Shown one piece after another: positions 1 through 35,957 of a stretch of DNA of 35,957 nt. The notes below the pieces were generated by a model that searched no databases, was not told where the DNA came from, and saw only the letters and a list, made by a program, of their open reading frames with translations. Location of the stretch: the IMG/VR virus record IMGVR_UViG_3300042453_000814, positions 1-35,957 of that record; one strand, 5' to 3'. The number at the start of each line of letters is the position of its first letter. Positions within the stretch are counted from its first letter, which is position 1. The DNA is from a virus. Position numbers and translations under genes: made by a program.

Positions 1-230
1 GTCTATTTAAGAACGACAAAAAGCTCACAGAGAAACACCCTGACTATAAGGGATCAATCAAGATCAATGGAGTGGAGCATTGGTTTGATGCCTGGATGAA
101 AGAAACAAAAGAGGGGAAACTTTATTTATCTGGTCGAATCGGAGATCCTAAGAAACAAGGATTTACTCCAAAAGGCGATGATGAAATGCCAAGAAGTAGT
201 GGCATCCAAGACGATGAAATACCTTTTTAA
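1..230 (+). CDS. SSB-like protein, variant A (5' truncated by contig end)
   Basis: The reading frame is open from the first base (first whole codon at 3) to TAA at 228-230. The start codon lies outside the window. It is clearly homologous to the complete gene at 34754-35011: shared are the GVEHWF segment, the GDPKK.GFTPKGDDEMP stretch and the acidic C-terminus ending DDEIPF. That tail resembles the DDIPF protein-docking tip of bacterial single-stranded DNA-binding proteins, so a role in binding ssDNA next to the phage exonuclease is inferred. It is followed 10 bases later by the Cys-rich peptide gene, the same order as in the second copy. This is probably the same locus from a second strain variant rather than a true duplication. 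Confidence 0.75.
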   Translation, partial: LFKNDKKLTEKHPDYKGSIKINGVEHWFDAWMKETKEGKLYLSGRIGDPKKQGFTPKGDDEMPRSSGIQDDEIPF

Positions 231-240
231 GGAAAAAACC

Positions 241-378
241 ATGAAGAAATTTTCTATAGCAATATTAACAAATTTGTTATTAGTCAGTAGTGTATTTGCT
301 TGTCAAACCACTACAATCATTGTTAATGGTAAATTAACAACTTGTACCGTTTGTGGTAATGTAGTTAATTGTTTCTAA
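241..378 (+). CDS. Small secreted Cys-rich peptide, variant A
   Basis: A 45-residue protein with a Lys-containing N-terminus, a hydrophobic stretch (about residues 4-18) and a cleavage-like SVFA-C junction, so it probably crosses the inner membrane and is cut before C21. A lipobox is only weakly met. The mature part is short, rich in Thr and Val, and carries four Cys including a CTVCGN motif, so disulphides or metal binding are possible. ATG 241 is chosen because an AAGGA sits just upstream; a longer in-frame start at 179 would overlap the upstream gene. A close paralogue or allele is at 35023-35160. Function unknown. Confidence 0.7.
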   Translation: MKKFSIAILTNLLLVSSVFACQTTTIIVNGKLTTCTVCGNVVNCF

Positions 379-462
379 CCCCCAGATGAGATCGGCATCA
401 GTAGGCGCAATGCCTACACCCTTCACAAGGAGTGCTACCCCCCTACCGATTAGGGTAGCTTT
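379..462 (+). promoter_or_regulatory. Structured leader RNA with SD-bridging hairpin, variant A
   Basis: Non-coding stretch between the Cys-rich peptide and the nuclease-fold gene. Elements in order are GATCGG (390-395); hairpin 1, GTAGGC 401-406 with GCCTAC 412-417 and loop GCAAT; the Shine-Dalgarno AAGGAG (427-432); and hairpin 2, GCTACCC 434-440 with GGGTAGC 453-459. Then come three bases and the ATG at 463. The hairpin 2 loop holds CCGATT (446-451), able to pair with the upstream GATCGG. If hairpin 2 folds, the SD lies effectively about four bases from the AUG; unfolded it is 30 bases away. The same architecture with covarying stems occurs at 35161-35241. Confidence 0.65.
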
Positions 463-882
463 ATGAGCTTCCAAAAAGACCTACAGAGAGGCTTAGAAGT
501 AGAAGAAATAGTGTTGGGTATTCTGCGGAAGAAATATCCTTCTGCAAGCCTTATAAATGCGTTTAAAGGCTATGATATTTGGATTCCTGAGATTGACAAA
601 GCAGTAGAGGTCAAGTACGACCCGATGAGCCAAGAGACAGGCAATATTGTCATTGAGATTGAGATGTACGATAAACCCTCTGGACTGATGGCAACACAAG
701 CTGATTTCTGGGTTTTCTACGATGGGGAGATGTTTGTAATCATGCCAGTCAAGCATATATTTAAGTGCATATTCGACTGCAAGTTACAGTATGTGGAGTT
801 TGTTGGAAAGGGAGACACCCGATCCAAGAAGGCATTTTTAGTAGATAAAAACACCTTGTTTAAGTACGGCAAGATACTATGA
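463..882 (+). CDS. PD-(D/E)xK nuclease-fold protein, variant A
   Basis: A 139-residue protein. An N-terminal helix with E13-E15 precedes GYDIWIP (D38) and AVEVKYD (E49, K51), which matches the D...ExK active-site layout of PD-(D/E)xK nucleases (Holliday-resolvase/restriction type). The family assignment is from motif spacing only. It lies downstream of a structured leader, and its stop overlaps the stop of the convergent endolysin gene by six bases. The equivalent position at the other contig end (35242-35679) holds a protein that is not recognisably the same sequence. This slot therefore seems to exchange genes between strains. It could be a DNA repair or processing enzyme, or a weapon against competing phages or plasmids. 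Confidence 0.65.
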   Translation: MSFQKDLQRGLEVEEIVLGILRKKYPSASLINAFKGYDIWIPEIDKAVEVKYDPMSQETGNIVIEIEMYDKPSGLMATQADFWVFYDGEMFVIMPVKHIFKCIFDCKLQYVEFVGKGDTRSKKAFLVDKNTLFKYGKIL

Positions 883-1320
883 GAGGTAAAGAGCTTTTTC
901 TGCTTCTCTGCGCCTGGTTAGTCCTCTTAGGACTTTCCCACCTGCTTTATTCCATTTTGGGAATTCTTGCGCTGCACCAACCACATCACCTCTGTTGTGT
1001 TTCTTTCTGAGTGTAGAGATTTGTAGATTGCCTAGCCCAAGATTAAAGGCAAAGCTGACGAGTGCATCAAAGCGAGGCTGAGTAAGACCAGTAGGACATA
1101 ATCGTAATACCCCTCTTTCAAAGCGTATAAGATCCTTTTTAAGTAACTCATCTGCTTCTTCCTGTGTAAGCTCTCTAAACCATTCTATAGGCAGAGATTT
1201 ACCATCGCCTATAAGATGACCCCACGCCACAGTCCATAAGCCTACAGCGTCTTGATATGGCTTTAAATGGCATCCCTCAAAATGCTTGATAAGGTTTAAG
1301 CCTTTGTCGCTGATTTTCAC
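877..1320 (-). CDS. Endolysin, GH24 (T4-type) lysozyme
   Basis: A 147-residue muramidase that would cut peptidoglycan at the end of infection. The GH24 catalytic triad is visible as E15, D24 and T30 in HFEG...YQDAVGLWTVAWGH. The downstream LTQPRFDALVSFAFNLG and LRGLTRRREAE segments are typical of the family, and the length is normal. There is no signal or SAR segment at the N-terminus, so release would depend on a holin. It is the last gene of the late unit, its start overlaps the holin stop by four bases (ATGA), and it converges with the nuclease-fold gene. Bases 1049-1175 of this gene are identical to the contig end. Confidence 0.95.
   Translation of the reverse strand: MKISDKGLNLIKHFEGCHLKPYQDAVGLWTVAWGHLIGDGKSLPIEWFRELTQEEADELLKKDLIRFERGVLRLCPTGLTQPRFDALVSFAFNLGLGNLQISTLRKKHNRGDVVGAAQEFPKWNKAGGKVLRGLTRRREAEKALYLS
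1049..1175. repeat. 127-base sequence identical to contig end
   Basis: These 127 bases inside the endolysin gene match 35831-35957 exactly. The bases before them differ (1048 G versus 35830 T, and roughly a fifth to a quarter of positions over the preceding 130 bases). The repeat stops exactly where the contig stops. An exact 127-base overlap is what de Bruijn assemblers running k=127 leave at the join of a circular or branching path, so I read this as an assembly join and not a biological repeat. Confidence 0.85.
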
Positions 1321-1802
1321 CGCTTACTGAACGCTTGAGAACCAAACCAGAAAGCAATAATGGATGACCAGATAGTGATTGTCTCCTCAGACCACAGGAT
1401 GTCTAAAGCCTCGTCAAACGGAACGGAGTGATGCCAAGCATACCAAAAGCCAGCAATCTCTACAAATAGGAATATGCCAAACATTCCGTAGGTAACAGCA
1501 GGGCGAACCATAGCTCTAGCGTTAATCACCCAATGAGATGCGCCTTTAGCCAAGTCTGTATCGTGCTGATACATGGCAATCTTTTCGTCTTTTAGTGCGT
1601 TGATCTCAATCTGATCTGTGCGGATTTCTTCTACACGAGCCTGTGCTAAGAATCCTTCTTTAGCTAAAGTCAATTCTCTTTCGGTCTGTAGCCGAGCCAT
1701 TTCTAGCTCATGCTTTTTGTCGGACTTGTCTTGGAAGAAGTCTAAAAACTTAGGCAAACCGCCAGCAAGGAAAGAAAGAAGTGTAGAGACTAAAGTAATC
1801 AT
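1317..1802 (-). CDS. Holin, GTA_holin_3TM-like
   Basis: A 161-residue membrane protein with a short hydrophobic N-terminus (LVSTLLSFLAGGLPKF), a long charged helix (residues 25-85) likely to form a coiled coil, and two C-terminal hydrophobic segments (about 100-120 and 135-155). This is the layout of the 3TM holins of gene transfer agents and related phages. It would form membrane lesions that let the endolysin out. It overlaps its neighbours on both sides by ATGA junctions, so the three lysis genes are translationally coupled. Confidence 0.75.
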   Translation of the reverse strand: MITLVSTLLSFLAGGLPKFLDFFQDKSDKKHELEMARLQTERELTLAKEGFLAQARVEEIRTDQIEINALKDEKIAMYQHDTDLAKGASHWVINARAMVRPAVTYGMFGIFLFVEIAGFWYAWHHSVPFDEALDILWSEETITIWSSIIAFWFGSQAFSKR

Positions 1803-2011
1803 TTCTTAAAGAATAAATCTGCTAACCAAGTTACAAAACCACCAAATACTGAGGCAGCTCCCATAATTGCCCAAAGACTTCCTTTAGACCTCTCAGCCAT
1901 AGCCACCAATTTCTTGATGTCGGCTTCCATTAGGTCTACTTTCTTTTCCATAGACTCTACTTGGGCTACTAATTTCCCATATTTATAGGGATCTAAGAAC
2001 TCCTCTGCCAT
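1799..2011 (-). CDS. Small holin/antiholin-like protein (coiled coil plus one TM)
   Basis: A 70-residue protein: a charged heptad-like N-terminal helix (YGKLVAQVESMEKKVDLMEADIKKLVAMAERSKG) followed by one transmembrane segment (SLWAIMGAASVFGGFVTWLADLFF) and KK at the end. This coiled coil plus C-terminal anchor layout is that of XhlA-type haemolysin/holin accessory proteins. The lysis-cassette position supports a role in membrane permeabilisation or timing. Assignment is from architecture, not from a diagnostic motif. Confidence 0.65.
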   Translation of the reverse strand: MAEEFLDPYKYGKLVAQVESMEKKVDLMEADIKKLVAMAERSKGSLWAIMGAASVFGGFVTWLADLFFKK

Positions 2012-2019
2012 ATCGTTTC

Positions 2020-2229
2020 CTATTGAACTGTGATTTCTAGGCTGTCTTTAAGCATCTTTACAAATGCATCTTTGCCTACTCTTAATTGATCTAAATTAAA
2101 TTGTGTAGATGCAATCTTTCGGTCTAAATCTAAACAATGATTAACAAGCATTTTTTGCTCATCGGTCATTGACTCAAACTCATGCTCTACACCATCTATT
2201 ACTATGGGGTTTGTTTTTTTCTCGCCCAT
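2020..2229 (-). CDS. Small conserved phage protein, DUF6447-like
   Basis: A 69-residue soluble protein. The pattern is a short strand (NPIVIDGVEHEFESMTDEQ) followed by helices (CLDLDRKIASTQFNLDQLRVGKDAFVKMLKDSLE). That matches the general layout I associate with DUF6447 proteins next to phage tail-fibre and lysis genes. No enzymatic motif is visible. It lies between the tail fibre and the lysis cassette in the late unit. Function unknown. Confidence 0.55.
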   Translation of the reverse strand: MGEKKTNPIVIDGVEHEFESMTDEQKMLVNHCLDLDRKIASTQFNLDQLRVGKDAFVKMLKDSLEITVQ

Positions 2230-2274
2230 GTCATTCTCCTAGTTGTGTCACTAAACAAGGCTAGTGGCTTGCCT

Positions 2275-3840
2275 TTATCGAATAAACCATTCTTCTACAG
2301 ATGCAGAAACATCTCGCATTTTTCTCCATCTTTCGCCCATGACCTGACCTTTAAGAACTTTAACTTGACCGACTAAACCAATAATTAACCATTCATCTCG
2401 ATTTTCTCGGTTAATGTATTCAGCATTAGGATTCCATGCAGGGTTTAATTTGTAGTGTTGAAACTTAATTCCTTTGTCATCATGGGTTTTACGAATTGCA
2501 TTGCTAGGCACATTTATGCCATCAGGAATATTGTGGGATTCATAAGAATGTTTAATAGTTTTGTAAATAGCTTCTTGAGCAGGAATTGCTTGTAATACTT
2601 CATTGCCTTCTTCATCAATTACAGCTTCAACAGCATTAATAGCTTCTTTTTGTAACATTAGCTCTTCCCACTCTAATACATCATGGTCTTCCATAATGTA
2701 GCGGTCAAAGTCATCGGTTAGATACTTATTAGCCCACTTGTTCCATGCGGTATTACCGACTACCATTGATGCTTTGCTTGGTTCTTTTGGTCGAACTACG
2801 CCAATAATATCTGCTGGATTATCAGATTCGGTAGCAAGACGGACTTTGTTGTTTTCTAATACAACTGTGCTTCCAACTGGAATTAATTGTCCTGTAGCCG
2901 ATTCAAAAAATTCGGCATAGTCAGCACCATTGTTATTCCAAGTGCCATCTGCATAACCATTACCATCTCCTCTAAGATTAAATTCTATATCTGCATTTGC
3001 TGTTCCGCTTGAAGAAATTGCATATAAAAACTGATATGCACTATTAGCAGCTCTTACAACAGTAGGAAAAAGCACAGCATCTGCATAACTAGCATTATCT
3101 GCTCTTGTGTAAAAAACTACACTATTTGCTGATTGCCTAAACTCATGATAACTGCTTGTTGCACCAACATAAGTTCCATTATCACTTGCTTTTACATAAC
3201 CATTAGAGGTAATACGCATACGCTCTAATGCCGAAAAATTAGAGTTAACACTAGTATTTCTAAATATAATGTTGTTGTTTGTTCCAGTAGAATTTCCCAA
3301 ACAATCTATATATAAACCACCACTAGCTCCAAATGAATTTTCTTGCCCAGAACCACCTTTAACAATTAATGCTGTATCTGTTCCAGCCAACACTAATCTA
3401 GGACTCCATCCAGCAGAACTAGTAATTGTGGTAGTACCAATCCCCACATTACCACTAGAGTCAATCCTCATCGCCTCTACACCACCTTCTGTAAAGGCAA
3501 TAGTGTCGGCTGCTGGGAAGAAAATACCTGTGTTGGTATCGCCTGATGTGGTAATAGCAGGTGCGGATACTGTTCCTGCTGCAAATGTAGAAACACCTGT
3601 TACAGTAGGATTGCTAAAAGTATTGCCTGTAAAAGTAGCACCAGTAATCGTTCCACCTGTTATCTTAGGTGCAGTCATGGTATATGTGCCATCCCGAATA
3701 CCATCTCCGACATCTCGGATCTGCGCCATCATATCCCGCATGGTATCGTTTACTGCAGATGGGAGCATTCCCTCTGGCGCACCATCTGGAGGTGCTGCGG
3801 TGTTATTAGCAGGGGTTAGAGAATATTTTGTGTATGCCAT
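2275..3840 (-). CDS. Tail fibre/appendage with self-cleaving Peptidase_G2-like chaperone domain
   Basis: A 521-residue receptor-binding-type protein. The N-terminus (MAYTKYSLTPANNTAAPPDGAPEG start, then IRDGTYTMTAPKITGGTITGATFTG) is a virion-attachment and shaft region with short Gly/Thr repeats. The GNVGIGTTT segment is common in phage fibres. From about residue 304, ADYAEFFES, then GVVRP, VVGNTAWNKW (about 360) and KYLTDDFDRY follow the pattern of Peptidase_G2 intramolecular chaperone domains. Those assist trimer folding and then cut themselves off. The expected serine position near VVGN is not certain here. It lies upstream of the lysis genes and probably determines host range. Confidence 0.75.
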   Translation of the reverse strand: MAYTKYSLTPANNTAAPPDGAPEGMLPSAVNDTMRDMMAQIRDVGDGIRDGTYTMTAPKITGGTITGATFTGNTFSNPTVTGVSTFAAGTVSAPAITTSGDTNTGIFFPAADTIAFTEGGVEAMRIDSSGNVGIGTTTITSSAGWSPRLVLAGTDTALIVKGGSGQENSFGASGGLYIDCLGNSTGTNNNIIFRNTSVNSNFSALERMRITSNGYVKASDNGTYVGATSSYHEFRQSANSVVFYTRADNASYADAVLFPTVVRAANSAYQFLYAISSSGTANADIEFNLRGDGNGYADGTWNNNGADYAEFFESATGQLIPVGSTVVLENNKVRLATESDNPADIIGVVRPKEPSKASMVVGNTAWNKWANKYLTDDFDRYIMEDHDVLEWEELMLQKEAINAVEAVIDEEGNEVLQAIPAQEAIYKTIKHSYESHNIPDGINVPSNAIRKTHDDKGIKFQHYKLNPAWNPNAEYINRENRDEWLIIGLVGQVKVLKGQVMGERWRKMRDVSASVEEWFIR

Positions 3841-3848
3841 GATTTTCC

Positions 3849-5399
3849 TTACTGTTGTTCTGTCTGAAATTCACCAGATAAAAGACCTCTTAGCCCTGTA
3901 ACAGGGACATTATAAGTTCTTGGTTGGAGTTCTGGTGCTCTACCCAAGCGCATCATATCCGCTAGATTCTGAATAGATGCTCTACGCAAACTTTCTGCTG
4001 CAACTCTTGATCCTGCTGCGCCTGTGGCTATTGGAATACCAATAGAAGGCTCTAATGCCATAGCACCACCTGAAAATATTCCTGATACTGGTCCAGTTGG
4101 AGCAAATCGACCAAAGAACTTTAAAAGATTTTGTGTTGTGCCACCTTTAGCTGCTTCTGTAATTGCTGCTTGTTCTTCTTTTGTAAATAAGCGCATTTTT
4201 TTGTTATTTTTGGCTAACTGTCTTAATTGTTGAGCCATTGAGTTTTCTTCACCTGATGCAGTAAATTTAGACCGATCTAATTGAGCATTATTGAGCATAT
4301 CCTCAAAAATCTCTGCTTTCTTTAGTTTGCCATAGGATGCTCTTGCGCTTTTCCAAGAATCAACTGCTTCTTTGCTTCCAGAAATAAATGCAGAATCAGG
4401 CGCATTCAAAATAGCATTATCAAAGTCATCTAAAAGAATTGATGCCAATCGTCTTTCTTTTGGTTTTTCGCTTGCTTGCCCACCTTTAATCATTTCTCTT
4501 AAAGACTGTAATTCTGTAAAGTCTTTTGGTATTGCAGGATTTGTTAGTTCTTCAATAGCACCAGCAATAGTTGGATAGCCTTTAGGTGTATAACCTTCTT
4601 TTCTAAGGTCTTTTCCAGCCTTTTCCATTTGAGTAATAAATTGGCTAGACTCTAACAACACACCAGACTCTTGAGCCTTATTAAACAGATTTGTAGATTC
4701 TTGAGCCAAACTTTCTTGTGTAGGAACATTTTTAGCTCTTTTGGTAATTGTTGCTCCAAATGGCGCAGCAGTTGTAACTCCAGCGATCATACCTGCTAAT
4801 GGGCTACCTGTAGCCTCTGTAACATATTGGGCTGCTGCTGCCGATGGTGCAGATGCTGCTACTTGTGCTTTAGGAGCTTCTGCTAACCGCTTAGATACTT
4901 CTCTTGTAACAGGACTAACCGCTTGTTGTCCTAGTTTCATAAGAGCAGGTAACTGAGCCAATGTAGAGGTAATACCGCCTGCACCTGCCTCAATCATTCT
5001 TTCGCCTCTGCTTTGTGGCTCTGCAAGACCAATTTCTGTCATTGCTCTGCTTGCGACTTGGCTAGGCATCTGTAATTGTGGAATCTCTGTGCCTGCGACT
5101 TTATTGACACCACCAGAAATCATATTTATCAATGAGTTAAGAGCATCACCAATTGGCAAAGCCATAGATCCTACTAGTGCGCCTGCTGGACCAGCAACAG
5201 TTCCACCAATAGCAGCACCAGGCACAGTCTGAGCCATGCCTCTAGTAACTATTTCTGCTGTTCTAGCTGCTGTGCCTTTTTGTGGCTTTTCAGCAGCAGT
5301 AGCCTCATCATATAGTTTCTTGGCTGCTTTGCTGACATCTGTTTCGGACATAGAGTCTGGAAATTCGACTTGTCCTACTTTTGGAATGTCGATAATCAT
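3849..5399 (-). CDS. Large internal virion (ejection) protein
   Basis: A 516-residue protein beginning IDIPKVGQVEFPDSMSE, a short N-terminal domain seen in phage internal virion proteins. A Gly/Ala-rich hydrophobic region follows (PGAAIGGTVAGPAGALVGSM, about residues 60-90), with a second one at about 190-215, and then a long helical Lys/Glu-rich region. Amphipathic and Gly-rich membrane-seeking segments in a podovirus tail block suggest it is ejected with the DNA to form the trans-envelope channel. It overlaps the previous gene by ATGA. The role is inferred from context; no catalytic motif was seen. Confidence 0.65.
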   Translation of the reverse strand: MIIDIPKVGQVEFPDSMSETDVSKAAKKLYDEATAAEKPQKGTAARTAEIVTRGMAQTVPGAAIGGTVAGPAGALVGSMALPIGDALNSLINMISGGVNKVAGTEIPQLQMPSQVASRAMTEIGLAEPQSRGERMIEAGAGGITSTLAQLPALMKLGQQAVSPVTREVSKRLAEAPKAQVAASAPSAAAAQYVTEATGSPLAGMIAGVTTAAPFGATITKRAKNVPTQESLAQESTNLFNKAQESGVLLESSQFITQMEKAGKDLRKEGYTPKGYPTIAGAIEELTNPAIPKDFTELQSLREMIKGGQASEKPKERRLASILLDDFDNAILNAPDSAFISGSKEAVDSWKSARASYGKLKKAEIFEDMLNNAQLDRSKFTASGEENSMAQQLRQLAKNNKKMRLFTKEEQAAITEAAKGGTTQNLLKFFGRFAPTGPVSGIFSGGAMALEPSIGIPIATGAAGSRVAAESLRRASIQNLADMMRLGRAPELQPRTYNVPVTGLRGLLSGEFQTEQQ

Positions 5400-6586
5400 T
5401 CTATTTTTCCTGTAGCTGGATTAAATTTCTTGACTGCTCCTGGTCTTGCCATTGGAGCAATTGGAGTTACTTTGTAGAACTCAACAATATCTTTCATCTC
5501 AGGATTTTTGGCTAGAGTATCTAGTTTTCTATTGTATTCGGTGATACTGTATTCAGCCACTCTTTTAGATGCATTAGCAATTTGTTTGATCTCTTGTGCT
5601 GTTAAGCTGTCAATATCGCCTGAGAATGCTCTTTCAGCCAATTTACCTTCGCTTTCAGTAATAGCACCCTCGCCTCGCATTGACTTACGACCTTGTAGTG
5701 TAAGTTCTGCAAAACCACGAATTGCTTGGCGAGTATTGGCAATTGTTTCTGCTGTATCTTTGCCTGTAACACCTAATGTTTGACCAATCTGAGCCAATCG
5801 TAACTGAGGTGTTGCTAATGGACCAGCAATAATCTTATTTGTATCTACTGCACCAATAACTCGATCTGCTGCATCAATTTGAATGTTTGCGCCTTGTGCT
5901 TGTATTTGTGCATCTTTTAGCATTGGACCAACTTGAGCTGCAATACCTTTGCCTGTATCTACAGTAATGTTTGTGCCAGGAGTTTTCTTAGCCATGTAAT
6001 CGGTAAATGAGCCTTTAAAGCCATTTTTTACTGCATATTCATATTCTTGGACAGCAGATGGAGCTTTTTCTCCTTTGGCAGTTAATTCTAAAAACTTTAA
6101 AGGATCTTGTGATGCCGCTTCTAACATTAAAGATTCTTGCAACTTACCAAAATCCACTACCTTTTTAGGCGCACCAGGCATTGTTAATGCTGATACTGTT
6201 TCAGCAGTAGGCATCTCACCTGTTTCTGTTGGAACTACAGTCATTTGTGGCACTTCTCTTGTAGCACCTTGGATTGCTGCTTGCATTCTTTGTTGAGCAT
6301 CTTGTTTTTTCTTATACTCAGCCAACTGCATACCAGTTACCATCTGCTTGAGAGTGCGGTCAAATGCTTGGTTATAGCCTTCTGATCCTGCTGCTAATGC
6401 ACCTGCCAATGCCTCTTGTGTGCTAACAGGTCTTGATTGAGTTCCAGATCTTGCTAACAATGCAATCGCTGCATTTAGCAAGGATTGTTGCCCTGCATTC
6501 TGTTGCATTCTCTGTTGTTCGGCAGGACTAATAAATTGAGAGTAGTCTGGTTGCTGACCGAATAAAGCTGATAGATCAATTGCCAT
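5396..6586 (-). CDS. Internal virion protein, Gln-rich
   Basis: A 396-residue, largely helical protein. The N-terminus is Gln-rich (SPAEQQRMQQNAGQQSLLNAAIALLARSG) and is followed by QEALAGALAAGSEGYNQAFD and a long coiled-coil-prone middle. The C-terminal half (VIGAVDTNKIIAGPLATPQLRLAQIGQ... GRKSMRGEGAITESEGKLAERAFSGD) resembles segments common in phage ejection and structural proteins that modern annotations call internal virion protein. It is coupled to the gene downstream by ATGA. Function is inferred from position and composition. Confidence 0.6.
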   Translation of the reverse strand: MAIDLSALFGQQPDYSQFISPAEQQRMQQNAGQQSLLNAAIALLARSGTQSRPVSTQEALAGALAAGSEGYNQAFDRTLKQMVTGMQLAEYKKKQDAQQRMQAAIQGATREVPQMTVVPTETGEMPTAETVSALTMPGAPKKVVDFGKLQESLMLEAASQDPLKFLELTAKGEKAPSAVQEYEYAVKNGFKGSFTDYMAKKTPGTNITVDTGKGIAAQVGPMLKDAQIQAQGANIQIDAADRVIGAVDTNKIIAGPLATPQLRLAQIGQTLGVTGKDTAETIANTRQAIRGFAELTLQGRKSMRGEGAITESEGKLAERAFSGDIDSLTAQEIKQIANASKRVAEYSITEYNRKLDTLAKNPEMKDIVEFYKVTPIAPMARPGAVKKFNPATGKIE

Positions 6587-6589
6587 AAT

Positions 6590-7510
6590 TTATCCTAGTA
6601 AAGAATTTGGATTTCTTGTTGCCATTCTTGGTGTAATTAAGCCTAATAGACCAGAATAATCAACTGCGCCTTGAGGCATTCTTGTTATTTGTGGTTGTTG
6701 ATATTGTGGCATTTGTGGCATCTGTGGTCTTGGTGTTAATAGTCCACTAGCCAACCTAGCACCTTGTAGTGCTTGTGCTGCTGTTAAACCTTTCTTTGGC
6801 AATCCAAGAGCTTTAGACTCAATGCCTGTTCCTGCTAACTCAGCAGGTGTGTAGGAATAAGAAACTGTTTGCACAATTTGATCTGGAGATAATCCACTAG
6901 CTGCTAACTGAGCCATATCTTGTGCTACAAAAGAATCCATACCAGTCATTGTTAGATTCTGTGCAATTTGATCTGCACCTAAACCTTGCTGTGCAAGATT
7001 AACTGCATCGAATGCCTCTGTATATGGTAGTGCTGTGCCAATCTCTGCTGCTGTTATTGCAGCTTCTGGTGCGCCTGCTAACAATGTAGCACCAATAGTG
7101 TCTGCTAAAGCACCTTCTCCAGCAAGAGTAGCTAGACCTGTTTCTGTAGCTGCTGTAAATGCTGCTTCTGGTGCTGCCAATGCCGCTAATTCTGGTAATA
7201 AATATGGAGCTGCAATTGCTGCTGCAACAGGAGCTACAACTTTATAACCGCCTAAAGGATCTACAACTTCTTTCTCAAAAGAAGCTCCAACATCACCGAT
7301 AGCCTGACCAACATCCTCTACTGCGCCTAAAATTCCACCACCACCGCCTGATGTTCCTAGAACATCGGAGATTGGGTCTGTAACAGCAGAAATAATATCT
7401 CCACCACCACCGCCTTGTGGTTTAATCTTTCGATCTCCAATGTGCTCAAAGGCATTTTGTGGCAAGTCTGGAATATCCATTAATGCACAAGCTCGGTTAT
7501 TAAATCTCAT
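6590..7510 (-). CDS. Ala/Gly-rich internal virion protein
   Basis: A 306-residue protein with two poly-Gly linkers (QGGGGG, SGGGGG) and a long Ala-rich hydrophobic stretch (APVAAAIAAPYLLPELAALAAPEAAF, about residues 90-115) that could enter membranes. The C-terminus is Pro/Gln-rich (RPQMPQMPQYQQPQ). No motif of known activity. It is sandwiched between other putative ejection proteins and overlaps the GNAT-like gene upstream by ATGA, so it is most likely a virion protein delivered with the genome. Confidence 0.6.
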   Translation of the reverse strand: MRFNNRACALMDIPDLPQNAFEHIGDRKIKPQGGGGGDIISAVTDPISDVLGTSGGGGGILGAVEDVGQAIGDVGASFEKEVVDPLGGYKVVAPVAAAIAAPYLLPELAALAAPEAAFTAATETGLATLAGEGALADTIGATLLAGAPEAAITAAEIGTALPYTEAFDAVNLAQQGLGADQIAQNLTMTGMDSFVAQDMAQLAASGLSPDQIVQTVSYSYTPAELAGTGIESKALGLPKKGLTAAQALQGARLASGLLTPRPQMPQMPQYQQPQITRMPQGAVDYSGLLGLITPRMATRNPNSLLG

Positions 7511-7914
7511 AATTTATGCTCTATCAATATTTGTTTATCTACAAATCCAAGCCTGTGAGTTAGTCTTGCTAGAGACTCTCTGACATAGCCTTGAACCTTC
7601 GTTGCTCCAAAAGCCTTAAAAAGTAAACACAACTGTTTATATGCCTCTTTGTTTGTAACAAACTTACCACCATATGCACAAATAAAAGCTACCTTTTGTT
7701 TAGGATATTGAACAAAAGATATAACGATGACACCTTGTATTTTATCTTTATCTATACCTACAAACAAATCTAGTAGTCCACTTTCTAAGGATTTTTTAAG
7801 ATCCTGAGAATCATACTCATCACATTCACTCTGCTCTATTGCTTGGTCAATATAACCCTCTATTACAGACCACTCAGCCTGTATTTGTTGAGGGCTATAT
7901 CGTCTTACTAACAA
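7507..7914 (-). CDS. GNAT-like / internal virion protein A-like protein
   Basis: A 135-residue protein with an acetyltransferase-like fold order: a helical N-terminus, the strand pair LFVGIDKDKIQGVIVISFV, a short central helix, then KVQGYVRESLARLTHRLGFV, which mimics the last GNAT helix and strand. Short GNAT-like proteins occur in the same position in T7-type phages (gp13, needed for virion assembly or maturation). The acetyl-CoA loop (Q/RxxGxG/A) is not evident, so enzymatic activity is doubtful and a structural or assembly role is more likely. Confidence 0.55.
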   Translation of the reverse strand: MLVRRYSPQQIQAEWSVIEGYIDQAIEQSECDEYDSQDLKKSLESGLLDLFVGIDKDKIQGVIVISFVQYPKQKVAFICAYGGKFVTNKEAYKQLCLLFKAFGATKVQGYVRESLARLTHRLGFVDKQILIEHKL

Positions 7915-7923
7915 TTAGAAGAA

Positions 7924-9450
7924 TCAACCGCCTAACAAACCACCACCAACTGCGCCTAAAGCAGGCAATCCAAATCCACCACCAAAGCCGAGTGATGGGA
8001 ATGCTTGACCTAGTGCATAGCCACCTAAACCACCTGCTAATGCACCGCCTAATGCGCCTACTGTGCGATTGCCTGGATATTGTGGCTGTGGAGCAGGTGT
8101 GCCATACGATCCAAGAGGTGAACCATAAACCGATGACAGATAGCCAGACAATTGTTCGTAAGGCAATCTCTGTTGGAATCCAAATCGAGCCATTTGCTCT
8201 TGTAGAGGTTGTGCTGCAATAGCTTCTCTTTGTGCTCCGACTTGAGCCAATGTTTGTGATGGCAAGAATTGCTGACCATAAATTTGTGGTGCTGCTTGCG
8301 CTGCTCCAAGCTGTCTTGTAAGTTCTTGGTATTGACCTGTTCCAACACCACCTGCTGCTTGCAATTGTGTGCCAAGTGCTGCTTGTTGAGCTTGTTGTAG
8401 ACCTTGCGCACCAAGTAAGCGAGTTTGAATATCTTGAGCAGATGTTGCCGCTAATTGACCCAAAGCCTGTTGTTGGAGTGCTCGCTCTTGTTGGAATTGT
8501 GTTCCTGCAAGGTTGGCTGTAACATCGCCAATAGACCTTCCAAAAGCCTCTGTAGACCTTTCTAAAGCTCTTTCCATAGCACCACTACCTAATCGACCAG
8601 ATCGACTGTAAAGACTTGCAATTCCTGGCAATACAGTCTCGCCATATTGTTGAACTAATGGGCGAGTAGCAGCCTCCATCATTGCTTGTTGGTATGGGCT
8701 TCCTTGTAAGAACCCACCACCTGCAATATTGGCTAATTGACCTGTAGCAATATTTTGGAACTGACCACCTGCTGCCTGTCCATAAACATCTGCGCCAGGT
8801 TGCATACCTGCTGCGCCAAAGATGCTTTGATATAGTGGAGTTGCTGCTGATGGTGCTGTTAAGCCTCGCAAAAATGCGCCTTGGGCTTCTCCTAAAATAG
8901 GACTACCAGCTCTAGCAATATTTTCTTGCTGTTGTAATGCTTGTAATGTTTGCTCAGATGGGCTTACATAAGTTTGACCAGGAAAGAATTGTGGCTGTTG
9001 GCGCAAGAAAATCTCTTGTGCTTGGCGCAAACCTTCTGTAAGAAATGGGCGAATAGATGCATCAATCTGAGATGCATTGGCTGCTGGCTCACCAGGTGTA
9101 ATCGGAGGGCTAGTTAGAAAATTAATAGGATTGGAGTAAAAATAATTAGGTGTCATAGTGTTTGTAGTAGCTGTATTTGATGTTGGGGTATTAGTAATTG
9201 CACCGCCTGCTGTTGATTGTGCTTGAACTCGATCTAAATACCTTTTTATTGCAGCATCTTGACTTGCACCAAAAGAAGAAGATAGTCCACCTCTAAAATA
9301 AGGTGATGTATATGCTAAATCTGCTGTTCGAGGAACTCCAGCATTAGCATTTATAAATTCAAAATATTCTGGTGATCCAAAATATTGAGTATCTCCAATA
9401 AAATTAGATGGAACTCTTATTTCACCTGGTTGTTGAAATTGGATTGCCAT
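7924..9450 (-). CDS. Large Gln/Ala/Gly-rich virion protein
   Basis: A 508-residue protein. The N-terminus (MAIQFQQPGEIRVPSNFIGD) and Thr/Asn-rich linker are followed by a long Gln/Ala-rich helical body (for example QALQQQENIARAGSPILGEAQG, and FQQERALQQQALGQLAATSAQDIQ). It ends in a strongly Gly-rich hydrophobic tail (GGALAGGLGGYALGQAF... GLPALGAVGGGLLGG). Glycine-zipper tails of this kind insert in membranes and are common in podovirus ejection proteins. It is the first and largest of the cluster of such proteins downstream of the tail genes. Exact role unproven. Confidence 0.6.
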   Translation of the reverse strand: MAIQFQQPGEIRVPSNFIGDTQYFGSPEYFEFINANAGVPRTADLAYTSPYFRGGLSSSFGASQDAAIKRYLDRVQAQSTAGGAITNTPTSNTATTNTMTPNYFYSNPINFLTSPPITPGEPAANASQIDASIRPFLTEGLRQAQEIFLRQQPQFFPGQTYVSPSEQTLQALQQQENIARAGSPILGEAQGAFLRGLTAPSAATPLYQSIFGAAGMQPGADVYGQAAGGQFQNIATGQLANIAGGGFLQGSPYQQAMMEAATRPLVQQYGETVLPGIASLYSRSGRLGSGAMERALERSTEAFGRSIGDVTANLAGTQFQQERALQQQALGQLAATSAQDIQTRLLGAQGLQQAQQAALGTQLQAAGGVGTGQYQELTRQLGAAQAAPQIYGQQFLPSQTLAQVGAQREAIAAQPLQEQMARFGFQQRLPYEQLSGYLSSVYGSPLGSYGTPAPQPQYPGNRTVGALGGALAGGLGGYALGQAFPSLGFGGGFGLPALGAVGGGLLGG

Positions 9451-9459
9451 AATTGTTCC

Positions 9460-10257
9460 TTATCCTACGATAATATATTTATAAGTCATACCTGATACTG
9501 AATTAGCAGGATGACTGATAGTTGCACTTCCTGCTGTTGTTGCTGATATATAAGGCATTGTAAAAAGATTGCTTGTGTATCCATTCGATGACAGATAACT
9601 CATTGTTGCTATGATGCTAGGTGTAGCTGGTCGATCTGGTGTCGTTTGTGTTCCAAAATGCTCAATACTTACACCGATGTCGCTTGGTCTCCAAACTAAT
9701 TCTACATAATCGTCTTTTTGCAATGCTATAAAAAAGTTTAAGCCTGCAATAACTCTAGATGCTGTTCCTGTAGACTTTCTTTGTGGAACACCAAACTCGC
9801 TATTGCTTCCTGCTACATTTGTGCCATTCTTGCTAAACCAAATGCTAACCTCTTGCACATCGTTAGTCGTGTTGATTAACTGTGCAGAAAACTGAATGTT
9901 GTAGAGTCCTGCGTAACCTGCGGTTAGTTTTGTGTTGCTTACAAGACTTGCACCAAGACTGTAGTCTGTAGTGCTAAACGACATAATATTGGCTGCAGTT
10001 GTTGTAGTAGCAGCTTGGTCTGTATCATCTTGCACCGCAAGATATGGATAAAAACTACTAGCAGAAACATCATCTGCTGGAACTAAGATAATGACCGAAT
10101 CTGCACCAATCCGAGCATCGGTAATCGTTGTTGTAGATGCGCCACCTGTCGTTAAAGTAACAGAACCAGTATTGTTGGTTTTGCCATTCATAATCCCATT
10201 GACTACTTCGGCAACACCTCGCTGATCTGCTCCGAAAGGAGGTAACAGTCGATACAT
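9460..10257 (-). CDS. Virion protein with jelly-roll-like C-terminal half
   Basis: A 265-residue protein starting RLLPPFGADQRGVAEVVNGIMNGK, a phage-typical N-terminal cap. A beta-rich body follows (GSVTLTTGGASTTTITDARIGADSVIILVPAD). The second half (AGLYNIQFSAQLINTTNDVQEVSIWFSKNGTNVAGS ... LQKDDYVELVWRPSD) has the strand pattern of C1q/TNF-like jelly rolls, found in head decorations and receptor-binding tips. It overlaps the stop of the gp10-like gene by one base. A surface-exposed fibre or decoration role is inferred. Confidence 0.6.
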   Translation of the reverse strand: MYRLLPPFGADQRGVAEVVNGIMNGKTNNTGSVTLTTGGASTTTITDARIGADSVIILVPADDVSASSFYPYLAVQDDTDQAATTTTAANIMSFSTTDYSLGASLVSNTKLTAGYAGLYNIQFSAQLINTTNDVQEVSIWFSKNGTNVAGSNSEFGVPQRKSTGTASRVIAGLNFFIALQKDDYVELVWRPSDIGVSIEHFGTQTTPDRPATPSIIATMSYLSSNGYTSNLFTMPYISATTAGSATISHPANSVSGMTYKYIIVG

Positions 10258-11927
10258 TATCTAGTTCCTAGAGGGTTCATGTCTACATCAATTCCTACTG
10301 CATTTGTCCATTGACCTGTAGGAGTTAATTGTAGACGATGATACCGCCCAACACCACGAATAGACACTCTATTTTCTGCATCTGCTGCGGTCTGAGAGCC
10401 AAATACTACCTGCTCGCTTAATAGTCTGCGAGAGAATAATGCGACTGATCCAGAGCCACCATCTACAATTGGTTTTGCCATTGTGATTGCAGAGGTTGTG
10501 CCAGGCATCTCAATATCACCTGTTTCAATAATCGCTGTATTGCCATTGCCTGTAAAGGTAACAATCTTTGTATTTTTAACACCAGCAAACTGCATCTTTC
10601 CACCAAGCCAGACCCTATCATCAAAGCTAGACATGATCTGCTCTAAGTTGCCGAATACATCCATACCCTCTAAATCAAAGGATGGTGTAGAAGAAGAAGC
10701 TACTCGGCTTGCATCGGTTGTGCCGCTAGTCCACTTGCCTGTCTGGTAGTTGTAGATAAGCAATTTATCTACAGTTGCAGAGGATTGGCTTGCATAAGCC
10801 CAAATTACTAGCTTTCTAAATGGGTCTACTGCTGCTGACATTAAGCTTAACGAACCTTCGTCTACATCGCCAAAGAAATAGCGGTTTACTTTCTCATTGC
10901 CTATAGGAACAAGTTGCTGTCCATCACAGGCATAAAAGCCATCGTCTGACAGAAAGAAGCTAGTTCCACCATACTGCACAATAGAGTTAGCCTCATAGCA
11001 TCCAAGGTTGCGACTGATATTGTCGAACTGAAAAACTAAAGGACTGCCAACATATGACATACGATGGATTGATCGATCCATGAAAACTAACCCAAATTCA
11101 CCCCCAGTTACACCCACAATTGAGCCACCATCGGGAATGTCTTGGAAATCTGCCTGAGTTGTCGCTGAGTTAGCCCAATTGGACTCATCTCCTAATGCCG
11201 ACCATTGAACCCTGTATGGATAAACAGTCGAGCTATTTACATAAGCTGATACTACAAAATCTCGAACTACTGTTACATACCGAGACTGTGGAGCATCTGC
11301 TGCTAAGTCTTGGAAGGTTGTAGAGTTATTTAAGTTATATCCCTGCAAACGATTACCACCATTGGCAGCAATTAAGACATTGCCAAACTGTGTAAATCGC
11401 CATCTTTGGTTGGTAGGAGTTGTGTATTGAAAGCTAACTGTGCCTGTATCAACAGTTGATCCAATATTGCCACCTGCCTGAGGATAGGTAAAGGTTGTAG
11501 TTGTTGGAACTGTGTCTACAGTAAAAGTTCCATTAACTGCGGTTGTAGAAGTTGCTGCTACTGTTACTGAATCACCTACAGAAAAGCCATGAGCAGCAGA
11601 TGTAGTAATGGTTACTACTCCGCTAGTCTTAGCGACATTGGTGATTGTTCTACTAGCCTTTACTACCGAATCCAAAGATAGATCGCCTGTATCTAACTTA
11701 AATAACTTTGTTGCACCACCAGCAAAAACGACTGTAGCTCCTGCTGCGGTTTTGCCTGCGACCACATTGTTTAGGTTCTCTGATGCTGCGCCAGAGTATT
11801 CCTCGGCTGCATTGATAGCACCATATCCTACAGCCTTAGAAAAGACATTTTCTGCCCTTTGCAAGCCATTGGTTAATCCTGGCTGATCTGGAGTCCACTC
11901 TCCGAATGAGATACGATTTATTGCCAT
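10257..11927 (-). CDS. P22 gp10-like tail stabilisation/hub protein
   Basis: A 556-residue beta-rich protein. MAINRISFGEWTPDQPGLTNGLQRAENVFS is the typical start of podovirus packaged-DNA stabilisation proteins (P22 gp10 group), with beta-propeller-like repeats following (RWRFTQFGNVLIAANGGNRLQ, FGLVFMDRSIHRMSYVG, SFFLSDDGFYACDGQQLVPIG). A domain with Ser/Thr repeats (about 90-165) looks like an inserted Ig-like or adhesin-like module. It would seal the portal/adaptor after packaging and carry the tail tip. Residues of about 422-440 (FGNLEQIMSSFDDRVW) recur in the neighbouring protein at 11918-12802. Confidence 0.75.
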   Translation of the reverse strand: MAINRISFGEWTPDQPGLTNGLQRAENVFSKAVGYGAINAAEEYSGAASENLNNVVAGKTAAGATVVFAGGATKLFKLDTGDLSLDSVVKASRTITNVAKTSGVVTITTSAAHGFSVGDSVTVAATSTTAVNGTFTVDTVPTTTTFTYPQAGGNIGSTVDTGTVSFQYTTPTNQRWRFTQFGNVLIAANGGNRLQGYNLNNSTTFQDLAADAPQSRYVTVVRDFVVSAYVNSSTVYPYRVQWSALGDESNWANSATTQADFQDIPDGGSIVGVTGGEFGLVFMDRSIHRMSYVGSPLVFQFDNISRNLGCYEANSIVQYGGTSFFLSDDGFYACDGQQLVPIGNEKVNRYFFGDVDEGSLSLMSAAVDPFRKLVIWAYASQSSATVDKLLIYNYQTGKWTSGTTDASRVASSSTPSFDLEGMDVFGNLEQIMSSFDDRVWLGGKMQFAGVKNTKIVTFTGNGNTAIIETGDIEMPGTTSAITMAKPIVDGGSGSVALFSRRLLSEQVVFGSQTAADAENRVSIRGVGRYHRLQLTPTGQWTNAVGIDVDMNPLGTR

Positions 11928-12802
11928 TGTGAGTTTCCGCTAGATATGTCTGTCCATACAGTAGTTGTTGGTGCTGTAGCTGTCCAAGATTCTGATCCTG
12001 CCGATGCCACAGTCCAAACTGTTGCACTCGGTGCTACACCTGTCCAAGCCTCTGTTCCTACTGTTTCGTCTGTCCAATTATCGCCTAGAACTCTGCCAAA
12101 GCAATTAACTAGGGCTATACCATTTACTGTTGCTACTGCGCTGTAGATTGCTACAGGATTTGCTGTTACTGTTGCAAATGCGGTTACTGAGGCATCGCCA
12201 CTATATTCAACACCGCCTAGTGCAGTTACTGTTGCTGTTGCCGAGATACTGCCAGAACTTAGTCTTTCTCGAATGGCTGATGCAGAGGCAGACCCTGATG
12301 CTGAAATAGAGCCAGAGCTTGTTCTAATCCTGATAGCATCTGCCGATACTGTGCCTGTAGCTGAGACTGCACCAGATCCTGCAAATATTCCATATCCATT
12401 TGCCGAGACCACAGCCAGAGCCGAAATAGCTCCTGAGCTTGTTCTAACCCTGATCGCTTCTGCATTTACTGTTCCTTGGGCTGTTACTGAGCCAGAGCCT
12501 TGTCTGATTGCAAAGCCGTTAGCGGTTACTGTGGCATCTGCTGAGATTGCGCCTGATGTGCTTCTAATCCTATAAGCATCGGCTGTTACTGTGCCTGTGC
12601 CTGTTACTGCGCCTGACGCATTTCTTATCGCATAGCCATTAGCACTAGCAGTAGCGACCCCAGAGATGCTGGCATCTCCATAGAATATGCAGGTGCTAGT
12701 CGAGTTCCATGCAGGATCATCAAATGAGACAAGGATCTGTTCAAGAGTTCCGAACTGATCGATGTTGTCAATTGTAAATGCGCCACAATAATCGGCTGGC
12801 AT
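11918..12802 (-). CDS. Repeat-containing beta-solenoid tail protein
   Basis: A 294-residue protein in three parts. Residues 1-42 contain FGTLEQILVSFDDPAW, shared with the gp10-like protein. Residues 43-222 are nine repeats of about 20 residues, consensus SG(A/S)(I/V)(S/T)AxxTVxAxAIRIR. Most are arranged as alternating A and B units, giving a 40-residue super-repeat. The C-terminus has a Trp repeat (AWTGVAP..TVWT, SWTATAP..TVWT, QW). Short Gly/Ser/Val/Ala repeats suggest a beta-helix shaft or spike. It overlaps the gp10-like gene by ten bases, so they probably act together in the tail. Confidence 0.7.
   Translation of the reverse strand: MPADYCGAFTIDNIDQFGTLEQILVSFDDPAWNSTSTCIFYGDASISGVATASANGYAIRNASGAVTGTGTVTADAYRIRSTSGAISADATVTANGFAIRQGSGSVTAQGTVNAEAIRVRTSSGAISALAVVSANGYGIFAGSGAVSATGTVSADAIRIRTSSGSISASGSASASAIRERLSSGSISATATVTALGGVEYSGDASVTAFATVTANPVAIYSAVATVNGIALVNCFGRVLGDNWTDETVGTEAWTGVAPSATVWTVASAGSESWTATAPTTTVWTDISSGNSQWQ
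12137..12676 (-). repeat. In-gene tandem repeat, 60-base units in a 120-base period
   Basis: Nine 60-base units encode the 20-residue solenoid repeats of the tail protein. The strongest similarity is between units two apart: the blocks starting at 12301, 12421 and 12541 align over most positions, as do 12361, 12481 and 12601. The unit of duplication was therefore 120 bases. Copy number could vary between strains through recombination or slippage. Confidence 0.75.
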
Positions 12803-12805
12803 GGA

Positions 12806-13192
12806 TTAGGCAAGAGTTACTGTCAAGCTGCCTGATGCAATCTTGAATACATCGCCTGTATCAATAGTCTTAGATGCATCCAATTGGGTGTGATAAAACA
12901 AGTTACCTGTAGTTAGTGCATCCCAGATACCAATGTGGGTTACTGTTCCCCAGTTACCTGTGGCTTGTGGGAAAGTAATGTCTGCATTGGTAGCACTAGC
13001 ACCATTGCTAGGAGCTGCAAAACTAGCCGATTGGCGAGCATAAGAGCCACCGCTAACCTCTGTGCCTGTTCCTGCGTCTGTTGGATCTGCGGTATGCAGA
13101 CTGACATAAACTGTAGCAGGGGAAGTAAAAGTTGTTGCTCGGAGAGTTGCATTGATTAGTGCATCTTCGAGATAATTTGACATTTCAGCCAT
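12806..13192 (-). CDS. Gp80-like tail fibre/head-tail structural protein
   Basis: A 128-residue protein. It begins MAEMSNYLEDALINATLRATTF and continues PATVYVSLHTADPTDAGTGTEVSGGSYARQSASF, then GNWGTVTHIGIWDALTTGNLFYHTQL. This is a well-conserved phage virion pattern in which a jelly-roll or beta-sandwich of about 120 residues is found in tail fibres or decorations (Gp80-like). No enzyme motifs. Placed between adaptor and solenoid genes in the late unit. Exact location in the particle is unknown. Confidence 0.65.
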   Translation of the reverse strand: MAEMSNYLEDALINATLRATTFTSPATVYVSLHTADPTDAGTGTEVSGGSYARQSASFAAPSNGASATNADITFPQATGNWGTVTHIGIWDALTTGNLFYHTQLDASKTIDTGDVFKIASGSLTVTLA

Positions 13193-13201
13193 TTTGATTC
13201 C

Positions 13202-13822
13202 TTATCGAGAGGTTACTTTCATTTGTAGAGGAACACCCGAATACTCACCATTTTGGTCAGCAAGCGAGATATTGTTGATTGCTCGATCATACAAGGCAGA
13301 CCAAGTTTGAGTGCGAGCATCGTTAATTAGGTATGGCTCGGCTTCCAATAGACTTGCATAAAGCAAGGCATCAGGGTAGTTAGCCAAAAACACATTAGAG
13401 GCATTGCTATCAGACAATACTGTCGGTTTAGCATAGTAAAGAATCTCTAGTGTGTAGTTTGTATCTGGCTCTGGTGCTAATACGAACTCCGATGACAAGA
13501 TAGTGTAATAGACTGGCTTTCCTGACTCATCTGCTGGTGCATCTCTTGTAAATGAACTAGGAGATAAGTAAGTTACAGGCATCCTTGGATTGCCTTGGAC
13601 ATGAAGGTCTCGAATCTCTAAGAAGTCTGTAGGTAGAGCTACTTTGCCATCACCGCTTACTGTCGGAGCTGTAGCAGACTTGAGCATCTCTCTTGTGCGG
13701 AGATCCCTAGCCATTCTTAGCTCGGCAAATCGAATGAAATCAGGAATAACTGATGTTAGGTCTGACCGACCTAAATAGTTAGCCACCGATGTCTTTAGAT
13801 CGGAATAATTGGTATAAGGCAT
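13202..13822 (-). CDS. Head-tail adaptor protein
   Basis: A 206-residue protein. The N-terminus (YSDLKTSVANYLGRSDLTSVIPDFIRFAELRMARDLRTREM) is the helical signature of podovirus adaptor/head-completion proteins that bind below the portal. The middle (FLEIRDLHVQGN, YYTILSSEFVLAPEPDTNYTLEILYYAKP) and C-terminal helical part (NYPDALLYASLLEAEPYLINDARTQTW) are also typical. It would form the ring linking portal and gp10-like hub. Its place between capsid and gp10-like genes supports this. Confidence 0.8.
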   Translation of the reverse strand: MPYTNYSDLKTSVANYLGRSDLTSVIPDFIRFAELRMARDLRTREMLKSATAPTVSGDGKVALPTDFLEIRDLHVQGNPRMPVTYLSPSSFTRDAPADESGKPVYYTILSSEFVLAPEPDTNYTLEILYYAKPTVLSDSNASNVFLANYPDALLYASLLEAEPYLINDARTQTWSALYDRAINNISLADQNGEYSGVPLQMKVTSR

Positions 13823-13831
13823 ATTTCTCTC

Positions 13832-14467
13832 TTAATCTTTTGGTATTTCGATATTGTGCCAGCCATACACATATTGACCAATGTGCTTTATATACTTCGA
13901 CAAATCATGGTCTACCCAAGTGTCAAACCCTGCATCCTTGGCTTTTACACAGAAGTAAATGTCCTCACCTAGGATTTTATTGCCAGGCAATTGCTCAAAG
14001 TAGAAGTAAGGTTCTTCGATTGTTTCTACAACTTTTCGCTTAATCAGCATGACACCGCATCCGATGCCATCTGCTTTCTCAATGCCTGTCTTGGCATTCG
14101 AGTAAATCGGCATCCAATCAATCGAGCCATCCTCATTGATGTGCATATTTTTGGCTGTAGGTTTTACTGGCTCAGACCTTGTAGTCGCATTGACTCCGAT
14201 AATATCTTTATCGTGAGCCATTAAGATTTTTAGTGTATCTTTTGGAAACCGCATATCCGCATCTACAAATAACAGGTAGTCTGCCTTTATATCTAAAGCT
14301 GTTTTTACCAAGTTATTCCTCTGGTCAAAGATCAGAGTGCCAGAGCTAGTAAAAAGGTCTATATCATGCTTTGTGGTCTTAATGGTATAGGCACACATCG
14401 CCACCAAATCAAAGGCTGTAGCGACCTCCATTTGCCCTCTAGCGGGTATTAAAATAGCGATCCTCAT
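13832..14467 (-). CDS. GT-A family glycosyltransferase-like protein
   Basis: A 211-residue protein with a Rossmann-like start (MRIAILIPARG), a nucleotide-binding region and a D69-A-D71 motif (LLFVDADMRFP) matching the DxD metal site of GT-A/GT2 transferases. GIGCGVMLIKRKV and GEDIYFCVKAKDAGF are typical of the acceptor/catalytic half. It would transfer a sugar from a nucleotide-sugar, possibly to virion proteins, given its place inside the structural block, or to a host glycan. ATGA coupling to the gene upstream. Substrate unknown. Confidence 0.75.
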   Translation of the reverse strand: MRIAILIPARGQMEVATAFDLVAMCAYTIKTTKHDIDLFTSSGTLIFDQRNNLVKTALDIKADYLLFVDADMRFPKDTLKILMAHDKDIIGVNATTRSEPVKPTAKNMHINEDGSIDWMPIYSNAKTGIEKADGIGCGVMLIKRKVVETIEEPYFYFEQLPGNKILGEDIYFCVKAKDAGFDTWVDHDLSKYIKHIGQYVYGWHNIEIPKD

Positions 14468-14793
14468 ACTTCACCGCCTCTAGTGCGGAAAACCCTGTTA
14501 TCAGGGTCATTTAGCCATGCTTTTAGGGCTTTTTCATCTACGATATTAAAGCCTCGCATAATTCCTTTAGCATTGAGATCATTGATAATCGCCAATGGTA
14601 AAGAAGCTATCTTGTTCTTAGGGTCGAATAAATTGCCCGACCATCCTTTTTTGCCAGGATTGGCATTATATTGCTGTTTTGTATGCTCTGCGAAATCTGT
14701 TAAGTCGGTCTGGGAATGGATTATAATACCGCCCTCTCCATCAGACAGAACTGTTCTTACTTCACCATCTACTACATCTAAGAGTTTTTTCAT
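14464..14793 (-). CDS. Hypothetical structural-block protein
   Basis: A 109-residue acidic protein, MKKLLDVVDGEVRTVLSDGEGG... SLPLAIINDLNAKGIMRGFNIVDEKALKAWLNDPDNRVFRTRGG. No motif recognised. It directly follows the capsid gene and its terminator hairpin, and its stop overlaps the start of the glycosyltransferase (ATGA). There is no good Shine-Dalgarno before ATG 14793, because the terminator stem ends ten bases upstream. Translation or transcription of this gene may therefore be limited relative to capsid. Function unknown. Confidence 0.7.
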   Translation of the reverse strand: MKKLLDVVDGEVRTVLSDGEGGIIIHSQTDLTDFAEHTKQQYNANPGKKGWSGNLFDPKNKIASLPLAIINDLNAKGIMRGFNIVDEKALKAWLNDPDNRVFRTRGGEV

Positions 14794-14826
14794 AAATAGA
14801 AATGGGGTAGGTTTTGCCTACCCCAT
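14792..14826 (-). terminator. Intrinsic terminator after the capsid gene
   Basis: A perfect 10-base-pair stem (14802-14811 with 14817-14826, five-base loop) lies 25 bases past the capsid stop. On the minus strand it is followed by a T-rich tract (TTTCTATTTA). A partial terminator after the major capsid gene is common and would raise capsid mRNA above the downstream genes. Confidence 0.75.
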
Positions 14827-14850
14827 ATTCTACAGACTATCTAGATTTTA

Positions 14851-15798
14851 TCAAGATAAGTCAAATGCACCGCCATGAGCAGCTTCATTGCGAACTTCTA
14901 AAGTCAATTCAGCCAAGATTTGTTTCTTCTCAGCATCGCCAACTTTTGCAATGTCATTGGTCTGGAATGGGCGCAAGTATGCCAAAGCTGCATACTCAGG
15001 ATCAAGAACCAATGCATCCCGAGTGCGCATAAAGCGGTTCGGAACAATCTGCAATACACCAAAGTCGGACTGATAAAGATCAGCGCCAGCTAGGATGGTT
15101 GCTTGACCATTGGTAGGCACTTGATAGCGCTGTGCTGCCAAGCCTGTAAAGCCTGATACTGTCTGCTTGAGAGCTGGGCTAACCATCAATACAGAAGGTG
15201 TGCCACCGCTTGTAAATACCTTGCTGACTACATCCTTGAGGATGGTCTCGGTAAATGTGCGGGTTGTGCCATCTGTGCGGGTTGATACACCAATGGTTGT
15301 AGGATCAGCACCTGCTGTTGTTCCTGAACCTTTGTTTGTATTGGTCTTGATGTAAGAGAGCAAAGAACCCATCTTACGACCAGTTACACCAGATGTGCCA
15401 ACAGATTGACCTTGGTTAGCTGTGATGATGGTTTCGATGTCTCGCTTGATCTCAGCCGAGGCTTTAGCCAATTGGTAAGCCATCTCAGACTTACGACCAG
15501 CAAGGTCAGAAGCCAAGAGAGTGCCAGAAACCATAACAGTCTTACCTACGATCTGTGTATAGTTACCAAGGCGAGTTGTTGGGCTGATTGTTGCTTCTGT
15601 TGCGCTTGCACCTTCAACTAAAGCATTAGCTGTAGTTGCTGCTGCGAGTGCATCGGTTTGCCACTCATGGTAGACAGAAGTAGCTTTTGTCTTACCGATA
15701 GAGGACATAATTGGGGTGTCGGTAGGGCTGATGTCATAGATAACATCGGTTAAATCTTCCCGAGCACCGATTGCTGTATAGCGATCATATGCTGCCAT
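14851..15798 (-). CDS. Major capsid protein, SU10/DUF5309-like
   Basis: A 315-residue protein. RYTAIGAREDLTDVIYDISPTDTPIMSSIGK at the start, ATSVYHEWQTDALAAA, and then RLGNYTQIVGKTVMVSGT and MAYQLAKASAEIKRDIE (the HK97-fold spine-helix region) are the signature of SU10-like major capsid proteins. It builds the icosahedral head. It lies directly after the scaffold gene, the usual order, and is followed by a strong hairpin terminator. Confidence 0.9.
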   Translation of the reverse strand: MAAYDRYTAIGAREDLTDVIYDISPTDTPIMSSIGKTKATSVYHEWQTDALAAATTANALVEGASATEATISPTTRLGNYTQIVGKTVMVSGTLLASDLAGRKSEMAYQLAKASAEIKRDIETIITANQGQSVGTSGVTGRKMGSLLSYIKTNTNKGSGTTAGADPTTIGVSTRTDGTTRTFTETILKDVVSKVFTSGGTPSVLMVSPALKQTVSGFTGLAAQRYQVPTNGQATILAGADLYQSDFGVLQIVPNRFMRTRDALVLDPEYAALAYLRPFQTNDIAKVGDAEKKQILAELTLEVRNEAAHGGAFDLS

Positions 15799-15810
15799 TT
15801 TTAATTTCCT

Positions 15811-16782
15811 TTATAAGAATCGTTCAAATAATCGAGCTGCATCCTTCTTATTGCCTGATTGGCGAAGTTTGGCTCTCTCTTTTTTTACTGCTTCATTCTC
15901 AGAACTCTGCGGATTAGATGTTCCTGGTCTGATAGTCTTTGGTGCGATAGCTACCTTTTTGGTGGCTGCGCCTTTATTTGCCATCAACTTATCATATTGC
16001 GCTGCTTTATAGAGGGCTAATACAGCTCGACTGTCGTAAACCTGAGACAACTCTTGGTCAGTAAATCCGATAGATTTCGCATAATTGCGGATGTCTCTAC
16101 GGACTACTTCGGCTTTCACATCATCCTTAAACTCTGGGATTGCCTCGACCAACTTCTGTTGCTCTGATTGCATATGCTTCTGTAGGAGTACTTGTTGGTG
16201 GGCTGCTTGTTCTTGTTGAACTCGCTGCCTTTCCATCTGCACCGCTTGAAGCTGCTTGTCCCTCTCTACTTTCTCTGCCATTGCCACAGCATAGGCTATT
16301 GGATCTTCTGCTTTTAAAGAAGATAAGTCCTCACCTTGTGATTGCTGTTGGAGTAATTGTTCAATGACTTGGAGACGCTGAGAGTAGGTTTCTCTTGTCT
16401 TTGCTGCTTCCTCAATCTTTACTCGCTCGGCTTCTACTGCCTTGCGCTGTTCCGCTAAAGATTGGGTTTTTTTCTGATAGTCAGCAGTCCTACTGTAGCC
16501 ATTCAGAAGCTCATCAAGGCTAACTTCCACTTCTTCTCCAGAGACTTTAACTCGGTAGCGTGGTTGTTCCTCTACTTCTTCTTCCTGCTCTACAGCTTCT
16601 TCCGCACTTACATCTTGCTCCTCGAACTCTGGATCACCAATTAACTCGGTAATCGGTTGTTCACTAGCTTCTGGTTGGGCTTGCGCCTCCTCCGCTTGTG
16701 GTTCAAGAAAAGACATAAATGCGTTAGCTGCACCTCTAACAGATGTATCTACACTCCCTTGTGGGTTGGTGTTTTCACTCAT
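15811..16782 (-). CDS. Scaffold protein
   Basis: A 323-residue, highly charged protein. Its acidic N-terminal half contains EFEEQDVSAEEAVEQEEEVEEQPRYRVKVSGEEVEVSLDELLNGYSRTADYQKKTQ. A long coiled-coil and Gln-rich centre follows, and the C-terminus is basic (RAKLRQSGNKKDAARLFERFL). The VEVSLDELLNGYSRTADYQKK segment and the position directly upstream of the capsid gene are typical of phage scaffolding proteins that assemble the procapsid and then leave it. Confidence 0.8.
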   Translation of the reverse strand: MSENTNPQGSVDTSVRGAANAFMSFLEPQAEEAQAQPEASEQPITELIGDPEFEEQDVSAEEAVEQEEEVEEQPRYRVKVSGEEVEVSLDELLNGYSRTADYQKKTQSLAEQRKAVEAERVKIEEAAKTRETYSQRLQVIEQLLQQQSQGEDLSSLKAEDPIAYAVAMAEKVERDKQLQAVQMERQRVQQEQAAHQQVLLQKHMQSEQQKLVEAIPEFKDDVKAEVVRRDIRNYAKSIGFTDQELSQVYDSRAVLALYKAAQYDKLMANKGAATKKVAIAPKTIRPGTSNPQSSENEAVKKERAKLRQSGNKKDAARLFERFL

Positions 16783-16801
16783 TTTTTACCTCTATGGTTG
16801 G

Positions 16802-17032
16802 TTAAAAAACCTTAAATCGCTTCTTTTCGATTTCGTCATTTTGGGCGATTGATCGAATAGATGCTTCAAATTCTTCTATGGCTCGCAGTTTGACTAAGGC
16901 TCTTTCTCTGCCTTCTACATCATGGTCTGCCGAACCGAATATGTAAGACTTATAGACATCTTTCTGAGCTTCTAGGAGCTTAGTAAAGAAATCGTCTATT
17001 AGTAAATTTTTTGCTCTATCGCTTGGGTTCAT
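16802..17032 (-). CDS. Small protein between portal and scaffold
   Basis: A 76-residue helical protein (NPSDRAKNLLIDDFFTKLLEAQKDVYKSYIFGSADHDVEGRERALVKLRAIEEFEASIRSI). No enzymatic motif. It overlaps the portal stop by ATGA and precedes the scaffold gene. A small helical protein in this position is common in podoviruses with this portal type and may help head assembly. Function unknown. Confidence 0.7.
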   Translation of the reverse strand: MNPSDRAKNLLIDDFFTKLLEAQKDVYKSYIFGSADHDVEGRERALVKLRAIEEFEASIRSIAQNDEIEKKRFKVF

Positions 17033-19059
17033 CCAGGAATCCTGACATCTCCTGTAAGTTTAGCTCCTACTTGCGCTGCTTTCAACTGAGCCTCTGCTTG
17101 GAACTCTGCTGTCTTGAGTTCTAGGTTGGCTGCTGCCTTCTCTCTTTCGAGTTGGATTTGGGCTTGTGCCTTGGCTTTAGCAATCTCAATATCATTGAGT
17201 GCCTTGGCTCGGTCTACTTCGATCTGCGCTTGTGTCTGCTGCATCATCATATCGAGAGCAGGGTTAGGCTGTTGCTGTGGAGGCTGTGGCTGAGACAACA
17301 TTTGGTCTAGTTCTGGTGGAATCTCTTTGAAGAACTCCATTGAGTCTTTGTATCCTGCTGCCTCGATAAACTTACCGAGTGTGTTGCGATACTGACCCAC
17401 AGATACTAGCGGATTAGCAAAGCCTTGGGATGACAAGATTTGCTCTTGTTTTTGCATCACCATCGCTGCCATTGCCATCTTTTGATCTTGGCTACCTGTG
17501 CCTAGACCGACATTGACTGTTACATCGTAGTTATTCTTCCACTCTCTTGGGTCAATCGAGACATACTTGCCTCGGAGTCGAATAACTCTTGGCTTGTCCT
17601 GATACTTCAGCAAGAGCTGGAAAATACCGCTAAATAGGTCTTTAACACCAGTATCGGCAAAGATCCTAGCAATCATCTCAATCCGACCAGAGCCTGCTTG
17701 TTGCATCGCTGCAATCGCTGTCGCTGTCGTGTTTTGTAGAATGTTCGGGTCAATACCTTGGCTTGTAGAAGTAACTCCTGATCGCTTCTGCAAGACTTGA
17801 TCCATATAGTCCAACATTGGGAATGACTGCGCTGCTGTAGCAGGAACAACCATTGGTTGAACTGCACCAGAGGACTTCACTCGAACCACTCCACCAGGAG
17901 CAGAGGTTAATAGATCATCTAGGTTTACCTGACCATCTAGGGCTGTAACCCTAGGCATATTGGTTAAGTAAAGGTTGTCTAAGATTTGGCGAGTAATTGT
18001 AGACTTGATGAGCTGGATGTCCATTGCTCTGTCTGCCAAACTCTGACCAAAGAACTTATGTGGCATTGGGATTGGGCAGATACTAGCGAAAGGAATGTGA
18101 TCGCACTCCTCGTTGTCAATGATTTGGTCTCCTGCATAGGTTACTTTGCGGAGTTCTGCAATACCATCGCCATCAAAGTCGGTGCGGATATAGCACTCAA
18201 AGACTTCTACTTCTTGCATAGTAAAGTCTAGTGTCTGTGTCTCATCTGGCATCTCGCCCTGTGTAAACCTTGCTACTCGCTCTGGAGTGTATGTCAGGTC
18301 ATTGTATGCAGGCATCTTATCCACTACATCTTGTGGATAGCCTAGAGCCACTAAATCGCTGCGAGTCTTAACTGTGCGGTGCGCTACAAAGCGAGCATCC
18401 TTGATTTTCTTGTCTCGCTTAGCGATCAAGAACTCCTCTGGCGGCACATTCATCACACAGACTTTGCCGACTTCTTTCTTCTTGCGGATTACGACATTGT
18501 AGGAAAGCACAGCAGGGATAGGCATACCCATTGGGTCTATCGATGCAGGTGCAATCTCCTCTGTCTCTTGGCTAACTAACTCCATCTCGCCATCAGCGAA
18601 CATAAGGGTTAGTTCTTCTGCATTAAGCCCTTTGTATTCCTCTTTAGTTGGTTCTTCTGCATCTTCCCACCAGTATTTGACAATACCATTCTTTTGTAGA
18701 AGTGCGTCTTTCATCCAATCATGAAGAATGATGACTCCATCATTGTCATTAAAGAATACATAATTTGTGAGTTCTGTGGCTTGTTTGGCTAGTTCCTCAT
18801 CGCCTGGCATCCGAGGCTCGAACCGACCTAACTCATCTGAACCAGCAAAGATTCGCATAAGTTGAGGTAAAGCACCATCGACTACTTCTGCTACTTCGCC
18901 TGTAACAATCTTGCTACGACCTTCTACTTCATTGCCATACTCATAGCGGTTGTAGTAGTTGATCGCCTTGGTTCTCTGCTCGACTGTCTCAGTCTCTACA
19001 TAGCCAATAGAGTCTTCTATCTCCGCTTCAACAATGACTTTTAGTTTTTGCTCATCCAT
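17029..19059 (-). CDS. Portal protein
   Basis: A 676-residue protein of podovirus portal length. The N-terminal YYNRYEYGNEVEGRSKIVTGEVAEVVDGALPQLMRIFAGSD and the middle IPFASICPIPMPHKFFGQSLADRAMDIQLIKSTITRQILDNLYLTNMPR are the conserved core of this portal group. The C-terminus is a Gln/Ala/Lys coiled coil (QTQAQIEVDRAKALNDIEIAKAKAQAQ) that could form the barrel. It is a dodecameric DNA gate at the head vertex, docking with the terminase encoded next to it and with the adaptor. Confidence 0.92.
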   Translation of the reverse strand: MDEQKLKVIVEAEIEDSIGYVETETVEQRTKAINYYNRYEYGNEVEGRSKIVTGEVAEVVDGALPQLMRIFAGSDELGRFEPRMPGDEELAKQATELTNYVFFNDNDGVIILHDWMKDALLQKNGIVKYWWEDAEEPTKEEYKGLNAEELTLMFADGEMELVSQETEEIAPASIDPMGMPIPAVLSYNVVIRKKKEVGKVCVMNVPPEEFLIAKRDKKIKDARFVAHRTVKTRSDLVALGYPQDVVDKMPAYNDLTYTPERVARFTQGEMPDETQTLDFTMQEVEVFECYIRTDFDGDGIAELRKVTYAGDQIIDNEECDHIPFASICPIPMPHKFFGQSLADRAMDIQLIKSTITRQILDNLYLTNMPRVTALDGQVNLDDLLTSAPGGVVRVKSSGAVQPMVVPATAAQSFPMLDYMDQVLQKRSGVTSTSQGIDPNILQNTTATAIAAMQQAGSGRIEMIARIFADTGVKDLFSGIFQLLLKYQDKPRVIRLRGKYVSIDPREWKNNYDVTVNVGLGTGSQDQKMAMAAMVMQKQEQILSSQGFANPLVSVGQYRNTLGKFIEAAGYKDSMEFFKEIPPELDQMLSQPQPPQQQPNPALDMMMQQTQAQIEVDRAKALNDIEIAKAKAQAQIQLEREKAAANLELKTAEFQAEAQLKAAQVGAKLTGDVRIPG

Positions 19060-20319
19060 TTATACGATCCATGAAGTTTTAACTGTTATTGGCTGATCCC
19101 AAGTGCTGTTTTGTTCCATACCGATTGCCAGATACCGAAAGGCATCCGATCCATGCGATGCCCAATCATGCAAAGGTTTGTCAAAGAACACATTGCGCTT
19201 TTCGTCATACTCTCGCCTATAGTTTCTTAGGCAATCGAGTCCTTGTTTTACTTGTGGCATATTAAACCAACACTTCGGTAACATTCTACGAACTGCCTGT
19301 ATGCCATCCTCTACAGAAAGTCTTGGCAGAACCCTGACATCTAGTCCTGATTCTCTCAATACTTCCAATCTACTTTTACCTGTGCCTAACTCTCTCACTT
19401 CCACATCATGCGGTAGGAGTTGCTCTGCTTGATGCCAATGGTTGTCTTTTAACCAATTGACATACCAATCGAGTCCTTGACCATGATTCTCTACATAGTC
19501 TAGCAGTCTTATCTCTTGTCCTGTAGTTTGTGCAACCCACAACGCTGTAGAATCGCCCATGCCTAAATCCCAAGCCACATAAGTTCTACAGAGATCATCT
19601 CTTGTAATTTCGCAAAGTCGGTCTTTTGATTCCAGATCATTGATTAACTTTCCGTAATAACTACCCTCTACTGCTGCGTTGAAACTACACTCGAACTCTT
19701 GGTTGTATTTGTCATCGCCCATTTCTTTTCGGGCTGCCCAGAGTTCATCCTCATCTATGAGCTTTGTCTCACTAGCCTTGAACTGTAGTGCCGACCATCC
19801 AGGCTCTTGGCTTGCCCTGTCGAACAGTTCTTTAAAATGGTTGTTGCCTTTAGGAGTGCCGATAAACAGACAGAACCCCTTGCGGTCTGCTAATGCAGGT
19901 CGGATGATCTCATTCCAAATCTTAGGGTTTTGATCGCCAATTTCGTCAAGTACTACCCCGTCAAAATATTGCCCGCGAAGCGAATCAGGGTTATCTGAGC
20001 CATAGAGTTGGATTCTCCTTCCGAGAAAATCTACCCTTAATTCCGCAATATTGGCGGTAGCATCTAGCGGTCTTACAAAGTGGGTTAGGTAATCCCATGC
20101 CACCCTTTTAGCCTGACTGTATGTCGGTGCTATGTAGGCATATCTAGGGTTTTGCTTGTTATTCTGCATCGCCCTTTTAATTAACTCATTAAGAGCTGCG
20201 ACAGTCTTACCCATCCTTCGATGTGCTACACCCACTACAAAGCGGTTGTTCTCCATCGCCACATGGATTTCTCTTTGTGGTTGCCTTGGCTTATAGGGGA
20301 TTACGATTACTCCTGCCAC
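19060..20319 (-). CDS. terL: Terminase large subunit
   Basis: A 419-residue packaging motor. The ATPase has a Walker A-like AHRRMGKT (residues 32-39), Walker B VVLDE (122-126) and a coupling motif FIGTPKGN (152-159). The C-terminal RNase H-like nuclease shows YVAWDLGMGD (D251) and HGSDAFRY (D392). It cuts and pumps concatemeric DNA through the portal. It overlaps the small subunit gene by 13 bases and abuts the portal gene. Confidence 0.95.
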   Translation of the reverse strand: MAGVIVIPYKPRQPQREIHVAMENNRFVVGVAHRRMGKTVAALNELIKRAMQNNKQNPRYAYIAPTYSQAKRVAWDYLTHFVRPLDATANIAELRVDFLGRRIQLYGSDNPDSLRGQYFDGVVLDEIGDQNPKIWNEIIRPALADRKGFCLFIGTPKGNNHFKELFDRASQEPGWSALQFKASETKLIDEDELWAARKEMGDDKYNQEFECSFNAAVEGSYYGKLINDLESKDRLCEITRDDLCRTYVAWDLGMGDSTALWVAQTTGQEIRLLDYVENHGQGLDWYVNWLKDNHWHQAEQLLPHDVEVRELGTGKSRLEVLRESGLDVRVLPRLSVEDGIQAVRRMLPKCWFNMPQVKQGLDCLRNYRREYDEKRNVFFDKPLHDWASHGSDAFRYLAIGMEQNSTWDQPITVKTSWIV

Positions 20320-20630
20320 TTAACCACCAATGGTGAGCCATCTGCTCCAGTTACTTCCAGGCTAGAAGTTTCTTTCCATTGCGCCCTAGTCTTTAGCCAA
20401 AAGATAGCTGCTGCTGTATTGCCATTCTTAGCTTGTTGGAACAATGTCTGACCGATAGAGGCATTGGCATCTATCCGACCATCCTCTAGGTCTTTCTTGT
20501 AATGCTTAACTAGGGTGTCATCGCTGATCTCTAGCTTACTAGCAATATCTACATACCTAATTCCTACAGCACTTAGGCTTCGGACTAGCTTTCTAGTTTC
20601 TTCTGTAGGAATATGCTCTATACCTTGCAT
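20307..20630 (-). CDS. Terminase small subunit-like DNA-binding protein
   Basis: A 107-residue protein with an N-terminal helix-turn-helix (TRKLVRSLSAVGIRYVDIASKLEISDDTLVKHYKKDL) and a short C-terminal helical part (IGQTLFQQAKNGNTAAAIFWLKTRAQWKE). The segment NGNTAAAIFWLKTR is typical of phage small terminase subunits. It would recognise the packaging site and load the large subunit, whose gene overlaps its 3' end. Confidence 0.85.
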   Translation of the reverse strand: MQGIEHIPTEETRKLVRSLSAVGIRYVDIASKLEISDDTLVKHYKKDLEDGRIDANASIGQTLFQQAKNGNTAAAIFWLKTRAQWKETSSLEVTGADGSPLVVKWQE

Positions 20631-20631
20631 A

Positions 20632-21873
20632 TTATTCCTTTTCTAACTCCGAAAGTACCGCTTTCTTGCCTGTAAATTGCTCCCAGCGAGCCACAATGAC
20701 ATCGCAATATTTAGGGTCTAATTCCATTAAATACGATTTTCTGCCTATTTTTTCAGCAGCAATCATGGTTGTTCCTGTGCCACCAAATGTGTCTAATACG
20801 ATGCCTTTTGGTGGGCAAAAATTATTGATTATGTTCTCAGGCAAATACAATGGAAATGTTGCTTTATGTATGTCTGAATATTCATTGCCAGCAGCCGATG
20901 AACCTTCAATTACATTGTAATAAGACCCTTGTGTAAATTGGGCATTTTTGAACTTGCGTTTACCATCACCAAAACATAGGATAAATTCGACCAAATTATT
21001 GATTACACCACCTTGTATGTGCGGTGCAACATTATTCTTTTTCCAATAAATAATGTCTTTAAATTGTTCACGATAATGTGCCAATACATCTACAATCACA
21101 CGCTTGTTACCCTCTACCAACCCTATGTTGTATAGAACCTCGTTACAAACGGCAAATATACAATTTAGGTTAGATATTACAAAATCTCTATATTCATCTT
21201 CTGATTGGTTGTCATCAAAAGAATTGTATTTTTTCTCAGTTCTAGCGTTGCCTTTTACTTGCAACGACCCTGCATTATATGGTGGCGATGTAAAGCAAAT
21301 ATCAGCCTTCTGACCATCCATCAACTTCTCTACATCTGTGATGCTTGTAGAATCGCCACACATCAGCCTATGATTACCTAATATGTAGATGTCGCCTAGC
21401 TTTGTCTTTGGCTCGTCTGGCACATCAGGCACAGCATCTTCATCCGTTAGCCCTTCTGTTTCCTCTATAGGGTTTAACAGGGCATCTAGTTCGTCTGGAT
21501 CAAAACCCAACAAAGAAAGGTCTATGTCATCTTTTAGGTCTTGGAGTTCTACAGACAGCATACTTGTATCCCACCCTGAGTTGAGTGCGATTCGGTTGTC
21601 TGCCAAGATATAGGCTTTTCTTTGTGATTCTGTAAGGTGGTTTAGGATAACCACAGGCACTTTATCCATGGCTAGTTTTCTTGCTGCCATGACTCTGCCA
21701 TGACCTGCAATAATGCTGTTGTCTTTATCTACAAGAACAGGGTTGTTAAATCCAAATTCTTTTATAGATCCAGCGATCTGTGCTACTTGCTCATCCGAGT
21801 GGGTTCGAGCATTTTTAGCGTAGGGAATCAGTTTCTCTACTGATTGCCACTCAATTTTGTTTGCGCCTTGCAT
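20632..21873 (-). CDS. ParB-domain / N4-N6 DNA methyltransferase fusion (beta class)
   Basis: A 413-residue two-domain protein. Residues 5-110 form a ParB/sulfiredoxin-like domain (NARTHSDEQVAQIAGSIKEFGF, IIAGHGR at 54-60). The rest is an amino-methyltransferase. The catalytic motif is TSPPYNAG (195-202) and the SAM-binding motif is DTFGGTGTT (361-369), and IV-before-I order makes it beta class. It methylates adenine N6 or cytosine N4. Located one base upstream of the small terminase gene, so it may protect packaged DNA from host restriction or mark the packaging site. Confidence 0.92.
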   Translation of the reverse strand: MQGANKIEWQSVEKLIPYAKNARTHSDEQVAQIAGSIKEFGFNNPVLVDKDNSIIAGHGRVMAARKLAMDKVPVVILNHLTESQRKAYILADNRIALNSGWDTSMLSVELQDLKDDIDLSLLGFDPDELDALLNPIEETEGLTDEDAVPDVPDEPKTKLGDIYILGNHRLMCGDSTSITDVEKLMDGQKADICFTSPPYNAGSLQVKGNARTEKKYNSFDDNQSEDEYRDFVISNLNCIFAVCNEVLYNIGLVEGNKRVIVDVLAHYREQFKDIIYWKKNNVAPHIQGGVINNLVEFILCFGDGKRKFKNAQFTQGSYYNVIEGSSAAGNEYSDIHKATFPLYLPENIINNFCPPKGIVLDTFGGTGTTMIAAEKIGRKSYLMELDPKYCDVIVARWEQFTGKKAVLSELEKE

Positions 21874-21918
21874 TCCATTCCTCTAGGGTTGATGGTTGAT
21901 GTAGGGTTTAATTCTACA

Positions 21919-22089
21919 CTAATGAACTGTAGGTTGTTTACCGATAAAGTAAATCTCATTACATCCTATTCTTTCTGATAGCTCTAGGATGAATTTGTAG
22001 ACTAATCTTAGTTCTTCTGCTTTGTGGTTAAAAGACTCAAATCTTGTAGGGCAGTTACTTAGTTCTACAACTGCGATATTCTCTACCAC
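21919..22089 (-). CDS. Short hypothetical protein with GTG start
   Basis: A 56-residue frame opening with GTG at 22089 and ending TAG 21919-21921. Product: (M)VENIAVVELSNCPTRFESFN, a helical middle, then IGCNEIYFIGKQPTVH. It overlaps the end of the basic-protein gene upstream by seven bases, as expected of coupled phage genes, and the composition is protein-like. No ATG is available. Function unknown; existence moderately sure. Confidence 0.55.
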   Translation of the reverse strand: MVENIAVVELSNCPTRFESFNHKAEELRLVYKFILELSERIGCNEIYFIGKQPTVH

Positions 22090-22370
22090 TTTACCTTGTC
22101 TGCCCAGTAAGCTGCTGACATCCTACCTTTAGCGATATTGCTTGCATGGCGAGCCTTAAATGACTTCTGCCTGGCTTTCTCTGATGCAGTCTTAGGATTT
22201 GCTCCTGCACCGCTTACACCTTGCTGACCAAATCGAATGGTCTTGACCTTATCGCCTTCTTTTGCCACGACTACATGGCTTTTAGTAGGGTGGTTTGGTG
22301 TCCGTTTAGGCTTGTTATACCCACTTACACCCATTCTTTCGATAATTGATGCTGCCTCTCTGATTTTCAC
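22083..22370 (-). CDS. Basic phage protein, DUF6321-like
   Basis: A 95-residue, strongly basic protein. The block GYNKPKRTPNHPTKSHVVVAKEGDKVKTIRFGQQGV and the end KSFKARHASNIAKGRMSAAYWADKVKW are highly typical of DUF6321 phage proteins. Starts with GTG at 22370 that overlaps the upstream stop (GTGA). An internal ATG (residue 13) is the alternative start. The positive charge suggests nucleic-acid binding. It sits in a run of three small basic genes before the packaging genes. Confidence 0.75.
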   Translation of the reverse strand: MKIREAASIIERMGVSGYNKPKRTPNHPTKSHVVVAKEGDKVKTIRFGQQGVSGAGANPKTASEKARQKSFKARHASNIAKGRMSAAYWADKVKW

Positions 22371-22528
22371 TTCTTGACTCGCATAGATTTGCCAGCTTCC
22401 GACATAGCAATCGCAATTGCCTGTTTAGGGTTCTTAACGACCTTGCCACCCTTGCCAGAGTGCAGTTTACCTGCCTTGTATTCACGCATTACTTTGCCAA
22501 TTTTCTTTTCTGATTTGGTCATTTTCAT
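22367..22528 (-). CDS. Very small basic protein, DUF6496-like
   Basis: A 53-residue Lys-rich protein with KKIGKVMREYKAGKLHSGKG and VVKNPKQAIAIAMSEAGKS, the typical pattern of DUF6496 proteins. ATG 22528 overlaps the stop of the upstream gene (ATGA); a second ATG two codons later is possible. It overlaps the GTG start of the DUF6321-like gene. Probably nucleic-acid binding; role unknown. Confidence 0.75.
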   Translation of the reverse strand: MKMTKSEKKIGKVMREYKAGKLHSGKGGKVVKNPKQAIAIAMSEAGKSMRVKK

Positions 22529-22683
22529 TTTTTAGCCTTTACAGGTTTAGCGGTTTTAGCAGCTTGCTTAAATGCTTTAGCGGTAGGTGCGCCCTTTGTG
22601 CCTGGCTTACGCATTTTCTCGCCTGATCCTTCTGCGATGCGTTTGCGTTTAGCGGCAATATTTGCGTATAGTCCCTGTTTCAT
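22525..22683 (-). CDS. Very small basic protein (KQGLYANIAAKRKR family)
   Basis: A 52-residue Lys/Ala-rich protein: LYANIAAKRKRIAEGSGEKMRKPGTKGAP, then a Lys-Ala tail like a histone H1 or protamine-like tail (AKAFKQAAKTAKPVKAKK). The KRKRIAxGSGEKMRKPGxKGAP motif recurs in many phages. It is coupled by ATGA to genes on both sides. DNA condensation or virion packaging help is a guess based on charge and position. Confidence 0.75.
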   Translation of the reverse strand: MKQGLYANIAAKRKRIAEGSGEKMRKPGTKGAPTAKAFKQAAKTAKPVKAKK

Positions 22684-23063
22684 TCTTCTTCTCCTTCATC
22701 TTCCATTTCATCTTCGGCTTCTTCTGCGCCTATGGCTTCCCATGCTTGACACCCGTTGTTCTCATCGCACACAAAGTCAAAAATAGCACAATGACCCATG
22801 CCCTTACCTACTCCGCACTTGGTCATTTCTTCGCCTGTCTCGAAATACTCACAGGCTTTACACTTACCTTCGCCATCCTTGCGAGCACCATATTCGGCTG
22901 TCAGGATTGCTTTCTTTTTGTTGCCTTTGTTGATGTCGGCATCAACTGTAGATAAAGGACAGGATTCTGTATCGGACTCTAGTAGACCGCCTTCTTTCTT
23001 GCCAGCCTTCATTGGGTCTTTGCCCAATAAGCCGATCATAATGCTCATGCCCTTTTTTTCCAT
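22680..23063 (-). CDS. Cys-containing acidic-tail protein, first gene after the late terminator
   Basis: A 127-residue protein with a Lys/Gly N-terminus, a Cys cluster (CKACEYFETGEEMTKCG...GHCAIFDFVCDENNGC) that may bind metal, and a very acidic C-terminus (EEAEDEMEDEGEEE). Its start lies 12 bases after the intrinsic terminator, so it is the first gene expressed when late transcription passes the terminator or starts beyond it. M6 is an alternative start. Function unknown. Confidence 0.7.
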   Translation of the reverse strand: MEKKGMSIMIGLLGKDPMKAGKKEGGLLESDTESCPLSTVDADINKGNKKKAILTAEYGARKDGEGKCKACEYFETGEEMTKCGVGKGMGHCAIFDFVCDENNGCQAWEAIGAEEAEDEMEDEGEEE

Positions 23064-23074
23064 ATCTCACCCAT

Positions 23075-23103
23075 GAAAAAATAGCCCTATTTCTAGGGCT
23101 ATT
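23075..23103 (-). terminator. Intrinsic terminator upstream of the late genes
   Basis: A perfect nine-base-pair stem AATAGCCCT/AGGGCTATT (23080-23088 with 23095-23103, six-base loop) is followed on the minus strand by a run of T (complement of 23075-23081). This is a classical rho-independent terminator placed between the glycosyltransferase and the rest of the late genes. Confidence 0.9.
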
Positions 23104-23159
23104 GAAGAAGAATCACTAAATTCTGGGTGTAATAACCCAAGCAAATTATAAAGCATTTT

Positions 23160-23843
23160 TTACTTAGAAAACCATTTTTCGTATAAATCTGGTCGATTTT
23201 CTTTTATCCATAGCCTAGAATCCTCGCTGCATTGCTTATAGTTTGTTCCGTAGGTCTGGCTTCCAACATGGTGTATATACGATCTTGCAATGTAGAGATT
23301 GTGTCCTTTGGCTATTTGGTTCATGCACCAGATGTCATCCGAATACCAATCTATAGGCGCACAATCTTCCCAGGTATGCTTAGACACCCAGTTAAAGATC
23401 CCTGCAATATAGTCGGTTTGGATAATCTGTGTTTCACCTTCAAAATTTAACCCTACTAGGTTTCCTTGCCCATAACGGATATTTTGTAGACCCTTGGCAT
23501 AGTTTGTCCTAGCTGCGACAGATGCGATCTTGTCATCGACCTGTTTAATAAGCTCTACATCAGCGATTAGGTCTTGGTAGGAGCTAGGGTTCAAGACTAC
23601 ATCATCAGCGCAAGCAACAGCCTCTGGATAGTCCTCAAATGCCTTATTTGTGATGAAGTTCCATGCCTTGCCACCCTTGTCATAAGTATGCTCAAAATTC
23701 CTAGTTTTGTGCCTTGGTAGCTTATATTCTGAGCCACAAATGTAGATTTCTACATCTTCTGGCACATAGAGTTCTACAGATTTAAGTAGAACTGGTAGGC
23801 ACTTTTGGTTCTTAGAACAGATTACGATTGGCGGTTTTTGCAT
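23160..23843 (-). CDS. GT2/GT-A glycosyltransferase-like protein
   Basis: A 227-residue protein. A nucleotide-sugar-binding start (PPIVICSKNQKCLPVLLKSVELY) leads to an acidic pair D80-D81 (AVACADDVVLNP) at the DxD position. GIFNWVSKHTW, IDWYSDDIWCMNQIAKGH and HHVGSQTYG complete the acceptor half typical of phage and LPS glycosyltransferases. It lies between the Q-like regulator and the late terminator. It could modify host surface glycans to block superinfection, or modify DNA or virion; substrate unknown. Confidence 0.75.
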   Translation of the reverse strand: MQKPPIVICSKNQKCLPVLLKSVELYVPEDVEIYICGSEYKLPRHKTRNFEHTYDKGGKAWNFITNKAFEDYPEAVACADDVVLNPSSYQDLIADVELIKQVDDKIASVAARTNYAKGLQNIRYGQGNLVGLNFEGETQIIQTDYIAGIFNWVSKHTWEDCAPIDWYSDDIWCMNQIAKGHNLYIARSYIHHVGSQTYGTNYKQCSEDSRLWIKENRPDLYEKWFSK

Positions 23844-23876
23844 GGCAGACAGATAAACCTTTCATTCATCCCATTA

Positions 23877-24320
23877 TTAAATATCTCGAAAATCCCATTC
23901 TCCGTTGTCTTTTTGAGGTTGCACCTTGAGCAGATCCGCATAGTCTTTACTTTTGGTTCTCTTGTCCAATTGGTCTTGGAGTCTTTTTTTAGCATTTTGT
24001 AGATCGTTTTCTAACCGCTTTGGGGATATTCTGAGATGGTGGGCTAACTGGTTTTGACTAGCATAGGGGTGGCTCACATACCGAGCCTTTAGTATCTTTC
24101 TTAACTCTAGGGGTAAACCCTTAACACAATCCTCGATTAACTCTCCATCCTTATGGTCTGGCTCATAGTGTGGTTCTTCTGGTGCATAAAGGTTGCCTAG
24201 TTCTGGAATGTAGTTTTTCTCAAAGGATCGGCAAGTAGTCTCTGGTTGCGGAATGACGATGCCATACGATAGCCACCAAGCCCAGTTCTGTAGTCTCTCA
24301 TCCAAATGGTCTTTTGCCAT
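23877..24320 (-). CDS. Late transcription regulator, sigma-70 region 4/Q-like
   Basis: A 147-residue protein. The N-terminus (ERLQNWAWWLSYGI) resembles the start of phage Q/RinA/ArpU-type regulators. The C-terminal half has a sigma region 4-like helix-turn-helix (LPLELRKILKARYVSHPYASQNQLAHHLRISPKRLENDLQNAKKRL). It is the first gene of the leftward late unit and is followed by a glycosyltransferase and a strong terminator, which fits an antiterminator or late activator. DNA-binding role is well supported; the exact mode is inferred. Confidence 0.7.
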   Translation of the reverse strand: MAKDHLDERLQNWAWWLSYGIVIPQPETTCRSFEKNYIPELGNLYAPEEPHYEPDHKDGELIEDCVKGLPLELRKILKARYVSHPYASQNQLAHHLRISPKRLENDLQNAKKRLQDQLDKRTKSKDYADLLKVQPQKDNGEWDFRDI

Positions 24321-24405
24321 TAAGGAAATCCCTAATATATTGACTGTATAATTGTAAACAAAAAATCTGTATTATTTCAACATCTTAACTACTTGTAGAG
24401 ATTAT
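24321..24405. promoter_or_regulatory. Divergent promoter region between regulator and phosphoesterase
   Basis: An 85-base AT-rich gap between divergent genes. It contains TTGACT followed by GTATAATTG, TATTAT, and a CTTGTAGAG close to ATG 24406. At the regulator side, GGAAATCCCTAA overlaps the Shine-Dalgarno. Promoters for both directions must lie here or overlap the genes, but I cannot assign -35/-10 pairs with confidence. Confidence 0.5.
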
Positions 24406-25428
24406 ATGAAGAATCAACATGGGTATTATCTAACAGATCAGGAATTTGCAGACTTGTGGCAAAAGTTTCCTAGCCCTACTTTGATGGCAAGAGAAACCAA
24501 AACAAGTGCAAGAGCCATATTAAACAGAAGGCGAACTGTAGAAGTTAGGTTGGGGATAAATCTAGATATTGGGGTAGATTTAAGAAGTGAACATAATAAA
24601 AAGTTAAAACAAGAAAAATTGGAAAGACTAAAAGCCAAGAATGAGGCAAGACTAGAACAAGCACCAATCTCAGTAAGAAGGGGAACACATCTTGAAAAAG
24701 GTCGGATTATTGTTTTCTCAGATGCACACTTTTATCCTGACGATACCACTACAGCTTTTAAGGCTCTGCTTAAATTTATTGAGCATTTTAAGCCTAGTAT
24801 TATTGTCAATAATGGCGATAGTTTTGATGGGGGTAGCATCAGTCGGTTTCCTCGCATTGGTTGGGATAAGAAACCTACTGTCCAAGAAGAACTAGAGGCT
24901 AACAAGTTTTACCTTGGTGAGATTGAGAAAATCCGACCAGCAGGATGTAGATTGATTTGGTGCTTGGGAAACCATGATGCTCGGTTTGAGACAATGTTAG
25001 CTGCCCAGGCTAGTGCTTATGAGGGAGTCCAAGGCTTTTCTTTAAAAGATCACTTTCCTCTGTGGGAAAACTGTTGGTCATTCTGGGTCAATGACGATAC
25101 TGTGATTAAGCATCGGTTTAAAGGTGGTCGCTATGCAGGGTATAACAATGCTGTAGCAGCTCAGACTAACATTATTACAGGGCATACCCATGTCTTAGCC
25201 TGTCAGCCGATTACAGGCTATTCTAGGACTATCTGGGGGGTTCAAACAGGAACATTAGCCGAGCCTAACAATATGCAGTTTGCAGACTATACCGAGGATT
25301 CTCCTAAGGATTGGAGATCAGGCTTTGTAATGCTATCTTGGGATGAAGGAAGAATGTTGATGCCTGAGATGATCCAGGTCTGTGGCGAGGATCGTGTTGA
25401 ATTTAGAGGCGAAATTCTAAAGATATGA
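24406..25428 (+). CDS. Metallophosphoesterase with N-terminal HTH-like region
   Basis: A 340-residue protein. Residues 8-50 look like a DNA-binding recognition segment (DQEFADLWQKFPSPTLMARETKTSARAILNRRR), followed by a charged linker. The calcineurin-like core has FSDAHF (D106, H108), NNGDSFD (D138, D141), LGNHDAR (N189, H190) and TGHTHV (H260, H262). These are all the metal ligands of the family. It could hydrolyse phosphodiesters in nucleic acids or nucleotides. It heads a two-gene rightward unit; its stop overlaps the SprT-like start by ATGA. Confidence 0.88.
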   Translation: MKNQHGYYLTDQEFADLWQKFPSPTLMARETKTSARAILNRRRTVEVRLGINLDIGVDLRSEHNKKLKQEKLERLKAKNEARLEQAPISVRRGTHLEKGRIIVFSDAHFYPDDTTTAFKALLKFIEHFKPSIIVNNGDSFDGGSISRFPRIGWDKKPTVQEELEANKFYLGEIEKIRPAGCRLIWCLGNHDARFETMLAAQASAYEGVQGFSLKDHFPLWENCWSFWVNDDTVIKHRFKGGRYAGYNNAVAAQTNIITGHTHVLACQPITGYSRTIWGVQTGTLAEPNNMQFADYTEDSPKDWRSGFVMLSWDEGRMLMPEMIQVCGEDRVEFRGEILKI

Positions 25429-25778
25429 AACTGACTCCTGCCATTTTGAAAAATATTTACAGTATGTTGTATTGCTGTGAGCCTTTTTCTAAGTGGAAAT
25501 TACCTCTACCAGAGCAGGTGAAGTTTGTTGTCGATGCAGACCCAGATACTATGGGAACATATCTGTATGACGATGGAGAAAAGTGGGAACATATTATTAC
25601 CATTTCTACCGCTAGATGTGGATTCTTAGATACTGTTATACGGACTATGGCGCATGAAATGATCCATATGAGCTTCTATCGGAGAAGGGGTCATAAGTGG
25701 GCGCAGCATGGTAAAGAATTTAGGGCTAGATGCCATATGGTAGGGCAGTCTTTGGGTCTGGATCCGCTTGAGTTGTGA
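25425..25778 (+). CDS. SprT-like zinc metallopeptidase domain protein
   Basis: A 117-residue protein. The zincin motif HEMIH (77-81) is followed by GHKWAQHGKEFRARC, which supplies the third ligand region seen in SprT/Spartan-like proteins. The rest is short, so this is a stand-alone catalytic domain. Spartan-type proteases remove DNA-protein crosslinks; a similar role on phage DNA is inferred. Coupled to the phosphoesterase by ATGA; its stop codon ends one base before the tRNA on the opposite strand. Confidence 0.82.
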   Translation: MKLTPAILKNIYSMLYCCEPFSKWKLPLPEQVKFVVDADPDTMGTYLYDDGEKWEHIITISTARCGFLDTVIRTMAHEMIHMSFYRRRGHKWAQHGKEFRARCHMVGQSLGLDPLEL

Positions 25779-25779
25779 T

Positions 25780-25853
25780 TGGTGCTCCCTGACAGAATCG
25801 AACTGCCAATCCATGATTACAAATCAAGTGTTATACCATTTAACTAAGAGAGC
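25780..25853 (-). tRNA. tRNA-Thr(UGU) with encoded CCA
   Basis: Full cloverleaf on the minus strand. The acceptor GCTCTCT/AGGGAGC has one wobble pair. The D-arm is GTTA/TAAC with GG in the loop. The anticodon arm is CTTGA/TCATG with one T-T mismatch and loop TTTGTAA (anticodon TGT at 25819-25821). The T-arm is GGCAG/CTGTC with loop TTCGATT. The discriminator A is followed by genomic CCA (25780-25782). It decodes ACA. The first tRNA base is also the last base of the upstream gene's TAG stop. Confidence 0.93.
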
Positions 25854-26623
25854 TATTCTGTGCACTCACAAGGCAAATCAAAACCAATAAAAGGCAATGT
25901 CATTTGTGATTCATGCATCCTTATTACATCACTCCAAGAGTAGTTTCTGCCAAGACCTTTAATTGTAGTTAATTCTGCATTTTGTTCTATTTTTAATGCC
26001 CTTTGTATCAAATCTGGGTGTTTCTCATACAAATCAATAATTTCTTTTGGTCTGCTTGATGGGCAAAAAAAACAAGCTGATTTGCTAGGCATTTTTACTC
26101 TTGCTTTTTCTATCTCCTCAATACATTCTTCTCTTTCCCAACCCCACTCAATGAGTGGATATTTGTTTTCATACATATTGTCTACTCGCTTCATTGCATT
26201 TTCCATTCTGCGAGTTTCTCCTGCATCGTAACCAATATATTTAATACATTTAAGACCTTGATCCCATGCATCAATAGCTGGCTGCCATTGCTTTATATAT
26301 TTATGTTGAGGTCTTATTTTGTAATGATCCGAACACCTTTTGAATCCATAAGCGATGCTTGGCAATGCTTTGTTATTTAAACATTCTTGCTCTAAGGTAA
26401 CCACCGCATCATCTTTTGTTTTTCTTACAACAACAATTTCTGGGTAATTTTTATTTTTTAACCATTGGCTAAAGTATTCTATATGCTTGTAAGTTTCTGG
26501 TCTTTCAGCACCAGTATCCGCAAAAAGAATTAAATCTATTGGTTGGTTTCGATTTACAAGACCAATAACCATGGCTGTAGAATCTACTCCACCACCAAAA
26601 GCAACAATATGAGGAACATTCAT
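25853..26623 (-). CDS. PP-loop ATPase / PAPS reductase-like sulphur-transfer protein
   Basis: A 256-residue protein. The PP-loop is FGGGVDST (9-16). LILFADTGAERPETY follows, then the FKRCSDHYKIRP block (C97) and a C-terminal CFFC (184-187), as in phage proteins annotated as phosphoadenosine phosphosulphate reductase/DndC-like. It would adenylate a substrate and transfer sulphur or act on nucleotides. Sulphur assimilation, DNA phosphorothioation or tRNA thiolation are alternatives, and no partner genes decide between them. Its stop is fused to the tRNA 5' end. Confidence 0.82.
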   Translation of the reverse strand: MNVPHIVAFGGGVDSTAMVIGLVNRNQPIDLILFADTGAERPETYKHIEYFSQWLKNKNYPEIVVVRKTKDDAVVTLEQECLNNKALPSIAYGFKRCSDHYKIRPQHKYIKQWQPAIDAWDQGLKCIKYIGYDAGETRRMENAMKRVDNMYENKYPLIEWGWEREECIEEIEKARVKMPSKSACFFCPSSRPKEIIDLYEKHPDLIQRALKIEQNAELTTIKGLGRNYSWSDVIRMHESQMTLPFIGFDLPCECTE

Positions 26624-26910
26624 TTAATCACCCCAATAAGTCCTCTCTCAAAAAGTTCTCCGATGGTTTTACGATGTGCCGATTCCCACATCTCAATCCT
26701 TGAGACTTTCGAGAGTTTGCTTCCCTGATCGACTTCCGAGTGGCAGCGATAACACAGGGTCGCAATACGATAATCATGCGATTTAATTCCCTTACCTTTA
26801 CCATCGAGAAGCTGATTGGAATGGGCTGCGACACAAGTTCCATCTTCTATTCCGCAATGCTGACAAGGTATTAGTCTAGCAACTTCTAGCAGTTTTTTGT
26901 TTCTATACAT
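26620..26910 (-). CDS. HNH nuclease-like protein, DUF1364/Ref (YbcO)-type
   Basis: A 96-residue protein. RNKKLLEVARLIPCQHCGIEDGTCVAAHSNQLLDGKGKGIKSHDYRIATLCYRCHSEVDQG matches the zinc/HNH layout of DUF1364 recombination nucleases: CxHC, a conserved AHS, GKGxGxKxxD and CxxCH. It would nick or cut DNA during recombination. It overlaps genes on both sides (ATGA with the PP-loop gene). Confidence 0.82.
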   Translation of the reverse strand: MYRNKKLLEVARLIPCQHCGIEDGTCVAAHSNQLLDGKGKGIKSHDYRIATLCYRCHSEVDQGSKLSKVSRIEMWESAHRKTIGELFERGLIGVIK

Positions 26911-27064
26911 TGACCGCCTTGGTATAGGCTTGTATTCGCTTAGACACTACCACCAGCTCCTCGGATGCCAACAAAGCCTGTTTATGGTCTTTCTTTAGCA
27001 TGGAATCATGGTATTCCCTTTCTAGGGTCTTTAGTCTTAATACAAGCTCTGCATAGTCAATCAT
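26903..27064 (-). CDS. Short helical protein
   Basis: A 53-residue protein, MIDYAELVLRLKTLEREYHDSMLKKDHKQ..., mostly charged helix with heptad spacing. Starts at ATG 27064, which shares its A with the upstream TAA; its stop lies eight bases inside the HNH gene start region. The tight overlaps on both sides support a real gene. Function unknown. Confidence 0.7.
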   Translation of the reverse strand: MIDYAELVLRLKTLEREYHDSMLKKDHKQALLASEELVVVSKRIQAYTKAVNV

Positions 27065-27219
27065 TAGTGGTTTCCTTCTAAGTTTGTTTTCTTTTCTAGT
27101 TCTGCTCTCAACATAACATTTTCTTCTCTTGTTTTCTTTAGCAAGTGCGATAGAAACTGAGCAGTTTTGAGCATCTCTTTATACTTGTTTTGGTATAAAT
27201 CGTAATTTGTAGAGTCCAT
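27064..27219 (-). CDS. Short coiled-coil protein
   Basis: A 51-residue protein, DSTNYDLYQNKYKEMLKTAQFLSHLLKKTREENVMLRAELEKKT, a predicted amphipathic helix or coiled coil. It is linked by TAATG junctions to genes on both sides, which is the main evidence that it is translated. Function unknown. Confidence 0.7.
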   Translation of the reverse strand: MDSTNYDLYQNKYKEMLKTAQFLSHLLKKTREENVMLRAELEKKTNLEGNH

Positions 27220-27302
27220 TATTTTGCACCAATCTTGATGGAAATGTAAACAATGAGAAACACAATGATTCCCCAGACATAAACAAAGTCGCTATCTAGC
27301 AT
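27219..27302 (-). CDS. 27-residue single-pass membrane peptide
   Basis: Product MLDSDFVYVWGIIVFLIVYI then SIKIGAK. One hydrophobic segment (residues 6-22) with Lys on the C-terminal side predicts an inner-membrane peptide with cytoplasmic C-terminus. It overlaps its upstream neighbour by 11 bases and the downstream gene by one base (TAATG). Size and topology resemble other phage microproteins whose roles are unknown. Confidence 0.65.
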   Translation of the reverse strand: MLDSDFVYVWGIIVFLIVYISIKIGAK

Positions 27303-27627
27303 TGTTGTCTATCGCCCTATTAGTTGCTTCTTGGCTTCTCCAAATCTCTACTTTTAACTGAGCTGCTGTAAGCATCCATTTTAACTTTTCCTCTGCCTCT
27401 ACCGCCTCTTTTAAGCCCTCTAGGAGACCGATATACTCTGGGTCAGCATAAGCATCCACCTCGGCTGCTGCAACTGATTTAGCCGATGATTTAGCCATCA
27501 GGATGCTTTTCTTAGACCGCAAGAAGTTCTCTAGGTAAACCCTTTCTGCTTTCGCCTGGGCAAACATAGCACTATGTTTCATGATGTATTCAACTGCTTT
27601 TGTCGGATCTATTTCCACTCTTTCCAC
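27292..27627 (-). CDS. Conserved phage hypothetical protein
   Basis: Up to 111 residues of charged helices: DPTKAVEYIMKHSAMFAQAKAERVYLENFLRSKKSILMAKS ... YADPEYIGLLEGLKEAVEAEEKLKWMLTAAQLKVEIWRSQEATNRAI. The pattern is common in phage early regions beside replication and recombination genes, but I know no function. The first GTG (27627) lies directly on the Shine-Dalgarno-like GAGGGGAG. The second GTG (27618) has better spacing, so the protein may be three residues shorter. Confidence 0.8.
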   Translation of the reverse strand: MERVEIDPTKAVEYIMKHSAMFAQAKAERVYLENFLRSKKSILMAKSSAKSVAAAEVDAYADPEYIGLLEGLKEAVEAEEKLKWMLTAAQLKVEIWRSQEATNRAIDNNAR

Positions 27628-27803
27628 TCCCCTCTGTTTCCTCTGGAATACTGCTCTGCAAACATATTTAGTATTTCGCTATCAATTTGGTATTTTGATA
27701 GATATTCCCTAAACTTCTGCAAACCCCATTCTGCTCTGTATTTGCACAGTTGTCGGACTGCACATTGTTTCATCCATTCTTCCCCATTGGTCTGCCATTG
27801 CAT
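27609..27803 (-). CDS. Short conserved phage protein overlapping the methyltransferase gene
   Basis: A 64-residue protein with the core MKQCAVRQLCKYRAEWGLQKFREYLSKYQ ... EILNMFAEQYSRGNRGEW. The WxxxCxVRxLxxxR...GNRG pattern resembles short phage proteins found next to the gene downstream. The first ATG overlaps the end of the methyltransferase gene by 95 bases in another frame; the ATG at 27773 gives a 54-residue product with 65 bases of overlap. It also overlaps the next gene by 19 bases. Function unknown. Confidence 0.6.
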   Translation of the reverse strand: MQWQTNGEEWMKQCAVRQLCKYRAEWGLQKFREYLSKYQIDSEILNMFAEQYSRGNRGEWKEWK

Positions 27804-28356
27804 CTGCTATACCTTCAAAAGTTCTTGCTCTTTCTTTTTGCCGATCCTTTCCACCTTTATTAAACCAGTTGCCAGGAATCTTGGTGCTTTGCCTTTCCTC
27901 AACAATCTTAGTAGGTATTAACTTTGGCAGATTCTTTAACCACAGGCAAGTCCTTTTTTGAAAAGGATGACCATACTCATAAGGCTGTATTGTTTGGCTG
28001 TATTGTGGCAATCCATATGCTTTTGATGGAATTGGATTTTCTATGGCAATTCTTGGTATGTTTGCATTAAATAAAGCCATAAAAAAGTCTTTGGCTTCCA
28101 ATCCTTTCTTAAATCTGTCTTGATTTAGAATGCCTTTAGGATACAAAAATCTTGCACCAGCATTAGATAAATAAGTGCAAGGTGGGTGCGCGATCATCAA
28201 ATCCCATCCCTGATTTAATATATCTAATACAGATCCTTCATAATGATTTCCTGGTTTTTCTGTCGGCAAAATATCGCATGACCAAGCATCATGTCCTAAT
28301 CTGGCAAAGGCATCTCTTACTCGCCCAGAGTATTCACAAGCAATCAGAACTCTCAT
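27709..28356 (-). CDS. C5-cytosine methyltransferase-like protein
   Basis: A 215-residue protein. A SAM-binding-like start (MRVLIACEYSGRVRDAFARLGHDAWSCDI) is followed by WDLMIAHPPCTYLSNAGARF, the catalytic PC-motif region, and PRIAIENPIPS (ENV/ENP motif). PYEYGHPFQKRTCLWLKNLPKL follows and the end is ARTFEGIADAMADQW. This compact form lacks a clear target-recognition domain, as in many phage Dcm-like proteins. It could methylate phage DNA against restriction. The last 24 residues overlap another gene. Start overlaps the upstream stop by ATGA. Confidence 0.8.
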   Translation of the reverse strand: MRVLIACEYSGRVRDAFARLGHDAWSCDILPTEKPGNHYEGSVLDILNQGWDLMIAHPPCTYLSNAGARFLYPKGILNQDRFKKGLEAKDFFMALFNANIPRIAIENPIPSKAYGLPQYSQTIQPYEYGHPFQKRTCLWLKNLPKLIPTKIVEERQSTKIPGNWFNKGGKDRQKERARTFEGIADAMADQWGRMDETMCSPTTVQIQSRMGFAEV

Positions 28357-28739
28357 GCGCCAACCCCTACAGAGGTTATCTTGGCTGAGATCCTAGTCCT
28401 AAACTGGGCAAAACTCTCTCCAGCGTAAGGTTGTAGTCCTAGCTCTCTGCCCTTAGCTAATGTTAGTTCATCTGTAGAATACCAAGGGAGTTTTGGCGGT
28501 TTGTTCTCTTTCTGCTCAATCACCAACTCATCCTCGAACCTCTCCTGATTTAGCCAGGTAGAGGCATGGGGAATGAACTCCCAATCAGTTCCTTTTGCTA
28601 CCCAGTATTTTCGATGCTCTATTACCGCTTCCATTGCCTTTGCTTTCTTTTCCTCGCTTAGTTTTTCCCACGATCTTTTTGCTGTTAAACGACCAACTTT
28701 ACGAGGGTAGATACTCCAAAATTCATCAAAATTAGCCAT
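28353..28739 (-). CDS. Replication initiator/helicase-loader-type protein
   Basis: A 128-residue protein. FDEFWSIYPRKVGRLTAKRSWEKLSEE and WEFIPHASTWLNQERFEDEL are the signature of the C-terminal part of phage replication proteins that work with DnaB-like helicases. ATG 28739 is preferred over 28757, because a GGAGAG lies ten bases upstream and the longer form has extra overlap with the homing endonuclease gene. It lacks the N-terminal winged-helix part of full-length initiators. The upstream part may have been lost, or the family is naturally short. Confidence 0.65.
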   Translation of the reverse strand: MANFDEFWSIYPRKVGRLTAKRSWEKLSEEKKAKAMEAVIEHRKYWVAKGTDWEFIPHASTWLNQERFEDELVIEQKENKPPKLPWYSTDELTLAKGRELGLQPYAGESFAQFRTRISAKITSVGVGA

Positions 28740-29229
28740 GATGTGCAAACTCTCCATGATACTTTTCTCTTGCTTCCATCATAACCAATTCTGCTAATTC
28801 TAAATCATTAAACAATCCTAATAACTTTCTTTTACCATCAATACATATTCTAGCCTTCCATTTTCTAGATTGTTTACAAAAATGAACTCCTTTTACACCG
28901 CTTGTATTTCTTGAATTTTTGCGAGAATACAAAGTATTTTTAGAATGGTCGGCTGCTCTTAAATTCTCTATTTTGTTATTGTGTTTGTTGCCATCAATGT
29001 GATCAACAACTTTAGGCAAATAACCATGGTGCATTAAAAATATAACTCTATGTTGGCAATATGTTTGTCCAAATAGTTCTACTTTATCATAACCATTTTT
29101 TTGAATCCATCCAGCTTTTTTGTCTTTCGTTACTTTTGATTTTGATATTTTCCAATACAAAGATCCATCTTTGTAATAAAAGATATTGTGTAAATCTAAA
29201 ATAAGTAATGTAAAATCTTTTGCAGCCAT
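28732..29229 (-). CDS. HNH homing endonuclease with AP2 DNA-binding domain
   Basis: A 165-residue protein. The HNH core is HRVIFLMHHGYLPKVVDHIDGNKHNNKIENLRAADHSKN (about residues 60-98), and the AP2-type domain is SGVKGVHFCKQSRKWKARICIDGKRKLLGLF (about 110-140). This is the layout of freestanding phage homing endonucleases, which cut alleles without the gene and spread by repair. It looks more AT-rich than flanking genes, and a hairpin lies just upstream at 29261. It is inserted directly before the replication-type gene. Confidence 0.88.
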   Translation of the reverse strand: MAAKDFTLLILDLHNIFYYKDGSLYWKISKSKVTKDKKAGWIQKNGYDKVELFGQTYCQHRVIFLMHHGYLPKVVDHIDGNKHNNKIENLRAADHSKNTLYSRKNSRNTSGVKGVHFCKQSRKWKARICIDGKRKLLGLFNDLELAELVMMEAREKYHGEFAHHG

Positions 29230-29260
29230 ATCAACTCCTATTTAGTTGTGGTGGTTAGAG

Positions 29261-29290
29261 ACCCCATTGGTTTTACCGAACCTTTGGGGT
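29261..29290. repeat. Inverted repeat upstream of the homing endonuclease
   Basis: Arms ACCCCATTGGTT (29261-29272) and AACCTTTGGGGT (29279-29290) pair over 10 of 12 positions around a six-base loop. A T-rich tract follows only on the plus strand, where no plus-strand gene precedes it. It is therefore more likely an RNA structure in the leftward transcript or an insertion boundary than a terminator. Confidence 0.6.
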
Positions 29291-29295
29291 TTCGT

Positions 29296-29511
29296 TTATT
29301 TTACTACTTTTTTGCGCTTTGGATTTATTTTTGGAACTGCTGCCAAAACTGCTCGAACATTTTTTTTCCTCTCCCTTAACCCTACTGCTTCTTCCATCAA
29401 TGCATCAAACCCTGCTTGCAACATAAACTTCATCCCCGCTTTGTCCATATCGACAAGACACTCTGCCGACCCATCTGGCAGCTCTTTAACTATCTTGACT
29501 TGAATTTTCAT
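29296..29511 (-). CDS. Hypothetical early protein
   Basis: A 71-residue protein, MKIQVKIVKELPDGSAECLVDMDKAGMKFMLQAGFDALMEEAVGLRERKK..., a strand-rich start followed by a helix and a very basic C-terminus (INPKRKKVVK). No family recognised beyond general similarity to short phage early proteins. Its start overlaps the upstream gene by 26 bases. Possible nucleic-acid or protein-binding accessory factor; function unknown. Confidence 0.65.
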   Translation of the reverse strand: MKIQVKIVKELPDGSAECLVDMDKAGMKFMLQAGFDALMEEAVGLRERKKNVRAVLAAVPKINPKRKKVVK

Positions 29512-29752
29512 CTAACCATACCTTTATATTGTTATTAAAGTCTGCTTTCATTAGAACTGGCTTGTTTAAACAATCTAACATTTTATACAAAGTATCTTTT
29601 ATTTCCTCAGGTGTTTCCCCTACAACTCCCACACCTCTAGCGGTGTAGAGATAAGGCTGATGGTCTTTGTCATAAAACACCTCACAAATCTCTACCCAAG
29701 ATTCCCCATTGTTTTCTTCTGTAAAGTCTACCACTCTGTGATTCCAGTGCAT
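29486..29752 (-). CDS. Hypothetical early protein
   Basis: An 88-residue protein, MHWNHRVVDFTEENNGESWVEICEVFYDKDHQPYLYTARGVGVVGETPEEIKDTLYKMLDCLNKPVL. The beta hairpin plus helix pattern (W..RVV...WVEICEVFYD...PYLYT..GV...GETPEEI) is common in phage early genes and resembles a small dsRBD/HicB-like antitoxin fold, but this is only a shape argument. Function unknown. Ends inside the next gene. Confidence 0.7.
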   Translation of the reverse strand: MHWNHRVVDFTEENNGESWVEICEVFYDKDHQPYLYTARGVGVVGETPEEIKDTLYKMLDCLNKPVLMKADFNNNIKVWLDENSSQDS

Positions 29753-29753
29753 A

Positions 29754-29987
29754 TCAAAACCATTTCGCTAGTTCATAAGAGATGTATAAAACACATCCAA
29801 AGAAATACATCGCTACTGCTGCTGCTTCTACTAAGATCAATGGTATATCCCTTTGGTATATACCAGCAAGAGTCCATAATCCGCTACCAATCAAACTTAG
29901 GAATATATTTGCTGGATAGATATTGACAGAGGTAAGCCCAATCCCGATAAGACAGAGTATTGTGCCGATCCATTTTATCAAGATCAT
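29754..29987 (-). CDS. Small membrane protein (about three TM segments)
   Basis: A 77-residue, mostly hydrophobic protein with segments LIKWIGTILCLIGIGLTSV, IFLSLIGSGLWTLAGIYQ and LILVEAAAVAMYFFGCVLYI. This predicts three membrane passes. It overlaps the upstream gene by ATGA and is one base from the next. Possible superinfection exclusion or membrane-modifying role, unsupported by motifs. Confidence 0.75.
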   Translation of the reverse strand: MILIKWIGTILCLIGIGLTSVNIYPANIFLSLIGSGLWTLAGIYQRDIPLILVEAAAVAMYFFGCVLYISYELAKWF

Positions 29988-30006
29988 TTAATCCCATGCC
30001 TTTCTT
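29984..30006. repeat. 23-base direct repeat, copy 1 (gene junction)
   Basis: Identical to 30175-30197. It spans the end of one gene (ERHGIK plus stop) and the ATG of the next, so the same translational coupling junction occurs twice in a row. Confidence 0.85.
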
Positions 30007-30178
30007 CTATTACTTTATTTATTACATCAGACCACTGAATAATAAAATCTTCCAATTCTTTTATTTTTATATTCTTTTTGCGGTTTGTTTCTTCTAACTG
30101 CATACGGCACTCATGCAAAGCAGATTGAGTATTAACAAGACCTTGTTTTAAAGTTGCTATGTATTCTTCTGTTTTCAT
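29984..30178 (-). CDS. Short coiled-coil protein ending ERHGIK
   Basis: A 64-residue charged helical protein (EEYIATLKQGLVNTQSALHECRMQLEETNRKKNIKIKELEDF). The last six residues and the DNA around its stop are the same as in the upstream gene. Linked on both sides by four-base overlaps. Function unknown. Confidence 0.7.
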   Translation of the reverse strand: MKTEEYIATLKQGLVNTQSALHECRMQLEETNRKKNIKIKELEDFIIQWSDVINKVIEERHGIK

Positions 30179-30197
30179 TTAATCCCATGCCTTTCTT
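30175..30197. repeat. 23-base direct repeat, copy 2 (gene junction)
   Basis: Second copy of the junction repeat, 191 bases away from the first. A duplication or gene-conversion event between two consecutive small genes would explain it. Confidence 0.85.
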
Positions 30198-30390
30198 TTA
30201 ATACAGATTTAGCGACATCTTGGTATTCATAATCCATAGCATTTACTGTAGCAATCCAATCTAGTGCTTTTTCCAACTCCGCTATTCGGTCTTGCTGTCT
30301 ATCTAACTCTTCCCAAGCCGAACGCATTTCGGGTGTCCAAGCATACCCAGCATCAGCTATGGCAACTCCTAATTTTTCATGTGGTTTCAT
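30175..30390 (-). CDS. Short helical protein ending ERHGIK
   Basis: A 71-residue protein, MKPHEKLGVAIADAGYAWTPEMRSAWEELDRQQDRIAELEKALDWIATVNAMDYEYQDVAKSVLKERHGIK. Charged helices with a RIAELEKAL coiled-coil segment that recurs in the upstream gene (KIAELEKQK). It is coupled by ATGA on both sides. Function unknown. Confidence 0.7.
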   Translation of the reverse strand: MKPHEKLGVAIADAGYAWTPEMRSAWEELDRQQDRIAELEKALDWIATVNAMDYEYQDVAKSVLKERHGIK

Positions 30391-30578
30391 TTCTCTCCCC
30401 TTACTTTAGTTTCTATTGACCTGCCAATCATCAAAGCAGATTCTTTTGTTAATGCAGTATTTTTTTCAAACCATTCCCATATTTCCTCATCACTTAATGG
30501 CTTTTTTTGTTTTTCCAACTCCGCTATTTTGTCTGCTTGTATTTTTACCAACTCATTAATTTCGTCATTGTCAGTCAT
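30387..30578 (-). CDS. First gene of the leftward early operon, short helical protein
   Basis: A 63-residue protein, TDNDEINELVKIQADKIAELEKQKKPLSDEEIWEWFEKNTALTKESALMIGRSIETK. The PLSDEEIWEWFE motif is frequent in short phage early proteins of unknown function. It has a good Shine-Dalgarno (GGAGGG at 30583-30588) and lies directly downstream of an inverted repeat (30592-30619) that may be an operator, so it marks the start of this transcription unit. Confidence 0.75.
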   Translation of the reverse strand: MTDNDEINELVKIQADKIAELEKQKKPLSDEEIWEWFEKNTALTKESALMIGRSIETKVRGEK

Positions 30579-30591
30579 TTTTCCCTCCGTA

Positions 30592-30619
30592 TTTGTAGAG
30601 AATACACCTCATCTACAAA
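30592..30619. promoter_or_regulatory. Inverted repeat, candidate operator of the leftward operon
   Basis: TTTGTAGA (30592-30599) and TCTACAAA (30612-30619) form a perfect eight-base inverted repeat with a 12-base spacer, 14 bases upstream of the first leftward gene. The TCTACA half-site also recurs four times in the rightward control region (31726-31854), consistent with one regulator acting on both sides. Confidence 0.5.
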
Positions 30620-30764
30620 AATATCCACTAAGTAGTTTCCCTATAACCTATAAGTATCATAAATGTTCCATTAAGTAACCTAAAGGTATATTTATGTTCC
30701 ATTATGTTAGAAAATGTGCAGTATGTTATACATTTTTAATTTAACAAATCCCATAGCAGAAGCC

Positions 30765-30786
30765 GATAGGGGTGATACCCACTATC
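30765..30786. other. Strong hairpin in the non-coding region
   Basis: GATAG-GGGT, three-base loop GAT, then ACCC, a bulged A, and CTATC: nine base pairs in 22 bases. No U-run follows on either strand, so it is not an ordinary intrinsic terminator. Part of a possible structured RNA or replication element. Confidence 0.55.
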
Positions 30787-31089
30787 CAGTCCATTTAACA
30801 AATAGCCATTCTTTCTACAGAATATCTCTTGCTAAACTAACTTTTGCTCAAGCACCCAAATTCTTCTTCCAGACATAGATTTTTGGCTCTATCAGACCAC
30901 CATATCACCCTTAGGTATCTGTTCATTGGGGAGAACTAACTGTCGCTTTGGGAACGCCCCCTGCGCTGGCTTCTATATAGCGCAACCTGTCTTTTTAGCT
31001 CGGTCATTAGCAAAGTGCCTCTCTGATCGATTTCCCTGTTAGCACCAAGGTAGATGTGCGCCACCGATTATGCGAGCAGAAATAGAAAA

Positions 31090-31184
31090 ACCCCATAAGG
31101 TAGCTCTAAGATGGAATTGCTTAATAAATGACCATGCCAGCATTTACTAAACACTCAAAGCTACCCTATAGGGTCTTGGCATGG
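31090..31184. ncRNA. Candidate structured RNA/regulatory element with crossing stems
   Basis: ACCCCATAAGGTAGCT (31090-31105) can pair with AGCTACCCTATAGGGT (31159-31174). CCATGCCA (31132-31139) can pair with TGGCATGG (31177-31184). The order a-b-a'-b' makes the stems crossing, so they form a pseudoknot or are mutually exclusive. Within the second arm, ACCCTATAGGGT (31163-31174) is a perfect 12-base palindrome. No gene covers it. Direction of transcription is unknown. Confidence 0.4.
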
Positions 31185-31223
31185 ACTACAAAACAGATTC
31201 CACTCTGCTAAGTTAATTATAAA

Positions 31224-31535
31224 CTAAAATTCGAACTCCTTGTAGTCATATCTCCCATTCGGTTTCTTATACCATCCAACCACTAACACCCGCCAGTTTG
31301 ATCTTAGTAATTCTGGCAAGATAGGCGATTCGCTGATTTTGCGGATACGAGTAGACATATTGCTTTTTGAGGTCAATTGTATTGCGATCGTTTCGCCTTG
31401 CCCAATAGCCAAAATATCGAATAGGTTGAATAAGTCTTTTTTTCTTTTTGTAAAACTGTTGTATGACTCGACTATATCGCATTGATAGCCTCTTTCTTGG
31501 AATAAAGCGACAGTTCGCTGGTTTAGGCTAGGCAA
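31224..31535 (-). CDS. PD-(D/E)xK-like nuclease-fold protein with altered motif
   Basis: Core: NQRTVALFQERGYQCDIVESYNS ... KDLFNLFDILAIGQGETIAIQLTSKSNMSTRIRKI ... WRVLVVGWYKK. FDILAIG-(x)n-AIQLTS has the position pattern of PD-(D/E)xK nucleases but with Q-L-T where E-x-K is expected, so catalysis is doubtful. The only ATG (31622) would overlap the HTH gene by 95 bases. I prefer the TTG at 31535, which overlaps the HTH stop by eight bases. Possibly a DNA-binding partner of the HTH regulator. Confidence 0.65.
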   Translation of the reverse strand: MPSLNQRTVALFQERGYQCDIVESYNSFTKRKKDLFNLFDILAIGQGETIAIQLTSKSNMSTRIRKISESPILPELLRSNWRVLVVGWYKKPNGRYDYKEFEF

Positions 31536-31725
31536 GATCCTCAGGACTAATCCTGCCCTCAGATGCCACAATAATTGCCTTATGGTGCTTTTTAGGGATG
31601 CTGTTTCGCATTGACCAGGCATAGATAGTTACATACTTCATACCCAGCTTCTCGGCTATATCCTTGTAGCTGCCGAATACTTCTAACAGTATGTCAAAGT
31701 GTTGTTTTTGTGCCACAGTATCCAT
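31528..31725 (-). CDS. Cro/CI-type HTH regulator (YdaS-like)
   Basis: A 65-residue protein. FGSYKDIAEKLGMKYVTIYAWSMRNSIPKKHHKAIIVASEG is a compact five-helix Cro/YdaS-like DNA-binding domain with recognition helix around VTIYAWSMR. It is transcribed leftward, divergent from the recombination operon, and the gap between them carries repeated TCTACA sites and a TAGGGA-AAG-TCCCTA palindrome. It probably represses the rightward promoter and/or its own. There is no sign of a larger CI repressor or integrase. Confidence 0.82.
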   Translation of the reverse strand: MDTVAQKQHFDILLEVFGSYKDIAEKLGMKYVTIYAWSMRNSIPKKHHKAIIVASEGRISPEDLA

Positions 31726-31854
31726 AGATTCTCCTTTTGTAGATCTTTGATTCTACACCTAAACAAACTAAATCTACATATTAGGGAAAGTCCCTAGTAG
31801 AAAGTTCTACATTTATGGTATTCTACATTTGTAGTTTATTCATAGGGGGAAATT
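31726..31854. promoter_or_regulatory. Divergent control region with repeated operator-like sites
   Basis: TCTACA occurs at 31752, 31773, 31806 and 31822 and its complement TGTAGA at 31738. TAGGGA-AAG-TCCCTA (31782-31796) is a perfect palindrome. The strong Shine-Dalgarno AGGGGGA precedes ATG 31855. Promoters for the HTH gene (left) and the recombination operon (right) must lie here. The repeated hexamers and the palindrome are candidate binding sites for the HTH protein. Confidence 0.55.
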
Positions 31855-31947
31855 ATGAAAGATCTAATAGCAGGTGCAGTTGCAGCTTTATTGATGATTG
31901 GTATTCCAATGGCAGTATATGTTTATAGAACTGGGGGAATTTCATGA
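31855..31947 (+). CDS. 30-residue membrane peptide, first gene of the rightward operon
   Basis: Product MKDLIAGAVAALLMIGIPMA then VYVYRTGGIS. One hydrophobic segment (4-24) between charged ends. It has the strong AGGGGGA Shine-Dalgarno and its stop overlaps the next ATG (ATGA). As the first translated gene of the early operon it would be made immediately after infection. Function unknown. Confidence 0.7.
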   Translation: MKDLIAGAVAALLMIGIPMAVYVYRTGGIS

Positions 31948-32231
31948 ATAAGTATGATTATTGGCTAGAGAGTGGTGCGGATCAAGAATGTATGGATTCT
32001 AAGCAAGAGTATGTTTGGACTACCCATATGCAACCAGGCAAGCCTTGTGATCCGATGGACTTGGATAACTTCCAAGAGTATTTGATGGAAGCAACAGCAT
32101 CTCATGCTGGATTTGAAAAATGGGAAAATCTTAGGCAATATGCTGATAGAGGTGAATGGGAAAAGTTTGGTCGGGCTGTTTATTACTTAGTCCATGACCA
32201 TATTGAAAACAAACTATTGGGAGAAGAATGA
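31944..32231 (+). CDS. Hypothetical early protein
   Basis: A 95-residue acidic protein with many aromatic residues (YDYWLESGADQECMDSKQEYVWTTHMQPGKPCDPMDLDNFQEYLMEATASHAGFEKW). No family recognised. It overlaps the upstream membrane peptide by ATGA and meets the next gene at its stop. Acidic early phage proteins often block host DNA-binding proteins, but nothing in the sequence proves that here. Confidence 0.75.
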   Translation: MNKYDYWLESGADQECMDSKQEYVWTTHMQPGKPCDPMDLDNFQEYLMEATASHAGFEKWENLRQYADRGEWEKFGRAVYYLVHDHIENKLLGEE

Positions 32232-32386
32232 TGTCTAAAAAGAAACCAACAATTCAAAGTTTAGAAGAAAAGATTGATGAGCTTGAATGGAAAATATATG
32301 ATCTTGAAACAGATCTAGCAAAAACAAATAGGCAAAATCATTTGATGTGGGAATTATTCAAAACAATGAAAACGGAGCTGCTATGA
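32231..32386 (+). CDS. Short coiled-coil protein
   Basis: A 51-residue protein, KKKPTIQSLEEKIDELEWKIYDLETDLAKTNRQNHLMWELFK, with clear heptads (LxxxIDxLxxxIxxLxxxL), so a coiled-coil oligomer. Start ATG 32231 (or 32228, one residue longer); the stop overlaps the next gene's ATG (ATGA). Function unknown; it may pair with the annealing protein encoded next. Confidence 0.72.
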   Translation: MSKKKPTIQSLEEKIDELEWKIYDLETDLAKTNRQNHLMWELFKTMKTELL

Positions 32387-32919
32387 GTAACTATATGGAA
32401 CTTAGAGCTGTAGATGTATCGGATAAGGTAGAAAAGAAGAATGGTCTATCTTATCTGTCTTGGGCATGGGCTGTAGATACATTGCTACAAAAAGACCCGA
32501 CTGCTACCTGGTCTTATGGTCAGCCTGTCATGTTCGGTGAGACTGTCATGGTTTTCTGCACAGTCAATGCCTTTGGTAAGTCAATGACCGCACAGTTGCC
32601 TGTAATGGACTACCGCAACAAAGCGATTCCTAACCCTGATGCGTTTGCAGTCAATACAGCGATGCAAAGATGCCTAGCCAAGGCGATTGCTCTGCATGGG
32701 CTTGGATTGTCTCTCTATGTCGGTGAGGATCTCTGGGATGACATTGATCCGATCAATGCTGATGATCTAGTAGCAAAGATCCTAGCTGCCAAAGACCTAC
32801 CAGAACTAAAGGTTAGTTTTGCTCAAGCCTACAAAGAAGTTGCCAAGGACAAAGAGGCGATGAAGAAGGTCAATGATGCTAAAGAGACCAGAAAGGCACA
32901 GTTAAGTGAAACTAGCTGA
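32383..32919 (+). CDS. DUF1071-type single-strand annealing protein
   Basis: A 178-residue protein. GLSYLSWAWAVDTLLQKDPTATW, then VMVFCTVNAFGKSMTAQLPVMDYRNKAIPNPDAFAVNTAMQRCLAKAIALHGLGLSLYVGEDLW is the conserved core of DUF1071/Sak-type annealing proteins. It would anneal ssDNA made by the YqaJ exonuclease encoded downstream. ATG 32383 (ATGA overlap with the coiled-coil gene) is preferred to the longer frame from 32347, whose extra residues would overlap that gene. Confidence 0.85.
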   Translation: MSNYMELRAVDVSDKVEKKNGLSYLSWAWAVDTLLQKDPTATWSYGQPVMFGETVMVFCTVNAFGKSMTAQLPVMDYRNKAIPNPDAFAVNTAMQRCLAKAIALHGLGLSLYVGEDLWDDIDPINADDLVAKILAAKDLPELKVSFAQAYKEVAKDKEAMKKVNDAKETRKAQLSETS

Positions 32920-33103
32920 TGAGCAGCCAGATAATGTTTGTTTTGATTGTGGGGAACAATGGGGTCTTAGACCCCTCAAGAATGGGGAGAGTCATAGAAT
33001 ATGGATAGACCAATGCGATGTATGTTCAAGGCTCACAGCCGTAGCAGACAGTTCGGAATATGGATATATGAAGGAAGGATGGGATGGAAAGAAAGTGGTG
33101 TAG
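32906..33103 (+). CDS. Small zinc-ribbon protein
   Basis: A 65-residue protein with two CxxC pairs (CFDCGEQWG and QCDVCSR) about 24 residues apart, a zinc ribbon, then an acidic and glycine-rich tail. It overlaps the annealing protein gene by 14 bases. Possibly a nucleic-acid or protein-binding accessory factor of recombination. Confidence 0.78.
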   Translation: MKLADEQPDNVCFDCGEQWGLRPLKNGESHRIWIDQCDVCSRLTAVADSSEYGYMKEGWDGKKVV

Positions 33104-33224
33104 TTCTTGTCAGGTTGATCGACCAAAGGCTGGTTTTAAGTTGGTAACTACTGGATCTAAAGTAAAAAGATGGAAATGTGAATTTTGTCTAAAACGAGAA
33201 GCGGAGAGAAAGTATGGAAAATAA
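33084..33224 (+). CDS. Tiny zinc-finger protein
   Basis: A 46-residue basic protein: MERKWCSSCQVDRPKAGFKL ... KRWKCEFCLKREAERKYGK. CSSC and CEFC are a classic four-Cys zinc knuckle in a Lys/Arg-rich context, so nucleic-acid binding is likely. It overlaps both neighbours (20 and 11 bases). Confidence 0.75.
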   Translation: MERKWCSSCQVDRPKAGFKLVTTGSKVKRWKCEFCLKREAERKYGK

Positions 33225-33468
33225 ATTTTTTGATAAGGCTAGAAAAGTAGCCAAACAGCTAGATGAGGGAACTTATGTATATACACCATCATCAACCGAT
33301 ATTACGATTCGGTGGCGCAAAATGTATGGTTATGTTCCTGCAAGTGAACAAAAGAAGTATCAGAAGAAGTGGGCAGAGTTTCGGGCTTTGGTTAGCCGAA
33401 CCTTGGATGATGTAGAGCAACCAGAAATGCCAGGAGTGGTAGCATGGAAAAAGTGGCAAAAGTCCTAG
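33214..33468 (+). CDS. Hypothetical basic protein
   Basis: An 84-residue protein, basic overall (KFFDKARKVAKQLDEGTYVYTPSSTDITIRWRKMYGYVPASEQKKYQKKWAEFRALVSRTL). No motif is known to me. It has a GGAGAG Shine-Dalgarno inside the upstream gene, and the next small gene starts inside its 3' end. Might bind DNA in the recombination operon; function unknown. Confidence 0.72.
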   Translation: MENKFFDKARKVAKQLDEGTYVYTPSSTDITIRWRKMYGYVPASEQKKYQKKWAEFRALVSRTLDDVEQPEMPGVVAWKKWQKS

Positions 33469-33560
33469 TTGAGATCGGCATTTACTTTTTCTTGCCTTTT
33501 GCGATAATAAAGGTATCCTGGGATTTATCGAAGTCCTGGGTAGAGGAGTTGATTAAATGA
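33444..33560 (+). CDS. 38-residue membrane peptide
   Basis: Product MEKVAKVLVEIGIYFFLPFA then IIKVSWDLSKSWVEELIK: one hydrophobic segment (7-22) followed by an amphipathic helix rich in Trp. Overlaps the upstream gene by 25 bases and the next by ATGA. Short membrane peptides of this kind are easily missed by gene callers. Confidence 0.65.
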   Translation: MEKVAKVLVEIGIYFFLPFAIIKVSWDLSKSWVEELIK

Positions 33561-33781
33561 GAAATAAGCATTGTATGGAAGCGTTCTACAGGACACTAAA
33601 GGAAGTCGATATTCCTACAGGTCAGTCCATGGTCTGTGAGCATTTTTTTGCTTGTGGATGGGATGCAGCCATTGATGCTTTGTCGCAAGCATACCAGAGG
33701 CAGTTTGAAGAAGATGGAGTCAATACTCAGCTTATTAGGCGAGAACCACAAGAGCCACCACCAGACGATGACCAAGAATGA
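33557..33781 (+). CDS. Hypothetical early protein
   Basis: A 74-residue acidic protein, with MEAFYRTLKEVDIPTGQSMVCEHFFACGWDAAIDALSQAYQ and an acidic Pro-rich end (EPQEPPPDDDQE). The F.CGWDAAIDAL pattern is common to many small phage early proteins, but no function is known. Coupled upstream by ATGA. Confidence 0.75.
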   Translation: MRNKHCMEAFYRTLKEVDIPTGQSMVCEHFFACGWDAAIDALSQAYQRQFEEDGVNTQLIRREPQEPPPDDDQE

Positions 33782-33989
33782 ATGGTATCCAGTTTGTTTC
33801 CATAACCGATATGAATACAAAAAATGGCAATACTATCAAAAATGGGGAGACGAGGTGGTGTCGGTTTGTGATGATTGCACCGATGAATATCAACAACAAA
33901 TGAAAAGAGAGGGTAGATGCTTTATGGCAGAAGCCATGAGGAAATCTAGCAATAGTAAAAAATGGATGAACCAATCTCACAAGCAGTAA
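33768..33989 (+). CDS. Small Cys/aromatic protein
   Basis: A 73-residue protein starting at ATG 33768: TKNEWYPVCFHNRYEYKKWQYYQKWGDEVVSVCDDCTDEYQQQMKREGRC. CDDC and two further Cys could hold zinc. The frame is open further upstream, but that part overlaps the previous gene and is a shadow. Overlaps the next gene by 28 bases. Function unknown. Confidence 0.72.
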   Translation: MTKNEWYPVCFHNRYEYKKWQYYQKWGDEVVSVCDDCTDEYQQQMKREGRCFMAEAMRKSSNSKKWMNQSHKQ

Positions 33990-34129
33990 TGGTTGTTACC
34001 GAGACAGAGCCTTGTAAGTTTTCGGTGGCAATAGAGGGTAGCGAAACTTCTTTAGAAGTAGCGCAGATTATGGTAAAGTTTTTAAGTGATTGCTTAGAGC
34101 AAATCCACAGGGAAACAAAAGTGCATTAG
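33962..34129 (+). CDS. Short hypothetical protein
   Basis: A 55-residue acidic protein, DEPISQAVMVVTETEPCKFSVAIEGSETSLEVAQIMVKFLSDCLEQIHRE. Two strands and a helix (VMVVTETEPCKFSVAIEG then a long helix). ATG 33962 lies inside the previous gene's 3' end, stop TAG 34127. It is protein-like and sits between genes in the same direction. Function unknown. Confidence 0.65.
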   Translation: MDEPISQAVMVVTETEPCKFSVAIEGSETSLEVAQIMVKFLSDCLEQIHRETKVH

Positions 34130-34148
34130 TTTTTAGGGGAATGGGGAA

Positions 34149-34757
34149 ATGGAACAAAGAACAGAAGAATGGCATCAGGCTAGGCTTGGCAAAGTAACCG
34201 CTAGTCGGGTTGCCGATGTTTTAGCTAAGATCAAGACAGGCGAGGCAGCAGCTCGGAAGAACTACAAGATGGAGTTAGTAGTTCAGAGATTAACTGGTCA
34301 GCCAGGCGAATCGTTTACCAATGCTGCTATGGAATGGGGAACTGCCACAGAACCACAGGCTAGGATGGCATACGAGGCTCATACAGGCACTTTTGTTGAG
34401 GAGAAGGGGTTTATAGACCACCAGACAATAGAAGGCTTTGGATGCTCTCCTGATGGGGTTGTGGGAGAAGGATTGATTGAGATCAAATGCCCGAATACAG
34501 CCACCCATATAGAGACAGTCTTGGAGAATAAAGCTCCGAGTAAATATATCCCACAAATGCAATGCCAGATGGCAGTTACAGGTGCAAAATGGTGCGACTT
34601 TGTATCATTCGATCCGAGAGTGCCAGAGGACTTGCAGTTGGTAGTAGTAAGGGTCGATAGGGATCAGGAGTATATCGACTCGATGGAAGCAGAAGTAAAG
34701 CAGTTTTTAGATGAGGTCAAAGAGTTATTTATTTTGTTAAAGGAGAGAAAGAAATGA
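34149..34757 (+). CDS. YqaJ-type viral recombinase/exonuclease
   Basis: A 202-residue protein. EWHQARLGKVTASRVADVLA at the N-terminus, WGTATEPQAR (E68), GCSPDGVV (D102) and LIEIKCP (E111, K113) are the complete lambda-exo-type PD-(D/E)xK active site of YqaJ nucleases. It would resect dsDNA ends to ssDNA for annealing by the DUF1071-type protein and coating by the SSB-like protein. It has an AGGGGA Shine-Dalgarno; its stop overlaps the SSB-like start (ATGA). Confidence 0.92.
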   Translation: MEQRTEEWHQARLGKVTASRVADVLAKIKTGEAAARKNYKMELVVQRLTGQPGESFTNAAMEWGTATEPQARMAYEAHTGTFVEEKGFIDHQTIEGFGCSPDGVVGEGLIEIKCPNTATHIETVLENKAPSKYIPQMQCQMAVTGAKWCDFVSFDPRVPEDLQLVVVRVDRDQEYIDSMEAEVKQFLDEVKELFILLKERKK

Positions 34758-35011
34758 CCTATGAAATGAAAGATGGTAATTTTGTGTTGTTTAAGAATGA
34801 TCGGAAGAAAACCGATAAGCACCCAGACCTTAGTGGCTCGATTATGATAAATGGGGTAGAGCATTGGTTTAATGCTTGGACTAAAGAGGGAAAGAAAGGG
34901 AAGTTTATTTCTGGGCAGATTGGCGATCCCAAGAAGGCTGGATTTACTCCCAAAGGCGATGATGAGATGCCAAAGAGTAGTGGCATTGAGGATGATTTGA
35001 TTCCATTCTAA
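34754..35011 (+). CDS. SSB-like protein (acidic DDLIPF tail)
   Basis: An 85-residue protein. DGNFVLFKNDRKKTDKHPDLSGSIMINGVEHWFNAWTKEGKKGKFISGQIGDPKKAGFTPK has an OB-like, strand-rich pattern, and the C-terminus IEDDLIPF resembles the SSB docking tail (DDIPF). The tail and the coupling to the exonuclease gene support ssDNA binding in recombination or replication. A second diverged copy is at 1-230. There is no recognised SSB core sequence, so the family call is tentative. Confidence 0.72.
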   Translation: MTYEMKDGNFVLFKNDRKKTDKHPDLSGSIMINGVEHWFNAWTKEGKKGKFISGQIGDPKKAGFTPKGDDEMPKSSGIEDDLIPF

Positions 35012-35022
35012 GGAGAATGATT

Positions 35023-35160
35023 ATGAAAAAAGTGATTTTAGTAGTAGTAACAAATATGTTACTAATTGGTAGTGTATTTGCTTGCCAAACAACTACAATT
35101 GTCGTTGGCGGCAAAATAACCACCTGCACAGTTTGTGGTAATGTTGTAACCTGTATGTAA
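35023..35160 (+). CDS. Small secreted Cys-rich peptide, variant B
   Basis: A 45-residue protein: signal-peptide-like start (KKVILVVVTNMLLIGSVFA), mature part CQTTTIVVGGKITTCTVCGNV followed by TCM. The AAGGAG (35010-35015) fits ATG 35023 with seven bases of spacing; ATG 35017 is too close. About three quarters identical to the variant at 241-378, with all four Cys kept. A periplasmic or envelope peptide is likely; target unknown. Confidence 0.72.
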   Translation: MKKVILVVVTNMLLIGSVFACQTTTIVVGGKITTCTVCGNVVTCM

Positions 35161-35241
35161 ACCCCCAATGAGATCGGCATACGAGGTGCAATGCCTCATT
35201 TCCCTAAGGAGTGCCACCCCCCTTCCGATCAGGGTGGCATT
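35161..35241 (+). promoter_or_regulatory. Structured leader RNA with SD-bridging hairpin, variant B
   Basis: Elements: GATCGG (35172-35177); hairpin 1, GAGGT 35183-35187 with GCCTC 35193-35197 and the same GCAAT loop; AAGGAG (35206-35211); hairpin 2, GCCACCC 35213-35219 with GGGTGGC 35232-35238; three bases; ATG 35242. Loop CCGATC (35225-35230) is fully complementary to the upstream GATCGG. Compared with 379-462, one base pair in each stem has changed on both sides and the pseudoknot pair G-U has become G-C. Confidence 0.65.
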
Positions 35242-35679
35242 ATGAATGGCTCAATGTCTTATTCTGAGCGACAAAAGGTAAAGAATAGGGCTGAGTTCCT
35301 TTTTGAGCTATATTGTGCCGAAAAGGACTATAAAGTTACCAGAGTGGGGTTTGATGAGAAGAATAATAGTGTAGATAACTTTTATTATTTGAATCCTGTC
35401 TTGAGGAATTTGCCAGACTATGTAGTGAATACCAATAGTGGCACTTGGGTGGTGATGGTAAAAGGCACAGTTAATATCAAGCAAAAAGAGATTGAACTGC
35501 TGCCTAAACTAATGGATAGTTTTGATAGCGATAAAGCTAAGTTGGTTTATGCCTTTTGTTTCTTGGGAAAAGAACCAAGACTAATTTTTCCACAGAAAGT
35601 AGAAAGTCTGTATAGAAGTGCCACAGATAAGCAATGGCAAGATGGAGTTGTTTATCGGTCATTGGAGATAGAGGCTTGA
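35242..35679 (+). CDS. PD-(D/E)xK-like protein, variant B (different from variant A)
   Basis: A 145-residue protein. RAEFLFELYCAEKDYKVTRVG at the N-terminus, then LPDYVVNTNSGTWVVMVKGTVN has the PD-(x)n-(E)xK geometry (P58-D59, K74), but M72 stands where E is expected. Catalysis is therefore doubtful or the ligand differs. ATG 35242 is used because it matches the leader/start arrangement of variant A; the frame is open back to 35191 through the leader. Same slot as 463-882 but no clear sequence similarity, indicating gene replacement. Its last 21 bases overlap the convergent endolysin gene. Confidence 0.6.
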   Translation: MNGSMSYSERQKVKNRAEFLFELYCAEKDYKVTRVGFDEKNNSVDNFYYLNPVLRNLPDYVVNTNSGTWVVMVKGTVNIKQKEIELLPKLMDSFDSDKAKLVYAFCFLGKEPRLIFPQKVESLYRSATDKQWQDGVVYRSLEIEA

Positions 35680-35957
35680 CTCGGCTTGTCTGCGAAGTGT
35701 TAGCCCTCGGAGTATTTTCCCACCTGCTTTGTTCCATTTTACAAATTCTTGAGCCGCACCAAACACATCATTTCTGTTGTGTTTTTGTCGTAAGGTAGAG
35801 GCTTGTAGATTCCCTAGCCCAACATTAAATGCAAAGCTGACGAGTGCATCAAAGCGAGGCTGAGTAAGACCAGTAGGACATAATCGTAATACCCCTCTTT
35901 CAAAGCGTATAAGATCCTTTTTAAGTAACTCATCTGCTTCTTCCTGTGTAAGCTCTC
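35659..35957 (-). CDS. Endolysin, GH24 lysozyme, variant B (3' part, cut by contig end)
   Basis: Minus-strand frame open from the contig end to TGA (complement of 35659-35661). Its C-terminal portion reads GAAQEFVKWNKAGGK then ILRGLTLRRQAESSLYLQ, clearly allelic to the endolysin at 877-1320. The N-terminal half with the active site is outside the window. Bases 35831-35957 are identical to the first copy; the rest is about three quarters identical. Overlaps the convergent nuclease-fold gene by 21 bases. Confidence 0.85.
   Translation of the reverse strand, partial: ELTQEEADELLKKDLIRFERGVLRLCPTGLTQPRFDALVSFAFNVGLGNLQASTLRQKHNRNDVFGAAQEFVKWNKAGGKILRGLTLRRQAESSLYLQ
35831..35957. repeat. 127-base terminal overlap with 1049-1175
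   Basis: Exact copy of 1049-1175, ending at the last base of the contig. Joining the ends here gives a closed map of about 34,782 bases in which the rightward operon converges on the complete lysis cassette. Confidence 0.85.

Follow-up and report, generated by a model that had tools for sequence, protein, structure and literature searches.

A pseudoknotted RNA at the start codon of exchanged nuclease genes in a group of bacterial viruses, a candidate hairpin-bridged ribosome-binding site

Introduction

Compact pseudoknots that enclose the Shine-Dalgarno (SD) sequence are found in translational riboswitches of the preQ1 and SAM-II types. In the split ribosome-binding sites (RBSs) of phage T4, structure shortens the spacing between the SD and AUG, from 22 to 5 nt in gene 38 and from 27 to 11 nt in gene 25 (PMC3014915). 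The same review of 2010 regards the pseudoknot of T4 gene 32 as possibly the only viral example in translational autoregulation. The STAXI motif is a pseudoknot RNA located near SSB and other DNA-manipulation genes (PMC2864571).

Here we analyse an RNA element in a viral DNA of 35,957 nucleotides (positions 1 to 35,957 of IMG/VR record IMGVR_UViG_3300042453_000814; hereafter, the window). As in T4 genes 25 and 38, a hairpin between the SD and AUG would shorten an over-long spacing, here from 30 to about 4 nt. No pseudoknot is described for these genes in the review (PMC3014915), whereas in the element an upstream strand would lock the hairpin loop; further differences are the leader ORF that runs through the fold and the exchange of the gene behind it. 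The gene 32 operator of T4, T2 and RB69 is likewise an H-type pseudoknot in a phage mRNA, upstream of the start of a recombination gene and connected with SSB biology. The gp32 knot, however, precedes the start codon of the SSB gene itself by 67 nt, whereas the element includes the SD, reaches the start codon and is positioned downstream of SSB, so that it does not precede the start of an SSB gene as an operator of the gene 32 type does. STAXI shares the pseudoknot and the SSB and DNA-manipulation neighbourhood with the element, but occurs as two or three tandem copies in which UUCG loops are frequent, while the element is single and has no UUCG. The preQ1 and SAM-II types are similarly compact and enclose the SD; the element differs from them in having neither an Rfam match nor a metabolic gene.

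Results

Architecture of the element in the window

The positions of the features are summarized in Table 1. The earlier note had proposed that GATCGG pairs with the loop of hairpin 2. Both strands are present where it placed them, and the last pair is indeed G-U in one copy and G-C in the other (CCGATT versus CCGATC). The covariation that it described in hairpin 1 is also found, T402-A416 being replaced by G35183-C35197 around GCAAT. The SD and ATG are separated by 30 nt, of which just 1 + 3 nt lie outside the hairpin at 434-459. This arrangement, an over-long SD-AUG spacing with a stable hairpin in between, is that of a split RBS. The complementarity that forms the small hairpin at the SD recurs among relatives, with a shifting register and without clear covariation.

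Table 1. Features of the element and its neighbouring genes in the window
Feature	Position	Strand	Remarks
Upstream 45-aa Cys-containing peptide	241-378	+	signal-peptide-like start
Whole element	386-466	+
Leader ORF, MRSASVGAMPTPFTRSATPLPIRVAL	386-466	+	TGA overlaps nuclease ATG (ATGA); open in main-group relatives
Pseudoknot 5' strand, GATCGG	390-395	+	6/6 pairs covary with 446-451
Hairpin 1	401-417	+	stem 401-406/412-417, GCAAT loop 407-411; both-side changes in 4/6 pairs
Small hairpin, CCTT-CAC-AAGG	420-430	+	pairs with SD in MFE fold
SD, AAGGAG	427-432	+	exactly 1 nt 5' of hairpin 2
Hairpin 2	434-459	+	stem 434-440/453-459, 12-nt loop 441-452; both-side changes in 6/7 pairs
Pseudoknot 3' strand, CCGATT	446-451	+	inside hairpin 2 loop
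Nuclease A ATG	463	+	3 nt 3' of hairpin 2
Nuclease family A ORF, 139 aa	463-882	+	phrog_13596, function unknown
Second element	35168-35245	+	same locus, other strain (simplest reading)
Second element, pseudoknot strands	35172-35177/35225-35230	+	3' strand CCGATC
Second element, leader ORF	35168-35245	+
Second element, hairpin 1	35183-35197	+
Second element, SD	35206-35211	+
Second element, hairpin 2	35213-35238	+
Nuclease family B ORF	35242-35679	+	predicted Hjc-like Holliday junction resolvase fold (AlphaFold + Foldseek)

The two copies should be considered together with the ends of the window. Positions 1-1175 are homologous to approximately 34786-35957 (76-89% identity, with the final ~135 bases identical). 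Thirteen further IMG/VR records, 34.5-36.5 kb long, carry one strong copy each; one more, G009 (36.9 kb), gives no covariance-model match, but a divergent element is visible by descriptor. Among these genomes, only the window has two copies. Since the contig ends overlap and the other genomes carry one copy, the simplest reading is that the two are alleles of one locus from two strains, not paralogues. The genome is probably circular or permuted, with ends from two strains that differ at the element locus. The two leaders of the earlier note thus exist as stated, but as a single locus at homologous contig ends. The ends, 1-1175 and 34786-35957, have the appearance of a terminal overlap left unclosed by the assembler.

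Covariation of the pseudoknot among relatives

The two copies alone are insufficient to support the fold, because their MFE z-scores are unremarkable (-2.0 and -1.2) and several other places in the window match an unconstrained pseudoknot descriptor by chance. Relatives were found by pattern scans, protein-based scans and a covariance model (R1), and the element was recovered in more than 100 IMG/VR contigs. The carriers are one group of viruses of bacteria. An alignment of 47 distinct sequences (A8) was fitted to a model with the two hairpins but without the pseudoknot.

In this alignment, each of the six pseudoknot pairs has changed on both sides and 99.3% of the cells are paired, values that none of 500 shuffles reaches. 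When the partner strand is slid by 1-3 columns, pairing falls to between 13% and at most 54%. Two broken pairs occur, in L293 and L456. The variants include GATCGG/CCGATY, GATCTG/CAGATC, GATAGG/CCTATC, GAATGG/CCATTC, GCTCGG/CCGAGC and others. Both-side changes are observed in 6 of the 7 pairs of hairpin 2, with 100% of the cells paired, and in 16 of the 19 pairs of the whole structure (99.6% pairing), though part of the hairpin statistics follows from the alignment having been fitted to the two hairpins. Outside the pairs, conservation is found in the 12-nt loop of hairpin 2, which consists of C-N-C-Y-N, the pseudoknot strand and A; the descriptor that recovers the family uses this loop length.

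The alignment contains 31 G-U pairs and no A-C pair. This bias indicates an RNA read from the + strand, rather than a minus-strand RNA or a DNA structure. Structured single-stranded DNA, serving as an origin or as a packaging or recombination site, would agree with the location of the element at the left border of a gene cassette among recombination genes, and the same idea has been raised for STAXI (PMC2864571). However, G-T is a mismatch in DNA and the bias points to transcription of the + strand, which makes this explanation highly improbable.

The both-side changes in relatives, the shuffles and the low pairing of the slid control settle the matter: judged by covariation, the element is a real conserved RNA. 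The compact pseudoknotted fold enclosing the SD, as claimed in the earlier note, is therefore well supported, and the compensatory changes whose absence would have spoken against it are many across the 47 sequences. The fold is also distinct from an intrinsic terminator, as there is no U-tract 3' of hairpin 2; the sequences that follow (TTTATGA, ATTATGA, AAACGC, etc.) have no U-run. Hairpin 1, which had been taken as a core part, does covary but is absent in the divergent half of the family (the GATCTG, GATAGG, GAATGG, GAATAG and GATCGA types, and L412/L413/L435), and on this distribution is dispensable.

Genes around the element

The gene order is a YqaJ exonuclease, SSB, then the 45-aa peptide, another small ORF or nothing, followed by the RNA and a nuclease. 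Lysozyme or spanin genes converge on the locus from the other strand. The SSB gene lies upstream of the element in nearly all loci. The 45-aa peptide is often, not always, present between SSB and the RNA, and is missing in some relatives that retain the RNA, indicating that it is dispensable. This peptide (window 241-378 and 35023-35160) has four conserved Cys residues (CQTxT...CTxC...C) and weakly resembles DUF2574. In one clade, an extra ORF of 49-50 aa (MQQQ..LVLKFLRQGFTIEQIE.. or MINLTEVVTRLLRQGHSI..) is found between SSB or the peptide and the RNA (L382 3255-3430, L309 3138-3292, L350 1392-1542). Elsewhere in the window, at 31791-31860, TTCTACATTT occurs twice shortly before GGGGGAAATTATGAA in an operator- or promoter-like arrangement.

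Four nuclease families were found behind the element: A and B in the window, C in L268, and D in L292 and many others. Relatives of nuclease A occur in pelagiphages. Nuclease A has no Pfam match and its structure prediction failed (pLDDT 44.5); we read it as a PD-(D/E)XK enzyme from motifs such as GYDIWIPE...VEVK. Nuclease B is predicted to fold like archaeal Hjc resolvases (AlphaFold pLDDT 78.6), which are its best Foldseek matches (E 7.7e-6); a PDB sequence search with it gave nothing relevant. Nuclease C matches Pfam PDDEXK_14 above the cut-off, and nuclease D weakly, below it. HNH homing-endonuclease-like genes, judged by sequence reading, lie directly behind the element in L304 (630-1273), L297 (417-1042) and L324 (3142-3374), adjoining short ORFs such as ATGTAA.

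Five pairs of genomes with different nuclease families share DNA similarity of 81-96% up to a few bases from the start codon, and similarity resumes at or past the end of the nuclease. These alignments show that nuclease genes have been exchanged precisely at the start codon behind a fixed RNA. Because similarity breaks at the start codon, the RNA is tied to the site and not to the gene behind it. Recurrence before unrelated genes, the check suggested in the earlier note, is accordingly found for several genes, but always at one locus in one phage group.

The constancy of the element after SSB, whatever follows, and its retention in L335 and L409, which have no nuclease, could also mean that it is a 3'-end element of the YqaJ-SSB transcript, acting in mRNA protection or retroregulation with the nuclease as a passenger. 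We regard this as very unlikely, since it leaves unexplained both the fixed 1-nt SD distance and the ATG 3-4 nt past the hairpin before several unrelated genes.

The leader frame

The leader frame (ATG AGA TCG GCA ...; 78, 81 or 87 nt) is open in all main-group relatives having the ATGAGATCGG start, and ends in a stop codon that overlaps the next start or lies just ahead of it. In three lineages the frame is fused to the nuclease, which suggests that it can be translated. The variable sites by codon position number 12/10/8 and 11/10/6, a weak third-position excess, and several base-pair changes in the element alter leader amino acids. From these two observations, protein-level selection on the leader ORF is weak or absent. 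We also considered programmed -1 frameshifting at the C-run but rejected it, because this run is broken up in L004-type sequences and does not precede the knot.

Ribosomes might translate the leader of 25-28 codons through the knot and reinitiate at the overlapping nuclease ATG, with the fold tuning the throughput. Such coupling agrees with two observations: every main-group variant keeps the frame open up to a stop overlapping the ATG or close to it (ATGA, TAATG), and the fused lineages have no ATG at the usual place. On the other hand, several divergent clades keep the fold without a leader start, no SD precedes the leader ATG, the third-position excess is weak, base pairs are kept at the expense of amino-acid changes, and L201 is frameshifted. 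Coupling as the main function consequently appears quite unlikely.

Position of the hairpin between SD and ATG

Almost all of the listed SD-bearing lineages have 1 nt between the end of the SD and hairpin 2; in L335 the distance is 3 nt. The ATG, where present, is mostly 3-4 nt 3' of hairpin 2 (0, 7 or 11 nt in some), and the 3-4 nt placement is seen with each of the four nuclease families (A to D). The 3' strand of hairpin 2 varies by lineage (AGGG, TGGT, GGAG or AACT), and no equally conserved alternative SD is found.

Since the fold is kept while its letters change and the genes behind it are repeatedly swapped, the element probably controls translation of the gene behind it. We propose, giving the proposal about an even chance, that it is a cis-acting RNA serving a phage recombination nuclease gene as its translation initiation region, in the form of a hairpin-bridged split RBS. 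Once hairpin 2 folds, about 4 nt and the helix base would remain of the 30-nt gap, and a single 30S subunit could contact the SD and ATG together. The upstream GATCGG strand, by pairing with the loop, would lock and stabilize the bridging hairpin. Judging from this anatomy, the fold would raise initiation, to a level that may be set by the lock, by the weak hairpin at the SD (CCUU-CAC-AAGG) and by leader ORF translation. The proposal is based on the covariation of the pseudoknot in an alignment whose model lacked it, the excess of G-U over A-C, the fixed 1-nt SD distance, the ATG mostly 3-4 nt past the hairpin, the lack of a conserved alternative SD, the break of similarity at the start codon between nuclease families, and the precedent of T4 genes 38 and 25.

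Several lineages count against bridging. An 8-nt insert in some sequences places the ATG 11 nt past the hairpin, and the GATAGG/GAATGG clade keeps the fold with no clear SD. In L335 (3296-3349; GAATAG/CTATTC) and L409 (~3403-3470; GGTCAG/CTGACT), no nuclease stands behind the element-like fold, and in L219/L257, L305 and L297/L304/L324 other genes or short ORFs come next. The ribosome may read through the knot in L412/L413/L435, L322/L317/L509 and L360/L365, since there the nuclease frame lacks an ATG 3' of hairpin 2 and extends without a stop to an in-frame ATG further upstream. Initiation at ATT in the L360/L322 types was not adopted, as the upstream in-frame ATG explains them equally and the L412-type has AAA there.

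The same region might instead serve as a translational off-switch, in which the pseudoknot and SD hairpin close the initiation region until a ligand, a protein or a leader ribosome refolds it; a phage or host protein, such as the SSB encoded just upstream, would be a candidate trigger. The SD pairs with CCUU in the MFE fold, a proximal SD-like sequence is present on the 3' strand of hairpin 2 in some lineages (AGGAG in L064), and gp32 on the T4 gene 32 pseudoknot provides a precedent for the SSB found upstream in nearly all loci. But neither an alternative fold nor the proximal SD is conserved, the SD hairpin shows no covariation, and the SSB gene is upstream of the element, not downstream. 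We consider the off-switch unlikely. The earlier note had likened the element to the fold used by translational riboswitches; this likeness finds no support, since the element is linked to recombination nucleases, not metabolism, and the order SD, 1 nt, hairpin, 3 or 4 nt, ATG resembles a bridging split RBS.

Searches for known relatives

No family matches among the Rfam covariance models at gathering and relaxed thresholds, in agreement with the earlier view that no described RNA class is involved. The Rfam STAXI model has no match at the gathering threshold or at E up to 10, and no tandem repeat is present. INPHARED gave no blastn match. Among named phages, homologues of nuclease A, nuclease B or SSB are present in Venkman, P19250A, DC33, zth2-2, C72C1, C75C1, HTVC025P and Mae-JY35, none of which has a model match in the regions examined. 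One scan of genome contigs for a host or prophage link gave five matches, all of which fail the covariance model, and thus yielded no such link.

Discussion

We rate the element as a new RNA family and a putative variant of the split-RBS kind of mechanism, its novelty being judged on Rfam and the open-access literature. A more far-reaching reading is possible, though we hold it only tentatively: the family would switch the translation of phage recombination resolvases in response to a factor, as a self-contained control module that forms the fixed left border of a cassette in which unrelated PD-(D/E)XK nucleases are swapped exactly at the start codon, and that in some lineages is translated within the nuclease.

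If bridging holds, the family would represent a naturally varied set of RBSs in which a pseudoknot locks the SD-AUG spacing, and would offer many variants for testing how the 30S subunit handles structure between the SD and AUG. The locus also suggests that the gene under a control element can be replaced by unrelated, functionally similar genes while the element itself remains in place.

Follow-up and report, generated by a model that had tools for sequence, protein, structure and literature searches.

Introduction

Bridging hairpins, which shorten the way from a distant Shine-Dalgarno (SD) sequence to its start codon, are known from a few phage genes, chiefly genes 38 and 25 of phage T4 (PMC3014915). 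The hairpin cuts the SD–AUG spacing from 22 to 5 nt in gene 38 and from 27 to 11 nt in gene 25, the gene 25 arrangement being common to close T-even phages only (PMC3014915). The leader described here resembles these "split" ribosome binding sites in the remoteness of its SD and in a stable hairpin giving an effective spacing of 4–12 nt. It differs from them in that the hairpin is kept without any SD in about 30 loci, the D2 lineage, and in adding a loop pseudoknot, a second hairpin, an overlapping short ORF and a variety of downstream genes.

Other described systems share single aspects of this arrangement. The leader of T4 gene 32 also carries a pseudoknot upstream of the start (PMC3014915). 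There the pseudoknot lies 67 nt upstream, whereas the bridging hairpin here abuts the AUG, and the A+U-rich operator repeats of gene 32 are absent here. In T4 the SSB gene itself is controlled; here an SSB-like gene lies just upstream and the controlled genes are nuclease-like, so that autoregulation of the gene 32 kind is not found. Pseudoknots also control the tisB and timP toxin mRNAs, where the leader pseudoknot is required for translation of a potentially harmful product, presumably for loading of 30S/S1; unlike the present case, these are bacterial chromosomal toxins with an antisense RNA and with the SD in a stem (PMC11228461). In termination-reinitiation the ATGA overlap is a classical coupling signal (PMC6728339), and an overlap or close spacing of stop and start is found in all 48 alleles scored here, although the upstream ORF has only 24–26 codons and is itself structured RNA. 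A search of the open literature for similar phage leaders returned such precedents and no description of the leader itself, an absence that a search of this kind does not prove.

The leader and its two copies

The window, the whole stretch of 35,957 nt that was analysed, comprises positions 1–35,957 of viral record IMGVR_UViG_3300042453_000814. It holds two copies of the leader, with the following elements (ATG1 is the start codon of the short upstream ORF; PK5 and PK3 are the 5′ and 3′ strands of the pseudoknot).

Copy 2
35158–35160 (+): stop codon of an upstream 45-aa ORF, 7 nt before ATG1; spacing alike in most relatives
35168–35245 (+): short upstream ORF, ATG1 at 35168, translation MRSAYEVQCLISLRSATPLPIRVAL*; stop TGA at 35243–35245 overlaps the gene ATG
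35172–35177 (+): PK5, GAUCGG, complementary to 35225–35230
35183–35197 (+): hairpin P1, GAGGU / GCAAU loop / GCCUC; covaries
35206–35211 (+): SD, AAGGAG, lying 30 nt upstream of the AUG; T 35212 comes next
35213–35238 (+): hairpin P2, GCCACCC / 12-nt loop CCCUUCCGAUCA / GGGUGGC; 7 bp
35225–35230 (+): PK3, CCGAUC, in the P2 loop
35242 (+): AUG, preceded by AUU, 3 nt after P2
35242–35679 (+): family B gene, 145 aa, PD-(D/E)xK-like by alignment of its AF2 model

Copy 1
386–466 (+): short upstream ORF, translation MRSASVGAMPTPFTRSATPLPIRVAL*; stop overlaps the ATG at 463
390–395 (+): PK5, GAUCGG, pairing with CCGAUU at 446–451
401–417 (+): hairpin P1, GUAGGC / GCAAU / GCCUAC
427–432 (+): SD, AAGGAG, followed by T 433
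434–459 (+): hairpin P2, GCUACCC / CCCUACCGAUUA / GGGUAGC, followed by UUU
451–453 (+): UAG in the gene frame, within loop and stem of P2
463–882 (+): family A gene, 139 aa, phrog_13596, motif GYDIWIPE..AVEVK

An earlier note on this DNA had described the layout AAGGAG, 1 nt, a 26-nt hairpin, 3 nt and AUG, which is exact in both copies; the second occurrence that it placed at 427–463 does run from AAGGAG (427–432) to the AUG at 463. Its estimate of about 30 nt of linear spacing, reduced to about 4 nt when P2 is closed, holds for both copies, and so does the stem pair that is T-A at 436/457 and C-G at 35215/35236. T4 gene 38, which it named as precedent, is an apt one, and so is gene 25 (PMC3014915). 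The idea of two hairpins plus a pseudoknot was likewise sound, since GATCGG at 390–395 and 35172–35177 matches, as its complement, CCGAU[U/C] of the P2 loop.

An SD followed by 0–3 nt, a stem of ≥6 bp and an AUG at most 9 nt further on is found at two places in the window; in 100 first-order Markov simulations the mean was 0.11 and the maximum 1. As isolated 39-mers both copies fold into P2, one at −11.1 kcal/mol (z −1.4) and the other at −16.6 kcal/mol (z −3.0).

The same note spoke of two diverged leaders. These are two natural alleles of one leader and not two leaders of one genome: the contig ends, 1–1175 and 34782–35957, are diverged copies of one locus, with stretches 71–89% identical and with gene A behind the leader in copy 1 and gene B in copy 2. 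Relatives of 34.7–36 kb each have a single leader copy. Given these diverged end repeats and the single copy in relatives, the window is probably a circular genome, permuted in the contig and closed with reads from a second strain, so that its two ends differ in strain. Several leaders per genome were considered and rejected, as the model R1, run on 13 long contigs, gave one strong match per contig and two in the window only.

Distribution among phages

A DNA pattern scan retrieved 13 contigs and a relaxed version of it 116. As a guard against circularity, loci were also collected blind to the leader, through the proteins of genes A, B and D and of the upstream exonuclease. By this protein-based retrieval the leader is present at every A or B locus with enough upstream DNA except one, L100, where a 53% relative has an ordinary SD and no leader. 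The leaders before genes of families A, B and C (the A/B/C set) comprise 49 distinct sequences, 31 of which were aligned for the counts of invariance and 48 of which served for those on the short ORF. In the D lineages the motifs were chosen by a script demanding complementarity, though at the homologous position.

The phages that carry it form a group found mostly in fresh water. In the isolate phages searched no leader-like DNA was found; in three isolates with B relatives (Venkman, P19250A and DC33) the gene overlaps its upstream gene. Copies in host genomes were rejected, the 14 pattern matches in genome contigs being chance-like. Compared with Rfam 15, the window gave nothing above the gathering threshold except one tRNA, and weak matches only in E-value mode; six related loci gave no match. 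The window also holds a tRNA gene at 25783–25853 (−), adjoining a PAPS-reductase-like ORF (25853–26623, −), and degenerate repeats with a 60-nt period at 12239–12616 within the ORF 11918–12802 (−), which probably encodes a repeat-rich structural protein.

A conserved pseudoknotted fold

Among the A/B/C alleles every cell of P2 is paired (100%), and pairs 3, 4, 5 and 7 show compensatory changes. Over all lineages such changes affect five of the seven pairs (3, 4, 5, 6 and 7), again with no unpaired cell, and the stem takes ten sequences, to which L431 and L408 add further ones. The pairs of P1 co-vary in A/B/C (G-C/A-U and others) around the invariant GCAAU loop, while most D-lineage leaders have no P1. 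The four best-covarying column pairs of the 49 A/B/C alleles all lie in P1 and P2, and pair 23–33, in P1, is the strongest of all.

Significance was judged against a null in which the same substitutions are re-dealt over the same tree, a procedure that is R-scape-like and not R-scape itself. On a single tree, an assumption that phage recombination violates, the best A/B/C column pair has a null-maximum probability of 0.002, and once every lineage is included, the three highest-ranking of the 1,326 column pairs are P2 pairs 3, 7 and 5 (E for the structure set 3e-4, 3e-4 and 2e-3). Covariation events are few because the lineages are closely related. As controls, none of 500 shuffles and no slid version matched the observed pairing.

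The pseudoknot exists in five haplotypes, all complementary and all at one fixed loop position: GATCGG/CCGAT[CT], GATCTG/CAGATC, GATAGG/CCTATC, GAATAG/CTATTC and GAATGG/CCATTC. A sixth, GATCGA/TCGATC in L431, is weaker, coming from the search that demanded complementarity, and the singletons L057 and L132 have one mismatch each. Pair 1 is G-C, G-U or A-U in A/B/C. With few changes to score, the statistical support for the pseudoknot taken alone is moderate, the best pair reaching E 0.13 in the all-lineage alignment. A competing pairing, GGCAU/AUGCC, was discarded, being lost in the L030 group (GATCGGGACA), where GAUCGG is kept; a −1 frameshift pseudoknot was discarded as well, there being no slippery site in a usable frame.

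On this comparative evidence P1, P2 and the pseudoknot are a real conserved structured RNA. Covariation, which the earlier note had proposed from two leaders, thus extends to a wider set of homologues for P2 and P1, with every pseudoknot haplotype complementary. Since wobble variants are always G-U on the + strand, we infer that the molecule under selection is the mRNA, that is, the sense strand.

The Shine-Dalgarno sequence and the gene start

AGGAG is invariant across the 31 aligned A/B/C leaders while the sequence of P2 changes, and the gap between SD and P2 is always 1 nt. An AUG follows P2 in all A/B/C alleles, and many of them (copy 1 of the window, L001 and L095 among others) have an in-frame UAG at the P2 loop, which places the gene start at this AUG. 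A real start elsewhere, which would have overturned the earlier reading, was rejected for A/B/C on the P2-loop UAG and the constant AUG. An ORF from an AUG in the P1 loop was rejected too, as its frame differs among alleles (12- versus 14-nt linker).

Most alleles have no nearer consensus SD, the exception being the L008 group, with AGGAG in the 3′ strand of P2. In eight alleles (L006, L019, L023, L066, L071, L074, L088 and L172) an 8-nt insertion separates P2 from the AUG by 11 nt instead of 3, leaving 12 nt of effective spacing. It occurs on several leader backgrounds, and the short ORF then stops 10 nt short of the AUG. In nested folding predictions the GG of the SD is mostly paired with an upstream CCUU tract. 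This pyrimidine tract before the SD (window 419–432, for example) can pair weakly with AAGG in most alleles, and CCUUCAC is conserved even in leaders that have no SD.

P2 is more stable where an SD is present, at −8.6 to −11.9 kcal/mol in the SD-bearing lineages versus −5.5 kcal/mol in D2. In the D2 loci AAGUUUU stands in place of AAGGAG, and the pseudoknot and P2 are kept beside the AUG, which lies 0–6 nt from P2. Inside this SD-less clade the pseudoknot is itself compensated (GATAGG/CCTATC, GAATAG/CTATTC and GAATGG/CCATTC), and the fold is kept with neither ATG1 nor short ORF. D2 phages do use SDs elsewhere, as an SD-like tetramer precedes, by a crude estimate, 30% of ORFs in D1/D2 loci (46% in A/B/C loci) against 10–18% in controls. 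In these SD-less relatives the fold must act without an SD.

The D1 and L424-type loci have the element inside ORF D, which starts at ATG1 or at an ATG between PK5 and the SD. In D1, where ATG1 is the sole start opening ORF D, two P2 pairs have changed on both sides, the changes on the 3′ side being synonymous. Five further loci (L394, L403, L408, L426 and L429) carry the element without an adjacent nuclease start. In L394 and L403 the element is followed, after a terminator-like hairpin, by an HNH endonuclease-like gene that has a separate SD; L408 has the new P2 GCAGAC/GTCTGC with the pseudoknot GAATAG/CTATTC; in L429 the gene that follows is preceded by a separate SD, AGGGGG.

A leader tied to its locus

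Throughout the lineages examined the gene order is RecE-like exonuclease, SSB-like gene, (45-aa exported peptide), leader and nuclease gene, with a lysozyme (endolysin) gene on the other strand behind the nuclease slot where seen. The exported peptide (window 241–378 and 35023–35160) has conserved cysteines and a weak resemblance to DUF2574, and occurs in many, not all, relatives.

At least four nuclease-like gene families, A, B, C and D, stand behind the leader. The nuclease fold named in the earlier note is clear for C, with PF24579 at 30.4 bits (cut-off 25) supporting PD-(D/E)xK. For B there is a moderate hint of such a fold, as its AF2 model (mean pLDDT 55) aligns best with VRR_NUC 4qbn (Z 7.6) and Hjc resolvases, the matches being mostly nucleases. 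Family A, phrog_13596, is assigned by motif only, its AF2 model being poor (pLDDT 42), and D matches PF24579 weakly, at 14.4 bits and below the cut-off of 25.

In L117 (element 7361–7440, − strand) the nuclease gene has been cleanly lost and the leader lies beside its old 3′ end, and in L177 (element 4459–4537) an unrelated PDDEXK_14 gene, C, replaces A and stands between the leader and the remaining 3′ end of A. Four families behind one leader, this loss and this replacement indicate that the leader is bound to the locus rather than to any single gene, an argument against autoregulation by the product.

How the leader may act

The leader probably governs both the timing and the manner of translation initiation. 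The reading we favour, at roughly even confidence, is that of a cis-acting pseudoknotted leader which controls the translation start of the nuclease slot, P2 bridging the SD to the AUG. As P2 lies exactly between SD (1 nt) and AUG (3 nt), a 30S subunit bound at AAGGAG in the window lineage would have no way to the AUG except over the stem in its closed state, which would bring the spacing down from 30 to about 4 nt, and the pseudoknot, by holding the P2 loop, would steady or gate that conformation. The fold, its sense-strand RNA nature, its place, the start codon and the conserved SD are established; bridging itself, gating by the pseudoknot and any signal are what we infer. The constant AGGAG and 1-nt gap beside a variable P2, the likeness of the spacing to that of T4 genes 38 and 25, and the greater stability of P2 in SD-bearing lineages speak for bridging. 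Against it stand the compensated fold of the SD-less D2 leaders, the intragenic element of D1 and L424-type loci, the elements without an adjacent start, the alleles with 11 nt between P2 and AUG, the predicted pairing of the SD's GG and the short ORF. The earlier proposal that folding of the hairpin governs initiation thus fits the window lineage and does not extend to the whole family.

A conserved short ORF whose stop overlaps the gene AUG or lies at most 10 nt from it makes translational coupling a serious rival, which we nevertheless regard as somewhat unlikely. Ribosomes would restart at ATG1, about 7 nt past the upstream stop, melt P1, SD and P2 over 24–26 codons and restart at the gene AUG. 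P2 and the pseudoknot would block independent starts, and the nuclease would then be made only in step with upstream translation. The short-ORF frame is kept in 48/48 A/B/C alleles, the stop lying at +1 (32), −2 (8) or −10 (8), counted from the gene ATG; ATG1 is present in 45 of the 48; and indels preserve the frame (79 versus 82 nt; −2/+2 in L096 and L071). L345 has its own version of the short ORF, ending CTATGA, and in D1 ORF D opens from ATG1 alone. From SD to P2, substitutions are 24 synonymous to 10 nonsynonymous in the short-ORF frame, versus 3/33 and 5/29 in the other frames, a third-position bias that is at most suggestive of translation, the sites being few and also structurally free. 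However, ATG1 has no SD, with CCCCC in front of it, and the L030 group has GUC in its place; the AGG codon is never swapped for another arginine codon, as if kept as SD, and D2 retains the fold in the absence of both ATG1 and short ORF. Bridging and coupled restart may also operate side by side.

We consider it improbable that the knot is an operator, binding a phage or host protein or a small RNA through GCAAU and CCCU contacts and so repressing or releasing translation, in the way of T4 gene 32. GCAAU in P1 and CCCU in P2 are single-stranded and invariant beside freely changing stems, the fold is kept with or without an SD, tight control would make sense for nucleases, and the tisB and timP leaders offer a parallel; but no candidate ligand was found, the sharing of the leader by at least four different genes makes autoregulation by the product unlikely, and most D-lineage leaders lack P1.

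The probability is slightly lower again that the knot itself, at 0–4 nt from the AUG, loads the 30S subunit, P2 replacing the SD:anti-SD duplex, so that an SD-less start would be achieved by structure alone, in the manner of a bacterial IRES. A DNA-level hairpin serving as a recombination boundary for nuclease swapping is very improbable: A, B, C and D have been exchanged right behind the element and the gene of L117 cleanly lost, but the strand-specific G-U wobbles point to RNA, the SD and AUG geometry is kept, and ordinary homologous recombination within the conserved leader accounts for the swaps. That the likeness is due to chance, or to common ancestry with no selection on structure, is hardly credible, for although alleles are similar within each lineage, compensatory double changes occur at P1, P2 and pseudoknot pairs and same-tree null alignments seldom score as high as the best pairs of P1 and P2, which refutes it for these two hairpins.

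Conclusions

The leader represents a covariation-supported, pseudoknotted form of the bridging hairpin, spread over more than a hundred phage contigs. Natural alleles without an SD, without P1, with 8 additional nucleotides or within an ORF already offer the means of testing whether RNA folding can substitute for the linear spacing of the SD, or even for the SD. Should the knot itself load the 30S subunit, the SD-bridged form of the window would be one solution of two that can stand in for each other. The leader is kept while the nuclease behind it is swapped, a regulatory element that evolves independently of its cargo.
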